Shown: piece by piece, positions 1 to 64,000 of the stretch
How positions within the stretch are numbered: position 1 is the stretch's first letter
How the letters are laid out: each line of letters starts with the position of its first letter
Assembly (NCBI GenBank): GCA_021848145.1
Contig: JAJZMX010000004.1
Span: forward strand, 434,001 to 498,000
DNA: 64,000 nt
Direction of reading: 5' to 3'
Origin: a bacterium
GTDB lineage: Bacteria; Patescibacteriota; Saccharimonadia; Saccharimonadales; UBA4665
Notes under the pieces: generated by a model
Databases searched by the model: none
Told to the model about the DNA's origin: nothing
Seen by the model: the letters and a program-made list of their open reading frames with translations, nothing else
Position numbers and translations under genes: made by a program

Positions 1-872
1 TCTTTAACTAACGGAGCATAGGTATCGATGAATTCTTGAGCCGACGTTAATACACTATAACTTGATATAACATCTTGCTTAGATAAACTGTCGGCCTCGT
101 TTTGCAGTATTTGAGGATCAGTTGCGCTACCCCGACTTGGAGACCTTAACCCACGCCAAGACCTTAAAGCTCGCCAAGCCTCATCCTCGCTATGAGCAAA
201 TACTGACCAATGCGTAGCCAATACATCAAGTTTCTTGCCAGCAGAAGCTTCTATTGCAGGCTTAATAACAGTATCAAGTGATTCAGAAGCCTTCTTAACA
301 CTGGTAATTAGGCCCTCTGCAATCCTGCCGGTTAAAGTTGCAGTTTGGGAACCCGCGGCGGCTATATAAATCGGCACCTTATGTAACGGAGGGCTATATA
401 GTTTAGCGTTATTAGTTATGTAGTAGTCGCCTCTAAAAGTAAGCTTTTCCCCGTCCAGTAGTTTACGCATTATTTCAACGGATTCTTTTAATCTAGCTGC
501 TCTTTCCTTATATTCCGGAAAGGCTATCCCTAATGGAGCTTCATTAATCATCTCTCCTGAGCCAATTCCTAAGCTAAAGCGACCACCGCTTAAACGATCA
601 ACAGTAGCCGCAGCCTGTGCAACAATAGCCGGGTGATATCTGAATAGAGGAGTTGTAACAGCTGTTATTAGCTGTACTTTTTCAGTCATTGATGCAATTG
701 CACCTAAAGTCGTAAAAGCAAATCCACTTGCGCCACTATCCTCAACCCATGGGTGAAAATGCTCTGAAACCATTAGCCCATCAAAACCTGCAAGTTCTGC
801 AACTTTCGCATGCCTAACCAATACTTCGGGCTGATACTGTTCATGCCCTAAAAACCAATAAAACTTTGCCAC
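1..872 (-). CDS. LLM-class (F420-dependent, glucose-6-phosphate-dehydrogenase-like) oxidoreductase, C-terminus cut by window edge
   Basis: Manual reverse-strand translation from GTG at 872: MAKFYWFLGHEQYQPEVLVRHAKVAELAGFDGLMVSEHFHPWVEDSG...DRLSGGRFSLGIGSGEMINEAPLG, typical luciferase-like/F420 family. Confidence 0.8.
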   Translation of the reverse strand, partial: MAKFYWFLGHEQYQPEVLVRHAKVAELAGFDGLMVSEHFHPWVEDSGASGFAFTTLGAIASMTEKVQLITAVTTPLFRYHPAIVAQAAATVDRLSGGRFSLGIGSGEMINEAPLGIAFPEYKERAARLKESVEIMRKLLDGEKLTFRGDYYITNNAKLYSPPLHKVPIYIAAAGSQTATLTGRIAEGLITSVKKASESLDTVIKPAIEASAGKKLDVLATHWSVFAHSEDEAWRALRSWRGLRSPSRGSATDPQILQNEADSLSKQDVISSYSVLTSAQEFIDTYAPLVK

Positions 873-937
873 TAAAACTATTATATGACATGTTCTATTA
901 TTGAGTATGACTTAATACTAAGACAAGATTACTAATC

Positions 938-2698
938 CTATTTCCCAGATTCTTTGTAATATCTACGCCAAATTAATTTATGAATCGGGACAAAACGCGG
1001 TAAATCTCTTAGCCCAGGGATAAAGGGCACCAACAACAGTATAGCTGTAGCTAAACCGGTAAGATAAATTGCTATTAAATCTACATTTGCGGAAGTGCTA
1101 AAACCTGGGATTTGATACCAGAGGCTATACAACCAAAGCCAAGGCTGGCCTGGGTAAGATCCTGATTCATTCATCACACCCCACTGTGTGCCATACAAAT
1201 GCTCCTTCTTTGCAATGGACGAGAAGTAGTTGCCGTCTTCAATAAACAATAAGGGCTTCGTATAGTCAGTTCCGTAAAATTTTTGTTGTGACAAAAGGGC
1301 TGTATCAATAGCTCCAGTTTTGGCTAAAGCGAACTCACTAGCAATAATTTCAGGGACTGGCCCATCATTAGCCTTGGGTACTATAGGTACTCCGTTTATA
1401 AACTTAACCTTCTTCAGCACGGTTAGATATGAATTAGACCAGGATTTTTGTAATGACTTAGCAGCAGATTTGAAGATTAATATAGCATCCTTTAACTTTG
1501 CGTTATTTGGTTGTAATTTGCTTAAGGGAGAAAGTACAAAAGTATTAGCGGAATTTATAGGTTGATGAACTCCTGCAAGCATTTGCCAAGATATGCCGCC
1601 AAGCTTCTGAACCATTCCTGATCCGTTATTGTAAGGAGGTCCATAGGTTGCTGTAACGCTTGTTCCTGCTAACTCGCTGGCTGCAGTAGCCATAAAATCA
1701 GCCGGAGCTACTCTGGACCAAGATGCAACAGTTACTGGAGGCTGGTCTGGTGATGACAATATTCCGGCGAGCAGAATAACTAAAACCAGCACAACTAAAG
1801 TAGCAATAGAACCTTCCTTAATAATGTCATAACGTTTTTTAGGGCCTCTCCATTCAGCGGCTTCGGCCACTTTTAATGCTTTCTTTTGCTGCTTAGAATG
1901 GGCTTTTTGAATAGGATGAGAGACTCCCCTTATACGAACTAGCAATATGTGAATTCCAACAACAGATACCAAGATTAAAGGAATAAGAACAATATGCCAG
2001 GTTATCATTTGTCCAAAGTTCATTAAGTTAAAGAAGGATCCTAGGCCAACGGAATTTATCGCATCCTTGCCATTAGTAGCTATCCATTGTGAATCAAAAT
2101 TTTGTTGTGACAAGTAACCCGTAAAGGCCTCTACTATGGACATTAAAAAGGCTAAGACTCCGGTCATCCAAGTAAGGGCACGTCTTCCTCGCCAAGCCGC
2201 CATCCAAAACTTACCCCACAAGTGGATAACCATAAAGGCCATGAATAGCTCCACTCCCCATAAATGTATGCTGTTAACGAAGTGCCCAAGAGAGCTCTGA
2301 TGCCACCAATTAACACCTCCTATAGCTAGAGCCATACCCGAGAATATGACCATTCCTAACGCTGCTAGTGTGGCTACGCCAAATACATAAACCCAGGACG
2401 CTACATAGGCTGGCTGGCTGTCAGGAAGTAGCTTTTTGGGTGGTAAGATTTTTAAAATGAAATTCCTAATACCACTTGTCCACATGCCATTTGATTCGCT
2501 ACCATCAGGTTTATAGTTATCATCTTCGGTTATTTCAATTTTTGATTTTGACTTAGGGAAAGGCAACAATAAAGCAAGGCCAAAAACTATAACCATAACA
2601 GCTATGATTATTAAATTAGCAAAAGATATGGAAATAAATGACCACTGGAAATAATGCTGCGGATGATTAAGATTTACAAGAGCGGCAAAGTTAAGCAT
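938..2698 (-). CDS. Cytochrome b (b6/QcrB-like) membrane protein
   Basis: 586 aa; bis-heme signature HLWGVELFMAFMVIH (HX13H) and HIVLIPLILVSVVGIH (HX14H); multiple TM helices. Confidence 0.8.
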   Translation of the reverse strand: MLNFAALVNLNHPQHYFQWSFISISFANLIIIAVMVIVFGLALLLPFPKSKSKIEITEDDNYKPDGSESNGMWTSGIRNFILKILPPKKLLPDSQPAYVASWVYVFGVATLAALGMVIFSGMALAIGGVNWWHQSSLGHFVNSIHLWGVELFMAFMVIHLWGKFWMAAWRGRRALTWMTGVLAFLMSIVEAFTGYLSQQNFDSQWIATNGKDAINSVGLGSFFNLMNFGQMITWHIVLIPLILVSVVGIHILLVRIRGVSHPIQKAHSKQQKKALKVAEAAEWRGPKKRYDIIKEGSIATLVVLVLVILLAGILSSPDQPPVTVASWSRVAPADFMATAASELAGTSVTATYGPPYNNGSGMVQKLGGISWQMLAGVHQPINSANTFVLSPLSKLQPNNAKLKDAILIFKSAAKSLQKSWSNSYLTVLKKVKFINGVPIVPKANDGPVPEIIASEFALAKTGAIDTALLSQQKFYGTDYTKPLLFIEDGNYFSSIAKKEHLYGTQWGVMNESGSYPGQPWLWLYSLWYQIPGFSTSANVDLIAIYLTGLATAILLLVPFIPGLRDLPRFVPIHKLIWRRYYKESGK

Positions 2699-2790
2699 TA
2701 GTATTATTATATATGCTTAATCTCCATATTTTAATGTGACAGTGATCACAGTACTTGTTTTAATACTAGTATTAAGTTAAAAATTACAAA

Positions 2791-3264
2791 CTATCGGTGT
2801 TTTTGGTACTTTCCAATCATATCGGCGCTAGAGACAATTTTTCCTTTCATTGCTTTTTCAACATCTGATTTAGTTGCGTTTTCATCTAGCTGAAGTGGCT
2901 CGCTTAAAACATACAACTTGAAAAAATACCTATGTTCTCCATTCGGAGGTGCTGGTCCAACATAAGTATTTTCTCCAGTCCCGTTCTTGCCGATGACCGC
3001 TCCGTATGGAACACTATTTTCCTGAATTATTGTAGTATCTGGAGATATATTAAATACCACCCAATGGTCAAAGGTTTTACCAGGACCATCTGGGTCTGTA
3101 GCAGCATCTGGGTCATCAATTACCAATACTAAACTTGCAGCGTCATGGATAAGCCCAGATATAACTAAAGGTGGACTGATATTTTCTCCATCAGAAGTAT
3201 ACTTCTTCGGTATACTACCACCGTTTTCAAAAACAGGACTAGAAATGCTTAAGTCTTCTTCCAT
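2791..3264 (-). CDS. YbhB/YbcL family Raf kinase inhibitor-like (PEBP) protein
   Basis: PEBP motifs DPDAATDPDGPGKTFDHWVVFNISP and GPAPPNGEHRYFFKLYVL. Confidence 0.9.
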   Translation of the reverse strand: MEEDLSISSPVFENGGSIPKKYTSDGENISPPLVISGLIHDAASLVLVIDDPDAATDPDGPGKTFDHWVVFNISPDTTIIQENSVPYGAVIGKNGTGENTYVGPAPPNGEHRYFFKLYVLSEPLQLDENATKSDVEKAMKGKIVSSADMIGKYQKHR

Positions 3265-3384
3265 GACCTTAATGCTACATGAATAGTTATTTCATTATGT
3301 ATAAACTATTTTACTAATAATTTCGATTTATAAATTTCTTTTATAGTTGCATTTATTACGAAAAATACGGATCATTATATTGAA

Positions 3385-4848
3385 GTGGATACTAATATTG
3401 AGTCAGACCACGAATGGTTTCTAGACAAACCACACGAGGAATGTGGGGTAGTGGGCGCTCAAATACCAAGAAGCAATCCTGGGTTAGCAAGCATGCTAGG
3501 CGAAGGTTTGCTAAGCCTGCAACATAGGGGTCAGGAAGCAGCTGGTATTGCGATAATGACAGGAGGAGGTGAACTACAGATTCTTAAGGATTTAGGATCA
3601 GTAGAAAAAGTCATGGGTGGTTCTAGACTTGATACATTACCTGCCGGAAACATAGGAATAGGACATGTTCGATGGGGTACGGTGAGAAACGTTGAGCAAC
3701 ACGGTAATGCAAGCGCCGGGCCTTTCAATTTCCCTTCTAAAGATGGATCAAATGTTGTCTTGGCACATAATGGTCACATAAATAACACCAAAGAGATTGC
3801 CGCTAATTTCGGAATTGAGGAGGATTACTTAACTGATTCAGAATTAGCCGCTAGGGCCGTGGCAAGAGTAATGAATAAAAATAGGGATTTAGGTGATGCT
3901 TTAACTGAAGTTTTCGCCGTAGCAGATGGAGCCTTTTCTGTTATTGCTATGAACCAAGAGCAACTAGTTGCCCTTAGGGATCCACATGGTTTTAGGCCAT
4001 TGATGCTTGGTACTTATGATGGGGGTGGAATTGCTTTTGCATCTGAAACGCCCGCGCTGGAAGCCATGCAGGCAAATTACCGTTACGAAATACCCAGAGG
4101 GAGTGTTGTAGTAACAGATAAGGGAGGAGGATTATCCACTTTTTTTCCATTTCCTGAAAAACCAAGCAGTCTTTGTGCGTTTGAGTTAATTTATCTATCA
4201 GCTCCACACGGAACCCTGAACGAGCGTAGTGTGCATATGGTAAGAAAGCAAATGGGCAAGAATCTAGCGAAGGAGCATCCGGCCAATGCAGATGTTGTTG
4301 TGGGAGTTCCTGATTCCGGTATTCCTGCAAGCGAGGGATATTCCGAAGAGAGCGGCATTCGTAGAGTAAGTGGACTAATCAAGAACCGCTCAAGAAGAGT
4401 CTTTCTTGATCCAACAGAAGCAGAACGCTCACTTACGCTAAAACGTAAAATATCCGTTATTCAGTCAGAAATATATGGTAAGCGTATCGTTTTAGTAGAC
4501 GATTCTATTATTCGCGGAACCACTATGAAAGGAATCGTTGCAATGTTAAGGTCTAATAACGTCGACCAAGTTCATTTAAGAATACCTTGCCCTCCCTACC
4601 TTAATCCTTGCTTCTTTGGTATGAACACTTCAGAACCCAAAGAACTTATAGCAAATCAAATTCATAATAAGGAAGAGCTTTGCAAATACTTAGGGGTCGA
4701 CTCAATAGAATTTTTATCTATCGGTGGCCTAAGATCAGCTGCGGCCGATGCTGCAGGTAAGCTTTGCTTGGCATGCATGGATGGTAAATACCCAAGCAGC
4801 GTACCTATTGATCCTGCAAAGATTAAGTATCCTCAAGAAACAACATAG
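3385..4848 (+). CDS. purF: Amidophosphoribosyltransferase
   Basis: 487 aa; propeptide then CGVVGA (N-terminal nucleophile Cys), SLQHRGQEAAGI, VLVDDSIIRGTT PRPP motif; GTG start. Confidence 0.95.
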   Translation: MDTNIESDHEWFLDKPHEECGVVGAQIPRSNPGLASMLGEGLLSLQHRGQEAAGIAIMTGGGELQILKDLGSVEKVMGGSRLDTLPAGNIGIGHVRWGTVRNVEQHGNASAGPFNFPSKDGSNVVLAHNGHINNTKEIAANFGIEEDYLTDSELAARAVARVMNKNRDLGDALTEVFAVADGAFSVIAMNQEQLVALRDPHGFRPLMLGTYDGGGIAFASETPALEAMQANYRYEIPRGSVVVTDKGGGLSTFFPFPEKPSSLCAFELIYLSAPHGTLNERSVHMVRKQMGKNLAKEHPANADVVVGVPDSGIPASEGYSEESGIRRVSGLIKNRSRRVFLDPTEAERSLTLKRKISVIQSEIYGKRIVLVDDSIIRGTTMKGIVAMLRSNNVDQVHLRIPCPPYLNPCFFGMNTSEPKELIANQIHNKEELCKYLGVDSIEFLSIGGLRSAAADAAGKLCLACMDGKYPSSVPIDPAKIKYPQETT

Positions 4849-4879
4849 CCATTGGCAGAAACCATAACTAATTGATAGG

Positions 4880-5383
4880 CTATTTCTTCTTAATTAGGCC
4901 ATGCACATATGCTGCTTGTCCTACATGTTGCAAGCTATCTGCAATTACACTAACAAGCCTTACAGCCAGAGTTACGGGCGGTTTCCAAGACCCGTCTACA
5001 ATTCTGGAATAATCCCCTTCATTTAATTGCTTTATCCAGCTAATAGTTGACTCATGGACATTGTCAAAATATTCAATAAGTAATTTAGAGCTAACTTTAA
5101 CCTTCGCTACTTCGTCCGAACTTTGTCCATAGCCCGTTGCAGATTTACTAAAAGGAAGGTCAAATTTTTCATACCAGCCCTGGTACCAAATTTGTTCCCT
5201 GTCAGCTATTCCGGCAATATGGTCATCCTGAACACGTGTTAGGTGCCAAATCAGCCAAGCAATAGTATTAGCATTTTCGGATGGTCGTTTGGTAAGTTCA
5301 TCTTCACTCAAATCTTCGATAACCGTATGTACTGAGTGCTTTATTCTTTCGTATGAGTCTATCATCAGATCATTTGCCAGCAT
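4880..5383 (-). CDS. DinB/DUF664 family protein
   Basis: 167 aa; ERIKHSVHTVIEDLSEDELTKRP...NTIAWLIWHLTRVQDDHIAG, DinB-like helical signature. Confidence 0.8.
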   Translation of the reverse strand: MLANDLMIDSYERIKHSVHTVIEDLSEDELTKRPSENANTIAWLIWHLTRVQDDHIAGIADREQIWYQGWYEKFDLPFSKSATGYGQSSDEVAKVKVSSKLLIEYFDNVHESTISWIKQLNEGDYSRIVDGSWKPPVTLAVRLVSVIADSLQHVGQAAYVHGLIKKK

Positions 5384-5496
5384 TAATGTCTCCTAACATT
5401 ATCTTTTGGGTATTTATATTCCATTATGATAACGAAAAGTTATGTGTCAATTATTACAGCATTAAATTTTATCGTAACGTATACGAGCTTTTAGAG

Positions 5497-6369
5497 TCAT
5501 ACACCCTTTTCTTCTGCCCGCTGGACACGCGAAGACGTAGACAATATAACTATGCCCCAGCCAACGATACCGATACATAATAATTCCACTAAAAGCCGAA
5601 GGGGAGTATGAAGTATAGTATCGCCGAATACATTAATCCCAATAAGCACACTAACAGTAGGCTCAGTAACTTCAAGTATAGGTTGTGCTATAGCTAGAGG
5701 CCCTGATCCATATGCCGTCTGTAATAAATATATTGATAACACCCCAGACAAAATAAGCGCATAAATTGGCCAATCACTGAGCATGTACACAAATCCGCCA
5801 TTATGTAATTGGTTAAGTGAAAGTTTAGTAAATGCCGCTATAAGCGAAAACGACACAGATGCTGCGATTGCGCCTGCTGCAGCACGTTTTTTGGGTGATG
5901 TAACATGTTTCACTATATACAAGCAGGCGAGAATAACACTAGTAATAGATAGGGTCGTTATTATCCATGGAAAAGCCTGAAATTCTACACTACCACCTTG
6001 GGGATGAGCGGCAACGAAAAGGCCACTCATGCCAATAATCATAGCTGCTACGGCTAACCATTCCTTTAGCCCGACACGTAATTTCAATTTAAAGTGCAAA
6101 ATTAAGAGAAGGAAGATTAAGTCAGTCGTAAGTAGGGGTTCTACGACTACAAGTGAAGCTTGTGACAATGCTGCTGCCTGAGACAAAAAAGATAAGATCT
6201 GCAAGAGAAATCCGAAGACAAACAGTTTACTAAGAGCATTTTTAACCGCCTGCTTACGGCTAATCAAAGTATGTATTTCTGGTGCCTTGGTAGAAAGGCG
6301 CTCTAATACCGAAGCTCCAGCATTAAAAGCCGATGAGAACAAACTGGCAATTATTGCAACAATTAGCAT
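5497..6369 (-). CDS. DMT/EamA-like membrane transporter (paralogue of 25502..26374)
   Basis: 290 aa multi-TM protein; VVVEPLLTTDLIFLLLILH and GSGPLAIAQPILEVTEPTVSVLIGI shared with the second copy. Confidence 0.75.
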   Translation of the reverse strand: MLIVAIIASLFSSAFNAGASVLERLSTKAPEIHTLISRKQAVKNALSKLFVFGFLLQILSFLSQAAALSQASLVVVEPLLTTDLIFLLLILHFKLKLRVGLKEWLAVAAMIIGMSGLFVAAHPQGGSVEFQAFPWIITTLSITSVILACLYIVKHVTSPKKRAAAGAIAASVSFSLIAAFTKLSLNQLHNGGFVYMLSDWPIYALILSGVLSIYLLQTAYGSGPLAIAQPILEVTEPTVSVLIGINVFGDTILHTPLRLLVELLCIGIVGWGIVILSTSSRVQRAEEKGV

Positions 6370-6503
6370 TACAGCTATTATTCATTTACGCGTGGGTAAT
6401 TCACTATATAAAATCAAACTGCTACTTTTCACGTAAATGTTAATACCGACCGGACGTTTATCTACTGGCTATAAAAAATTTAAGCTTGTTATATAATTTA
6501 TTC

Positions 6504-6842
6504 ATGGATAGCGGAACGCTAAAAAGTGAAATTAGAACATCCATAGATTCATCCCCTAGGTCTGTATATAAAATCATGGCGGAGAACCCGGATCTAAGCC
6601 CCGACTGGGTTGCTATGCAAAAAATTGACGAAACATCACTTGCAAAGCTTTACTTGTTGGGATCTGCCGCTTACCTAACCGAAAGTTTAAACGATGTATT
6701 TTGTTCAGAAATTGATGCCGTTAATTTTACATACAGGCACATATTAGAAATTAGTGAATTTATTTTTGAAGGAAAGGCTAAGATCGACAACATATGGAAG
6801 GAAGCCTTAGCCGACTTATTAACAAAAACGCCTAACAAGTAA
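6504..6842 (+). CDS. Hypothetical protein
   Basis: ORF with TATAAT 6 nt upstream of ATG at 6504; ORF track start at 6486 lies inside the promoter. Confidence 0.6.
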   Translation: MDSGTLKSEIRTSIDSSPRSVYKIMAENPDLSPDWVAMQKIDETSLAKLYLLGSAAYLTESLNDVFCSEIDAVNFTYRHILEISEFIFEGKAKIDNIWKEALADLLTKTPNK

Positions 6843-6846
6843 ACTA

Positions 6847-8118
6847 CTAAAAAAGTTGATTGTACTTGTTCTGTGGAAGCTTGACTAGAGCCTGAATCGC
6901 CGCCTTACCCGCTACATTTAATAAGGACTTTGGATTAGCGGGAGATTTCATATTTGTTTCCCTAACTGTAGAAATCACTTTATTTGTAAAACTCGCATTA
7001 TGGTAACGATAGGCTAAATCCATAAGGCCTTGGTCATAAATACTGTCAAATGCAGGATTCCCATAACCATTATTTTGGCCAAAATATGCCATGGATCTTT
7101 CAGCCAAGGATATGGCATTACTCAAAGGGTATTTTGAAGGATTTACTTCGTTTAGTTTACTCATGGCCTCAAACATAACAGCTTGGCCATAAGTATATTT
7201 TGCATAATCTATGACATTATTCCGACCAATGTGGTCGTTATATAGACCAGTGCCTGGATCATAGAGATTATGCTGTACCCAAGAATATACTTTTTCGGCA
7301 AACTTTAGGTAGGACTCTTTGCCTGTAGCTTTGTAGAGTTCAACTCCCAATATAACTACAGGGGCATTAGATACCAAAGCCCGCCCATGACTAACATTAT
7401 TGTCAAGTTGGTACTGCCAATATATGCCACCGCCATTCGGATCCCATTGGCTATGCGCTAAGTTAAACACAGCCTCAGTGTCCTTAAGGAGCAAAGGGGT
7501 TTTTGTACGCAAATACTCACGGAAGTCAATTAATCCCATCCAATTATTGTCATCTATCAAAGGAGCATCAGAAGAAACGTGAAAATTGGTCGGTCCTTGT
7601 TCATAGCACCTAAGCATTTTACCTGTAGGGTGATGATTGCCTAATTTCCTAGATGGAACTTCTCCGATATAGGAACTGTTGATAGCATTTAGACTAGCTT
7701 TAAAGTGCCTAGAATAACGACGTGACACACCATTGTCCAAGGAAGTTAAATATTCAGCATTAAGTGCTTGAGAAGAGAACCATGCTGAAGCTATCCAACC
7801 TATACTGTTTCCTTTAAAAAGATTATCTCCAAGTGAGTAATTATTGACTATGTTTGCCGCTTCATTTTGTGGAATCGAAGGCTTACTGGATAAATCCGAA
7901 ACTGCTAAGTCTGAAATCATTGAAGCATCTTTATGCAGCACTGGTGTTACATCTATGACTCCTGAAACTACCGCCAATGATAAGACTCCTCCAACCAGAC
8001 GTCTTGCTAACTTTGACCTTACGACATCCTGACGTTCTGTAGGTATAGAGTCAGCAATGACAGGTATAGGAATATGCGTCCGTGTTTCAACTGAATTTTC
8101 GCCAACTACAATACTCAT
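6847..8118 (-). CDS. GH76-like (alpha-1,6-mannanase family) secreted/membrane-anchored glycoside hydrolase
   Basis: 423 aa; N-terminal TM, HSQWDPNGGGIYWQ, VSNAPVVILGVELYKATGKESYLKFAEKVYSWVQHNLYDPGTGLYNDHI (GH76 pattern). Confidence 0.75.
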   Translation of the reverse strand: MSIVVGENSVETRTHIPIPVIADSIPTERQDVVRSKLARRLVGGVLSLAVVSGVIDVTPVLHKDASMISDLAVSDLSSKPSIPQNEAANIVNNYSLGDNLFKGNSIGWIASAWFSSQALNAEYLTSLDNGVSRRYSRHFKASLNAINSSYIGEVPSRKLGNHHPTGKMLRCYEQGPTNFHVSSDAPLIDDNNWMGLIDFREYLRTKTPLLLKDTEAVFNLAHSQWDPNGGGIYWQYQLDNNVSHGRALVSNAPVVILGVELYKATGKESYLKFAEKVYSWVQHNLYDPGTGLYNDHIGRNNVIDYAKYTYGQAVMFEAMSKLNEVNPSKYPLSNAISLAERSMAYFGQNNGYGNPAFDSIYDQGLMDLAYRYHNASFTNKVISTVRETNMKSPANPKSLLNVAGKAAIQALVKLPQNKYNQLF

Positions 8119-8237
8119 TGAGCCAAACTACCCGTTCGTTATTAATTCTTAATTAAATTATAACCTTGCTTAACTTACAAAATGCTGTGCTTTATTCATC
8201 GTTGTATAAATCAAAATTTTTTAAACAATAACTAATC

Positions 8238-9680
8238 TTAATAAAGTTCGAAGACTAAACCCTGGTATCCTTGTAAATTCAGGCTAATTTTATTCTGGCT
8301 AATATTTACATCCGTTTCGTTATTAGAGCTTTGTGTATTAAAAACTTGTTTAATGTTATCGAATGTCTGGTCGATAAGGATTTCAGTTTTTTTCGTGGCT
8401 GGATCATAGTTAGATATTACAAAATAGTCTTTACTATTCGACGAAAAACTCCATGCAATTATCTTATCTTCTAAGCCATTTATTAATTTGTAACTAGAAA
8501 TGTCTGTAGAAAAGATATTTTGAAGGGCAAATAGACGATGGTAATAACCAGAAATTCCAGAATCGACTTCTTGAAATGGTTCACGATTAAGTTGTACTGG
8601 CGTACGAACAGAGAGGCCTTCTGCTTGGCCGTCATATATCATTTTTGACGAAGGAGTAGTCGCTATAATTAATAAGCATAACTGGTGCTTTTCCCAAGGC
8701 ATAGCTGAGGCGGCCCTATCTTCATCATGATTCTCTAAAAAGCGTACTAGCTGTATTTGTTCTTCTAGCTTTAGGTTTAAGTCATGTTTAATTTTATTAA
8801 CGCTATCTTCTTTAAGGAAGTCTAGAAAATCCTTGTCATAACAATAATCAAATCCAAAAGATAACAACTCCTCTTGAGTTTGCCAGTAACTTTCTGCTAT
8901 AAAGATAAAATCAGGGCATTTATCCTTAACTGCTTTAGTTATTTCAGTCCAATATTCAGTTTTTGGATAATAAGCCAGTCGACCCTCCCAGGTCTTAGAA
9001 AATATGCGATTCATTAGTAGCATTGCCATATCGCAACGTACCCCATCCGCAACTTTGCTAATAGAGATCAGCAGATCAATAACCGCACTCCTCAACTCCT
9101 TTGAAAATGCATTCAATTGCAGGACATCACTCCAGGGCTCATATTCGGGGTCTTTGCCTTTGGCATAAATATTTGCTCCTATTTCAATAAATGCCGATGA
9201 ATCATTTAAATCTTGGGGTACGCCCCTAATAAAGTACTCGGGATTAGATTCGGCCCAAGGATGATCAGGAGCAACATGATTAGGTACAAAATCTAGTATT
9301 AACTTCATTCCCCTCTTGTTTATATCTGACCTTACTTTCAACAGATCTTCGTGGCTTCCTATAAGGCTGTTAATATTGTAATCACTAATGCTATATGCCG
9401 ATCCAGCCAAGTCCGTACTAGGATTAAAATCTGGCAGTACAGTCTTCATGTTTTCTATAAAAGCCTGGTCTGAGAGATTTATTTTCAGGGCAACAGAGCT
9501 TCGTTTCCACACTCCCATTAGCCAAACGCTATTAAAGCCTTTTTCTTTTAAGCTATCCCATTCTTCATCAGGTATATTAGATAAATTAATTCCAGTCTTG
9601 TACTTAATGCTCAGCTTATTAAGCCAGATAAGTGTATTGATTTCGTAAATGTTAAGGCTACTACTCATGAGCTTTGCCAC
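8238..9680 (-). CDS. GH13 alpha-amylase family protein
   Basis: 480 aa; LILDFVPNHVAPDHPW, DGVRCDMAMLL, FIFIAESYW, LENHDEDRAAS (four GH13 conserved regions). Confidence 0.9.
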   Translation of the reverse strand: MAKLMSSSLNIYEINTLIWLNKLSIKYKTGINLSNIPDEEWDSLKEKGFNSVWLMGVWKRSSVALKINLSDQAFIENMKTVLPDFNPSTDLAGSAYSISDYNINSLIGSHEDLLKVRSDINKRGMKLILDFVPNHVAPDHPWAESNPEYFIRGVPQDLNDSSAFIEIGANIYAKGKDPEYEPWSDVLQLNAFSKELRSAVIDLLISISKVADGVRCDMAMLLMNRIFSKTWEGRLAYYPKTEYWTEITKAVKDKCPDFIFIAESYWQTQEELLSFGFDYCYDKDFLDFLKEDSVNKIKHDLNLKLEEQIQLVRFLENHDEDRAASAMPWEKHQLCLLIIATTPSSKMIYDGQAEGLSVRTPVQLNREPFQEVDSGISGYYHRLFALQNIFSTDISSYKLINGLEDKIIAWSFSSNSKDYFVISNYDPATKKTEILIDQTFDNIKQVFNTQSSNNETDVNISQNKISLNLQGYQGLVFELY

Positions 9681-10807
9681 GTTACATCAAAACTTTCATT
9701 ATCACTGCCCACAACCGATGGTACTGCCATTGGCTTATTACTACTATTCACCATTTCTATGTTATACGCTGATGAGGTTACTAAATTCTCCATGACCCCT
9801 CCTACTACGGTGGTGGCATTAGAGAACGCAACACTCCCAAAGTCATCAAATGGAATAAGGTTGCCTGACTGGTCAGAAGGATCCTCTTCTATCCATTCTG
9901 CCGAGGATAAGCTTGAGTTATATGCTTCTTTGATTGAAAAAGTGCTTCCATCGGTTGTGTCGGTTATAGATATATTCCATTCGCCAGTTGAAAGTTCGCT
10001 AATCGAAGCTTTAATGGTATCCCCTGGATTAACAGTCATGCTCGTAATGCTAATGGAAGCATTCGGTAACATCTCGTAAAAAGCCTCCGTATACACCTTC
10101 CCACTGGCAGTAACAGTATTGTCAGTCCCAACTTGTATTAAATCGTTTGTTGTGATTCCCCCAATTCCAATCCAAGTAGCATCAGCAGAGGTGGTAGTAC
10201 CATTGCCTGTTGGAGTAGGAGCAACCCATGAACCATTAACAGAAGTATACTTTGCTCCTGAGGCAAAGTACCCTGACCAGTTACTTGAAGTATAGTCTAC
10301 AGATGCCGCTGGCAAACTACTTGAGCTAGTAGAAGTAGAACTACTGGTACCAGAACCCGAGGTACTTCCCGTTGTAGTACTACCTGAAGACGTACTACCA
10401 GAAGAAGTACTACTGCTTGTAGAAGTTGAAGTTGATGGTGGTTGAAGATTTGAAACACTGCTCGAAGGGGAGGTCTTAATTGGAGTTGGTGCTGGGGCTG
10501 GTGCTGGGGCTGGTGCTGGTGCTGGTGCTGGTGCTGGGGCTGGGGCTGGGGCTGGGGCTGGTTTGCTAACTTTATGAGTGGCTGGTTTAGGTTTGGCTTT
10601 TGCCACTTGATGTTTGGCAGTCTTTGGAGGTACTTTAGTAAGTTGTATATTTGTTCTAATTAGGGGGGGCAAAAAGAAGATAAACATTGCCGCCATAAAG
10701 CCAACGATACCAATAACGGGTAAGGTATGCTTCATATAACGAGCGTAAGGTCTGAGCCGTTGAAATAGCACCATTATTGAATTGTCATTTTTGTTTTTGC
10801 TTGACAA
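9665..10807 (-). CDS. G1 family (eqolisin-like) glutamic endopeptidase with TM anchor and Pro-Ala linker
   Basis: 380 aa; SNWSGYFASGAKYTSVNGSWVAPT, ATWIGIGGITTNDLIQVGT (catalytic Gln region), AEWIEEDPS (catalytic Glu region); TTG start or internal ATG possible. Confidence 0.8.
   Translation of the reverse strand: MSSKNKNDNSIMVLFQRLRPYARYMKHTLPVIGIVGFMAAMFIFFLPPLIRTNIQLTKVPPKTAKHQVAKAKPKPATHKVSKPAPAPAPAPAPAPAPAPAPAPAPAPTPIKTSPSSSVSNLQPPSTSTSTSSSTSSGSTSSGSTTTGSTSGSGTSSSTSTSSSSLPAASVDYTSSNWSGYFASGAKYTSVNGSWVAPTPTGNGTTTSADATWIGIGGITTNDLIQVGTDNTVTASGKVYTEAFYEMLPNASISITSMTVNPGDTIKASISELSTGEWNISITDTTDGSTFSIKEAYNSSLSSAEWIEEDPSDQSGNLIPFDDFGSVAFSNATTVVGGVMENLVTSSAYNIEMVNSSNKPMAVPSVVGSDNESFDVTWQSS
10485..10562. 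repeat. Hexanucleotide-type tandem repeat encoding (Pro-Ala)n linker
   Basis: Runs of gctggt/gctggg on + strand, encoding PAPAPAPA... in the minus-strand peptidase. Confidence 0.9.
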
Positions 10808-10820
10808 AAATATTATAGCA

Positions 10821-11096
10821 TTACTTTGTGCGAGTCTTAATAAATAGTGCCCTTTCTTTTTCTGTCATACCACCCCAAATTCCATATTTTTCAGCGTTAG
10901 ACAATGCATAATTTAAACAGTTGAGCCTAACAATACATTTGGCACATATGCGTTTAGCTATTGCTATCTCATCGTCTGACTGCTTCTGCTCATTGTGAGG
11001 ATAGAATATGTCTGGATCCATTTTTAGGCACTCTGCCTTCTGTCGCCAATTAGTATCTGATACATAACCAGAATTAAGCTCAGGATTAGTAGGCAT
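10821..11096 (-). CDS. WhiB-like Fe-S cluster transcriptional regulator
   Basis: AECLKMDPDIFYP...RICAKCIVRLNCLNYAL...YGIWGGMTEKER: Cys...CxxCx5C plus GIWGG. Start taken as MPTNPEL at 11096, one base after the upstream stop. Confidence 0.9.
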   Translation of the reverse strand: MPTNPELNSGYVSDTNWRQKAECLKMDPDIFYPHNEQKQSDDEIAIAKRICAKCIVRLNCLNYALSNAEKYGIWGGMTEKERALFIKTRTK

Positions 11097-11097
11097 T

Positions 11098-12393
11098 CTA
11101 TATATTATGAGCCACGAAGGGAATTGTGACAAAGCTCCGAAGAAGCACAAACATACCGATTATCTTCATTATGCTACCATCTAATATGTCAGAATCTCTA
11201 TAAACTTGACTAAAGGAAATCTTTACTTCCCTAGTGCCAATGCGCTCTAGATCGACCCCTAAACCTTTCCTAGCTTGTGCTTTTTCTTCTTTAGAAATTT
11301 TCAAAAAAACCTGCACCAAAGAATTAATCTGGTCCCCGTTGAGCTCAAGATTAACTAACTCTAGTAATTCTATAATCTTTTCATTAATCTCTTCTTGAAT
11401 ATCTTCACTATCTATTCCAATTAATTCATCTATAGTAAATTCAATATCCTCAATCAACTCGGCGGCTTGAAACTTTATATCTGGAGTCAATTCCTCAAGA
11501 GCTAAAATTATATCTATAACTGATGTAAGATCTTGGTTATCTGTAATTTGGTCTTTGTCTTTATTGCCCAACATGTCTGCCTCAATCCTGATTAGATCTG
11601 CACTGAATAAATCAATTACACCCGTTTCCTCTTTTACTCCCTTGGGAGTCGAAAGTGAATCATATATACCTGTGTCAACCTCATCTTCTAATGTTTCATG
11701 AAACGTAACTTCTTCTTCGACAATTATGGGTTCTGCTAAGGCTTCAATACTAACCTCCTGCTCTTCCATTAGTGATGCTGGTGAACTATTAGTATCATCG
11801 CTAGGTGTATCAAAATTATTTTCTATAAAAATAGCTGCACCTATTTCTTGCTGCAGATGATCGTCTTCTGGAGTAGAAGCTATGCGGGTTTCCAATAATC
11901 TATCTTGAGCCATTGCGGGCTTTATTGTACTTTTGTAGTTTTCTAGAGCTTGTACGCTCGACTCATCAACTATACGGCTCAAAGGCGATTCGCTAGTAGA
12001 ATTTAAAACCGGGTCTAAAGTGGCAGGTTCAGCTAACTCAAATTCTGAGGGATCTATAGTAAGCTTTCTTCTTTCTTCCGCAACTAATATTTTGTTAATT
12101 AAGCTTTCACGCTCAATCTCCACATCAACAGATATTTTATTCGGCTCAATAGTAGAGATTGTCCTAGAAGCTGCCGTATTGGGTTCTTCGCTGTCTAGTA
12201 TTTCTACTTTACTATTGTTTATCTCAATTTCCTGACGCATTTCTTCACTTCCTAGTGAATATGCTTCTAAGATTACTTGGGCCTGTTCCATCGGCAATCC
12301 ACTAAGAAAAGGGCAACGTCGTATGGCTTCTAAAGACGATGTTGCACGTTCCACTTCGCCACTTGGCAATGTGTACTTGTATTCATTTTCCAT
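11098..12393 (-). CDS. Hypothetical acidic protein, probable operon partner of WhiB
   Basis: 431 aa Glu/Asp/Ile/Ser-rich; stop and WhiB start are arranged TAGAATG; possible TM near the C-terminus. Confidence 0.7.
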   Translation of the reverse strand: MENEYKYTLPSGEVERATSSLEAIRRCPFLSGLPMEQAQVILEAYSLGSEEMRQEIEINNSKVEILDSEEPNTAASRTISTIEPNKISVDVEIERESLINKILVAEERRKLTIDPSEFELAEPATLDPVLNSTSESPLSRIVDESSVQALENYKSTIKPAMAQDRLLETRIASTPEDDHLQQEIGAAIFIENNFDTPSDDTNSSPASLMEEQEVSIEALAEPIIVEEEVTFHETLEDEVDTGIYDSLSTPKGVKEETGVIDLFSADLIRIEADMLGNKDKDQITDNQDLTSVIDIILALEELTPDIKFQAAELIEDIEFTIDELIGIDSEDIQEEINEKIIELLELVNLELNGDQINSLVQVFLKISKEEKAQARKGLGVDLERIGTREVKISFSQVYRDSDILDGSIMKIIGMFVLLRSFVTIPFVAHNI

Positions 12394-12399
12394 TGTTAA

Positions 12400-12669
12400 T
12401 TAATTATCTGCTTGCCCAGCTTCTGTTCCACTAAAAAACTTCTGCTCTATTTGCTGACTAATAATAAGGATGCTTGGATCATTATCAGGCAATGTTTCGA
12501 GATGCCTAAGTACGGGGAGTGCAAATTGCCTGCACTTAGGATTATCTAGAAAATCTTCACAGAGAGTATTGTCTATTGGATTTGGCTTTCCGATAAGATG
12601 ATCTAAATTCAATAGCCGCAAATACCTAATGCCTTCCTTTTCTTGCCCGCCCTTTTCTATTTCAGCCAT
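12400..12669 (-). CDS. Hypothetical protein
   Basis: 89 aa ORF closely spaced upstream of 11098..12393. Confidence 0.6.
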   Translation of the reverse strand: MAEIEKGGQEKEGIRYLRLLNLDHLIGKPNPIDNTLCEDFLDNPKCRQFALPVLRHLETLPDNDPSILIISQQIEQKFFSGTEAGQADN

Positions 12670-12768
12670 TTTATTAATTTTACCACTAAATTTCGACTAA
12701 TCAGAACAACAACTCTTTGGTCTTATTGGGCATCAGGGATCTTATGTGATTGACTTATCGATCACTAA

Positions 12769-12936
12769 TTAAGCTGCAAAACCTCTTTCAGATACATAAT
12801 GGTCGTTTCTTAGCATGAAACCCCTCATTAACTTATTGTCCATAAATTTTTCAACGATACCTTTTGTGTTTTCCTGCTTACCACCATTAAGCGCTATGCC
12901 TCTGAATCCTTTAGATAACTGACCGACAAAATCCAT
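12769..12936 (-). CDS. Small protein (55 aa) or gene remnant
   Basis: Manual translation MDFVGQLSKGFRGIALNGGKQENTKGIVEKFMDNKLMRGFMLRNDHYVSERGFAA*; below the ORF-track cutoff. Confidence 0.45.
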   Translation of the reverse strand: MDFVGQLSKGFRGIALNGGKQENTKGIVEKFMDNKLMRGFMLRNDHYVSERGFAA

Positions 12937-12942
12937 TCTCTT

Positions 12943-13059
12943 CTACATTTTTATTCTTTCGGCTAATGCTTTAATTGAGTATTCTTAAACATTTTTGGCT
13001 TCACTATCTGAAAATCCCGAATCATGCTGAACTTGTTTTATTAACCAAAGCTCACCCAT
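12943..13059 (-). pseudogene. Short ORF with internal in-frame TAA (12985..12987)
   Basis: MGELWLIKQVQHDSGFSDSEAKNV*EYSIKALAERIKM* reads as one peptide interrupted by TAA. Confidence 0.35.
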
Positions 13060-13183
13060 GGTACTTTCTACTTAACACACTAGATTAACCAACTAGTGTA
13101 ATTAGGTACATTCATTAATCCTACATACGACTAGAAATATTACACTAGCGCAGTCTCAGGTTTTATTGATAGATTTATAAATA

Positions 13184-15379
13184 ATGGCAAGACGATTATT
13201 TAATGTTGGCGGAAAGTTAAACTTTTATGAGCAATTTTTTCCGGCTCGGCCAAGACGACTTTGGTCACGTGCCCGGAAGTTTGTATCTAACCCTATAAGC
13301 ACACATCAATTTGGGGCAGCAACTTCTCGGAATAAAAACTACATTTCTTGGCTTGAAAGAGAGTCGATGCTTTTTGGAGCGAATAAAATAGCCAAGAAAT
13401 ACTCGGCTCAAGGTAGTATGTGGCAACGGCCGTTTGCCAGACCAAGACCAAGAACGGCCGTCAAGATGGCCTCCGTTTGGTACACCGCTTACGCACCTTC
13501 GCTTGTAACAAGGAATGGTGAATCAATCTTGGCAACACTTGGAGATGATAAACTCTGGGATTCATTCCAACAGATAGGAATTGACGCGGTTCACACTGGG
13601 CCCGTTAAGCTCGCGGGTGGCATAAAAGGATGGAAGCAAACTCCAAGCATTGACGGTCACTTTGACAGAATAAGTACTAAAATCGATACGATTTTTGGCA
13701 CTGAAACGGAATTTAAGAAAATGAGTGATACGGCTAGTAGACATAACGGGATTGTCATTGATGACATCATCCCTGGCCATACTGGAAAAGGTTTTGATTT
13801 CCGCCTCGCAGAAATGGGTCATGGTGAATACCCGGGCATATACCACATGGTGGAGATAGCACCAGAGGACTGGAACATATTACCAGAAGTACCCAAAGGT
13901 CAAGATTCAGTGAATCTATCCCCGGAAGCGGAAGAACAGCTAAAGTCCAAGGGTTACATAATAGGTAGGCTTCAAAGGGTAATATTCTATGAGCCTAAAA
14001 TAAAAGAAACTAACTGGAGCGCTACCGAAGAAGTTAGAGGAGTTGACGGAAAAGTTAGGCGCTGGGTTTATTTACACTACTTCAAAGATGGACAACCTTC
14101 CATTAATTGGCTTGACCCGTCCTTCGCTGGGATGAAACTCGTTATAGGGGATGCCTTGCACTCACTTGGAGATTTAGGTTCTAATGCCCTGAGGCTTGAC
14201 GCCAATGGCTTTTTAGGTGTAGAAAAATCAAGCGAAGATTTACCTGCATGGAGCGAGGGTCATCCCTTGAGTGAAGCGGCAAATTTACTAATCTCCGGAA
14301 TGGTCAGAAAAGTTGGCGGCTTCACATTTCAGGAGCTCAACTTATCTATAGACGATATAAAAATTATGAGCCAAGCAGGTGCCGACCTGTCTTATGACTT
14401 CATTAACAGACCCGCCTATCACCATGCTTTGGTTAAAGGAGATACAGAATTTCTGAGATTAATGTTGCGCTCAGCCCATGAGTTAGGGGTTGACCAAGCC
14501 TCTTTAGTGCATGCCTTACAAAACCATGACGAACTGACCTTTGAGCTAGTCCATCTTTGGACTGTTCATAAAGATGACGAATATGTTTTTAGAGGCGACA
14601 AGATTACAGGCCTTGATCTAAGAAAACTGATCAGAAGCGAGCTCGAAACAGCGCTCACTGGCGATACTGCACCATATAATTTAACGTTCACCACAAACGG
14701 CATTGCTTGCACGACCACTAGTGTAATAACGGCAGTATTGGGCTACCGAGACTTAGAGAAGTTAAGACAAGAAGATATTGAAGTTATTAAAAATGTCCAC
14801 TTGCTTCTGGCAAAATTCAACGCCTGGCAACCAGGAGTCTTCGCTTTGTCAGGTTGGGATTTATGCGGAGCTTTAACTCTAGACAGAACAAGCGTAAAGG
14901 ATCTACTAGAAAGCGGCGATACACGCTGGATTAACAGAGGCGGCTATGACCTAATGGGGTTTAACCCGGACGCTAAACTAAGCAGTGCCGGCATACCATT
15001 AGCACGTAGCTTATATGGCTCACTCAATAAGCAGCTAGAAGATAGTGATTCTTTTGCTTCGCAGTTGATGCACATTATTGAAGTAAGAAAAAACTATGGA
15101 ATAGATACAGCAAGACAAATCGATATTCCTGAAGTATCAAATAAAAGCCTATTAGTAATGGTGCATAAACTAGAAGATAGCGACAACTTACAACTAACAG
15201 TATTGAATTTCTGTGGGGAGTATATTTCTGGAAGTATAAATTCAGAGCATTTAATACCTGGCTCTATAGTTTTAGACATGTCAACAAATCAACAACTAGC
15301 CATTATTGACGACCTTAATACATTTTCGCTTGCCCTTATGCCCTATCAGGGACTATCACTGCTGGTCACTTTCCCCTAA
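13184..15379 (+). CDS. GH13 family enzyme, trehalose synthase/maltosyltransferase-like
   Basis: 731 aa; [38 protein letters not shown] conserved regions. Confidence 0.8.
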
Positions 15380-15817
15380 CGGAGTTGTTCTTTGATCTTC
15401 TTTTGTTTCAAGTAGAACATCCTCCTTTTGGTCAGCCGGTTTTAAGATGTTGTCAACCAACTGATCTAATTGGTTGTCAGATAAATTGGCTTTAACAGCA
15501 TAGCCTTCTATGCCCATGCCTCTCAATCCTGCTGGTGCATCAGCTTCATTTAAGTTAGAAATTATAAATACTGGAATATTACGCCCCCAATCGTTCTTGC
15601 GCATGGTCTCTAAAATTTGGTCACCAGCAATTTTAGGCACCATAAGGTCAAGTAGAACTAAATCCGGTAACTCATTCTGGATAATATTTAGGGCCGCTAC
15701 GCCATCATATGCCGTCATACACTTATAACCAAGTAGCTCTAGTCTTGTCTTATATATATCCGCTAAACTAACATTATCTTCTACGATTACTATTTTCTGT
15801 TGTCTAGATTGATCCAT
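15356..15817 (-). CDS. Response regulator receiver (CheY-like) protein
   Basis: [47 protein letters not shown]; no DNA-binding output domain. Confidence 0.9.
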
Positions 15818-15909
15818 AACAATATTTAACCATAACTATTTAAATGCTGCCTACATTTAATACGACCTTTTACATGCATTAAACGCCGGTAAAGTACTAC
15901 TAAAATCAC

Positions 15910-16542
15910 TCATGATGATGAATTTTTATTTTTTAGTCTTGGCTTAATTAAATGTTTGTACGCTAGACGCCCGCCAACTATAAGCACAAATGCAACCGTA
16001 ATATACAAGTCAAAGTGTATAAATGTGTTTAAGTGACTACCTCCGTAGTAGCCAATTAAAGACCAAAAAGCTATCCATACAGCTGCACCAATTAAGTTAA
16101 AGGTAATGAACTTTACCCAGCGCATTTCACTAATTCCAGCAATAATGCCATTCAATTGTCTCAATCCATCAATGAATCGAGCTATAGCGACAATTTTACC
16201 GCCATGACTATTAAAGTAGTGCTCCGCCTTATCTAGTCTTTCTTTATTTAAAAGAACATACTTACCAAATCGTTCAACTAAAGGCCTACCTCCATAATTA
16301 CCTATAGCAAAACCAACATTGTCTCCGGCTACTGCAGCAATAAAACCAAACAGGGCAACAAGCAATATATTAAGTTGACCCAAACCAGCATAAAAAGCCG
16401 CCGCAATTAATACAGTCTCCCCGGGGACAAGTGCCCCAAAGTCCTCTAAAAATAGTAATCCAGCCACTGCGAAATACCCATAATGGTCAATGATTGGTGC
16501 TAGGGCCTGTATGTAGCTTGGAGCATTATGTAATTGATGCAT
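15910..16542 (-). CDS. DedA family membrane protein
   Basis: FLEDFGALVPGETVLIAAAFYAGLGQLN, GDNVGFAIGNYGGRPLVERFGKY, GGKIVAIARFIDGLRQLNGIIAG. Confidence 0.92.
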   Translation of the reverse strand: MHQLHNAPSYIQALAPIIDHYGYFAVAGLLFLEDFGALVPGETVLIAAAFYAGLGQLNILLVALFGFIAAVAGDNVGFAIGNYGGRPLVERFGKYVLLNKERLDKAEHYFNSHGGKIVAIARFIDGLRQLNGIIAGISEMRWVKFITFNLIGAAVWIAFWSLIGYYGGSHLNTFIHFDLYITVAFVLIVGGRLAYKHLIKPRLKNKNSSS

Positions 16543-16564
16543 TCTAGTTTATTTTAACAAGCTG

Positions 16565-17578
16565 CTAGTTAATAAAACTTGTCATTATTGGGGCATTGGC
16601 ATCATTGGAGTTTAATGGCCTTAATCCCCACAACTGTTCAATAGTGTGAAGAAGAGAATAGTGGTTATAGGGAGCGCTCGACTTATACCCCTTTTTAGCA
16701 GCTGACCCAGCAAATATAGCAGGCACTACATTATTGCCAACATAGCCCTCGTCCCATGTAATTACTAATAACGAACGTTGGCTTTGGAATGCTTTAGAAT
16801 TGAGAATCATAGGTACATATTTAGCAAGCCAGGCGTCACCCACGGCAACAGAACAACTATGCATATCATTACAAAGGTTAGGTGTTATAAAAGCATAATT
16901 TGGTGTTGTTGATATTGACTTTAGATCGCTGCTTAGCTGAGAAAATGGCACAATATGGCTATTGCATAGCGAGCTGTTATTGACTATATCTTTGTAATAA
17001 AGAAATGGTACGTGCTTTGTAGCAAAATCACTTCCACTGTTCAACATGTAACAAGGGGACGGCATACTCTCGGCATAGGCCTTCCAGGTACGTCCACTCG
17101 CTTGTATCTCATCAGCTATGTTTAAGACATTAACTATACAACCGGCACCGGGAGGATTGCAGTCCGTGGTAATCCCATCGGTTGAGCCGCTCGTAAGAGC
17201 AAGATAATTAGGCAAACTTGGATGTGTGACACCCGAGTAATTACTAGCAAAAGCATAAGTATTGATTAAACTGTTGATATATGGGGCCTGACTGTTACCG
17301 ACAATAGTATCAGAAGGCTTATTCTCATCGACAATTATAAATATATGGCTTATAGCTGTTGAATTGGTCTTTTTTTCTGTTGGCTTAGAGTTTATTGAGG
17401 ATTCAGTTATGGTGCTTTGGTGTATTGTTTTATTTGAGCCATGATTAGAGATATAAAGGTAAGAAGCTCCTCCAACCAATAAAGCAGCGATTATGGCTAG
17501 ACTGATCTCTTTCCAAATTTTAGTCACTTTAAAAATATATCTACCATAGCTTAATAAATGCTGTTTATTATTTGACAT
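16565..17578 (-). CDS. Secreted/anchored phosphoesterase (phospholipase C / acid phosphatase family)
   Basis: IFIIVDENKPSDTIVGNSQAPYINSL...YSGVTHPSLPNYLALTSGST...LLVITWDEGYVGNNVVPAIFAG; likely start MSNNKQ at 17578. Confidence 0.82.
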   Translation of the reverse strand: MSNNKQHLLSYGRYIFKVTKIWKEISLAIIAALLVGGASYLYISNHGSNKTIHQSTITESSINSKPTEKKTNSTAISHIFIIVDENKPSDTIVGNSQAPYINSLINTYAFASNYSGVTHPSLPNYLALTSGSTDGITTDCNPPGAGCIVNVLNIADEIQASGRTWKAYAESMPSPCYMLNSGSDFATKHVPFLYYKDIVNNSSLCNSHIVPFSQLSSDLKSISTTPNYAFITPNLCNDMHSCSVAVGDAWLAKYVPMILNSKAFQSQRSLLVITWDEGYVGNNVVPAIFAGSAAKKGYKSSAPYNHYSLLHTIEQLWGLRPLNSNDANAPIMTSFIN

Positions 17579-17648
17579 CTTGGTATATACCTTAAATCCA
17601 ATCTTATATATTAGAGATAATGTTATGAATATATTATTGTAAGTAGAT

Positions 17649-18692
17649 ATGAGCAACAATAGCACTTTTTTCGAGAAAACCATTGATGAAAACAATCATT
17701 TGTTTTTCGATAATATTCACAATAAGAGCTCAACCCTAATGAATAAGATAATGCTTGTCGTTAAATTATCAGGCAGTCTTTTGTTGGCAAATTATGTAAT
17801 AAATGCATCCCTCAATTTTTTTAAAGATAGTGGGGGTGGCGCAAGTGCTAATGCCGTCACTTCAATAAGCCTAGATACGTTACCCGCTAAATTGCCAAAA
17901 GCTATTCAAGAAGAAACTAACAACGTTGGCGTAGTTGGAGTTACGATTAACAACGATGATAGCTCTTTGATATCTGGGTTATATTCAGCTTCAGGTATTG
18001 AGATTAGTCCTGGAATAGTGTTAACCGCCGGGCATGTACTTGACTTAGCAGGTAGCGATAACCCACCTCCCACTTCAACCCAATGTGAAAGTTTCCAATT
18101 TACTGACCCAGTATTTGTTGGCAGCATGAAAAAAAGCTATTCAACTGCCAGCTTTAAGCCAGTTGCATATACGCCCGACTTAAGTGTAATTAAAACCGAG
18201 ACGCCCAACTGGCTGACTAAGGTCGACTTTGGCACATCAAACACTAAAATTAGCACAAGACCACTTAAGGTAGGTCAGGCTTTATTTTTTGTTAATTATG
18301 AGCCAGAAGCAAATGGTGATTATAGGTCTTTTGAAGCAACAGGCCCAGCAATTTATGGGGGAATCTACGTCGGCAAAACAAGTTACAATAATTACCGAGC
18401 AATAACTGGTCTAAAAAGTTATGGGAAAGTATATGACAGCTCGTCAAGACCAGGAGCTAGTGGTGGTCCGGTGTTTAATGCAGCGGGCGCTCTTGTAGGC
18501 TTGATCGTAAGGGCAACAAACGGAACATCTAGTGTTAGTGCGTACAGTTCTTACCTTAACGTTAATCTAAAAGGTGTTAAAAGTAATAAAAGTGTTTCTA
18601 GCAGCATAGTCCAGCCGCTAACGCCATCTCTTATTAATGAATATAAGTCTAAAATGAGTTCATCAAATCAAGAATGTCATTCTGAATATTAA
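17649..18692 (+). CDS. Trypsin-like serine protease, membrane/secreted
   Basis: Catalytic triad context TAGHVL, TPDLSVIKTE, SRPGASGGPVFNAAGALVGLI; N-terminal hydrophobic segment. Confidence 0.8.
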   Translation: MSNNSTFFEKTIDENNHLFFDNIHNKSSTLMNKIMLVVKLSGSLLLANYVINASLNFFKDSGGGASANAVTSISLDTLPAKLPKAIQEETNNVGVVGVTINNDDSSLISGLYSASGIEISPGIVLTAGHVLDLAGSDNPPPTSTQCESFQFTDPVFVGSMKKSYSTASFKPVAYTPDLSVIKTETPNWLTKVDFGTSNTKISTRPLKVGQALFFVNYEPEANGDYRSFEATGPAIYGGIYVGKTSYNNYRAITGLKSYGKVYDSSSRPGASGGPVFNAAGALVGLIVRATNGTSSVSAYSSYLNVNLKGVKSNKSVSSSIVQPLTPSLINEYKSKMSSSNQECHSEY

Positions 18693-19447
18693 GTTTTTTC
18701 AACCAAAAAGAAAACGCTTGGACCAAAATCTATAGAAGATAAGGGCCCCTGAATGGAACGCTCGACCGCAAGCATAGTTTGCAAGGACAAATGCTTCTTG
18801 AGTATTTGGTTCCTTAAGTTAGATACTGAAAGTTTGTCTTTAGTGTTTAAGCCTAGCTCATCAAGTAAAGAACTTATAGTGTTCGGGTTATGATTAACAA
18901 AAGGGGTGTCATCAACAAGACCATTGGCACGTTTTCCAATCGGCACAGGATCTTTTGGTACAGTCTGCAATTTCTTTAAATATCTAAGTCGATTAACAAA
19001 GTGAGCTTCACTAGCGATTTCAATGATTCCCACACCTCCAGGTTTTAAAACGCGGGCAATTTCAGAAAAAACTTTGTTAGGTTCCGGTAAGTGATGGGAA
19101 ACCCTTATCATGACTAGCAAATCAAGAGAGCTATCCTCTGCTGGCACATTATCTTTTTTGGTTTGACGCACAAATTCAACGTTCATGCCTTTAAGTTTTT
19201 CTCTCCCTATGTCTAGTTGTTTTCTTGAAGGGTCAACAAGTACTACCTTATCGGCAAATTCTAAAAGTGTAGGTGTTACGCGACCATAGCCACCACCATA
19301 GTCCATAGCTAGTTCAAAGTGACGCCCTTTAAGTAAACGCTTAATGGCAATTAGCTCTGACTGATGCTCATATTCCCGCCCTACCCAAAACTCTTCATAA
19401 CTTTTTTTATCATCATCATAAAAGTCAATCTTGTCTTTATTTACCAT
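18689..19447 (-). CDS. Class I SAM-dependent methyltransferase
   Basis: AMDYGGGYGRVTPTLLEFADKVVLVDPS...SLDLLVMIRVSHHLPEPNKVFSEIARVLKPGGVGIIEIAS. Confidence 0.9.
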   Translation of the reverse strand: MVNKDKIDFYDDDKKSYEEFWVGREYEHQSELIAIKRLLKGRHFELAMDYGGGYGRVTPTLLEFADKVVLVDPSRKQLDIGREKLKGMNVEFVRQTKKDNVPAEDSSLDLLVMIRVSHHLPEPNKVFSEIARVLKPGGVGIIEIASEAHFVNRLRYLKKLQTVPKDPVPIGKRANGLVDDTPFVNHNPNTISSLLDELGLNTKDKLSVSNLRNQILKKHLSLQTMLAVERSIQGPLSSIDFGPSVFFLVEKT

Positions 19448-19492
19448 TCGTTTTTCTAACCCTGCTTATTTTAATTAATGCTGACTGTTTTT

Positions 19493-21067
19493 TCAGGCGT
19501 AGCCAGAGAAGAAGTCAATCTTAATGTTAGCACGGTTTACGCCAACGGCGATAAGATCTTCTTTAATTTCTTCAGTCATTTTTAGCGGACCCGAAATGTA
19601 AATTAGCCTGTCTTTAAAATCTGGTACTTTAGAGGATATAAGTTTAGCGTTCAGCCTACCGTTAATGCCATTCTCTAACCTACCAGCCTGGTTGCCATCA
19701 ATTACGTAACCTACTTTTAGATTAATTTTCTTTGCAGCTTCATCAAATAGTTCAGTATACGCGACATACTCAGGACTTCTTGCAGAATAAAACAGTACTA
19801 TATCGCGTTGTTGCCTCTTATCTATAAGGTATTTGACCATACTTCGGAAAGGAGTAATGCCTATGCCGCCAGCTATAAACAATAGTTTCTGGCTGGGATC
19901 TTTTGGTAAAGTAAAATCCCCGGCAAGTTGTGCGGCAACAATCTGATCTCCCGGTTCAATATCTGCTAAAGCCGACTTATAGCTACTACCATCCTTATAA
20001 AAACGAACTCCAATCTTAACATCTGGCTCGGTCGGAGACGATGATAGAGTAAACCATCGTCTCGATCCCCTAGTATCTGGCTTATCGTGAGGTAATGTAA
20101 ACTCCATATACTGACCCGGTTCGTAAGCAAACTTATGCTGAGGTGCAAAAACAAATTCAGCACTATCCTTAGCTATTAAATATTTTTTTCGAAGGGTAGG
20201 GAACAATTTGTCCTTATTGCTTACTATATATGCGAACAGGTTGCCAATAACTAAAGCGAATTCTGGAGTTGAATAGTAGTGGCCTATATGAAACTGGGGT
20301 GCCAATATTACACCTATAATTGCACCGTAAAGCATTCTCTTGCCTTTCGTGTCGGGAGAAGTATATGGTTCTGTCAGCATTACGAAACCAAGGAAAAATA
20401 CAGCTGAATTAAGAGCCATGTTCTTTAGGTTAGTGGCGACCCCGTTACCACCAATAATAGAAAATAGCGCCGTAGCTATAGTTGTTGCCAAAAGATAAGT
20501 TATAACCATTGGCTCACGCCGAATCTTACGTGTTATTAATATCCCGCCGATAATAACAAACGGCAACATTGATGCCGTTCCTATCCACCAGCTAGCACTT
20601 TGATGGGGTCCAATAGCTGTTAGAAAAACTGCTATAGCAGCTGGGTTAAATATGTGCTTGCTCTTTATGCTCAATAGGTATTTAGAGCCCATTGCCAGGC
20701 CAGCAGCTGCAAGCATAAATAAAAGACCAAAACCTGATGGACTTGATGGAATGATTAGTGCAAGTATGAGGCCCGTCAGGATGGACGATTCTGGGTTGAT
20801 TGGGGCATCAAATATGTAAGCAAATAATTTATTAATTATCCAGCAACTAAGCACCAGAACTATGGCGCTAATAGCTATGCTCAATGCACTAAAATGCATT
20901 ATCCCTACTGAAGAAAAGATAATCGCCACGACAATTAATCCTATTAAGTAATAAAGCAGCAACCTGTACATAGACAGTTTGTTAACCATACGGTCGATGG
21001 GGTATAGAAGCTTATCGAACATAATCCGAAAAGTTAGCCGTGTATGTTGCGCGTTTATTATCATCAA
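19493..21067 (-). CDS. RnfD/NqrB-like membrane domain fused to FNR-type FAD/NAD(P)H oxidoreductase domain
   Basis: N-terminal multi-TM with SKHIFNPAAIAVFL and VMLTEPYTSPDTKGKRMLYG; C-terminal RRWFTLSSSP, FIAGGIGITPFRSM, IYISGPLKMTEE. Confidence 0.85.
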   Translation of the reverse strand: MMIINAQHTRLTFRIMFDKLLYPIDRMVNKLSMYRLLLYYLIGLIVVAIIFSSVGIMHFSALSIAISAIVLVLSCWIINKLFAYIFDAPINPESSILTGLILALIIPSSPSGFGLLFMLAAAGLAMGSKYLLSIKSKHIFNPAAIAVFLTAIGPHQSASWWIGTASMLPFVIIGGILITRKIRREPMVITYLLATTIATALFSIIGGNGVATNLKNMALNSAVFFLGFVMLTEPYTSPDTKGKRMLYGAIIGVILAPQFHIGHYYSTPEFALVIGNLFAYIVSNKDKLFPTLRKKYLIAKDSAEFVFAPQHKFAYEPGQYMEFTLPHDKPDTRGSRRWFTLSSSPTEPDVKIGVRFYKDGSSYKSALADIEPGDQIVAAQLAGDFTLPKDPSQKLLFIAGGIGITPFRSMVKYLIDKRQQRDIVLFYSARSPEYVAYTELFDEAAKKINLKVGYVIDGNQAGRLENGINGRLNAKLISSKVPDFKDRLIYISGPLKMTEEIKEDLIAVGVNRANIKIDFFSGYA

Positions 21068-21743
21068 TCATGTAAGCTGCAAATCCTGGCAATGCGCTAA
21101 TATAGTTAATCCCTGACTTTCCCATTGCAAATGCAGCAGTAGCAAAACGGTCAGCCTCAAAAATATTTGGACCAATGACCGTTAGGCTAACAATACCCTT
21201 TGGCACTTCAGTTCCGCTTGGGTCATATATATGCTGCCCCCTTAGGTAGGTACCACTTGTGGCAACGCCTTGGCCGCTAACACTAATAGACTTAATAATC
21301 TCAGATATATCAAAAGGGTTTCTAATACCGACATCCCATGATTCTCCAAATTCATTAACCCCTTCAGCCTGAATGTCTCCTCCTGCCTCTACATAAAAAT
21401 TATTAATACCCTTTTCTTTTATAAGTCTTGCGGCATTGTCTATGGCCCATCCTTTAACCAACCCAGAGGTATCAATTTTGCCCTTATGGCGAATCTCGAA
21501 ATATCCTCCTGTTATTTTCTTTGTCTGCTCACAGAGCTGCATAACTTCCTTCATCTCCGTCGACCAACCATCTACGTCAAGGCCATTATTTATAGCATTA
21601 AGCTCGCTAGTATCCTTGTATGGACTAAACCTGCTATCGACAGCTCTGAAGTAGTCAAACACTTCATCAAAAACGTTCTTCTTGCAGTTATCAACGACTT
21701 CTATAGTTATTGGCATTCCCATAATTAATTGAGTTTCTTTCAT
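21012..21743 (-). CDS. apbE: FAD:protein FMN transferase
   Basis: FRAVDSRFSPYKDTSELNAIN, IDTSGLVKGWAIDNAARLIKEKGINNFYVEAGGDIQAEG, ADRFATAAFAMG. Confidence 0.92.
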   Translation of the reverse strand: MKETQLIMGMPITIEVVDNCKKNVFDEVFDYFRAVDSRFSPYKDTSELNAINNGLDVDGWSTEMKEVMQLCEQTKKITGGYFEIRHKGKIDTSGLVKGWAIDNAARLIKEKGINNFYVEAGGDIQAEGVNEFGESWDVGIRNPFDISEIIKSISVSGQGVATSGTYLRGQHIYDPSGTEVPKGIVSLTVIGPNIFEADRFATAAFAMGKSGINYISALPGFAAYMIDDNKRATYTANFSDYVR

Positions 21744-21746
21744 GAA

Positions 21747-22235
21747 TCAGGCCTTACTAAGTGCTGACTTTAATGATTGTATGAAGCCTTCTGAAGTAAA
21801 GGTGGCACCAGAAATAATTTGTACTCTAGAGTGTTGAGTCTGCAGAGCCTCCTGCTTAAGATACGGCATTGCCTGCTGATTTATATAAACGGAGGTTGCG
21901 TGAGTATTGGGGTACTGCAGGAACTGGACGTCAGATATACGGCCATTGTTAATTCTTACGGAAACTTGAACATTCCCATAATAAACATTTTCAACCTTCC
22001 CTATATATGTCCCGTCGCGATATGGACCTAGGCTAGTGCTTTTTGAACTTGTCGAATTGCTACTGGAAGATGGATTATTGCTGTAGGTTTTTGTTGGATT
22101 CGCAGACTTATTACTGTCATTGCTAGATTTAGCCAAAGAAGGAGGCTTGGCAATAATAGGGTGTTGGTGTCTAACTCCAATAGAATAAACGCCATAAATA
22201 GCTAGAACACCCAAACCTAATGCTGTTTTTTTCAT
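21747..22235 (-). CDS. FMN-binding domain protein (ApbE substrate)
   Basis: GTYIGKVENVYYGNVQVSVRINNGRISDVQFLQYPN...IISGATFTSEGFIQSLKSAL; SGATFTS flavinylation motif; N-terminal TM. Confidence 0.9.
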   Translation of the reverse strand: MKKTALGLGVLAIYGVYSIGVRHQHPIIAKPPSLAKSSNDSNKSANPTKTYSNNPSSSSNSTSSKSTSLGPYRDGTYIGKVENVYYGNVQVSVRINNGRISDVQFLQYPNTHATSVYINQQAMPYLKQEALQTQHSRVQIISGATFTSEGFIQSLKSALSKA

Positions 22236-22291
22236 GCCGTTAATATTTACAATTTTTCCTGTAGTTTTGCTGATGGGTATTATCTGATAGT

Positions 22292-23188
22292 ATGCATGTA
22301 ATGGTGCCTATAACAAAAGCCGTAATTGCTGTAGCCGGATTCGGCACAAGGTTTCTTCCACAAACTAAGGCAATGCCTAAGGAAATGTTACCTTTGGTTG
22401 ACAAGCCAATTATTCAATACGTCGTAGAAGAATTAGTGAGCGTAGGCGTAACGGATATTGTTATCGTAACCAGCCAAAATAAACGTAGCATTGAAGATCA
22501 CTTCGACAGGCCAACTGAAGACTTAATAGCCAATTTAAGGGCTGGCGGTAAGTCTAAAGAGCCTTTGCTTAAAATGGTAGAGGACATTGCTAACCTAGCA
22601 AACTTTATCTACGTCAGACAAAAAGGCGACATTCACGGCAATGGCATGCCGCTAATAAACACCGAGCACTTAATCGGCGATGAGCCTTTTATATACACCT
22701 GGGGGGATGATTTTATTAGAGCTACTCCTCCAAGGTTTAAGCAAATGATCGATGCGTATTCCAAATACAATAGACCAGTGCTGAGCCTTATTCCTGCTGA
22801 AAACGATACAGATTATGATAAGTATGGTTTTGCCGGAGGAGAAGAAATTGAACCTGGAATTATTGATGTTAAGCAAATAATAGAGAAACCGGGCAAAGAA
22901 AATAGTCCAAGTAGCTTGGCGACAGTTAGTGGCTTTGTCTTAACTCCAGATATTTTTGAATATATGCATAAAGCTAAGCAGGCACTAGAAACTGGTAAAG
23001 AGTTATATAGTAATGATGCCCTAAAGCTTATGTTAGCTGACGGAAAACAGATAGTAGCTTGTCGAATTAACAATTGCCGTTATGTCGATGCAGGAAACAA
23101 GCTAGATTACATAAAGGCAGTTATTGAATTTGCGCTAGAGAAAGAAGACTTAAAGGGGCCTTTAAAGGATTTTATTAAAAACCTCTAA
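22292..23188 (+). CDS. galU: UTP--glucose-1-phosphate uridylyltransferase
   Basis: KAVIAVAGFGTRFLPQTKAMPKEMLPLVDKPIIQYVVEE; full-length 298 aa. Confidence 0.95.
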   Translation: MHVMVPITKAVIAVAGFGTRFLPQTKAMPKEMLPLVDKPIIQYVVEELVSVGVTDIVIVTSQNKRSIEDHFDRPTEDLIANLRAGGKSKEPLLKMVEDIANLANFIYVRQKGDIHGNGMPLINTEHLIGDEPFIYTWGDDFIRATPPRFKQMIDAYSKYNRPVLSLIPAENDTDYDKYGFAGGEEIEPGIIDVKQIIEKPGKENSPSSLATVSGFVLTPDIFEYMHKAKQALETGKELYSNDALKLMLADGKQIVACRINNCRYVDAGNKLDYIKAVIEFALEKEDLKGPLKDFIKNL

Positions 23189-23228
23189 CGTGAAATCGTA
23201 AGCAAGGTAAGCAAAAGAGCAAAAACGC

Positions 23229-24824
23229 CTAGGTAAATTGCTCTAAATCATTAATTGAAACTTTACTTAAGGTGGAGTTTTTTCTCTTATTTAAAACATA
23301 TACTACAAACGATAAGATAGTCGTGAGAGCTAAAAGAGAACCCGAAATATTAAGAGCTATGGTCAGTCCCCTGCCAAAAGCAGAATAAGCCGCTTGGGTA
23401 ACCTGGTCTACGACTGACGCATGTTTGACTAATTCGGCTACCGAAACGTGCAGTCCCTTTGGTGTATGCCCACCGTGAGTTATTGCATAGATTACAAAAG
23501 ACTGGAAATTAGTTGGTAAATTGAGATCACGCAAACGTCCTACGAGTCCTGATGTCAACTGGGCATTAACAACTGATCCTAAAACCGCAACACCAAAAAC
23601 GCCACCAAGTTCACGGAATGTATTCACAGTAGAAGCGGCCATCCCTGAACGCTTCGGGGTAACAACACCAAGAACAGATGAAGTCATACTAACAAGACAT
23701 ATGCCGAATCCAAAACCAGCTAAGGCTAAAACCCATGCTAAATCAAGGGCAGTTATACCGGGACGAATAATTACGTTAAGTAGGAAAATTCCAGTGCTAG
23801 ATAGCGCAGTACCGACAATAATAAGCGGGATTGATCTTTTAAAAGAATAAACCCTGCCTACTATTAGCGACGAAACTACAATAGCTGCCGTCATTGATAT
23901 AAATGAAACTGCTATTTGATAACCACTAAATCCAGCAATAAATTGTAGGTAAAGCGCTACGAAAAAGAAGACGGCAAAGATGCCAAAGTTAACTGTAAAC
24001 GCTACACAGTTAGCAATAGAAAATTGAGGAAATTTAAAGAATTTTAAGAGCAGTACGGGATCTGTCTTTTTCTTTTCAATCAATATAAAGACGATCAGCG
24101 CCAGTACCGATAATGCAAACAACGCAATAATGAAAGTATTGTGGTAGCCTCTGTTTTCACCAAGTATTACGGCAATAGTAGATGAACTTACAGCAATCCC
24201 TCCGGTCAATAACCCAAGAATGTCGAAATGACGGCCTTTACTGTCCAAACTTTCCGGTAAAAAGACCCAGCCACTGATTAATGCCAATATCCCGAAACCG
24301 ACGCTAAAAGCAAATACGCCACGCCAACTTGAAAAACCAATTATTATGCCTCCTAAAATAGGGCCGAATGCCAAAGCTATGCCGGATACTGCAGACCAAA
24401 TGCCAAGTGCCTTTGCCCGTTCATGGCTTTTAGGATACAGATGTCGAATCATTGAAAGCGTACCAGGCTCACTCGCTGCAGCACCAAGACCCATGACTAC
24501 ACGGCCAGCAATCAAGACATCAACATTACTCGCCAACATTGCTATCAATGAGCCAATAGTAAATAGCCCGACACCTCCAAGCATTACTTTCTTCCTGCCC
24601 CAAACGTCACCCAGCGTACCACCACTTAACATAAAAACAGCAAAGACGAGCATATATGCGTCAACAACCCATTGCAGGTCTTCTACTCCAGCAGCTAGAG
24701 TTGACTGGACATTCGATAGAACGATTGCAACGATTGTGTTATCTAGGAAAGTCAGAAAAAGAATCGTACACAGAACAACTAATGAATAACGGCCTGTTGT
24801 ATTCCGTGCAAGGTTCTTTAACAT
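23229..24824 (-). CDS. MFS transporter, DHA2/EmrB-QacA type
   Basis: FLDNTIVAIVLSNVQSTLAAGVEDLQWVVDAYMLVFAVFMLSGGTLGDVWGRKKVML; 14-TM-like length. Confidence 0.9.
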   Translation of the reverse strand: MLKNLARNTTGRYSLVVLCTILFLTFLDNTIVAIVLSNVQSTLAAGVEDLQWVVDAYMLVFAVFMLSGGTLGDVWGRKKVMLGGVGLFTIGSLIAMLASNVDVLIAGRVVMGLGAAASEPGTLSMIRHLYPKSHERAKALGIWSAVSGIALAFGPILGGIIIGFSSWRGVFAFSVGFGILALISGWVFLPESLDSKGRHFDILGLLTGGIAVSSSTIAVILGENRGYHNTFIIALFALSVLALIVFILIEKKKTDPVLLLKFFKFPQFSIANCVAFTVNFGIFAVFFFVALYLQFIAGFSGYQIAVSFISMTAAIVVSSLIVGRVYSFKRSIPLIIVGTALSSTGIFLLNVIIRPGITALDLAWVLALAGFGFGICLVSMTSSVLGVVTPKRSGMAASTVNTFRELGGVFGVAVLGSVVNAQLTSGLVGRLRDLNLPTNFQSFVIYAITHGGHTPKGLHVSVAELVKHASVVDQVTQAAYSAFGRGLTIALNISGSLLALTTILSFVVYVLNKRKNSTLSKVSINDLEQFT

Positions 24825-24830
24825 TTATTT

Positions 24831-25337
24831 TTAATGGATGTTATTGCAAACTGACGGAGTTTTCCCGCCCAAGCTAAAGAGCTGGCAAAGTGTAGAATCA
24901 CTAACTTTCCATGTGTTGTTTATTAATAGAGCTTCACCAGTTTGATTCTTAAGTACGGGCTGACCATCTAAATTAATGGTGTAGTTGACATCTGCGCTGG
25001 TATTTGTCTTAAAAACGACGCTATTTATACTAATGCTTGGGTTTTGTGTACCTAGTTGTTGGAACTCAGATTGCATTGGTTGCGCAAACTTAGTTCCACT
25101 TTGGAGTAGCATTTCGCGCTCGTTTAAAGAAGTGTTTTTTGCGAAAAAGGTCGTAAAGTTCGCTTTGATCTCTTTAGTGTCTGATGCTTTTTGGGCAGAA
25201 TTCAAACTAAGTTTTACGGTTGCAGTATTAGAATTTTTGCTCTTGTTGTTGCTGCTCGGGACAAATACAACCAGTAGCACCACTGCCACTACTACAACTA
25301 TAATACTAACAGTGGTCCAAACTAACTTCTTTGACAT
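24831..25337 (-). CDS. Hypothetical membrane-anchored protein
   Basis: 168 aa; single N-terminal TM plus Ser/Asn/Lys linker; SD AGAGGAG upstream. Confidence 0.7.
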   Translation of the reverse strand: MSKKLVWTTVSIIVVVVAVVLLVVFVPSSNNKSKNSNTATVKLSLNSAQKASDTKEIKANFTTFFAKNTSLNEREMLLQSGTKFAQPMQSEFQQLGTQNPSISINSVVFKTNTSADVNYTINLDGQPVLKNQTGEALLINNTWKVSDSTLCQLFSLGGKTPSVCNNIH

Positions 25338-25501
25338 AATATTACTCCTCTCTTAAGAACCTGCTTAAGGTGTCCTAAAATTTACTATAACACGCAACAC
25401 ATATTGTAGTGTTATTTTGATCGTTGATTTCACCTTTACTTTGTAAGATTACATTGGCGCTATCTTAAACTTGCGTTAACTACTACAATTAATCTAAAGA
25501 C

Positions 25502-26374
25502 ATGTACCCGATATCCTACTCTGCAGCCGTACTGGCAGCAATGATGAACGCATCCTCATCGGTTATTCAACGTTGGGCGACCCACAAACCCGATGCAATT
25601 AAACTGTTTGGCAGTCAGTTTGCTTACGATATGTTGAAAAGCCGTCTTTTCCTAGTAGGATTTGTACTCCAGGTTCTTGCATTTGGAGCCCAAGCAATAG
25701 CGCTTAAGAATGGTCCATTAATAGTCGTAGAACCTCTGCTCACGAGTGATTTAATATTTTTGTTAGTAATAATCCATTGGCGAATAGGTATTCGTATGAA
25801 ACCCAGGGACTGGATAGCCGCTTTAGCCATAATTGGGGGTTTGACTGGAGTATTTATTGCGACCAACCCTAAAGAGGGTCATTTAAATTACCATGCATTC
25901 CCCTGGATAGTTTTATTATCTATCGTTACTCCTTTAATAGTTTCACTGGCAATAACTGTTCGCCATTTGAAATCTCCACGTCTTAGAGCACTTCTAGCAT
26001 CTTTAGCTGCTGCAATAACCTTTGCTCTCAACGCAGCCTTCACGAAACTGAGCTTAAACCTATTATCTAATCATGGTTTAGTGGTAATGTTTACTAGCTG
26101 GCCAATTTTCGCACTAATTATTTCAGGGATCGTGTCTCTTTATCTTATGATGAACGCTTTTGGGTCTGGTCCATTAGCAATATCCCAGCCAGTAATGGAA
26201 GTTTCTGAGCCAACGATTGCGGTTATTATAGGGGTTATGATCTTTGGTGATAGTTATAACTCATCTCCAGTAGCATTGGCCATTGGTCTTGTGTGTGCGT
26301 TGATTTTAGTTGGCGGAATTATACTTTTAGGGAGTTCCCCTAGGGTACAACAAGCAGGAGAAAAGGGAATTTAA
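25502..26374 (+). CDS. DMT/EamA-like membrane transporter (paralogue of 5497..6369)
   Basis: 290 aa; IVVEPLLTSDLIFLLVIIH, GSGPLAISQPVMEVSEPTIAVIIGV. Confidence 0.75.
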   Translation: MYPISYSAAVLAAMMNASSSVIQRWATHKPDAIKLFGSQFAYDMLKSRLFLVGFVLQVLAFGAQAIALKNGPLIVVEPLLTSDLIFLLVIIHWRIGIRMKPRDWIAALAIIGGLTGVFIATNPKEGHLNYHAFPWIVLLSIVTPLIVSLAITVRHLKSPRLRALLASLAAAITFALNAAFTKLSLNLLSNHGLVVMFTSWPIFALIISGIVSLYLMMNAFGSGPLAISQPVMEVSEPTIAVIIGVMIFGDSYNSSPVALAIGLVCALILVGGIILLGSSPRVQQAGEKGI

Positions 26375-26490
26375 GTAAATAGCTAGCCTTAATAGCCAAA
26401 CCTATTGGTCTTAAGCTGTTATCTTATTGACATCATGATAACAATAATTGTAATAGATCTTGTTAATTGGAAGGTTGGCTTAAAGCAAGA

Positions 26491-27111
26491 CTAACACTTT
26501 GCAGTACTTACTACATCTGGACCGCCAGTCTCGCGTCCTCGCTTAAGCTCAAAAAAGTATGGCTTTTCGGCTAGGGTAATGAAAGCGTCCCACAGTTTAA
26601 GAGATTCTTCCTGGTCAGGAAGCGTCTGAATAACTGGACCAAAGAAACCTGTAGCTTTACCTTCTTGGTTATTAAATACTATTGTAGGTACTCCTATATC
26701 TTGCCCCACGGTGGCAACTGCTTCGTCGATGTAAGATTTTAACTCGGCATCCAAGCTAATGTCGTCAGCAGACTTAGCCAACCCAGCATCTAGCTTTTGG
26801 GCATCAAGTACCTGAGCTATTACTTCATCGCTATACTCTTCACCGGCTAGGAAATGCTGAATACCGAAGGCTTTATATAATTCGCCCAAATCTGCACCCA
26901 GCTCGCTCGCGGCTAAGAGTACCCTGACAACTCGGTGAGCTGGCATATGATTATATCCACTTTTATTTCCATCTAACTCATTATTCTTAATTGCTAAGCT
27001 AAAAGGCTTCCAGTTAATCTTTAGCTCTCGTTTGTTGCTGACCATTAAAAGCCAGCGGCTCGTAACCCAGCAAAAAGGGCACGAAGGGTCAAAATAAAAT
27101 GTAACTTCCAT
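26491..27111 (-). CDS. DsbA-family protein resembling mycothiol-dependent nitroreductase (Rv2466c-like)
   Basis: FYFDPSCPFCWVTSRWLLMVSNKRELKINWKPFSLAIKNNELD; CPFC active site; VGQDIGVPTIVF cis-Pro region. Confidence 0.8.
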   Translation of the reverse strand: MEVTFYFDPSCPFCWVTSRWLLMVSNKRELKINWKPFSLAIKNNELDGNKSGYNHMPAHRVVRVLLAASELGADLGELYKAFGIQHFLAGEEYSDEVIAQVLDAQKLDAGLAKSADDISLDAELKSYIDEAVATVGQDIGVPTIVFNNQEGKATGFFGPVIQTLPDQEESLKLWDAFITLAEKPYFFELKRGRETGGPDVVSTAKC

Positions 27112-27165
27112 AGCATTATTGTAAGGTTAAAAATACGTTAAGGTCAAAAAATACCTACAGGCGCC

Positions 27166-27702
27166 TTAAATGCCACGGCGTAGACGATCTCCATCAATTA
27201 GTATGCAGTCGTTAACATTAGCAAGCCTGACAGCTGATGGAGTAAATTTTGTATTAGTTACTACCATAGCCTGATTACAACCATAGATCTTCAACCCCGC
27301 AACTGCCGCACGAACAGCGGCAACACCGACAGGTTTAGATGCGCGTTTTACTTGCACGCCAAATACATAACCTTGTTTTGCCGCTAATATATCCACGCCT
27401 TGGTCAAAGTATTCTGTTTTTTCAATATGTGAATACCCACATTTATTAAGCCATATGACTATTTGATCTTCAAACTCAAGACCATTCATATTATCCCAAC
27501 GCTTAGGTCTTAGGATGTTTCTTTTTTGCCTTAGCCAATTAGCTATAAAGTAAGCTGCTAGTAATAATATAGCAAAAGAACACGTAACCCATACTAAGTC
27601 GAATATATTTCTTAAAAGCTTTCTGTGGCTCCAAGATGCTGCAAAAATAATTAATATTCCTAGCAGAAGAATGCCTTCATTTCCGGCCTGTTTCTGACGC
27701 AT
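27166..27702 (-). CDS. Membrane-anchored restriction-endonuclease-like (Mrr_cat) protein
   Basis: Two TM helices then GLEFEDQIVIWLNKCGY...DQGVDILAAKQGYVFGVQVKRASKPVG (GxD...QxK nuclease core), AMVVTNTKFTPSA. Confidence 0.82.
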   Translation of the reverse strand: MRQKQAGNEGILLLGILIIFAASWSHRKLLRNIFDLVWVTCSFAILLLAAYFIANWLRQKRNILRPKRWDNMNGLEFEDQIVIWLNKCGYSHIEKTEYFDQGVDILAAKQGYVFGVQVKRASKPVGVAAVRAAVAGLKIYGCNQAMVVTNTKFTPSAVRLANVNDCILIDGDRLRRGI

Positions 27703-27765
27703 AGATCTTCAGTATATTTAACTAAAATATATCGATGAATAGATGATTAAGAAATAATTAAGTCT

Positions 27766-28224
27766 TTAGAGTGTTTCAACGGACTTTAAATCAAAATCTA
27801 GTAGATTATTGTTGGAGTCAAAATTAAAAGTGCCTTCCAGCTTTTCACCAGCCAACACCCTAGGTAACCAATGGCTGTCATCGGGCCACATTTGATCAAA
27901 TGGGATATCCTCAACGTTAAACCATTGTGGCCTCATTTCTTCGCTCTCTTTAGGCTCGCCATCCCATTTTTGGCAAAAGAATACGTCCACTAATAAGTCA
28001 TCATTATCTGGACTAGTAAACTTAAACCTAGCCACACTGCTAAGTTCTATTGGTGTAACGAAAATCTCTTCTAAACACTCCCGTTTTGCGGCTTCTATCA
28101 CGCTTTCTTGAGATTTGCTTTTACCACCTACGCCATTCCATAGACCCTCACCAAAACCTCTTTTCTTTAATGCAAGCAATATATTTTCGCCCTCGATAAG
28201 AAATACCAAGTTCATCCCGACCAT
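27766..28224 (-). CDS. NUDIX hydrolase (8-oxo-dGTP diphosphatase-like)
   Basis: GVGGKSKSQESVIEAAKRECLEEIFV Nudix-box-like; SD AAGGAG upstream. Confidence 0.85.
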   Translation of the reverse strand: MVGMNLVFLIEGENILLALKKRGFGEGLWNGVGGKSKSQESVIEAAKRECLEEIFVTPIELSSVARFKFTSPDNDDLLVDVFFCQKWDGEPKESEEMRPQWFNVEDIPFDQMWPDDSHWLPRVLAGEKLEGTFNFDSNNNLLDFDLKSVETL

Positions 28225-28235
28225 TGTCTTTCTCC

Positions 28236-29006
28236 TTATAACGTACTTAAACTATTTACGACTGTTAAAGCAGCGTTAATCGCCGCCAATATATCCCTAT
28301 TGCCTGTAGCAAGGTTTACATTAATAACCTTAATACTATATTTACCGTTATATAACTTATTATACTGCTCGCTAGCTAGAGCCTTGCCCAAAGACACGTC
28401 AGCGTTAAGAGTAGTTAGGTCGGCTTCTAGATTAGTAACAGGATCTCCGCTATGAACTCCGCTTAACTGGATAGCCTTCGGCAATTTAACCGCCAACTGG
28501 GCCAATAGACCTTCGGCAACCAACTGATCGTCGCTTACTTTAATTAGTGTTATCTTAGGAACCATTAGCTTATAGAACTCCAAGCCATTAAGCTCCCCTG
28601 TTATGTTTAACTTTTGTATCTGCGATAATAGATTGGTCTTTTTCTGTTTAGGCATTTGCGTTAAAGTTTTAATCTCGCTTTTTAAAACCCTATTCCAAGC
28701 TAGGATCGAGCCAATATCTGGCTTGGATGACATAACACTAGAAATAAGTATATTGGCAGTCGATTGATCAATTTTTTCTTGTTTTACAACTCTAGTAATC
28801 TGGCTAAGGTCTTGTCTAAAATCTGATAATTTTATACCGGAATTAATGGATAAGCCCAATCTCGGTTCATTAAAAGAAGAGTAATTTAAATTTGTTCCGT
28901 TTGAGGAAAATGATGCTATGTAACCGGTGTAGCCTATAGCCGCAACTACTACAATAGAAAGAAAAATGTTAACAAAACTAATCTTAAGCTGGTTTATTTT
29001 TTGCAC
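28236..29006 (-). CDS. Hypothetical membrane-anchored protein
   Basis: 256 aa with N-terminal TM. Confidence 0.65.
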   Translation of the reverse strand: MQKINQLKISFVNIFLSIVVVAAIGYTGYIASFSSNGTNLNYSSFNEPRLGLSINSGIKLSDFRQDLSQITRVVKQEKIDQSTANILISSVMSSKPDIGSILAWNRVLKSEIKTLTQMPKQKKTNLLSQIQKLNITGELNGLEFYKLMVPKITLIKVSDDQLVAEGLLAQLAVKLPKAIQLSGVHSGDPVTNLEADLTTLNADVSLGKALASEQYNKLYNGKYSIKVINVNLATGNRDILAAINAALTVVNSLSTL

Positions 29007-29140
29007 AATTATGTCTTCTCTCTAAAATTAGTTTAGCAAATAGAACCTAAATATGACGATCTGTTTCTGTGAATCAGCTGCACCTATACTACTCATCACG
29101 GGCAAGAACTTGAATTCCCTGTTATAATCTCATAGACGTT

Positions 29141-30133
29141 ATGAAATTGGTGATAATGATACCTTGTCTCAACGAAGAGGCAACACTCCCACTAGTGCTT
29201 AAAACCATACCGAAAAAAATTGCCGGTATTGACGATATTGAAATACTCATTATTGATGATGGTTCAACAGATAATACCCAAAAGGTAGCCGAAAAATTTG
29301 GCGTAGAACATTTCTTAATCCATACCAAAAATCAAGGATTAAGTCGCAGCTTCCGACATGGGCTCAATCGTGCCCTTGAGATGGGCGCAGATATAATTGT
29401 GTTGACTGAAGGGGATAACCAGTACCCACAAGAACGAATTCCAGACCTCATTAAACCCATCCTGGATGGTAAGGCAGACACCGTTATTGGCGATAGGCAA
29501 ACCCATACTATTGAACATTTTTCCCCGAATAAAAAGTTTTTTGAGAAATTTGGCACTTGGGTTTTAAACAAAGCTGCCGGGAGTAATGTACCTGATGCTA
29601 TTAGTGGGTTTAGGGCTTATTCTCGCAATGCAGCAATGCAACTTAACCCTATAGCAGATTACAGCTGGGCCACCGAAACAACACTTCAAGCTTCTAGAAA
29701 AGGACATGCTATAGCGATCGTACCAATAGAAACAAACGAAAAACTCAGAGACTCCAGGCAGTTTAAGAGTTCTTGGCAGCACATTAGAAGAAGTAGTATC
29801 ACAATAATTAGAGCCTTTATAATGTACAAGCCTTATGCATTATTCTTCTCTCTTGGCCTTTTACTACTTGCTTTGGGGCTTGCGCCTTTAATTAACTTCT
29901 TCATATTGACCATAACCACAAAAAATCCTTTCGGTCCCCATCATTTACAAACACTAATCATTGGCTCAATGCTAGTTGTAGGATCGTTTATTTGCTTCAC
30001 CCTAGCAGTAATATCTGACTTAATACGAATAAATAGGATGCTTCTAGAAGATATGCTTGAGCTAACAAAACGTAATGTTTATGACAACCAAAAGCCAGCA
30101 AAGAAGAACTCCGGGTTAATCAAAGAACCATAA
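29141..30133 (+). CDS. Glycosyltransferase family 2 (dolichyl-phosphate mannosyltransferase-like) with C-terminal TMs
   Basis: LVIMIPCLNEEATLPLVL, ILIIDDGSTDNTQKVAEKFGV, ISGFRAYSRNAA. Confidence 0.92.
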   Translation: MKLVIMIPCLNEEATLPLVLKTIPKKIAGIDDIEILIIDDGSTDNTQKVAEKFGVEHFLIHTKNQGLSRSFRHGLNRALEMGADIIVLTEGDNQYPQERIPDLIKPILDGKADTVIGDRQTHTIEHFSPNKKFFEKFGTWVLNKAAGSNVPDAISGFRAYSRNAAMQLNPIADYSWATETTLQASRKGHAIAIVPIETNEKLRDSRQFKSSWQHIRRSSITIIRAFIMYKPYALFFSLGLLLLALGLAPLINFFILTITTKNPFGPHHLQTLIIGSMLVVGSFICFTLAVISDLIRINRMLLEDMLELTKRNVYDNQKPAKKNSGLIKEP

Positions 30134-31642
30134 TCGAGTAGAATACTCCTTATACCCTGAAACTACGACTTTCTTAACTACCTTTCGGGCAGTATTGTTA
30201 ACCTTAACAACTGCTTTATTGTTGATATCCCAAGTCGAATCACTACGAATAATAAAAGTAAGTACTCCACCGCCCTCTAAGAACAAAAATAACGCTACCA
30301 TGGCGAAAACTATCTTGCGGTTTTGCATTTTACGAAAAGCCACACTCAAAGCTTGGCCAAATATTGCCGCTAGTAAGACTAAAATGGGCAAAAGGTAGCG
30401 CCCATTCATGTTCTCCAGTACAGCCGTGTAGCGATAGGTGAAGTAGCCTTGGCCAATCAGAGCTAAACAATACCCGGCTACTACAGCAAGTAACAATGTT
30501 AGATAAAGGTTGCCTGCAAATATTTTTCGCCACCACTTAATAAGCGCAACAATTCCTGCGATAAACAACACCAAAGCTGCAGCACTAGGCAAAGGGAGGG
30601 GTGGGTAGTTTTTAAAATGCGCCTTCGGGCCATTAACGGCGAAGAATAGTCTGTACCACATCCAGTATAGCCATTGGAAGGGATAAATTATTGGGTTACT
30701 AAAGCTGGCTAATCCGGCTTCGATTTTTATGTGGTTCCTGTAGTTGTATGCCCATGGACTATATGCCAAACATTGCTTAACGGACAGTACCTTTTGGCAA
30801 CTTGGCTTAATGCTATGGTACTCGACCAGATTAACTAAATCCCTTTGTGCAAAAAGACCGAAGGGAATAATTATAACTAATGGAATAATAATTTTGGTAA
30901 TTAACTTCTGCTTGCGCCAACTCTTGCCTAGCTGAATAAAGAAAAACTTTAAATTCTTCTTGTATACATATATTGATAGAACAATTAAAAAGAGCAGCAT
31001 AGCTGCAAATATTGGAAGAAAGGCGTACTTGACGACACTAGTCATAAAACAAAGCCCCAAAAACAAAGCAGTATGGTATATGGAAAGCTTCTTTGATCGA
31101 ATTTCATCCATTATCTTAAAGCAGTAAAGAATGCTTAACGCAGTTAAGGGTATCATCAAGTTGTCGTAACTTATCTGTCCTGCTAGCTGAGGAACTATGG
31201 GTATTAGAATAAATAACATTAACACTAGGTTTGTTAATGCTTTAGAGGAACCTACTCTTAACAGGATTTTACGAAACAAAGTGAGGCCCCAAGCAAACAT
31301 GGCTACATTAATCAAGCGAAGTATTATTACTTGAATAATTTGTGATTTCGTAAATAGCTCTATGAACCTATAAGGAAAGCTCATAATGTAGTGGTAGAAA
31401 TATGAAGGCTCACGAGCAACTGCGCCATAAGCGTCAGCATGAGGAGGTTGATGGCTTAAAAATGGTAACCAATAGTGTGAATAAACTTTAATTAGCCCAA
31501 AGTGATAGTTTTCGTCAAAAGCCTGGGGGTATGCCGCGGAAACGGCTATCCATACAGCCTCAATAACAAATACAACTAAGATAAGCCTAAAGAACTTATC
31601 TGATCGGAGATAATCTAAAAACTTCGCCAAAATTTTCGGCAT
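30116..31642 (-). CDS. Multi-TM glycosyltransferase-like membrane protein (GT39/DUF2142-like)
   Basis: 508 aa polytopic; AYPQAFDENYHFGLIKVYSHYWLPF, QLAGQISYDNLMIPLTALSI, NGRYLLPILVLLAA. Confidence 0.7.
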   Translation of the reverse strand: MPKILAKFLDYLRSDKFFRLILVVFVIEAVWIAVSAAYPQAFDENYHFGLIKVYSHYWLPFLSHQPPHADAYGAVAREPSYFYHYIMSFPYRFIELFTKSQIIQVIILRLINVAMFAWGLTLFRKILLRVGSSKALTNLVLMLFILIPIVPQLAGQISYDNLMIPLTALSILYCFKIMDEIRSKKLSIYHTALFLGLCFMTSVVKYAFLPIFAAMLLFLIVLSIYVYKKNLKFFFIQLGKSWRKQKLITKIIIPLVIIIPFGLFAQRDLVNLVEYHSIKPSCQKVLSVKQCLAYSPWAYNYRNHIKIEAGLASFSNPIIYPFQWLYWMWYRLFFAVNGPKAHFKNYPPLPLPSAAALVLFIAGIVALIKWWRKIFAGNLYLTLLLAVVAGYCLALIGQGYFTYRYTAVLENMNGRYLLPILVLLAAIFGQALSVAFRKMQNRKIVFAMVALFLFLEGGGVLTFIIRSDSTWDINNKAVVKVNNTARKVVKKVVVSGYKEYSTRLWFFD

Positions 31643-31680
31643 AACTCTTGACTATTATACCTTGTCGTCTGAAGCATGGC

Positions 31681-32778
31681 TTAAACGCTTGAATTTGGGG
31701 ATAGGTAATAGACTACTTGACCGGCACTTCCATTACTGGTTATTTGGTTTTCAGCCATGTCACCGTTACCTGTAATTGGATCTTTTGTTCCTGAATCACC
31801 GTATATAAAGGTTGGGTGTCTGCCTCCCTTTACGACAATCTCAACATGCCCTCCAGAGTAGTCGAAGTAAGCGACATCACCAGGCTTGGGAATATATCCA
31901 CTATTAGCTGGGTGGTAACTAAAACCCTGGTTTTGTATATAATTTGCGTTGTATTCATCCCAGCCAGACCTCTCACCGTTACTAAATGGAGCTCCCGCTT
32001 CTTTATATACGAAACTGACAAAATCCGCACACCACTCTTCGTTGGCGTTACCATCAGTGTAATCATTTAGTAATGCGTAATGGAGCTTTGGTTCTGTTTG
32101 CCACGCCAACCACTCACGCTTTGCTACGCACGCGACCCTGTTACCAAGATTCGCCTGTCTACAAGACGGGTCTGAGCTTAAAGTCATTGGCTTGCCGCTC
32201 CATTGAGATGGAGTCCAAGTCTCACTAAGTTTAGTAAAATTACAACTAGATAGTATTAATTGCTTACTACTTGTCCCGCTAGGAATCGATAGGCATTTAT
32301 TACTTGCTTTATTCTTAAAGCCGACATCATCCCTTTCCCATTTCTGGCTAGCAAGGTTATTTGAGCACTTATTTATGACTACTTTATCTCCAGATACATC
32401 AAGGCAATATTTCGTATCTTTGACTATACTAACTCCGTTAAAACTAAACTCCTGAGCTGGAGTTCCGTTACACGACCAATCTACAACCCTAGAATTAGGC
32501 TTTGTGACATTATGGTAATCATCTATACAAAATCCTGACAGGCCTGACTTAATCTCAGGTATCGGTGCGTCCGCACTAGCTTTGTTTACCCCGACAATTA
32601 CAAAACCAACCCAAACTAAAAACATCGCCACTATTAAAAGTAGTGAAATCTTAAATATGGGCCTTTTTCTTTTTGGCTCGACGATATTTATGTCCGAACG
32701 CCTTCGAAGTTGTGGCACCGGTCTTGAACCTATATAACTGTTTTGATTCATTTTTGTTTTATTTCGGGCAGAAATCAT
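31681..32778 (-). CDS. Membrane-anchored CHAP amidase with ricin-type lectin domain
   Basis: N-terminal TM; SGFCIDDYHNVTKPNSRVVDWSCNGTPAQEFSF...NKCLSIPSG (ricin-B repeats); NEEWCADFVSFVYKEAGAPF...PKPGDVAYFDYSGGHVEIVV (CHAP Cys/His). Confidence 0.85.
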   Translation of the reverse strand: MISARNKTKMNQNSYIGSRPVPQLRRRSDINIVEPKRKRPIFKISLLLIVAMFLVWVGFVIVGVNKASADAPIPEIKSGLSGFCIDDYHNVTKPNSRVVDWSCNGTPAQEFSFNGVSIVKDTKYCLDVSGDKVVINKCSNNLASQKWERDDVGFKNKASNKCLSIPSGTSSKQLILSSCNFTKLSETWTPSQWSGKPMTLSSDPSCRQANLGNRVACVAKREWLAWQTEPKLHYALLNDYTDGNANEEWCADFVSFVYKEAGAPFSNGERSGWDEYNANYIQNQGFSYHPANSGYIPKPGDVAYFDYSGGHVEIVVKGGRHPTFIYGDSGTKDPITGNGDMAENQITSNGSAGQVVYYLSPNSSV

Positions 32779-32857
32779 TATATAACAGCCAAATCGTATC
32801 CACCATTCATTTTTTGTACTAATTAAGCTAAAATATTAGGAAACGAGTATAGTAGCT

Positions 32858-33295
32858 GTGATTAAGACAGAGATAGATAACAACGAAGACACAACCAACA
32901 ATAAATCTACCGCCGACTACCCTGACGAATTGACTACAAAGCGTTATATTACAATAACAATCATAGCTAGTGTGTGCGTGCTGGCAGTTGCTTCTTTTCT
33001 GTTTGCTAGTTTAAGCGGTAATGGCAACTCTAAAAAGGCAAGGGGTAGTAATTTAGGCAATAATCTTCCCGCGCTACCATTAGCTAGTTCGTCAAATAAG
33101 ACTTTAAACGCAAGAAATTCCAGCAAAAATAGTGCCGGACAATCTGCATCTAATGTAAGTGGCTTAAGTTCATCGAGTATTGATCTGCAGAATAATTTGC
33201 CATCAAATCCCAACCAACCAAAAACCAATAGCTTACAATCTGCAAACCAAGCCCAAAATACTGGACAGACTATTAACAATAACTTGCCCTATTAG
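32858..33295 (+). CDS. Hypothetical membrane-anchored Ser/Asn-rich protein
   Basis: 145 aa; single TM, low-complexity tail; GTG start. Confidence 0.6.
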   Translation: MIKTEIDNNEDTTNNKSTADYPDELTTKRYITITIIASVCVLAVASFLFASLSGNGNSKKARGSNLGNNLPALPLASSSNKTLNARNSSKNSAGQSASNVSGLSSSSIDLQNNLPSNPNQPKTNSLQSANQAQNTGQTINNNLPY

Positions 33296-33298
33296 TAT

Positions 33299-33315
33299 TT
33301 ACTTACCCTAAGTAA
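33299..33315. promoter_or_regulatory. Palindromic candidate MarR operator overlapping the -35 position
   Basis: TTACTTA-CCC-TAAGTAA perfect palindrome, followed by TATAAT at 33322..33327 and GTG start at 33334. Confidence 0.55.
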
Positions 33316-33333
33316 CTAATATATAATAGGGTA

Positions 33334-33804
33334 GTGAAAGAGAATATTAATAACGATCTTGAAAAACTAGAAGGTGCCCTTTTTGCCTGTATAAGAATAA
33401 CAAAAAGGCCATCTTACTGGGATGAATTCCAAAAACGAGCCAATGTAACGATAGATCGCCCTGCTGCTTTTATATTAATGGTACTCAATAAGCATTCCCT
33501 CCAGTTCCAAGACCTAGTAAACAAACTCGGCGTCGAAGCACCATCAGTCAGCCGCAAGGTCCACGAGCTAGAAGACAGTGGCTATATAAAAAGACAGCCA
33601 ACAACAGACCGACGTGTTCATTTATTAACTTTGACGCCAGAAGGAAACGCGGTGGCTAAGAAGATTAATGAATCACGCCTGGCAATTTTTTCAGAAATTA
33701 TGTCTACCTGGCCGGAGGAAGATAAAAAACAACTTTCTTCTCTTCTTTCTAAGTTGTCCGAAGATTTGTCTAATCGCTTTAGTCAAAGAAAGGGACAAGA
33801 ATGA
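33334..33804 (+). CDS. MarR family transcriptional regulator
   Basis: [54 protein letters not shown] winged helix. Confidence 0.92.
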
Positions 33805-35384
33805 GCTCAAACAAACCTCAAGCGATCACCGATACCCAATACAATAAATCGCATAGTGAAATCATGGTGGTAATTACCGCCCTAATGCTAGCAATGCTGC
33901 TAGCCGCTCTTGATCAGACCATTGTAGCTACTGCCCTGCCACGTATAGCTAGTGACCTACACGGCTTAAGCAAACTGTCTTGGGTGGCAACGGCTTACTT
34001 GTTAACAAGTGCAATATCCACACCGCTTTATGGCAAGATTGGCGACCTATATGGGCGGAAGAAAATCTTTCAAATTTCTATCGTAATATTTTTAGTTGGA
34101 TCAGCGCTATCTGGCCTGAGTCAAACGATGAACCAACTTGTGCTGTTCAGGGCGTTGCAAGGTATAGGAGCCGGTGGACTGATATCTTTAGTGCTAGCAA
34201 TAATTGGTGATGTTGTGCCTCCCAGGCAAAGAGGACGTTACCAGGGCTATTTCGGTGCAGTATTTGGAGTAGCTAGCGTAGTCGGGCCACTTCTTGGTGG
34301 ATTCCTGGCTGATGCACATACCCTTCTAGGTGTAGCGGGTTGGCGCTGGATCTTCTATATAAATATTCCCATTGGAATAGTTGCGTTAATGGTCATAGCC
34401 ACAAGGTTACATCTACCCATAAAGCGTCTAGAGCACAAGATTGACTATAGTGGAGCGTCGTTACTGACAGTTGCTTCAGCTGCCTTAATTCTAGTTTCAG
34501 TATGGGCAGGCATAACCTACACTTGGACATCGTGGCAAATATTGACTCTTTTCTTAGTGGGCGTAATTTTTTCCGTTCTCTTTGTATTTAACGAACGCCG
34601 GGCAAAAGAACCTATTATACCTATGAATCTTTTTAGGGGTAGCATATTTACTGTTTCGGTTATTATGTCGCTGCTTTCTGGAGTAATAATGTTCGCTACA
34701 ATTCTCTACATTCCTGAATACCAACAAATCGTAAGAGGATATAGCCCAATAAAATCTGGGCTCATGCTATTTCCTATGGTGCTAGGTTTATTCGTAGCCT
34801 CACTGGTTTCTGGTCGCTTAATTACACGCTTAGGTCACTACAAGCCTTACCCTATCATCGGTGGTGTACTTTTAATAATTGGCCTGTGGTTATGGTCTGG
34901 ATTAGGACTGCATACTTCAGAGTTCACCTTGGGTTGGTGGATGGTCATAATTGGTTTAGCAATAGGCCTGCTAATGCAGGTACCTACTTTAGCAGTCCAG
35001 AATTCTGTACCGTTTGAAAAAATGGGTGCTGGAACCTCGACAACTACATTTGCCAGAAGCATTGGAAGCTCTTTTGGTGGTGCAGTTTTTGGGACAATAT
35101 TAATCTCTAGGCTCAACACCCACATACACAACCTACTGCCCCAATTCAAAGGCAGTATTAACGCATCTTCATTCTCGGGGGGAACTGCAAGCTTAAGTCA
35201 TTTGCCAATTTATATCCAAGATAAGGTCTTACGAGCATTTGTAGGGGCATTTCATGACCTTTTTATCTACGCTATACCAATAGCCGTACTAACTCTAATT
35301 ACTGCTGTGCTACTTAAGGAAGCGCCTCTTAAGGATGTAGCCAAAGAGTATGCCGAGGGCGAAGGCTTTAGTCTGGGTGGTTAA
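33801..35384 (+). CDS. MFS multidrug transporter, DHA2 family
   Basis: [53 protein letters not shown]. Confidence 0.93.
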
Positions 35385-35386
35385 CT

Positions 35387-36175
35387 ATGATTGAAGTAAA
35401 ACACTTAACCAAGAGGTTCGGGGATTTCGCCGCCGTCAACGACATAAGCTTTCATGTAGAGCGCGGAGAGCTGTTTGCCTTATTAGGTCCAAATGGTGCT
35501 GGTAAGTCTACTACCATTAAGATGCTCACCACACTCTTACGACCAAGCGAAGGAAGCCTAAAGCTTGACGGACATGATGTCGTAAAAGAACAAGACGCAA
35601 CAAGAAAGAGCTTCGGTATAGTTTTTCAGGATCCCTCACTAGATAACGACCTGACTGCTTACGAAAACATGGAACTTCACGCAGTTATGTATAACGTACC
35701 GCCTAAAGAAGTCGCGCCAAGAATAAAGGAACTTTTGACCCTAGTTGAACTATGGGATCGAAGGAAAAGTTTAGTTAGGACTTTCTCGGGAGGGATGAAA
35801 CGAAGGTTGGAGATTGCACGTGGGTTATTGCATCATCCAAAGGTGCTATTTTTAGATGAGCCAACACTTGGTCTTGATGCCCAAACACGTAATTTACTTT
35901 GGAACTATGTAGGAAATCTGGCTAAAGAAAAGGAGATGACTATTCTATTCACTACTCATTATTTGGAAGAAGCAGAAGCTAATGCCAACAAAATTGCAAT
36001 AATTGACCATGGCAAATTATTAACTATAGGCACTGCTAAGGAACTTGAGGAACAAACCAAAACCGATACACTCGAACAAGCATATCTAGCCCTAACTGGC
36101 CGAGAGATTAGAGATGAAGAAGTAGACCCACATGAAGCATGGAAAGCCAGACACCGATCAAGGAATATGCGATGA
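35387..36175 (+). CDS. ABC transporter ATP-binding protein (DrrA/daunorubicin-resistance-like)
   Basis: GPNGAGKST Walker A, FSGGMKRRLEIARGL signature, VLFLDEPTLGLD Walker B. Confidence 0.94.
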   Translation: MIEVKHLTKRFGDFAAVNDISFHVERGELFALLGPNGAGKSTTIKMLTTLLRPSEGSLKLDGHDVVKEQDATRKSFGIVFQDPSLDNDLTAYENMELHAVMYNVPPKEVAPRIKELLTLVELWDRRKSLVRTFSGGMKRRLEIARGLLHHPKVLFLDEPTLGLDAQTRNLLWNYVGNLAKEKEMTILFTTHYLEEAEANANKIAIIDHGKLLTIGTAKELEEQTKTDTLEQAYLALTGREIRDEEVDPHEAWKARHRSRNMR

Positions 36176-36918
36176 GAGTAATGTACATATTATGGCTAAG
36201 GCAGATTAAACGGTACTTCAGGAGTCGCTCTAGGATAATTGGTGCTATTGGTCAGCCCTTATTGTTCCTGCTGGCGCTAGGCTATGGTCTAGGTTCAGTA
36301 TATAAGGCTGCAGGTCAAGGCAATTATTTAGAGTTCTTAGTTCCTGGCATTATGGCACAGACAATTCTTTTTTCCGCTATGTTCTTTGGAGCCATGATTA
36401 TATTTGACCGGCAGTTTGGCTTCTTAAAAGAGACAATGGTGGCTCCAGTAAGTCGCCTAAAGATAATGCTTGGGGGTGCTTTAGGTGGCGCTACAACTTC
36501 CGTCATACAAGGGGTACTAGTATTTTTTATTTCACTGGCACTAGGGTTTAGGCCGCACGACTGGTTAATGGCCTTAGTGGCCTTAATATTCATGAGCATG
36601 CTAGCAATAGCCATTACTAGCTTTTCGTCCGGTATTGGATCATTTGTTCAAGATATGCAAGGATTCCAAGCTATAAACCAGTTTTTAGTCTTCCCACTTT
36701 ACTTTTTAAGTGGAGCGTTATACCCGCTTACACATGTACCGACATGGCTTAGAATAATAGCCGAAATAAACCCCATATCCTACACAGTGGATGCCCTTCG
36801 TTGGGCACTGATTGGAACTTCTCGATTTGGCATAGGTAGCGATATAATTGCCATGGGGATAACGATGGTGGTTTTAATCACCTTCGGTGCTATACGCTTC
36901 AGATATATTGAAGCTTGA
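36172..36918 (+). CDS. ABC-2 type permease
   Basis: Start ATGA overlaps the ATPase stop; GIMAQTILFSAMFFGAMIIFDRQFGFLKETMVAPVSRLKIMLG, FFLSGALYPL-type motif. Confidence 0.92.
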   Translation: MRVMYILWLRQIKRYFRSRSRIIGAIGQPLLFLLALGYGLGSVYKAAGQGNYLEFLVPGIMAQTILFSAMFFGAMIIFDRQFGFLKETMVAPVSRLKIMLGGALGGATTSVIQGVLVFFISLALGFRPHDWLMALVALIFMSMLAIAITSFSSGIGSFVQDMQGFQAINQFLVFPLYFLSGALYPLTHVPTWLRIIAEINPISYTVDALRWALIGTSRFGIGSDIIAMGITMVVLITFGAIRFRYIEA

Positions 36919-36932
36919 ATAACCTAGGCGAA

Positions 36933-37166
36933 CTACTTACCAACTCGTTTTATTAATTCTGAGCTTAGAAGTCTATCTGCATCGTAATAGCGATCGAGCA
37001 CTGCTTTTCTTTTCGTGTCACTAATTGATTCATCTATATAGGTTTTGGCTATAGCAACATTTCCAGACCTAAAAGCAGTTAATAACTGTTCATTACTAAG
37101 ATTAGGAGCCATAACTGAAGCAAGTTCAAAGCTTGTGTATCTTTCTGTAGGTAATTCATTAGACAT
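36933..37166 (-). CDS. Hypothetical protein
   Basis: 77 aa ORF. Confidence 0.5.
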   Translation of the reverse strand: MSNELPTERYTSFELASVMAPNLSNEQLLTAFRSGNVAIAKTYIDESISDTKRKAVLDRYYDADRLLSSELIKRVGK

Positions 37167-37223
37167 AAATATATATTGACATACTAATTCGTAATATGCA
37201 ATATGGCTAAGGTGTTTAAATGA

Positions 37224-37544
37224 TCAATTATGAACCCTTGGCCATATGACTTTGGCTAGTATGTCAGTTTTAGACACCCATCCAAAGTGACGACTGTCGC
37301 TGCTATATTCTAAGTTGTCTCCAATAAAAAACACCCTGCCGTTACTTACTCTCTCGGCGCGTTTTATTTTCTCTCTTCCGCCCTGGTAAAAAATGCACAC
37401 TTCACCTGCCCGGATTTTTTTATACATTCCCGTAGCTATAACTAGTTGGCCGGGCTTGAGTTTTGGACTCATACTAGCGCCTACGATTCGACGCAGAACG
37501 AGCCTAGGCCTTCTTGGTTTTCCAAAATATTTCGGCAATTGCAT
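37224..37544 (-). CDS. sodX: S26 signal-peptidase-like, Ni-SOD maturation protease
   Basis: RRIVGASMSPKLKPGQLVIATG (catalytic Ser), REKIKRAERV (Lys), FFIGDNLEYSSDSRHFGWV; overlaps sodN. Confidence 0.85.
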   Translation of the reverse strand: MQLPKYFGKPRRPRLVLRRIVGASMSPKLKPGQLVIATGMYKKIRAGEVCIFYQGGREKIKRAERVSNGRVFFIGDNLEYSSDSRHFGWVSKTDILAKVIWPRVHN

Positions 37545-37887
37545 CGACTTGGTCTATTAGCTTTTGCCCTTCTTGGATGTCCAGAGAGTGCTTACAATTA
37601 CTGGCTTGTTTAATAGCAAACCAAAACTTCTCGTGCAAATCTGGAAACTTCTCTAAGTGCTCCGGCTTAAAATAGTCTGCCCAGAGTACCATCAGGTGAT
37701 GCTTAACTAATTCGGCTCTTTCTTCCTTAATTATGATAGCCCGAGTCTTGTTATGGTCATCTAGCCCGTCATAACGTTTCAGAATTTCTAGCACTGACTT
37801 AGCTTCAATCTGGGCTTGGGCCGGGTCATAGACACCACAAGGCAAGTCACAATGTGCATATACTGGCTTAATACTAAACATTTTCAT
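37504..37887 (-). CDS. sodN: Nickel-type superoxide dismutase
   Basis: Ni-hook HCDLPCGVYDPAQAQIEAKSV after a short propeptide (MKMFSIKPVYA). Confidence 0.95.
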   Translation of the reverse strand: MKMFSIKPVYAHCDLPCGVYDPAQAQIEAKSVLEILKRYDGLDDHNKTRAIIIKEERAELVKHHLMVLWADYFKPEHLEKFPDLHEKFWFAIKQASNCKHSLDIQEGQKLIDQVDAIAEIFWKTKKA

Positions 37888-37970
37888 TAATTATCTATCC
37901 CTCCTAAATTTAGATCTATTAAATCTATTATATCCCTGCCAACAAATACTTTGTTGTGGAGTATTTCGCT

Positions 37971-38636
37971 TCAGCTTAAGCGGCCACTATTTTGAACTCG
38001 CCACTCCTCTATCTCCTTATGGTTGCCACTAAGTAAAACTTGAGGAACCTTTAGGCCTTGGTAAATTTCAGGACGTGTGTACTGGGGAAACTCTATGCGG
38101 TCTTCGCTGCCTTGGAAAGACTCTATCTCTGTAGAATGTTCTCCCCCTAGTACTCCTGGAAGCAGCCGGACAATAGAATCAATAATTACCATTGCCGGCA
38201 GCTCGCCCCCTGTTAGGACATACCTTCCTATGCAGTATTGTCTATCTACCCAATTAACAATTCTTTCGTCATAGCCTTCATAACGGGGACAAACAAGGAT
38301 TAACCCTTTGGCGTTCTCAGCTAAATCGTTAGCAGCTGATTGGCTATACAACTCTCCTCGTGGAGTCGGCAAGATAACAAGTGCTCCCGGATCCCGTTCT
38401 TTAGCGCTTTCAATAGCCTTTACTAACGGTTCGATCATAAGAAGCATGCCATCCCCACCGCCATATGGCGTATCGTCAACCTGATGCCTTATTCCTTTGC
38501 CAAAATCCCTAAGGTTAATCAAATGATAACCTACAATACCTCTGTCTTTTGCTTTAAAAAGCATACTCGAATTCAAAACCCCCTCAAACATCTCCGGGAA
38601 GAGGCTAATTATCTGGATCTGCATTTTAAACTTCAA
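37971..38636 (-). CDS. trmD: tRNA (guanine-N1-)-methyltransferase
   Basis: IISLFPEMFEGVLNSSML, RHQVDDTPYGGGDGMLLMIEP, YVLTGGELPAMVIID. Confidence 0.96.
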   Translation of the reverse strand: MKFKMQIQIISLFPEMFEGVLNSSMLFKAKDRGIVGYHLINLRDFGKGIRHQVDDTPYGGGDGMLLMIEPLVKAIESAKERDPGALVILPTPRGELYSQSAANDLAENAKGLILVCPRYEGYDERIVNWVDRQYCIGRYVLTGGELPAMVIIDSIVRLLPGVLGGEHSTEIESFQGSEDRIEFPQYTRPEIYQGLKVPQVLLSGNHKEIEEWRVQNSGRLS

Positions 38637-38640
38637 ATAA

Positions 38641-39054
38641 CTAGAGATCGAGGTCGTCCATTTCCTCTAGTTCACGGCGAGTCTTACTATAGCGGTCGTT
38701 ATCTTCTTCCACTTCGTCGTTATCTTCTTCTGGAAGACTAGTTTCTAACTCACTCTCACTTTGTGGCTCGACCTTTTCGGTTCTTCTTTCACGCTTTTCA
38801 GCCGGTAAGCCATTGTCGACTATCTTTAGGTTGTAGTGGGCATCGTTTTTAGTCCCCAATGCCCGAAGTAGTGTACGGAGACTTTGCGCAGTTGCGCCCC
38901 TTTTCCCGATCACCCTTCCTAGATCCTCTGGGTCAACGGTGAGCTCGAGTAGAACTCCCTTTTCATCTATACGCCGCTCAATCTTTACCGCGTCAGGCTT
39001 GCTGACCAACGACTTTACTACATACTCGACAAATTGTTCGTCGATGCTACTCAT
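38641..39054 (-). CDS. KH-domain RNA-binding protein (KhpA-like) with acidic C-terminus
   Basis: LELTVDPEDLGRVIGKRGATAQSLRTLLRA. Confidence 0.92.
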   Translation of the reverse strand: MSSIDEQFVEYVVKSLVSKPDAVKIERRIDEKGVLLELTVDPEDLGRVIGKRGATAQSLRTLLRALGTKNDAHYNLKIVDNGLPAEKRERRTEKVEPQSESELETSLPEEDNDEVEEDNDRYSKTRRELEEMDDLDL

Positions 39055-39114
39055 TACAAGAAATCCTCCCTACGGTTAGCAAACTTAGTATAACATTATG
39101 ACTGGTTATTAGCT

Positions 39115-39588
39115 TTAGCTTTTGTCTGAATTTTCGTCTTCGCTACTTTTTTGGGTGTCTTCGTTATTCTTTGGTTCTTCCGTCGCAGCTTCAATTGCCA
39201 CTTCCTCATTAGTTCCTTGTTCCTTTAATTCAGCAGTTTCTTCTGCACTTGTTTCAGGTAATTTTTCCTCTTGAGCAGGAGCAGTTGAACGCCGTTTATC
39301 AGGATTACGCACTGGTTTAGTCTTAGCCTTTGGCTCTACAACCCACTTTGGCAGCTTAACCTTTTCTTCTTTCAAAATAGAAATAACACGGGGAGACGGC
39401 TGAGCTCCATGCCCTATGTAAAAGTCCGCCTTATCTTTATCTAACTGAATCTTTTTCGTGTGCGGGTCGTAGCTGCCTATATAGGCTACTATCTTGCCGC
39501 TGGTTGGTGAACGATGGGAGTCTTGAACAACCACCCTAAACATGGCGTGTCCCTTACGACCAGTACGCTGCATGCGTATAGCTAACAT
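39115..39588 (-). CDS. rpsP: 30S ribosomal protein S16 with acidic extension
   Basis: MLAIRMQRTGRKGHAMFRVVVQDSHRSPTSGKIVAYIGSYDP. Confidence 0.95.
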   Translation of the reverse strand: MLAIRMQRTGRKGHAMFRVVVQDSHRSPTSGKIVAYIGSYDPHTKKIQLDKDKADFYIGHGAQPSPRVISILKEEKVKLPKWVVEPKAKTKPVRNPDKRRSTAPAQEEKLPETSAEETAELKEQGTNEEVAIEAATEEPKNNEDTQKSSEDENSDKS

Positions 39589-39726
39589 TTAATTCCTTAT
39601 TTTCCAATACTTGACAATGGTTTAATATTTTACAGATAAGCTAAGGAGTAGTCAATACGGTAAATAAATATTACACAGTAAAAACAATTCATTGACCATA
39701 AAACCACTAAATTATACTTTTTTAGT

Positions 39727-40422
39727 TTAGCCTGCGTAAACTTTAAGAGCTGATTCTGCAGCCTGTTGTTGTCCTGCCTGCTTGCTCGGACCCATGCCTT
39801 GGCCAAGTAATTCACCATTCACATAGACACCGACTGTAAAGGTTTTGTCATGATCGGGACCCTCTTCTACTATAACTTTATATATCGGAGTGAAGCCTTC
39901 CTTGCTCTGTACTATTTCCTGAAGTTGGGATTTAGGATCAAGCCAGGTTCCCTTAGATAAAATTTCACTAAAAGTAGAGAGGATGGACTTGGTTATAAAT
40001 TCTTTTGTAATTTCATAGCCCTGGTCTAAGTAAATTGCCCCAATTACCGCTTCAAAGCTGTTTGCTAAAATCTGAGCCCGGCCACGCTCACTACCTTTTT
40101 TTTCGCCCCTGCTTAAGCGGAGTAGCGGTCCAAAGCCATATTTTTTGGCTGCTGCACCAATACTTTCTGTCCTAACTAAGGCACTGCGCCAATTAGTCAA
40201 GACACCCTCCGGGTCCTTATGGTTATTATATAAGTACTCCGTAACTACTAATTCTAGAACCGCATCGCCCAAAAACTCGAGACGCTCGTTATGTTCTTTT
40301 ACTGTCTTCTTGTGCTCATTAAGGTATGATCGGTGGGTAAAAGCGGTAACTAACAGGTTAATGTCTTTAAAACGGAACCCTAGAATCTCCTCAGCAAAAC
40401 GTTGGTAGGTCTCTATGTCCAT
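39727..40422 (-). CDS. rnc: Ribonuclease III
   Basis: HNERLEFLGDAVLELVVTEYLY; C-terminal dsRBD. Confidence 0.96.
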   Translation of the reverse strand: MDIETYQRFAEEILGFRFKDINLLVTAFTHRSYLNEHKKTVKEHNERLEFLGDAVLELVVTEYLYNNHKDPEGVLTNWRSALVRTESIGAAAKKYGFGPLLRLSRGEKKGSERGRAQILANSFEAVIGAIYLDQGYEITKEFITKSILSTFSEILSKGTWLDPKSQLQEIVQSKEGFTPIYKVIVEEGPDHDKTFTVGVYVNGELLGQGMGPSKQAGQQQAAESALKVYAG

Positions 40423-40424
40423 CT

Positions 40425-40922
40425 TTAGAGCTTCGCGTCCCTCACTCGTTTAAGTCCAAGAAGAAGTAACTTGCCAATATCTTCATAAGCTATCTTGTCT
40501 ATTGCTTCATTAGCAGGCATCCATTTTAGATCGGTTAGCCATTCTTCTCCTTTAAGATCGTCGGAATCTCCCAAGCCTTGAACTAGGTATATATGCATCG
40601 TCATTAAGACAAGCGTATGGTTACGCCGATAGCGAAAATTTACTTTTCCCAGCCATGACATAACTTTCATATCTTTAAGTCCGGTTTCCTCACTAATTTC
40701 CCTTTCAGCTGTGCGTTTAGGGTCTTCACCTGGCTCTACGTGACCTTTTGGTATTGTCCAGCGATGTTTGGCATCTTGAATTAATAAAAGTTCGATCTCG
40801 TTAGTCTTGGCATTCCTACGCCAAATAATGCCACCAGATGTAGTTTCATGTACCGCTTCGGCTATTTCCGGGCTTCTTTTAACCAGCCTCTTAAAACCTT
40901 TAATTGGTTTTGGCCGCCTCAT
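40425..40922 (-). CDS. NUDIX hydrolase
   Basis: GHVEPGEDPKRTAEREISEETGL Nudix box. Confidence 0.93.
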   Translation of the reverse strand: MRRPKPIKGFKRLVKRSPEIAEAVHETTSGGIIWRRNAKTNEIELLLIQDAKHRWTIPKGHVEPGEDPKRTAEREISEETGLKDMKVMSWLGKVNFRYRRNHTLVLMTMHIYLVQGLGDSDDLKGEEWLTDLKWMPANEAIDKIAYEDIGKLLLLGLKRVRDAKL

Positions 40923-40924
40923 AT

Positions 40925-41404
40925 CTACTTTTTAACCGCTTTCTTAGTGTTTTTCTTAGGCTCTTTTTTTTCTGTTTTTTCGTTTTCTTGCCGTAATAGA
41001 GTTCCTAAAACACCATTAATAAACTTTGATGAGTTCTCGCCCCCAAACGCTTTTGCGAGCTCAACGGCTTCGTTAATAACAACTTTTGGCGGAACGTCTG
41101 GTTCGTTTGTAAGCTCCCACAAGCCCATTCTTAATATAATCTTGTCCATTCTAGCTATCTGGTCAATAGGCCATTCCGGAGCAACTGGCTGCAACTTCTT
41201 ATCCAGCTTAGTGGCATCCTTGATTACGCCCTTAACAAGACGCTTAATAAACTCCGTATCTTCAACCGTCTCACTGTAGCGCCCAATATTGCGGGATGTA
41301 ACTTCGGCAATATCTAGCTTCTTGTCACCTGAGCCTATCCTAAAGTCGTACTCATAAAGTGTTTGTAGGGCTATGATACGGCCTAGATGTCTGTTTGATG
41401 CCAT
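40925..41404 (-). CDS. nusB: Transcription antitermination factor NusB
   Basis: IDQIARMDKIILRMGLWELTNEPDVPPKVVINEAVELAKAFGGENSSKFINGVLG. Confidence 0.95.
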   Translation of the reverse strand: MASNRHLGRIIALQTLYEYDFRIGSGDKKLDIAEVTSRNIGRYSETVEDTEFIKRLVKGVIKDATKLDKKLQPVAPEWPIDQIARMDKIILRMGLWELTNEPDVPPKVVINEAVELAKAFGGENSSKFINGVLGTLLRQENEKTEKKEPKKNTKKAVKK

Positions 41405-41462
41405 AATTAATCCTCTAAGACGCCTTAATGTACCAAAATAGTTTTAAAGCAAGCAAAAGAAC

Positions 41463-41612
41463 CTAGGCTTTTACTTTTTTGCCAGTTTCCTTTTTGGTTG
41501 TTGTAACTTTCACCGGTGAACTAGCATTTACTCTTCGAGCCAGTTTAAGTACTAAGTGGCTGCGTCTGGCGCCAGTTGCACGTGGACTGGTACGTTTTTT
41601 GGGTTTTCCCAT
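41463..41612 (-). CDS. rpmF: 50S ribosomal protein L32
   Basis: Manual translation MGKPKKRTSPRATGARRSHLVLKLARRVNASSPVKVTTTKKETGKKVKA*; not in the ORF track (49 aa). Confidence 0.9.
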   Translation of the reverse strand: MGKPKKRTSPRATGARRSHLVLKLARRVNASSPVKVTTTKKETGKKVKA

Positions 41613-41697
41613 TTTTTAAACGTCTCCTCCTTAAATATAGTAATACTTAGCTTTTACTTTAACAGAATTAACTTCTTATTTTCAATAAAGTTCAGCC

Positions 41698-44568
41698 TTA
41701 CTTTACCAGGAAGTTAATAATCCTACCAGGTACGAAAATGACTTTTTCGACTTTACCCTCTAGATATCGTGATATCTTAGGGTCACTTTTAGCCGCCACT
41801 TCAACACTTTGCTGGTCAGCATCAGCACCTACCTCTACGTCGCCACGTAGTTTGCCATTAACTTGTACGGCAATTACTATTCGGTCACTTACTAAGAATT
41901 TATCGTCATAGCCTGGCCATTCCTGAAGATGTATCGATTGTTCACCACCTAACTGCTCCCAAACCTCTTCGGCCATATGTGGGGCAAAAGGTGCCAACAG
42001 CTTTGCTAATGTCTCTAGAGCCCACTGCCATTCAACCGAACTATATGAGTCTTGGGCTTTGAGCGCATAAAGATCATTAACGCATTCCATCAGTCCTGCA
42101 ATTGCCGTATTAAAGCTCAAATTGAGCAGGTCTTGGCTAACCCGTTTTACTACACGATTAATTACCCGCTTAAGGTCATTACTCTCATTAGTGCCACCTT
42201 CGCTTGTGTTATATTCCTGGACGAGATTCCAGACCCTTTGCAAAAACCTGAAAGTCCCGCCAAGGCTTTCTGGACTCCATGGCGTAGTCTGGTCATAAGG
42301 GGCAAGGAATATTACAGCCAAGCGTAAAGCATCAGCCCCATAGCCACTGTCAATAACTTCTGTGGGGTCAACTATGTTGCCCCTACTTTTACTCATCTTC
42401 GTGCCATCTGCAGCAAGTATTATTCCCTGGCTCCTACGTGCCTTATATGGTTCAGGAGTTGGAACTAAGCCCAAATCAAAGAAGAACTGGTGCCAAAAAC
42501 GTGAATAAAGTAAGTGCAGTGTAATATGCTCAGTCCCACCTAGATACAAATCGACATCTTGCCAGTACTTAAGTTTATCTAAAGAAGCAAACTGCTTGGA
42601 GTTTTTGGGGTCAAAGTAGCGTAAGTAGTACCAACTACTTCCGGCCCAGTTGGGCATCGTATCCGTTTCACGCCTAGCTGGTCCGCCGCATTGTGGGCAA
42701 ATAGTATTTACCCAGTCGGTAGCTGATGCTAACGGACTTTCACCGTCATGGGTTGGTTCATAGTTGGTAATATTAGGCAGCTTCACTGGCAAATCTTTAT
42801 CTGGCACGGCTACTGCACCGTGCTTCTCGCAGTGGATAATAGGTATGGGTTCACCCCAGTAACGTTGGCGGCTAAATATCCAATCCCGAAGACGATAGTT
42901 GATTCTCTCATAAGCTAAACCCTTGCTGGTTAAATCTGCTATAACCTTATCGCGCATAACTGAGCTGGGTAATCTGTCGTATTTACCACTGTTGGCCATA
43001 AGGCCTTCTTTGGTTAGGGCGCCTCCAAATAACAAGCTTAAAAACACCTGACGATGAGCCTCGTCATCCGGCTCCGCTTTAGATATTGGTAGCCATTTGG
43101 TCTTGAACTTGCCCTTCTCTCCTTCATCAAGCTTAGGCCTAACTTTTTCGTGGTCAACTAGATCAAATAGAACACCATGTATTTTTGCATAATAGTTGGC
43201 ATTTTTTACGTTTGAATAGTAGTGGCTATGAACACTAAAAGGTAGCCCTTTGTTAAATCTAACGTTAACATATCCCGTTTCTTCGGTAATTTCCCGTTTG
43301 GCACCTTCAATAATATCTTCTCCAGTATCCAAGCCGCCACCAATAAACAGCATCCCTCCATAGCGGTCTTTACGTGGTCCCCAATCGAGCATTAAAACTT
43401 CATCAGTCTCAGGATCCCTAAGTATGGCCACTACTGCTTCTTTCTCAATTTCCCCGTCTAAACTGTCTCCGTATTCTGGCTCAACAACATACTTGATTGG
43501 CAAACCATATTTAGTAGCAAAAGCAAAGTCACGATCATCATGAGCCGGTACTGCCATGATTGCACCTGTTCCATAGCCCATTAATATATAGTCTGCTATC
43601 CAGACTGGAATGCGCTCACCACTAGCAGGATTAATTACGTAGGCACCGACAAAGACACCACTTTTATCCTTTTCAGATTCCTGTCGCTCAAGATCACTTT
43701 TTGAAGCCGCTTCACGGACATAAGTATTTACAGAAACTTTTTGTTCTTCGGTAGTTATTTGCCCAACAAGTGGGTGCTCTGGAGCCAATACCATAAATGT
43801 CGCACCGTAAATCGTATCCGGTCGAGTCGTAAAGACTTTAATACTTTCATCATGGCCTTCCAGTTTAAAGTCAATTTCCGCACCCTTGCTTCGGCCAATC
43901 CAATTTATCTGCTGTTCGGCTATCCATTTTGGATAATCCAGGTCGTTTAAGCCTTCAATCAAGCGTTCGGCATAATCAGTAATCCTAAGTACCCACTGCT
44001 TGATCAACTTTTTATCTACTGGAGTATCGCAACGTTCGTGCCTGCCATTAACTACTTCTTCGTTAGACAAACCAGTCTTACAAAACGGACACCAGTTGAC
44101 GGCAATCTCAGCCTGATATGCCATACCTTGCTTAAAGAAGCGCAAGAACAGCCATTGGGTCCATTTGTAGTAGTTTGGGTCGGTAGTTTTAATGCTTCTG
44201 CTCCAATCAAAGCTGAAGCCCATGCTAACTAATTGTTTCTGGAAGTTATTAATGTTCTCTTCTGTAGCCTTTTGAGGGGTAACTTTGTTTTTAATAGCAT
44301 AGTTCTCAGTAGGAAGACCAAAAGCATCATAGCCCATAGGATAAAGCACATTAAACCCAAGCATCCTTTTCTGGCGAGCAATAACATCACCTAGGGTATA
44401 TTCTCGCATATGGCCAATATGCATTCCTGACCCGCTAGGGTAGGGAAACTCGGTAAGCATTACATACTTGGGCTTTTCTTTATCAAAGTCCACGGCATGG
44501 TATGTTCCGTTGTCTTCCCAGGTTTTTTGCCACTTTGGCTCTATTGACTTAGGGCTGTATCTACGCAT
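41698..44568 (-). CDS. leuS: Leucyl-tRNA synthetase with an inserted NUDIX domain
   Basis: FPYPSGSGMHIGHMREYTLGDV (HIGH), GTKMSKSRGN (KMSKS), RLRDWIFSRQRYWGEPIPI; Nudix box GGLDTGEDIIEGAKREITEETGY inside. Confidence 0.96.
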   Translation of the reverse strand: MRRYSPKSIEPKWQKTWEDNGTYHAVDFDKEKPKYVMLTEFPYPSGSGMHIGHMREYTLGDVIARQKRMLGFNVLYPMGYDAFGLPTENYAIKNKVTPQKATEENINNFQKQLVSMGFSFDWSRSIKTTDPNYYKWTQWLFLRFFKQGMAYQAEIAVNWCPFCKTGLSNEEVVNGRHERCDTPVDKKLIKQWVLRITDYAERLIEGLNDLDYPKWIAEQQINWIGRSKGAEIDFKLEGHDESIKVFTTRPDTIYGATFMVLAPEHPLVGQITTEEQKVSVNTYVREAASKSDLERQESEKDKSGVFVGAYVINPASGERIPVWIADYILMGYGTGAIMAVPAHDDRDFAFATKYGLPIKYVVEPEYGDSLDGEIEKEAVVAILRDPETDEVLMLDWGPRKDRYGGMLFIGGGLDTGEDIIEGAKREITEETGYVNVRFNKGLPFSVHSHYYSNVKNANYYAKIHGVLFDLVDHEKVRPKLDEGEKGKFKTKWLPISKAEPDDEAHRQVFLSLLFGGALTKEGLMANSGKYDRLPSSVMRDKVIADLTSKGLAYERINYRLRDWIFSRQRYWGEPIPIIHCEKHGAVAVPDKDLPVKLPNITNYEPTHDGESPLASATDWVNTICPQCGGPARRETDTMPNWAGSSWYYLRYFDPKNSKQFASLDKLKYWQDVDLYLGGTEHITLHLLYSRFWHQFFFDLGLVPTPEPYKARRSQGIILAADGTKMSKSRGNIVDPTEVIDSGYGADALRLAVIFLAPYDQTTPWSPESLGGTFRFLQRVWNLVQEYNTSEGGTNESNDLKRVINRVVKRVSQDLLNLSFNTAIAGLMECVNDLYALKAQDSYSSVEWQWALETLAKLLAPFAPHMAEEVWEQLGGEQSIHLQEWPGYDDKFLVSDRIVIAVQVNGKLRGDVEVGADADQQSVEVAAKSDPKISRYLEGKVEKVIFVPGRIINFLVK

Positions 44569-44614
44569 ATATAAATCTTTCTCTTAAAAAGTATACCAAT
44601 GATTGTATAAAGGA

Positions 44615-45772
44615 TTAGTATTGCTTTAAGTAACTGGTGGAAAATGAAGTTGTTAGTTTTTGCTTTCCGGTTCGCCTCTCAAGTGCCAAATTGACTAGTT
44701 CTTCAACCAGTTTTACGTTGCTTATTCCAGCTTCTCTGAAGTTATGGGCGTAAAGACTTCCGGGCAGCGTATTAACCTCGTTAAAGTAGACTTTGTTTGT
44801 CTTGGAATCGATTAATAAATCAACCCTAGCTATACCCTTGCATCCTATAGCCTTGTATACCTCTAGGGCAGTTTGCTCACTCTTTTCGTACAATTTCTTA
44901 GGCAGTGGCGCTGGCAACTTACTGTAACCTTGAGCGCCTCTTTTGGCACTCTTGCCTTTTTTGCCACCGTGCATGTATTTACTATCGAAGTCAAAAAAAT
45001 CCTCGCCTTTAACCATTGGCTGCTCAACAAGTGCCGGCCTTGGATCGTCATTGCCTATTATTGGCACCGTTACTTCAATTAAGTTTGTTACCGCTTCCTC
45101 AACTATTACCTTATCGTCGTAGTGAGCCGCAACTTCAATTGCGTTTATTAAATCGCTCTCATTATTCACTCTGGATATGGCAATACTAGAACCGAGGTGC
45201 ACTGGTTTAACAAACAGTGGGTATTTCAAGGGTTTGATCATTTCTAAGACAAGCTCGAGATTGGTTTTGAAGTCCCTAGCATAAAACCATACAAACCGAC
45301 TAGTTGGTATGCCAGCCGCCTGAGCAATGATTTTGGCTAAAGACTTATCCATGGAAATAACACTAGACGGCAGATCACAACCTACATATGCTACATTGGC
45401 CATTTCAAGCATACCCATTAACTCCCCATCTTCACCGTGCGTACCATGTGTCGCTGGAAACACAATATCTACCTTAATACTGCGCTGTTTTAGGCCATTT
45501 CGTAAAACTATTTCCATGCCTACGCCAATACGCAAGGAGATCGGTTTTTGCTTATCCAAGAAGGTATCAATACTACCGCTGGTATATAGGGATATGTCTT
45601 TAAGCTTAGGATCACTAAACCATTGCCCCTTCTTGTCTATATAGACTGGAACGACAGAATATTTACCACTTAGCTCCAACGGTCTAATTATGCTAGCTAT
45701 CGCCGTAACAATGGAAACATCGTGTTCTGTTGAGCGTGATCCAAAAATAACTGCTACTGTAGGTTTTGACAT
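44615..45772 (-). CDS. ddl: D-alanine--D-alanine ligase
   Basis: VAVIFGSRSTEHDVSIVTA, ATHGTHGEDGELMGMLEMANVAYVG, YFNEVNTLPGSL. Confidence 0.95.
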   Translation of the reverse strand: MSKPTVAVIFGSRSTEHDVSIVTAIASIIRPLELSGKYSVVPVYIDKKGQWFSDPKLKDISLYTSGSIDTFLDKQKPISLRIGVGMEIVLRNGLKQRSIKVDIVFPATHGTHGEDGELMGMLEMANVAYVGCDLPSSVISMDKSLAKIIAQAAGIPTSRFVWFYARDFKTNLELVLEMIKPLKYPLFVKPVHLGSSIAISRVNNESDLINAIEVAAHYDDKVIVEEAVTNLIEVTVPIIGNDDPRPALVEQPMVKGEDFFDFDSKYMHGGKKGKSAKRGAQGYSKLPAPLPKKLYEKSEQTALEVYKAIGCKGIARVDLLIDSKTNKVYFNEVNTLPGSLYAHNFREAGISNVKLVEELVNLALERRTGKQKLTTSFSTSYLKQY

Positions 45773-45793
45773 GGCTTTAGTATAACTCTATTT

Positions 45794-47236
45794 TTAGGAG
45801 TAGTTGTCTGTCCAGTCATTTTGCATTAAAACTATATCCCCTTTAGCTACCATATGCTCAATATTGGAATAAAAAAACAAAGGGTCGTCAACTATTTGGA
45901 CTTCACCTTTGAAAGTGTTTTGTTCTAACCCTTTCTTAATTACACTTGAGACTGAGTTATTCATAAGTATCACCAAATCTGGACTGGATAATGCGATTAA
46001 CTTGCCCATTTCTAGGTGGATCCGTTCTGTTTCCTGACCTTGATCAACCAAACCAGGGGTAATATATATTTTCCGTTTAGCTTTGAGCTCTTTGAGTATC
46101 TGCGTTCCTGCCTTTATCCCTTCAATGTTGCCGTTATATGTATCGTCTATAATCCAGGCCCCACCTATGTTATATGGCTGCATCCTATGCTCGAATGGAC
46201 ATGTTTTTGCTATACCTTTCTCGATTTGATTCTTACTTAATCCTAGGTCAAAGGCAATTGCGGCGACTGCTGATAGCGGCCCAATTTGGTGCCTACCAAT
46301 TAGACTACTTTTTAGATTTAGCATTAATTTATCTGAACTAAGATTAAAACTTAGTCCCTCAATTCCTACCTTTACTCCACTAACTTTCCAGTCTCCTACC
46401 CCACTGGAATCATAGGTCAAATAATTAGGCTTAATAAATTGTCTAACAGCTTCTGATTCACCATTAACAAAGACATTATTGCCTTTTAGAAAACTTGCTA
46501 AATAAAAGATGTCTTTCCCGGCCGCTTCAATAGTTTTGTACTTATCTAAATGAGCAGGCGCCAGCCCGGTTATCACGGCATGAGTCGGCTTAGTAGTCTG
46601 GCTAAAGCGCTCGACGTCTCCGGGTGCCCCTTCGCCAAATTCAATTATTAACACCTCTTCTTTACCGTTTAGGCTTTTTGCAAACTTGGCATGTTCAATT
46701 GCAACGTTTTTGTTTGCAACAGTGGCAGCAACAGACCTGCCTTCACCTATAGTCGTATTAAGCAATTCTTTCATTGTTGTCTTTCCATAACTACCCGCAA
46801 CAGCGATCTTAACGGCCTCGTGTTTAGCGAACAGCTGGGTTGACTGAGCCACTAATTTCCGCTCGTTGGGCTCAACAACCAGAATCCTACCCAACTCAAG
46901 CGGTATAACAACAAGGTGCGACCAAACAAAGGGGTATGAAATTATGAGCGGTATGCCTAATTCCCATTCCCACACGGTACTAGTAATTATTCCTAGAATT
47001 AATAAAACTATACCGGCAATTATTTCCAGTGCCATGCCAAGTCTTAAGAAGGCCTCCAAAAGTTTTGCTTTAGAAGTACGTTCTAAAACGCGACGGTTTT
47101 GGACTTTAGAGAAGTCTGTTGTTCTCCAAAGCCAGTTTAAGTACGGCTTGCTTTGGTATTCAGTCGACTGGAGCATATATGCAACAACTGACGGGAAGCG
47201 AGGAGAATAGGTAGAGGTTATTTCTTTTAGCTTCAT
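45794..47236 (-). CDS. Membrane-anchored Mur ligase (MurF-like)
   Basis: AVAGSYGKTTMKELLNTTI P-loop, CPFEHRMQPYNIGGAWIIDDTYNGNIEG; two predicted N-terminal TM helices. Confidence 0.85.
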   Translation of the reverse strand: MKLKEITSTYSPRFPSVVAYMLQSTEYQSKPYLNWLWRTTDFSKVQNRRVLERTSKAKLLEAFLRLGMALEIIAGIVLLILGIITSTVWEWELGIPLIISYPFVWSHLVVIPLELGRILVVEPNERKLVAQSTQLFAKHEAVKIAVAGSYGKTTMKELLNTTIGEGRSVAATVANKNVAIEHAKFAKSLNGKEEVLIIEFGEGAPGDVERFSQTTKPTHAVITGLAPAHLDKYKTIEAAGKDIFYLASFLKGNNVFVNGESEAVRQFIKPNYLTYDSSGVGDWKVSGVKVGIEGLSFNLSSDKLMLNLKSSLIGRHQIGPLSAVAAIAFDLGLSKNQIEKGIAKTCPFEHRMQPYNIGGAWIIDDTYNGNIEGIKAGTQILKELKAKRKIYITPGLVDQGQETERIHLEMGKLIALSSPDLVILMNNSVSSVIKKGLEQNTFKGEVQIVDDPLFFYSNIEHMVAKGDIVLMQNDWTDNYS

Positions 47237-47979
47237 AGAAAATCCTCTATTATTTTAACAACTTCAGCGTTTTTTTCCTGGTGAATAAAATGGCTCGTTG
47301 ATTCCAGCACCACAAGCTTAGACCCTTTTATTAATTTATTAAATAGCTTAGCGTCACTTATTGGTATTGCCGGATCACGGTCAGCATTTATTAGTAGGGT
47401 GGGAAGGTTAAGTTTAGAGGCATCATCTTGTAGATCCTGACTTACAGTTAGCTTAAATGTTTCCTGAAGGTGTGGCGCCACAAGCATATCCGATCCAATT
47501 GTGCCATATAGTTTACGGCGCAACTGCTGCCTTGTTAGCTTCGGCAACCAAAAAGTGGATATCTTACCAACTTTAGCAACAATTTTTGTTACTAAACGCT
47601 TAGTCTTATTGGTGTTCCTAATTCCGGCCGATGCTAGTAGTACTAGCTTGTCAGCCTTTAATACTCCATCAGATAATCCACGTATTGCTAAAGCCCCACC
47701 ATTACTATGACCAATAATGGCATATGGATTTAGTTTTAACTTCATAAGGAAAGCGGCTATAAAGCGAGTGTAGTTATCTAGGTTCCAAACCTCATTCGGG
47801 CTCTGGCTGTCTCCAAAACCCGGTAAGTCCAAGGCCATTACTTGATATTTTTTTGACAAGGAACTTAGTAGGTAATCAAAAGTTTTATGGTCGTCGGCCC
47901 AGCCATGAAGCAAAAGCAAAAGTTTACCTTTACCATTTTGCTCATATGTCACTAAAAGGTCGTCTACTATTATCTGCAT
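47233..47979 (-). CDS. Alpha/beta hydrolase
   Basis: LLLLHGWADDHKTF, AIIGHSNGGALAIRG (GxSxG), catalytic His near ESTSHFIHQEK. Confidence 0.92.
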   Translation of the reverse strand: MQIIVDDLLVTYEQNGKGKLLLLLHGWADDHKTFDYLLSSLSKKYQVMALDLPGFGDSQSPNEVWNLDNYTRFIAAFLMKLKLNPYAIIGHSNGGALAIRGLSDGVLKADKLVLLASAGIRNTNKTKRLVTKIVAKVGKISTFWLPKLTRQQLRRKLYGTIGSDMLVAPHLQETFKLTVSQDLQDDASKLNLPTLLINADRDPAIPISDAKLFNKLIKGSKLVVLESTSHFIHQEKNAEVVKIIEDFL

Positions 47980-48032
47980 GTCTTCAAAGTGTAATTATAC
48001 GGCAATATTCGTTTATGCTTATTAAACGTTAG

Positions 48033-48866
48033 CTATATCTTAAGAAAGGTTTGTGAACTGACGGACTCTAAGGGTTCGTTATAGCCTTCTAGAAGTTTTT
48101 GCATTAGCTTTTGGTCTTCCTTGCGTTTCTTTTCGCTCAAACCTAAAAGCGAAGCATTCTCAAAAATATCAGGGCTTTCCTTTTGTTCTTCACTACCAAA
48201 GTGCTTGCTTAAATCCTCTAAAATTGCGCGTTTAGGTGCATAAATTTCACTTTTTGACTGCTGACAAGCTGCTAAGTTTAGTGACTTGATCTGTTTTGAA
48301 TTTAAATGTAGTTCAGGAATAATTATGTGCCATCTATCATTAATCCAAATAACAGGCTTATTAAAAGGACCTCTGCCTAACATCAATCCCAAATCTGGAC
48401 GTAGGGGAAACACATAGCCGTAAGAGTTCCAATGCGGGTTATGCATTGCGGCCATCCCTCGGTCATTTAAAACTAACTTGGCATTGTCACAGACAATTAT
48501 TGACCACCTAGCACGAAGCACCGCAGCTTCAACTTTTGGCCTATCCTCTTCGCTTGGGTTGAACAGGGAAGCAATATAGAAAGATACCTTAACCCACGCA
48601 TCAAGGCTAAAGACACTATCTTTGGCAGAAGCTAGCTCATTTATAGCTTGTTTAAGCTGCTCTTCACTAACATCAGAAATCGGTTTCTTGCTTTTTTTGT
48701 CTGTTTTAATCAGAGTGGTTTTTGCTTTATATGATTGAACATCGCTACTACTTAATTTGCCATTTGTCTTATAAAGGATCCAGACAGTTCCCGCTTTAGA
48801 CTTTCCGCTATTAACTGAAAATTGACTAATAGAAGAGGCCGTTAATTGATTGCTTTGCTTTGGCAT
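48033..48866 (-). CDS. Hypothetical protein
   Basis: 277 aa ORF without a confidently recognised family. Confidence 0.65.
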   Translation of the reverse strand: MPKQSNQLTASSISQFSVNSGKSKAGTVWILYKTNGKLSSSDVQSYKAKTTLIKTDKKSKKPISDVSEEQLKQAINELASAKDSVFSLDAWVKVSFYIASLFNPSEEDRPKVEAAVLRARWSIIVCDNAKLVLNDRGMAAMHNPHWNSYGYVFPLRPDLGLMLGRGPFNKPVIWINDRWHIIIPELHLNSKQIKSLNLAACQQSKSEIYAPKRAILEDLSKHFGSEEQKESPDIFENASLLGLSEKKRKEDQKLMQKLLEGYNEPLESVSSQTFLKI

Positions 48867-48893
48867 AACGTTTACCTACATTTACCCTATTTT

Positions 48894-48970
48894 TGGTGGA
48901 GTATGGCGGATTCGAACCGCCGGCCTCGGCAATGCGAATGCCGCGCTCTAGCCAACTGAGCTAATACCCC
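48894..48970 (-). tRNA. tRNA-Ala (anticodon CGC)
   Basis: Cloverleaf GGGGTAT...CGGCA-TTCGCAT-TGCCG...GGTTCGAATCC...ATACTCC+ACCA; G3:U70 identity pair; CCA encoded. Confidence 0.95.
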
Positions 48971-49024
48971 AATTTTGTTCTTATTGTAACCGATAGTATA
49001 TACAATGGTAAGCGACGAGAGCAT

Positions 49025-49351
49025 ATGCTAAAAAAGAAACTAAAGAGAATAGGTATAAGCGCTTTAGTGATGCTAGTAATGTTTTTGGCTAGCGGGTTTG
49101 TCTACATCTATTACAGCGATAAATCGGCAGCACCAAACAAGACAAGTGCCAGACCCGCAGCCTTAAAGTACCAAGCCATTAAACCTCCGCCAAAGCCAAG
49201 CCCCAATGCTAAAGTCGGAGTAACTGAAGAATCCTTTGATAGTCCTGTTGCTCCAGGGGCAACCACTTCAATCATTATCCAAACTACAGCTGGAGCCACC
49301 TGCACAAATATGGTTACAAACCAGAATGGTCAAATAGGTTCAAGATACTAG
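49025..49351 (+). CDS. Hypothetical small membrane-anchored protein
   Basis: 108 aa, N-terminal TM, Pro/Lys-rich segment. Confidence 0.55.
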   Translation: MLKKKLKRIGISALVMLVMFLASGFVYIYYSDKSAAPNKTSARPAALKYQAIKPPPKPSPNAKVGVTEESFDSPVAPGATTSIIIQTTAGATCTNMVTNQNGQIGSRY

Positions 49352-49420
49352 AGCTATATATAGCGTTACTTTTAGTATTGATAGTCCTAATAGTATCAAT
49401 ACAGGAATAAACACCGTAAA

Positions 49421-49447
49421 TTAGCACTCTTGACATTAGAGTGCTAA
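49421..49447. promoter_or_regulatory. CIRCE element (HrcA operator)
   Basis: Perfect TTAGCACTC-N9-GAGTGCTAA; spacer begins with TTGACA (-35), TATATA 18 nt downstream. Confidence 0.95.
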
Positions 49448-49521
49448 TTTTGGTATATAAAAATTGTGGGTTTACCACTATAAAAAATAAGTCACCTAAT
49501 TAGACTAAGAAAGGAGTAAAT

Positions 49522-50004
49522 ATGTTTGATTTATTTCACCGTCCCGACGACGCGCTCGGTCTGTCTACTTTTGAAGAGATGGACAAATTGTTTGATAACT
49601 TTTGGCATACTATAGGCATGCCAACCAATACAATTAATTTGCCCTCATTAGATATTTACAGTAAAGACGATGAGCATATGGTCGTTGAAATGCAGGCCCC
49701 AGGTTTTGATACAGAGGACATAGAACTCAACGTTCGTAACGGGGTCCTGGAGATCAAAGGCGAAAAGACTGAAAAGGCAAAAGATGAAGATAACAAAAGA
49801 AGTTACTTGGTTCGCGAGCGAAGTGCAAGTTTTGCTCGACGCTTAGTCTTACCAGAGGGTTCAGATGCGGATAATATTAATGCTGAGCTGGACAAGGGCC
49901 TACTTACTATTACCGTACCAGTAAACAGACCCAAGGCCAAACGCATCCAAGTCAAGAAAGCCAGAACATTAAACTCTAAAAAGCTGTCTGCTAATACTAA
50001 GTAA
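49522..50004 (+). CDS. Hsp20/alpha-crystallin family small heat shock protein
   Basis: DDEHMVVEMQAPGFDTEDIELNVRNGVLEIKGEKTEKAK, ELDKGLLTITVPV; SD AAAGGAG. Confidence 0.95.
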   Translation: MFDLFHRPDDALGLSTFEEMDKLFDNFWHTIGMPTNTINLPSLDIYSKDDEHMVVEMQAPGFDTEDIELNVRNGVLEIKGEKTEKAKDEDNKRSYLVRERSASFARRLVLPEGSDADNINAELDKGLLTITVPVNRPKAKRIQVKKARTLNSKKLSANTK

Positions 50005-50022
50005 TAGGCCGTAGAAATATAT

Positions 50023-50049
50023 AAAGCCCTGATACAGCAACAGGGCTTT
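50023..50049 (+). terminator. Candidate intrinsic terminator after hsp20
   Basis: AAAGCCCTG-N9-CAGGGCTTT perfect 9-bp stem; U-tract weak. Confidence 0.55.
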
Positions 50050-50063
50050 ATGTTTAGCTACAA

Positions 50064-50150
50064 TGGTGCGCGGGGCGGGAATCGAACCCGCACGCCCGGT
50101 TGGGCAACAGATTTTAAGTCTGTCTCGGCTACCAATTACGACACCCGCGC
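50064..50150 (-). tRNA. tRNA-Leu (anticodon UAA)
   Basis: GCGCGGG...ACAGA-CTTAAAA-TCTGT...long variable arm...GGTTCGATTCC...CCCGCGC+ACCA. Confidence 0.95.
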
Positions 50151-50156
50151 TTAAAC

Positions 50157-50230
50157 TGGAGGCGCCGACCAGAATCGAACTGGCATAAAAGGTTTTGCAG
50201 ACCTCTGCGTAACCACTCCGCCACAGCGCC
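50157..50230 (-). tRNA. tRNA-Cys (anticodon GCA)
   Basis: GGCGCTG...AGAGGT-CTGCAAA-ACCTTT...AGTTCGATTCT...CGGCGCC+TCCA. Confidence 0.94.
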
Positions 50231-50335
50231 AAAACTTTAATCTTACCTAGTATATCTTATAGGCGGCTTCAGACTATAATACTATAGCCTGCTAGACTTT
50301 CCACACTAAAAGATAACCAGATATAATAGGGTTAG

Positions 50336-50839
50336 ATGTCGTTCATAAATAGGATCAACACCCCCGTACTAGTTGGAGTATGTGCATTCTTACTAGTCAT
50401 TACTCTATCTCTCGGAATATATATATTTGCAGTTGGAAGCACTAGTCCAGTAGATAACCAGGCATTCCAAAGCACAAGTAGCACCAATCTATACAAAGTT
50501 CTGAAACCCGCTACCGTACCACCTAAAATTGCAGAATGCAAGCAATCACTTAGTTACGCGTCTAATGGCAATCCTTCACCCGTAAAGTGTTCTAATGGAG
50601 GTCTTAATGTATTAGCCTGGAATGCTATATCTGCCCAAGAACCAAAGGTGATGAAATTAGGATATTCACCGACTCAATCCCAGGTGCAAACAGCCATGTG
50701 CTCTGACGCAAGCGCTGCTAATCTAGATTCTAGCGTAGCTATTAGCGCACCAATAGAAGAAACAGCCTACTATCTATCTGCACTTTACTACGGTTGGAAT
50801 TTCAACATTAATCCTGCTGCGGTACTTTCCAGCTGTTAG
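50336..50839 (+). CDS. Hypothetical membrane-anchored/secreted protein
   Basis: 167 aa; N-terminal TM; TATAAT 8 nt upstream of ATG. Confidence 0.65.
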   Translation: MSFINRINTPVLVGVCAFLLVITLSLGIYIFAVGSTSPVDNQAFQSTSSTNLYKVLKPATVPPKIAECKQSLSYASNGNPSPVKCSNGGLNVLAWNAISAQEPKVMKLGYSPTQSQVQTAMCSDASAANLDSSVAISAPIEETAYYLSALYYGWNFNINPAAVLSSC

Positions 50840-51993
50840 TAACGCATGATAGCAAGCATCAATCTACCTTCTACAAGCATACTGCCAGCTTCTATATTTA
50901 CAAGTTCTCCACCTGAACCCCAAACCTCACGTGTAATATAGTTAGACAACTGTGCCGTCTCTTCTGGAGGCATAGTTATCACCGGGACTGGCTCTGAGTT
51001 ATCCTGAACCGTGTCGGTTGTCAACTTAATACCTGAAACTATTAACTTATCTACCCTACCATCATCCGCTGCTTTCGTAATAGCGGTGAAGTCATTGGCT
51101 ATCTTGTCAGTAAGCATGCCCCCTAACTGTAAATATTGGTTAACTATTGCTTCGTGCCTAGGCTTAATAATCTCCTCTTTAAAGAGTTTTAGTGCCTGAC
51201 TAAACAATGCTCTGGACTCATTGACTCCATCTACATGCCGATTTAAAACCTTTGGATAGTTAGTTTGTCTTCTGTACTCAGATATTTCATTTTTGGTCCC
51301 AGCTAAAATTAATGGCAGTTTCTTATCCGTATACTTAAGAACTCTCTGATCTATCATGCGCCAAAAGCGATGACGTTCTTCTTCGGCAGAATTCTTGTGA
51401 CCACCTCTCGCATTAAAACCCTTTGTACTAGCGTAAACTGAACCTTGTCTCTCGTTAGTTAGACCAATTTCATCAATTAAAAGTCCCTCTTCTAGATTGT
51501 TGGGCAAACCTATAAGAATCTCACTTAAGCCATACAAGTCACCCTTATATATCTTAGGCTTATGTTGAGTTACGCAAAGAACGTAATAGTCCTTTAAATC
51601 ATTTAGCAAACTTAAAACTGGTGCTAAATGGAACATTTCGTCTACGGATAAATACTCTTGGGTATCATAAGGCAAATAAAACATAGAAAATTCTCCAGGC
51701 CTAGCACATATTAATAGTCCCCCTTTTTAACGTTCCCAAAACACAGTATCCGATAAGAAGCTTTCTAGGCTCCTATCTAGTTCCTCTGCAAATTTTGACG
51801 CTCTCTCTTCCCTGGCATTAAGAATTTTAATGGCCTTATTTTTAATGTTTTTTAACCTTATCTGGTCTTCTGACATGTGTGGGGGAGATGCGCTAATGTG
51901 CGTAGGAAGATAAATTGTTACAGCAGGCGCACGAGGCTTTTCAGATAAGAGTTCATTAATAGCTTGATAGCTAAGAACTTGAGGTTGTTCCAA
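50836..51993 (-). pseudogene. baeRF-like (bacterial archaeo-eukaryotic release factor family) gene interrupted by an in-frame TAA at 51727..51729
   Basis: Track ORFs 51727..51993 and 50836..51684 are in the same frame; readthrough gives ...SDTVFWER*KGGLLICARPGEFSMFYLPYDTQEYLSVDEMFHLAPVLSLL..., about 385 codons. Confidence 0.7.
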
Positions 51994-52057
51994 AGCCTAC
52001 CTCCTATTTTTAGCATTATTATGGTAAACAAATCTTTCATATTTTTCCGTGAGTATT

Positions 52058-52951
52058 CTAACTGGATTGAGCTTGAGTTGCCTTGCGGTAAATTACGGGC
52101 ATAAGTAAGTTAGAAACCTGATATGTTAGAGCAGCAAGTAGAGCAACTGAAAGCGTTGCTCCTACCCAATGCAGCGAAAGTGCCAAAGTTACAAGTATTA
52201 AACCGGCGCCACCTAGAGGTAGGCTACGCCGACTTATAACATAACCTGTGGCATAGGCAACCAATAGCGCGAACCAGCCCAATTTTATGTCAAAAAGCTG
52301 CAACGCTCCCCACAAAGCAAATAATTCACCAGTCCAGTATAGTAACATTCCCGCCATCAGGATAGTTAGCTCCTTTGCGCTTTGCTGTTTAAGCATGTCC
52401 AACATAAAATTCACTAACTTGTGGGCGTAGGGAAATTTAGATATATTCTTCCTAAAAATTATAGCGAGCGTGAACAGAACCGTACCTGTTGGCACGCCAA
52501 TAATCCAGGGCAGTATTAGGTTGGATGGGATGCCGCCATGAATATAGCCGTAAATAGACGCCACCATTACTGCCGGAGCAAGAGCTGCGTACTCCCATAG
52601 TCCTAAATAGTACACTCTTGCCTTACTGCCAAGTGAGATATGGGTAGCAACATCAAATCTTGTTCCACCGCCAGCTAAAAATGGATGAAATCCCGAAAAA
52701 GAATAATTAGCGGCCCTTTTATAACTAATCTTGAACACATGCTTGTATGGAAGAACATAAGCCCAGTAGGCTACTGATTGTGACGCAATAATTAAAAGTA
52801 ACCATACAGCATCAGCGTTAATAATGTGGGACGCAATTGATTTGAATCCTGCTCGATATGACATCCCAACAAAAGATGCACCAACAAGGAAAATGATGAT
52901 CCCAAAAAGTAACGTCCTACTTTTTAGTAGTTGGTGAAATTTTTCCTGCAT
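52058..52951 (-). CDS. Lysylphosphatidylglycerol synthase TM-region-like (UPF0104) membrane protein
   Basis: 297 aa polytopic; FSGFHPFLAGGGTRFDVATHISLG, RRSLPLGGAGLILVTLALSLHWVG. Confidence 0.7.
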   Translation of the reverse strand: MQEKFHQLLKSRTLLFGIIIFLVGASFVGMSYRAGFKSIASHIINADAVWLLLIIASQSVAYWAYVLPYKHVFKISYKRAANYSFSGFHPFLAGGGTRFDVATHISLGSKARVYYLGLWEYAALAPAVMVASIYGYIHGGIPSNLILPWIIGVPTGTVLFTLAIIFRKNISKFPYAHKLVNFMLDMLKQQSAKELTILMAGMLLYWTGELFALWGALQLFDIKLGWFALLVAYATGYVISRRSLPLGGAGLILVTLALSLHWVGATLSVALLAALTYQVSNLLMPVIYRKATQAQSS

Positions 52952-53026
52952 GACACCAACAGTTTATTTTTAAAAACTAAATACAGCTATAAAAATTCAC
53001 CCTTTGAAAAGAAGCTAAACGGTTTA

Positions 53027-53326
53027 CTAAAATGCTGCTGATTCGGTTGAAAGCTGGGAACTGTCTACGTTATTTGAGCCAACGCTAGTTTGGTTTAGGG
53101 CAGTCATGGCACTGTTTAACTGAGATGCGTTATTGATTGTAGGAGCAGGTGGAGTAGTTACAGGAGGTGAAGTTAAAGCCTTAGAGCTACTGCTGTTTGC
53201 TGAAATGCTAGGTATGTGCGTGTTATTGCTTTTAACTACATAATAACCGACAACCACTATGGCAGCTAAAATTGCAACCGCTACAATGCCTTCTACAACA
53301 GCGAATCCAGATGATGATTTTTTCAT
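53027..53326 (-). CDS. Type IV pilin/pseudopilin-like protein
   Basis: MKKSSSGFAVVEGIVAVAILAAIVVVGYYV: Gly|Phe cleavage context with Glu at +5 and hydrophobic helix. Confidence 0.75.
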   Translation of the reverse strand: MKKSSSGFAVVEGIVAVAILAAIVVVGYYVVKSNNTHIPSISANSSSSKALTSPPVTTPPAPTINNASQLNSAMTALNQTSVGSNNVDSSQLSTESAAF

Positions 53327-53940
53327 TAACTTTGTCCTCCCTGGCTAGTTGTACTAGTGCTAACTTTCACTCCATTAGCTTGAGCCACCGCTACTATTAA
53401 ATTCTTAACGGCAGTTTTTAGGCTTCTAAGACTAGATATTTCCGTCTTTAGATAGCCTTGGAAAGCTATCACCATTGCCTTAGGGTTACTGCTGTTACAA
53501 GTAAAAGAACTGTTGCCTTTTAGAGTGTTAAGACCCGACTGGGAAGTAGACACAGATGAATTTATTGCGGATATTAAACTCTGGTAATTTGCTACCTTTT
53601 TACCACTTTTATTAGCAAACGCTTCCACTCTAGAGGCAATTGTCATAAATAAGGTGAGCTGGTTCTGGGTTCGCTCATTAATTCGACTAATTATGTTCGT
53701 TACGGCTTTCTGTCTATTCTCGCATGCCTTCATCTGCCCGTTGACTTTATTTTGTGAACCATTTCCGGCATTAATACTACCGCTTGTGACGCTAGTATTA
53801 CCGGCACTAGATGAAGCGCTTTTTGGTATATTCTGAGCATGGGCTGATGCCTGAGGAGGCAACGCAAATGCCGTTGAGCCAACGATAACCGCCAATAATA
53901 AACCGCTGGCAAGACTAATTTTACTAACTGATATACGCAT
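53326..53940 (-). CDS. Hypothetical secreted protein
   Basis: 204 aa; signal peptide-like N-terminus ending near PPQASAHA; adjacent to the pseudopilin. Confidence 0.65.
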   Translation of the reverse strand: MRISVSKISLASGLLLAVIVGSTAFALPPQASAHAQNIPKSASSSAGNTSVTSGSINAGNGSQNKVNGQMKACENRQKAVTNIISRINERTQNQLTLFMTIASRVEAFANKSGKKVANYQSLISAINSSVSTSQSGLNTLKGNSSFTCNSSNPKAMVIAFQGYLKTEISSLRSLKTAVKNLIVAVAQANGVKVSTSTTSQGGQS

Positions 53941-54040
53941 TAACTATTCCTTTGTTTAGGCATATAGCATAAAGCATAAGCTTAATATAAGTTTAAATCA
54001 AGCTTGCATCTTAACAAGAAATATATAGTTGTAGCTATTG

Positions 54041-55420
54041 CTAGTGATGAAACTTAGTTCTATTACCTTGTTCGTTTGTTTGAATACCACTTAGTTTATT
54101 TACTTGCAGCTTTAAGTCATTCACAAACAAGTCTGCCATATCCGAACTAAAGTTTTCTTTTACAACTATACGCATCACAACTGTGCTTTCAAGATTTGCT
54201 GGCAAAGTATATGCCGGTATTTGCCAGCCCCTCTCTCTCATAGCATCAGATAAGTCATAGAGCGTAAAGCTGTTGCTATTGCTTTTGAGCTTAAAAGCAA
54301 AGACAGGAAGTTCAGAGCCATCACTAACTAGTTCAAAAAAATCCATTTTAGAAATTTTGCTAGAGACATACATAGCAGTCTTTTGACACTGCCCGATTAC
54401 CTTTGAGTAGCCCTCCCTACCGAGCCTTAAGAAATTAAAGTATTGGGCGATCACCCCGTTACCTGGCCTTGAAAAGTTAAGTGCAAAAGTAGCCTCATTG
54501 CCCCCTAGGTAATTAACATTAAACATTAAATCTTCTGGTAAATCGTCTGGATGTCGCCAAATAACCCAGCCAACCCCAGGGTAAACCATCCCATATTTAT
54601 GCCCCGATGTATTTATGGATTTAACTCTCATTAATCGAAAGTCCCAGACTAAATCAGGTTGCAAAAAAGGCGCTACAAACCCACCGCTTGCAGCATCTAC
54701 ATGTATAGGTATATCCAGACCCTTCAAATTTTGAAGCTCATCTAGTAACCCACTTAACTTTTCGATTGGTTCATAACTTCCATCAAGAGTACTTCCAAGA
54801 ATACCAATAACGCCAATGGTGTTTTCGTCGCATTTTTCTATAGCTAGATCCGGATCAAGATGATACCGCCCATCACTTAGAGGTACATATCTTGGCTCTA
54901 TGTCCCAATAACGGCAAAATTTTTCCCAACATATCTGGGCATTAATTCCTAAAATCAGATTAGGGTTATCCTGTGGTTTACCTTGAGATTGCCGTTTCAT
55001 ACGCCACCGCCATTTTAAAGCTAGACCGGCTAGCATACAGGCTTCACTGGAGCCAACCGTTGAGGTACCAAACGCACTGTCGTCAGGAGCATTCCAAAGT
55101 TTAGCCAGAATATTAACACATCGTTTCTCTATTTCTGCGGTTTGGGGATACTCATCCCTATCGATAAGATTCTTCTCGAAAGTCTCTGACATTAACTGTG
55201 TAGCACTTGGCTCCATCCACGTAGTCACGAAAGTCGCTAAATTCATATGAGCATTTCCGTCAAGTTGAAGCTCATCTTTAATTACCCTGTAAACCGTTTC
55301 AGGATCTACACTTTGATCTGGTAAGGTATATTTGGGTAACGGGAAACTAAGCAGTCTAGAAGCATATGTTGGAGATATATTGTCGTTGCCATCTTCATTA
55401 CTCCCTAAGTTCTTATGCAT
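54041..55420 (-). CDS. gadB: Glutamate decarboxylase (PLP-dependent)
   Basis: STVGSSEACMLAGLALKWRWR, HVDAASGGFVAPFLQPDLVWDFRL, SINTSGHKYGMVYPGVGWVIWR. Confidence 0.95.
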   Translation of the reverse strand: MHKNLGSNEDGNDNISPTYASRLLSFPLPKYTLPDQSVDPETVYRVIKDELQLDGNAHMNLATFVTTWMEPSATQLMSETFEKNLIDRDEYPQTAEIEKRCVNILAKLWNAPDDSAFGTSTVGSSEACMLAGLALKWRWRMKRQSQGKPQDNPNLILGINAQICWEKFCRYWDIEPRYVPLSDGRYHLDPDLAIEKCDENTIGVIGILGSTLDGSYEPIEKLSGLLDELQNLKGLDIPIHVDAASGGFVAPFLQPDLVWDFRLMRVKSINTSGHKYGMVYPGVGWVIWRHPDDLPEDLMFNVNYLGGNEATFALNFSRPGNGVIAQYFNFLRLGREGYSKVIGQCQKTAMYVSSKISKMDFFELVSDGSELPVFAFKLKSNSNSFTLYDLSDAMRERGWQIPAYTLPANLESTVVMRIVVKENFSSDMADLFVNDLKLQVNKLSGIQTNEQGNRTKFHH

Positions 55421-55470
55421 ATTTAAATATTAACATTTAGGCTCAAGGTAATAGAAAAACGAACACTCCT

Positions 55471-56088
55471 GTGATTAGTATCACAGAACATATAGGACTT
55501 TTACGCTTATGCTTAAATATATTTAATATAGGAATCAATATGGCTAAAGCCGACAGAAAAATTATAGATAAGGTCTTCATACTTTTAGGGATAGTAACTA
55601 TTGTGATTTTATTAGTTGTTGGTGCTCTATCGTGGAAAGCCTACTCTTTCGCCACTAATAGTGTTAAAACAGAGTTAGCCGCTCAAAAAGTATTCTTCCC
55701 ACCTGCAAACAGTAAAGCCATAAAAGAGTTGCCTGTATCTGATCAAGAGCAAATGGATAGGTATGCAGGCCAACAGCTTTTGACGGGTCCCCAGGCCAAA
55801 GTATACGCAGATAATTTTATATCGTTTCACCTTTCGAAAATTGCTAATGGCAAAACCTACTCCCAAGTCAGTAGCGAAGCTCAGGCAGATCCAACAAACC
55901 CAACTCTAAAAGCGCAAGAACAGACTCTATTCCAAGGAGAAACCTTAAGAGGATTGTTGCTCGGAGATGGTTATGCGTATTGGACTTTTGGACAGATAGC
56001 ACAATACGCGGCTATTACGTCGTTTGTTGGTGCTGCAATAATGGCACTACTAGTCCTTCTAGGCTTAAGACATCTGAATAAAAGCTAG
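55471..56088 (+). CDS. Hypothetical protein with two TM segments
   Basis: 205 aa; likely start MAKADRK; hydrophobic segments near both ends. Confidence 0.65.
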   Translation: MISITEHIGLLRLCLNIFNIGINMAKADRKIIDKVFILLGIVTIVILLVVGALSWKAYSFATNSVKTELAAQKVFFPPANSKAIKELPVSDQEQMDRYAGQQLLTGPQAKVYADNFISFHLSKIANGKTYSQVSSEAQADPTNPTLKAQEQTLFQGETLRGLLLGDGYAYWTFGQIAQYAAITSFVGAAIMALLVLLGLRHLNKS

Positions 56089-56092
56089 GGTA

Positions 56093-56428
56093 TTATCTAG
56101 AAATACGGCTTATTAATGCATCTATAGCAAGATTAAGTTCGCTGACCCAGCGCTTACCCTTAATGCTTCTAGGGGGAGTGACAGTGTCTGCATCACCTGT
56201 TAAGATGCCGCCAACTATAGACCTAATAGCGTAACGGGCAGAAACTCCACGTGCATCAAAGCCCAATTGTGCCGCTAATGCAAAATCATTAACAATAATA
56301 TCTGTTAGCTGTGAATCGCTTAATTCCCTAAAGGCATTTGGTGTTGTAATTTGAGGAAACTCTATTATTTCACCAACAACACCATCACTGAATCGTGGGT
56401 CGCCATATCCATTCTCAGTGATAGCCAT
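56093..56428 (-). CDS. Hypothetical protein
   Basis: 111 aa ORF. Confidence 0.55.
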   Translation of the reverse strand: MAITENGYGDPRFSDGVVGEIIEFPQITTPNAFRELSDSQLTDIIVNDFALAAQLGFDARGVSARYAIRSIVGGILTGDADTVTPPRSIKGKRWVSELNLAIDALISRISR

Positions 56429-56473
56429 ACTAAATATGCATTATAGGCCTAAGCATAAGCAAAAAGATAATAT

Positions 56474-57118
56474 TCATTTAAAAACTGTACTTAGTTGTTC
56501 TGTTTGTTTGATTACAATATACCGTCCCTGACGATCAATTATGCCAAGTCCCTCAAGCCTTTCAAATTCTCGACTAACACTTTCTCGGGCCAGTTTTACT
56601 GTGTTGGCCAAAACATCGTGCGTAAGGGGTGCGTCTATTAGAATCCCTTCTTGGATGGATATCCCAAAGCGTTGTGCCAATATTAGTAAACAATACGCTA
56701 TCCTGTCTGATGCTTTCTTGTATTCTAAGTTGTCTATTCGATTTACTAATATTGCATATTGTCGAGCAAGTTTCTTAGCCATCAAGTTAGATTGCTCGAT
56801 ACTCATATGTATGTAGCTTTGAAACTGGTTACTAGTAATGCGCCATACGAATACCTTATCCATAGCCTCATAAAATAAGGAGGTCTGACTACCGAGATAA
56901 GCCCTAACGAAAGGAAAAACGTCTCCTGGCCCACCTATAACTTTTATCAGTTCTTCTCCTTCGTTACTTATCGAGTAGACCTTTATATAGCCTTTTTCTA
57001 TATAGTAAACACTTTTTGTTTCAGATATTCCGTCTACTACAATCTCCCCTTTGAAATACTCAATTGGTTCGCCGTTAGTAAACAGTTTATATACACTTAT
57101 AGCTTTATTTTCTACCAT
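56474..57118 (-). CDS. Crp/Fnr family transcriptional regulator
   Basis: cNMP-binding-like N-terminus (GEIVVDGISETKSVYYIEKGYIKVYSISNEGEELIKVIGGPGDVFPF) and HTH PLTHDVLANTVKLARESVSREFERLEGLGII. Confidence 0.9.
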   Translation of the reverse strand: MVENKAISVYKLFTNGEPIEYFKGEIVVDGISETKSVYYIEKGYIKVYSISNEGEELIKVIGGPGDVFPFVRAYLGSQTSLFYEAMDKVFVWRITSNQFQSYIHMSIEQSNLMAKKLARQYAILVNRIDNLEYKKASDRIAYCLLILAQRFGISIQEGILIDAPLTHDVLANTVKLARESVSREFERLEGLGIIDRQGRYIVIKQTEQLSTVFK

Positions 57119-57194
57119 TATTTAATACCACCTTAAAGCTATATAAGGACTGTTGTAAAAGTATATCTGTAAGTTTTATTACAACAAGCAAACA

Positions 57195-57428
57195 CTAGGT
57201 GTTCTTAATTATTTTTTTTCGTTGAAAGAACAACAGATAGATAATTTCAAGTAATCCTAGGGTATTTAAGATTAAAAGGGCAACAAACCAAACGCTTTGC
57301 TTGTTATTTCCAGCCTTCCATAGAGCTATACCCTTCCAAAACAGCTCCCAAATAACTAGAAGACCAACGAAGATCGCTTCTGATGAAGTGTATGTTACAT
57401 GGTATGTAAGTCCAAAAACATCAATCAT
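57195..57428 (-). CDS. DUF5652-like small membrane protein
   Basis: LFWKGIALWKAGNNKQSVWFVALLILNTLGLLEIIYLLFFQRKK. Confidence 0.75.
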   Translation of the reverse strand: MIDVFGLTYHVTYTSSEAIFVGLLVIWELFWKGIALWKAGNNKQSVWFVALLILNTLGLLEIIYLLFFQRKKIIKNT

Positions 57429-57437
57429 TAAACTCTC

Positions 57438-58067
57438 CTAGGTTGAACACTTTTTAAAAGCTGGCAAATGATTATTCAATGAAGCATCTTTAATTGAAGT
57501 AAATACTTGAGTTATGTCCGGGTAATTAGACACTTTAGGCAACAAGTTGACATACATATTGGCTGTATCGCTCTCATAAGCTGCACTTGTCTGGCAAGCT
57601 CCAGTAAACGTGGATATTTCAAATGACTTATTTGCCCAAGTGTTTTCATTTATTGTTAAGCCATATTTTTGGAATAAAGATTTTATTACTGCTATATGCT
57701 GTTGTTCCGCGCCAATAACCATCGCAAAAGGCCTGACATCGCCAAATTTAGCCATAACAGCTTGGTAATAAGCCTCAAGCTTATATTCATTATCCAGGGC
57801 CTGAGATAACGAATCTTTTACATCTTGTGATAGGTTTGCTGCCGGATATGTAAGATTTGGGATCTGTAGACATGAATCAGCTAGACAATTTTTTTCAGTA
57901 GCTTGCTGCTGGTTACTGTTAGCAGACTTACTTGTAGTTTGAGATTTACCAGATGATAATGAACTATTGCTATTTCCTGAATTACTAGTAATAAGATTTA
58001 TACTTGATCCAATTCCCGCACCAACTACTATTGCTGCTCCAAGTACAAGTACCACTAATCTGTTCAT
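57438..58067 (-). CDS. DUF2202 ferritin-like protein, secreted/anchored
   Basis: LSQDVKDSLSQALDNEYKLEAYYQAVMAKFGDVRPFAMVIGAEQQHIAVIKSLFQKYG; start MNRLVV at 58067 with SD GGAGGTGG. Confidence 0.85.
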   Translation of the reverse strand: MNRLVVLVLGAAIVVGAGIGSSINLITSNSGNSNSSLSSGKSQTTSKSANSNQQQATEKNCLADSCLQIPNLTYPAANLSQDVKDSLSQALDNEYKLEAYYQAVMAKFGDVRPFAMVIGAEQQHIAVIKSLFQKYGLTINENTWANKSFEISTFTGACQTSAAYESDTANMYVNLLPKVSNYPDITQVFTSIKDASLNNHLPAFKKCST

Positions 58068-58163
58068 GGCCACCTCCAACATCAATACACACAAAATATA
58101 TTAGACACTACCAGATAACTCAATGACAATAATCACTAATGTGAATGACGTAAATCAATAGTT

Positions 58164-58207
58164 TAGGGTTAGCTAAACCTCTTTAATAGTGGCTCAAGCT
58201 AACCCTA
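58164..58207. terminator. Inverted repeat, candidate terminator
   Basis: TAGGGTTAGCT ... AGCTAACCCTA perfect 11-bp arms, 22-nt loop, just downstream of the beta-propeller gene. Confidence 0.5.
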
Positions 58208-58229
58208 TATGATAACGATCTTGTTCTAC

Positions 58230-59390
58230 TTAGCGCCTGGTAGACAGTGCTCGTTTAACGAGTAAGCCACTGCCCCCTAGTACCGCTAAGCCACCTAACA
58301 ATCCTAAGACAAAAATAGTTGAACTTATTTGCCTAGGTTTGCCATAACCCGTGTTTGGAGCACTCGTGCTACTACTGCTTGTACTGGAAGTAGTACTTGA
58401 CGTAGTAGTTGCTGGAACGCTAATGCCAGTAACTTCACCCACCTGGTTAGCGGCGGCTGCAGACTCAACAAACCAAAGAGTATTGCTTGGTCCTGCGGTA
58501 ATGCCTAGGGGAGCGCTAGAAGCTGTAGGTATTGAATAAGTTGCAAATGTACCTGAAGTAGTTACAGATCCGACATTATTTCCAGTATTTTCCGTAAACC
58601 AAATATTCCCGTCTGGGCCCTTAACTACGAATTGAGGAGAGCTACTCGCTGTAGGTACTGCAAAGCTGGTAAAGGTTCCTGAAGTCGTGACTTCGTCAAT
58701 TGTATTATCTGTAGAATCAGCAAACCATAAGTTACTGTTAGAGCCTACAGTTATATTACCTACTGCCGATGGACTAGTGCCGGTTATCTTATAGTCAGTT
58801 TCGGTGCCAGTTGGGGTCATCTTAATAATATGCGTGCCCGCAGTTATCCATAAATTACCACTTGGTCCTTCAGCAATATAGTTTCCGCCATAGTTAGTGC
58901 TGTAAGTATTAACTACAGAGCCACTAGTGTTAACTTGGGCTACCGCTAAACCGTCCTGTTCAACAACCCACAAATCATTACTGGGACCAGACGTAATGCC
59001 TACAGGAAAAGTAGCCGCGCCAAGTAAATATTCATGAAAAGTTGAAGTAGCTATATCGAATACACCGACTTTGCCGGTATTCTCTTCGGTAAACCAAATA
59101 TTTCCGTCTGATCCTAGCGCAATACCAGTTGGGCCGCTGCTAGCTGTAGGAACAGTATATTCAGTTACTGTTCCACTTGGGGTTATCTTGCCTATTTTAT
59201 TTGTAGACTGTTCCGTAAACCAAAGATTACCGCTTGGTCCTTCAACAATGTTAGTAGGTGTAGCTCCACTAGTTGTAATCTTGTATTGGTTAATGGTAGG
59301 AGCTGCTAGTACGGTAGAAGTTCCCAAGACTACTGTTGCTAATAAGGTAGCCAAGAGGCCGGCAGTTTTAGTAATTCTAGAGTTTATCAT
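58230..59390 (-). CDS. Virginiamycin B lyase-like beta-propeller protein with C-terminal sortase-like anchor
   Basis: Repeats such as ITSGPSNDLWVVEQ / IALGSDGNIWFTEENTGKVG; C-terminus APNTGYGKP...TM...KRALSTRR. Confidence 0.85.
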   Translation of the reverse strand: MINSRITKTAGLLATLLATVVLGTSTVLAAPTINQYKITTSGATPTNIVEGPSGNLWFTEQSTNKIGKITPSGTVTEYTVPTASSGPTGIALGSDGNIWFTEENTGKVGVFDIATSTFHEYLLGAATFPVGITSGPSNDLWVVEQDGLAVAQVNTSGSVVNTYSTNYGGNYIAEGPSGNLWITAGTHIIKMTPTGTETDYKITGTSPSAVGNITVGSNSNLWFADSTDNTIDEVTTSGTFTSFAVPTASSSPQFVVKGPDGNIWFTENTGNNVGSVTTSGTFATYSIPTASSAPLGITAGPSNTLWFVESAAAANQVGEVTGISVPATTTSSTTSSTSSSSTSAPNTGYGKPRQISSTIFVLGLLGGLAVLGGSGLLVKRALSTRR

Positions 59391-59473
59391 TAAATTGTTC
59401 CTTTTATATGCACATAATATCCTATAGCTCTACTTTCAACAACATTTTAGAAACTAACATTTTGCCTCAAGCT

Positions 59474-60400
59474 TCAGGCAGAATTTTGAGGAAAGTTGAC
59501 TAATGGGCGACCAGCAATTGTAAGCCCTGAAAGTTTCTTGAGTAGTACACCGGATGGGTCTTTTAGCATATTAGTGGAACTAGTAATAAACGGATTGCCG
59601 GGGTTTTCGTGATGATCCCCGTGATTAGCCTCACCAGCTGTTAAGAAAGCTAAGTTCTTAAAGAAGTTTGAAGCATATGAACCATTCTCGTCTGGCATTG
59701 CATCCTTCAATCCAAGTATAACCATGGTTCGCTCCCACTCGTTTTCTACTTGCCCGGTATGCCCCATCATATTAACGCCGCCACCTAGTGCAAGAACTCC
59801 AGGAATGTATGCTCCCATAGTTAGAGCTGCGACTCTTGGCCCACGTGTTGCAAGAATGGTTCCGCCTACTGCAGTTAAGCCAAGCATTCGCCCATGCGGT
59901 ATTTTGTCTATAACACGCTCGAAGTGACTTTGGCTTAAGTCTACATTTTTATAATGCGGGGGCCAAAGTTCACGAGGAACCTCCCTTTTCACTAAATCTA
60001 GCAAGTAAGGCATGATCTTTTTGGCAGCTTTCCTGTAATAGACCAACCCATTCTTAAATAACACATTGAGATGACCTTCTAGAATTGGAGAGTGAGGATC
60101 ACGAAATGCCTCAAAAGGAGCGCCTGGATATTGTTCTTGAATCATTCCCCACTCTTCTGGTGTAGGCTCTCTATCCGTGAAAGCGTGATGGGTTAAATGC
60201 ACAACCTTCCATTCAAGTGGCTTCATTCCTGAAAGCAACCAGTTTACTGCCTCGCCAACAAATCTAGCTTCAGGACTTAACTCTACGCTACCGTGAGCCT
60301 CAGCACGGTGCAGATCTGATGACATGGCAATACCTTCAGCCATCACCATTGCTCCACAAAGCAACGCGCTTTCAACAACTGGATGATTACTACTCTTCAT
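59474..60400 (-). CDS. Fatty acid desaturase-like di-iron protein
   Basis: Histidine boxes HRAEAH (HX4H), HLTHH (HX2HH), NHGDHH (HX2HH). Confidence 0.75.
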   Translation of the reverse strand: MKSSNHPVVESALLCGAMVMAEGIAMSSDLHRAEAHGSVELSPEARFVGEAVNWLLSGMKPLEWKVVHLTHHAFTDREPTPEEWGMIQEQYPGAPFEAFRDPHSPILEGHLNVLFKNGLVYYRKAAKKIMPYLLDLVKREVPRELWPPHYKNVDLSQSHFERVIDKIPHGRMLGLTAVGGTILATRGPRVAALTMGAYIPGVLALGGGVNMMGHTGQVENEWERTMVILGLKDAMPDENGSYASNFFKNLAFLTAGEANHGDHHENPGNPFITSSTNMLKDPSGVLLKKLSGLTIAGRPLVNFPQNSA

Positions 60401-60427
60401 ACTTATTAAAGTATACCTTGTTTGAGA

Positions 60428-63400
60428 CTAAAGTAGCGGCGGTAAGCTAGATTGTGCCTCAACGGGAAGAGTCCTGAGTGTTGGTGCTGTAGAAAGCCAA
60501 ACTATAGGGGAATAATTGAATATTTCTGCAGAATGAGGAGAGCTAGTACTAGTTTCACTTGGACTACTCATATATAAGCTGCCGTTAGTCCTATAAAGGT
60601 TTATGTAATTGTTACTCACTACTGAACCATTAACAACTAATTGACTATGGCATGTTTGTGCAGATGGATTACTGGAATCTGGATAAAAGTTAATAGGATT
60701 GACCCCGTAGCAGTCATTAAAGTTACCATTCTCGGCAATGTAAGTTCCATCTAATTGAGTTACCCCCGGGCCAACATTTATTCCACCATTAGCAATAACG
60801 GTTAAACTTGGCAGGTTTTTAGGACTACTACTATTCGTAATCCCTGAATAGTTATATGTAATATTGCCGGTTACAGTAGCCGAGCCGTCAATATAAACTA
60901 TTAAATGCTCACCTGGATAAATTGTTGTTGCCGGAATATTTTGTGACCCTTTTAATAGATAGCTACCCGATGAGGGAATCACAATAGAAGTAACAGAAAA
61001 TGTGTGACCAGGTAAGGGCGGTGATCCTGTAATAGGTCCTGAAGCTCCAAGTATACTGCTGGCTGTTGTTGGTTGTGCAAAGCTAGCACCACCATCACCA
61101 TTTACACCTTGGTTGTAGTAATCTGGTAAACAACTAGGTGGAGTTGCAAAAGATCCTCCCCATGAACCTTGTGTATTAGAAAAAGTAAGTCCGACAGGAG
61201 GAGCAGGAGGAGGAGACCCTGTATAATTCTGTGCAGTCGCAAACATGTTGATATTGTCTAATGCTAGAGCCGCTAATTGGGTGCCTGCGCCAGCATAACC
61301 ATTTGCTCCGCCTTTGTTCCAGCCCTCTATACCAGCTGACTTATTCACATTCTCGCCGCTTGTACATTGATCAAATTGGGAAGTGGAAGAAAGGAAAGTT
61401 TGTGTACCTACGCCCGATAATACGTCACCATTAAACACCTTAAAGTAAGGTCGATGAGCGTATGGGACTGAACATACTCCTGTAGGTGCGGTACCATCTT
61501 GGCTGCCGTTAGTCGGGAAGTTATCTAAGTTGCCAGCACCTTCGGGACCAGTCACTTGTTGTCTAGCTCCTGCTCCAGGAGGTTCATAATACCAAGGTGA
61601 TCCCCATGAGTTAGTAGGAATTTGGTTTTGGGCGCTCTGGGTCCCGTTAATTTGGTTACCGGGACTAGTCTGGGTACCGTACGGATTAACAATCAAATCA
61701 ACACAAACCATGTCTCCTGGGCTTAAGGGGCCCGTTGAAATTGTTGCCGACGTAGCAGTGGTAGAGAAATTATTTGACTCGGAGGTATTACCAGTGTACG
61801 TAGACGGCCCGACAGTTTGCGAGCCATTAAACCCATTAACTATATGAACAGTCCCATTTTTATCTACATAGTAAACTTGCCAATTGATGTATGTATTAAT
61901 ATTTTGAACCTGACTAGCCACCCTTAATTGAGTAGGTGTATTACTCTCGCCAAATTGAGCATGCACATAGCCCGTATAATTTACAGAATTTGGCGCACTA
62001 TTAGCCTGATGATTAACACTCACGCTTCCATCCCCGATATGTGATTGAGCTTCCGGAGTCAAATTGAATGTACGATTATAACAAGCTGGCATCATTACTC
62101 CATTTATGTTGCTGGATGAACTCTGGGTGTAAGCGCCCCCGTCTGTCTGCCATTTATAATAGGCTGTAGCACCATATGAATATGAACAATTACTTCCTCC
62201 GGATCCCGAATAAGGAGACGGGCAAGGATTATTAGTGCAAGTAGTGGTAGATGTGCCAGTTTTTTTGTTTGTAGTAGTCGTGCAAGTTTGACCTGCATTT
62301 GTAGTTTCAGTACAAGTAGAACCGCTAAGCGACCCGCCTCCAGGGCATGAATAGTAATCAAAAGTTACGTCCCATTTCTGAACTTGCCAGTAACTATAGT
62401 AGGTGATTCCAGGTTGGTTTATATCATACGGGTAATTTTTAACATAGCTACTGTAGTCAAGGGTGATGCTGCCATTTGATGCTGAAGTTGATCCACCGGG
62501 AGCACTAGCCGAACCATTAATTTCACTAACCTCTTTAGGTGGATACCTAGAACCTCCATTGCTTATATCCTGTATAGAGCCTTGATTAGTATATGTTGCA
62601 CCAGATGGAGATTTTGTAACCCCAACACCCAAAGGAGTGTCCTCTTCTGCCGTTGCAGTACTATTCGTAGTATCTCCGATTGGAGGTGCGACATTTTTGC
62701 CTCTATAAGGCAAGTTATTATCTACTGAACTATAGTTAGGAAATGTTGGACAGGGGGCTGACGTTGAACCACACGAAATGGTTCTAATACCCATTAGTGG
62801 ATTATTGCCGTCTGGTTGACCTTGACTATTTATTCCGATTGCGTACAAATATACCTTAAACGATGATCCAGACTTAGCGTATTGGCCCAAAAAACTACTA
62901 GTCTGAGGGTCAATATTGAAACCGTGATTACCGGTTATATGATAAGCACTATCTACATCAGGTCGTGGATAATTTGCTAAATAACGTTTTCCTGGAGCTC
63001 CCGAACCGGCCGGGCCATTTACATATACGTCAACATTGATCGAAGCTGATGAGTCGTTCGAATCAAAGGCCCAACCTGAAAGCTGAGTACAAGTAGCATT
63101 ATCTATATTATAAGTAGGCCCAGGTGGAGTCTGAACAGTAAAATTAATTGTCATAGAGGCTGGGTATGTTCCGCAACCCCAAGGAGCTGAGTTGTTAGGG
63201 GGTGGGCTTGGAGCAACACCCCCGCTTCCAACGCAGTACCAAACACCATTCCATTGTTCAATTTGAGTATATTGCATCTTAAAAGTCACAGTAACGGTTT
63301 TAGTAAATTTTCCACCTGGAGGTACGAAATAAAACGGCACAGGACTATAGGGCCAGTATCTACTGCCTCCATTTGGATTTAAAGGCCCCATTGTGTCGCC

Positions 63401-63946
63401 CCCAGGGTAACCTCCGCCGCTAGACGCCAAACAAGGATTGCCACTAGATGAGCTGTCGCTTGTCACGCATCCCCAAGGTTGCCCGTTAGAGTAAGGTGTG
63501 ATGCTTGATATATATGTTTTAGACACCATGCTATCAATGCCACCACTGCCATTAGGACCTGCATTAGTAGGGTAGTAAACACCACCATTTACTTCCTGAT
63601 GGTAAAGGTAGGTCATTGAGTTAAGCTGAAGCGGAAAACTACTATTAGGATTAGTTACAGGAGCATTAGGAGTTTCGGTTGGATCACCTTGTTTTGATAT
63701 CCAAGTAGAAGTTGCAGGCTGGTTTGGATTATTTTGAGTACAGTCATAACTCCAAAAGTAGTTCTGAACCGAGGAGGGTAAATTAGCACTGGTGTAAGAA
63801 TTATTAGTAAAACCAGGGCAACCAGTTGCAAATGCAGTATTATTGCTAAATATTAGCGACAACCCTAGGGACACTACAGCAAAAACGCTAAAAATAAGCC
63901 CAAATTTAGCTACCCACCGAAATGCATGTATATTTTTAGTTCCCAT
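60428..63946 (-). CDS. Large secreted Gly/Ser/Asn/Pro-rich surface protein
   Basis: 1172 aa; N-terminal hydrophobic signal/TM; repeated beta-rich segments (QLSGWAFDSNDSSASINVDVYVNG...); polymer-forming-like C-terminal segment. Confidence 0.75.
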   Translation of the reverse strand: MGTKNIHAFRWVAKFGLIFSVFAVVSLGLSLIFSNNTAFATGCPGFTNNSYTSANLPSSVQNYFWSYDCTQNNPNQPATSTWISKQGDPTETPNAPVTNPNSSFPLQLNSMTYLYHQEVNGGVYYPTNAGPNGSGGIDSMVSKTYISSITPYSNGQPWGCVTSDSSSSGNPCLASSGGGYPGGDTMGPLNPNGGSRYWPYSPVPFYFVPPGGKFTKTVTVTFKMQYTQIEQWNGVWYCVGSGGVAPSPPPNNSAPWGCGTYPASMTINFTVQTPPGPTYNIDNATCTQLSGWAFDSNDSSASINVDVYVNGPAGSGAPGKRYLANYPRPDVDSAYHITGNHGFNIDPQTSSFLGQYAKSGSSFKVYLYAIGINSQGQPDGNNPLMGIRTISCGSTSAPCPTFPNYSSVDNNLPYRGKNVAPPIGDTTNSTATAEEDTPLGVGVTKSPSGATYTNQGSIQDISNGGSRYPPKEVSEINGSASAPGGSTSASNGSITLDYSSYVKNYPYDINQPGITYYSYWQVQKWDVTFDYYSCPGGGSLSGSTCTETTNAGQTCTTTTNKKTGTSTTTCTNNPCPSPYSGSGGSNCSYSYGATAYYKWQTDGGAYTQSSSSNINGVMMPACYNRTFNLTPEAQSHIGDGSVSVNHQANSAPNSVNYTGYVHAQFGESNTPTQLRVASQVQNINTYINWQVYYVDKNGTVHIVNGFNGSQTVGPSTYTGNTSESNNFSTTATSATISTGPLSPGDMVCVDLIVNPYGTQTSPGNQINGTQSAQNQIPTNSWGSPWYYEPPGAGARQQVTGPEGAGNLDNFPTNGSQDGTAPTGVCSVPYAHRPYFKVFNGDVLSGVGTQTFLSSTSQFDQCTSGENVNKSAGIEGWNKGGANGYAGAGTQLAALALDNINMFATAQNYTGSPPPAPPVGLTFSNTQGSWGGSFATPPSCLPDYYNQGVNGDGGASFAQPTTASSILGASGPITGSPPLPGHTFSVTSIVIPSSGSYLLKGSQNIPATTIYPGEHLIVYIDGSATVTGNITYNYSGITNSSSPKNLPSLTVIANGGINVGPGVTQLDGTYIAENGNFNDCYGVNPINFYPDSSNPSAQTCHSQLVVNGSVVSNNYINLYRTNGSLYMSSPSETSTSSPHSAEIFNYSPIVWLSTAPTLRTLPVEAQSSLPPLL

Positions 63947-64000
63947 TGTTGTGATGAAATGTTTTTGAATTAGTTTGCGCCTGAGTAAAGCTTTGTTGAA

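Follow-up and report, generated by a model that had tools for sequence, protein, structure and literature searches.

Known WhiB-like proteins and their relation to the locus

WhiB-like (Wbl) proteins have been described as a family exclusive to Actinobacteria (PMC6282962, PMC10245118). Binding of WhiB1 to sigma is driven by the aromatic residues F17, F18, and W60, and the substitution H516A in sigma A of M. tuberculosis abolishes the binding of WhiB3 (PMC10245118). The protein analysed here shares with the actinobacterial family (PF02467; WhiB1, WhiB2/WhmD, WhiB3/WhiD, and WhiB7) the four cysteines with CxxCx5C spacing, the G[IV]WGG turn, the F-[FY] and W aromatics, the basic C-terminus, and a length of ~90 aa. 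The O2- or NO-sensitive [4Fe-4S] cluster that marks the family is predicted for it as well. It differs in that it comes from a class of Patescibacteria, in which the sigma factor has no H516-P517, and in that its identity to these proteins does not exceed ~50%. WhiBs of phages (mycobacteriophage and Gordonia phage; PHROG 472 and 14459) have the same domain, with up to 44% identity over 82 residues; in contrast to them, the present copy is chromosomal and its neighbourhood is conserved in the genus. A further relative, from the same class of organisms, is a sigma70-WhiB fusion in genome G291, where the WhiB domain and sigma regions 2, 3, and 4 form one polypeptide, whereas the gene studied here is a stand-alone one.

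The WhiB gene and its genomic neighbourhood

The window, i.e., the whole analysed stretch of 64,000 nucleotides (G000:C5:434001-498000), belongs to a genome of 950 kb (0.95 Mb) with 97.8% completeness and 0.05% contamination. The features of the region are as follows.

8238..9680, minus strand: GH13 alpha-amylase-type enzyme, 480 aa (PF00128, E 2e-17), kept in the same-genus genome G195 (42% identity)
9665..10807, minus strand: peptidase A4 family protein, 380 aa, with a Pro-rich stalk, directly downstream of WhiB (PF01828, E 5.8e-32)
10821..11096, minus strand: WhiB-like, predicted [4Fe-4S] regulator, 91 aa (PF02467, E 1.4e-23; WhiB1 and related proteins in PDB, E ~1e-15; PHROG WhiB families)
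11098..12393, minus strand: acidic 431-aa protein (p431) of a nameless family, a member of which immediately follows each p89 homologue found
12400..12669, minus strand: 89-aa partner protein (p89), with profile matches in 13 of 394 genomes of the class
13184..15379, plus strand: 731-aa protein, amylase-like by sequence reading only, divergently oriented to p89 and kept in G195 (72% identity to L033:12596-14794)
15356..15817, minus strand: response-regulator receiver protein (receiver by sequence reading only), anchoring the same site in G094 and G195 (86–88% identity)

The WhiB layout that had been noticed at 10821..11096 was confirmed. The 91-aa ORF (start ATG at 11096, stop at 10821) reached 83.7 bits with the Pfam Whib profile at a cut-off of 23.6. 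All four cysteines are present (Cys23, Cys51, Cys54, and Cys60; C-x27-C-x2-C-x5-C), the GIWGG turn at residues 72–76 fits the G[I/V]W[G/A]G pattern, and W17 is present as well. The best matches in PDB were a WhiB protein (8dy9/8dy7) and WhiB1 of M. tuberculosis (5oay, 6ono). Since these matches to solved structures, with E ~1e-15, are far above chance, a random similarity is ruled out, and the predicted product is beyond doubt a genuine member of the WhiB family. Alignment to WhiB1 places the sigma-docking aromatics at F31, Y32, and W74, with Tyr replacing the second Phe. The protein is basic (computed pI 8.4). When 16 WhiBs of the class were aligned, 11 columns were invariant, including all four cysteines. 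The same genome encodes a second, weak WhiB-like protein (L002; G000:C5:224679-224816), a 159-aa frame with CxxCx5C cysteines, the match of which stops before the GIWGG turn and lies under the Pfam cut-off; this also applies to L107.

Gene order in G195 matches that of the window (GH13 – peptidase A4 – WhiB – others – amylase – response regulator), and the peptidase A4 protein has its ortholog at the corresponding place (L033:5705-6841, 43% identity). In G094, a genome of the same genus, the response regulator likewise lies next to WhiB (86% identity). Identity of the window WhiB to its positional counterparts in G094 and G195 was 41–43% vs. 86–88% for the response regulator, which indicates that the gene is fast-evolving or has been replaced. 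Both of these genomes lack the 89-aa and 431-aa genes. The ~500 bases that separate the 89-aa gene from the divergently oriented gene for the 731-aa amylase-like protein (positions 12670–13183) contain no long ORF. A promoter scan of the region gave 7 sites compared to 8.0 in shuffles, i.e., no excess.

No 16S rRNA gene was found in the assembly of the window genome. Among its class relatives, an exact site for the TM7-specific 16S primer TM7580F (sequence from PMC6073563) was present in at least 12 of 30, a floor value given that many metagenome assemblies have no 16S gene, vs. 3 of 306 in the remaining classes of the phylum sample. Because of this enrichment, the genome most likely belongs to Saccharibacteria (TM7) within Patescibacteria, the class name being assigned indirectly.

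Distribution of WhiB genes in the class

The window WhiB is no isolated oddity, as 28% of the sampled class carries WhiB. Genes above the family cut-off were detected in 110 of 394 class genomes and in 78 of 153 genera, with a patchy distribution and up to five copies per genome. In an even sample of the phylum, divided into 36 and 348 genomes by the kinship column, WhiB was present in 18 of the 36 class members vs. none of the 348 genomes of other classes. Corynebacterium glutamicum was the sole carrier among 14 control genomes, and WhiBs found in a scan of named genomes were almost all actinobacterial, with one record titled Acidobacteria. This record (L161; JABBNV010000006.1, Acidobacteria bacterium G2_11) contains two WhiB genes above the cut-off and may be mislabelled or represent another non-actinobacterial case. 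The view that the family is confined to Actinobacteria and their phages fails with these 110 genomes of a Patescibacteria-type class, while the family membership of the window WhiB stands. The suggestion that this WhiB lies outside its usual lineage is thereby supported, its genome not being actinobacterial. Our literature search, with subscription papers and preprints outside its scope, returned no paper reporting WhiB in Saccharibacteria.

At L062 (G078), L078 (G291), L047 (G112), and L091 (G323), two to four diverged copies of WhiB are arranged in tandem. WhiB domains also occur inside long proteins of 300–960 aa (L094:3088-5970, L029:427-1788, L061, L075, L076, and L108:6895-8016), the other parts of which have no assigned domain, and the long protein of L029 gave weak matches to MarR-type HTH.

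Linkage with the housekeeping sigma factor

The idea of a sigma-factor partner, part of the original prediction, gained support from other genomes. WhiB lies in a dnaG/rpoD/polA block in 25 of the 89 WhiB-bearing class genomes examined (families f1, f2, and f12), in the order dnaG > rpoD > (< kinase) > WhiB > polA and on the strand of rpoD; examples are L054 (G061:C36), L108 (G004:C3), L111 (G051:C5), and L039 (G199:C2). The block genes (rpoD, dephospho-CoA-kinase-like, polA, and dnaG) were obtained by clustering the neighbours of WhiB and named by sequence reading, sigma alone being profile-tested. The same profile, which does detect actinobacterial sigmas, found a sigma gene within 4 kb in 0 of 80 actinobacterial WhiB loci. 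The nominal binomial value for the rpoD linkage (8e-22 at 2%) is meaningless as a probability because of shared descent. The block accommodates WhiBs of unlike actinobacterial affinity, WhiB2-like (L014) and WhiB1-like (L108:4811, L028), and in G061 it contains two WhiBs together with two extra sigma-like genes. The fusion of G291 (L078:5010-6377, minus strand; G291:C14) is a single ORF of 455 aa, in which sigma regions 2, 3, and 4, with regions 2 and 4 above the cut-off, are followed by the WhiB domain. Three more WhiB genes are located beside it on the other strand of G291:C14. Since WhiB in the class is often located in the interval from rpoD to polA, and one WhiB is part of a sigma fusion, the housekeeping sigma is the predicted partner, pointing to class WhiB as a sigma-linked regulator. 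The window WhiB itself is not near rpoD, which in its genome is located on contig C3 with region 4 at ~136877–137035.

The RpoD of the window genome reads KLRKHRDAKKLHDYIK where mycobacterial SigA has KLRHPSRSQVLRDYLD, so that the His516-Pro517 pair is absent. The region 4 tail of the principal sigma of the class is LRKH(R/K)(D/E) vs. LRHPSRS in mycobacterial SigA, with Lys at the His516 and His at the Pro517 position in every copy read (~30). This tail was seen in L352–L357, L390, L400, L407, and the rpoD of WhiB loci, as well as in several other Patescibacteria. Loss of H516-P517 as a class-specific adaptation was considered and rejected. Because His-Pro is retained in part of the other Patescibacteria and altered in the same way in others, the comparison indicates that it predates WhiB or is unrelated to WhiB. 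The missing contact limits what may be said of the mechanism, not of the membership of WhiB in its family. If class WhiBs bind the sigma of their own genome, details of the contact surface must be different, and binding may have been re-tuned, since class RpoD is without the His516-Pro517 contacted by mycobacterial WhiBs.

The position of these genes also bears on whether WhiB is a mobile passenger, brought by phages or plasmids and without a settled role. WhiB is common in actinobacteriophages (674 matching records) and actinobacterial plasmids (315 records), its distribution in the class is patchy, and the viral identities of many class WhiBs are nearly as high as the cellular ones. However, the window WhiB occupies a genus-conserved chromosomal site between metabolic genes, with no viral neighbours among those examined, and in 25 genomes the dnaG-rpoD-polA block harbours WhiB. 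Moreover, for most of the class copies closest to actinobacterial ones the best cellular identity exceeds the best viral one. We consider the passenger explanation rather unlikely.

The 89-aa/431-aa gene pair

The original prediction described WhiB as starting one base past the 431-aa acidic ORF (TAGAATG), with the 89-aa ORF just upstream, and combined the three into an operon. The description was accurate: all three genes are on the minus strand, the 431-aa stop and the WhiB start are arranged as TAG-A-ATG, and the 89-aa ORF precedes the 431-aa start by 6 bases. The gap of only one base suggests that WhiB is co-expressed with the pair in the window genome. The three-gene operon was rejected, as the pair is conserved in 13 of 13 loci and WhiB is adjacent in only two of them. 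Eleven of the 13 class genomes matched by the p89 profile, the window genome included, belong to the window's own family, and in each of the 13 loci (the window, L113, L114, L115, L117, L046, L121, L122, and L133–L137) an ORF of the 431-aa family starts right after the p89 homologue. The pair typically consists of a ~90 aa protein and an acidic protein of 430–600 aa with ordered ends. Synteny of the trio in related genomes, proposed earlier as a check, was found only in the window and in G200. In the latter the order is WhiB – 89 – 431 on the same strand, with WhiB directly upstream of the pair, unlike the window. In G088, G097, G199, G279, and G289 the pair and WhiB are located on different contigs or tens to hundreds of kb apart. 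A single unprompted adjacency out of six is no more than suggestive, and gene order indicates that the conserved unit is the 89-aa/431-aa pair, independent of WhiB, and not a trio.

Both proteins belong to families without a name. p89 had no significant match in Pfam, NCBIfam, PHROGs, PDB sequences, or Foldseek. Its family consensus is YLRLLGL...FLDxCGEHARPxLxGLESLxPDDPRY, and AlphaFold2 predicted four helices with a mean pLDDT of 78. p431 is acidic (93 D+E vs. 36 K+R, computed pI 4.2) and had no match in Pfam, NCBIfam, PHROG, or PDB; its best Foldseek match had an E-value of 0.48 at low model confidence. It is composed of a conserved N-terminal domain (~1–60) with the family motif ..YxRxDGTxExAxxxxEAxxxCPxLG.., a long variable disordered acidic middle without fixed sequence, and a helical C-terminal domain (~290–420). 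In the AlphaFold2 model, 250 of 431 residues were below pLDDT 50, with order in the N- and C-terminal parts only.

The acidic protein had been proposed as a co-factor or antagonist of WhiB, a role without comparative support because the linkage of the trio is not conserved. The broader form of this idea is a single regulatory module of the 89-aa protein, the 431-aa protein, and WhiB, in which the acidic protein would act as a DNA mimic or by sequestering or presenting WhiB. The one-base spacing on a common strand, the placement of WhiB directly upstream of the same pair in G200, and the combination of an acidic, mostly disordered p431 with a basic WhiB are consistent with it. Nevertheless, 11 of the 13 pair loci have no adjoining WhiB within the flanks read, WhiB is far from the pair or on a different contig in five other pair-bearing genomes, WhiBs of the same genus occupy the same site without the pair, and the two WhiB-adjacent cases differ in gene order. 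A shared module is quite unlikely.

Origin of the WhiB genes

Actinobacteria are the known host phylum of Saccharibacteria. WhiBs of the class were compared by identity with 126 actinobacterial and 86 viral WhiB domains. Top identity to an actinobacterial copy ranged from 96% (L010 vs. Rhodococcus) down to ~50% (window), and 55 of 111 class WhiBs had a higher identity to an actinobacterial copy than to the rest of the class. The domains of L010, L014, L019, L022, and L108 were 96, 88, 85, 86, and 74% identical to actinobacterial ones, respectively. A phylogeny with CPR homologues, suggested in the original prediction, showed that the class WhiBs are not one clade: the AU test rejects such a grouping (dlnL 315, p 9e-59; 54 rows, 68 columns). 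The tree contains starred class-actinobacterial pairs, L019 among them, and class rows nested among Acidimicrobiia rows; many of its forks are without resolution at 68 columns, and its rows were picked to include actinobacteria-like WhiBs, so the number of transfers is not readable from it. Since several class WhiBs are 74–96% identical to actinobacterial ones, it is safe to propose that the class acquired WhiB from Actinobacteria more than once. The earlier idea of transfer from Actinobacteria is thus well supported for the class as a whole and not for a named donor of the window copy. The latter is at most ~50% identical to any other sampled WhiB and falls within a group without resolution in the tree; by this divergence, it appears too distant for its donor to be named.

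A single old gain would make WhiB ancestral in the class, its scattered placement in the tree being an artefact of fast evolution and an alignment of 68 columns. This would agree with the few columns and poorly resolved forks. It would also agree with the fast evolution suggested by 41–43% identity of the genus positional counterparts vs. 86–88% for the flanking gene. We regard it as very unlikely given the AU p-value of 9e-59 against one clade; besides, the pairs of L010 with Rhodococcus (96%) and of L019 with its starred actinobacterial partner are impossible from one old gain. An old gain followed by later replacements is possible.

Contamination is excluded for key cases such as G051:C5. 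The WhiB on this 334 kb contig shares 88% identity with an actinobacterial copy, and the gene is not a contaminant because a TM7-type 16S site and a class-type rpoD tail are present on the same contig. G098, G077, and G111 are single-contig genomes with WhiB. The contig-level check covers the key cases, L010 and L004 on short contigs being the least secure. An actinobacterial contig binned into the window genome, an idea that draws on the described exclusivity of the family (PMC6282962), is extremely improbable and was rejected, as WhiB is located at ~445 kb on a contig of 504 kb, contamination of the genome is 0.05%, GC content of the window is 41%, neighbouring genes are 72–88% identical to those of a same-genus genome, and the family is widespread in the class.

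Implications

We consider it probable that the window gene encodes a true Wbl transcription regulator of a Saccharibacteria-type (Patescibacteria) genome, descended from actinobacterial Wbl genes, with the housekeeping sigma as presumed partner and the 89-aa/431-aa pair independent of it. The analysis shows that the window gene belongs to the family by sequence, that WhiB is restricted to this class in the phylum sample and has more than one origin within it, and that the chromosomal site is conserved in the genus. Its partnership with the housekeeping sigma is deduced from other genomes, namely the rpoD-polA position and one sigma fusion. The 89-aa and 431-aa genes form a separate conserved pair, possibly co-expressed with WhiB in the window genome, the comparison giving no sign of a shared function. 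A more far-reaching reading, to which we give slightly less than an even chance, is that Saccharibacteria repeatedly captured Wbl genes of their actinobacterial hosts, the products of which came to serve as cofactors of the recipients' housekeeping sigma. The interface would have been re-tuned (Lys-His for His-Pro) and the gene often placed between rpoD and polA and once fused to sigma, the window copy being a diverged member.

The window protein adds a member to a known family, in a lineage where it was not expected, and the class-wide picture is the more interesting one. It gives Wbl proteins a second, wide home, most probably in the class of ultrasmall bacteria that have Actinobacteria as known hosts, and makes Wbl a gene family for counting host-to-epibiont transfer. 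For genomes of such small size, WhiB is a candidate regulator that senses redox state or NO. Directly testable predictions on the coevolution of Wbl proteins and sigma factors follow from the linkage to rpoD, the fusion of sigma with WhiB, and the altered residues at the sigma contact.
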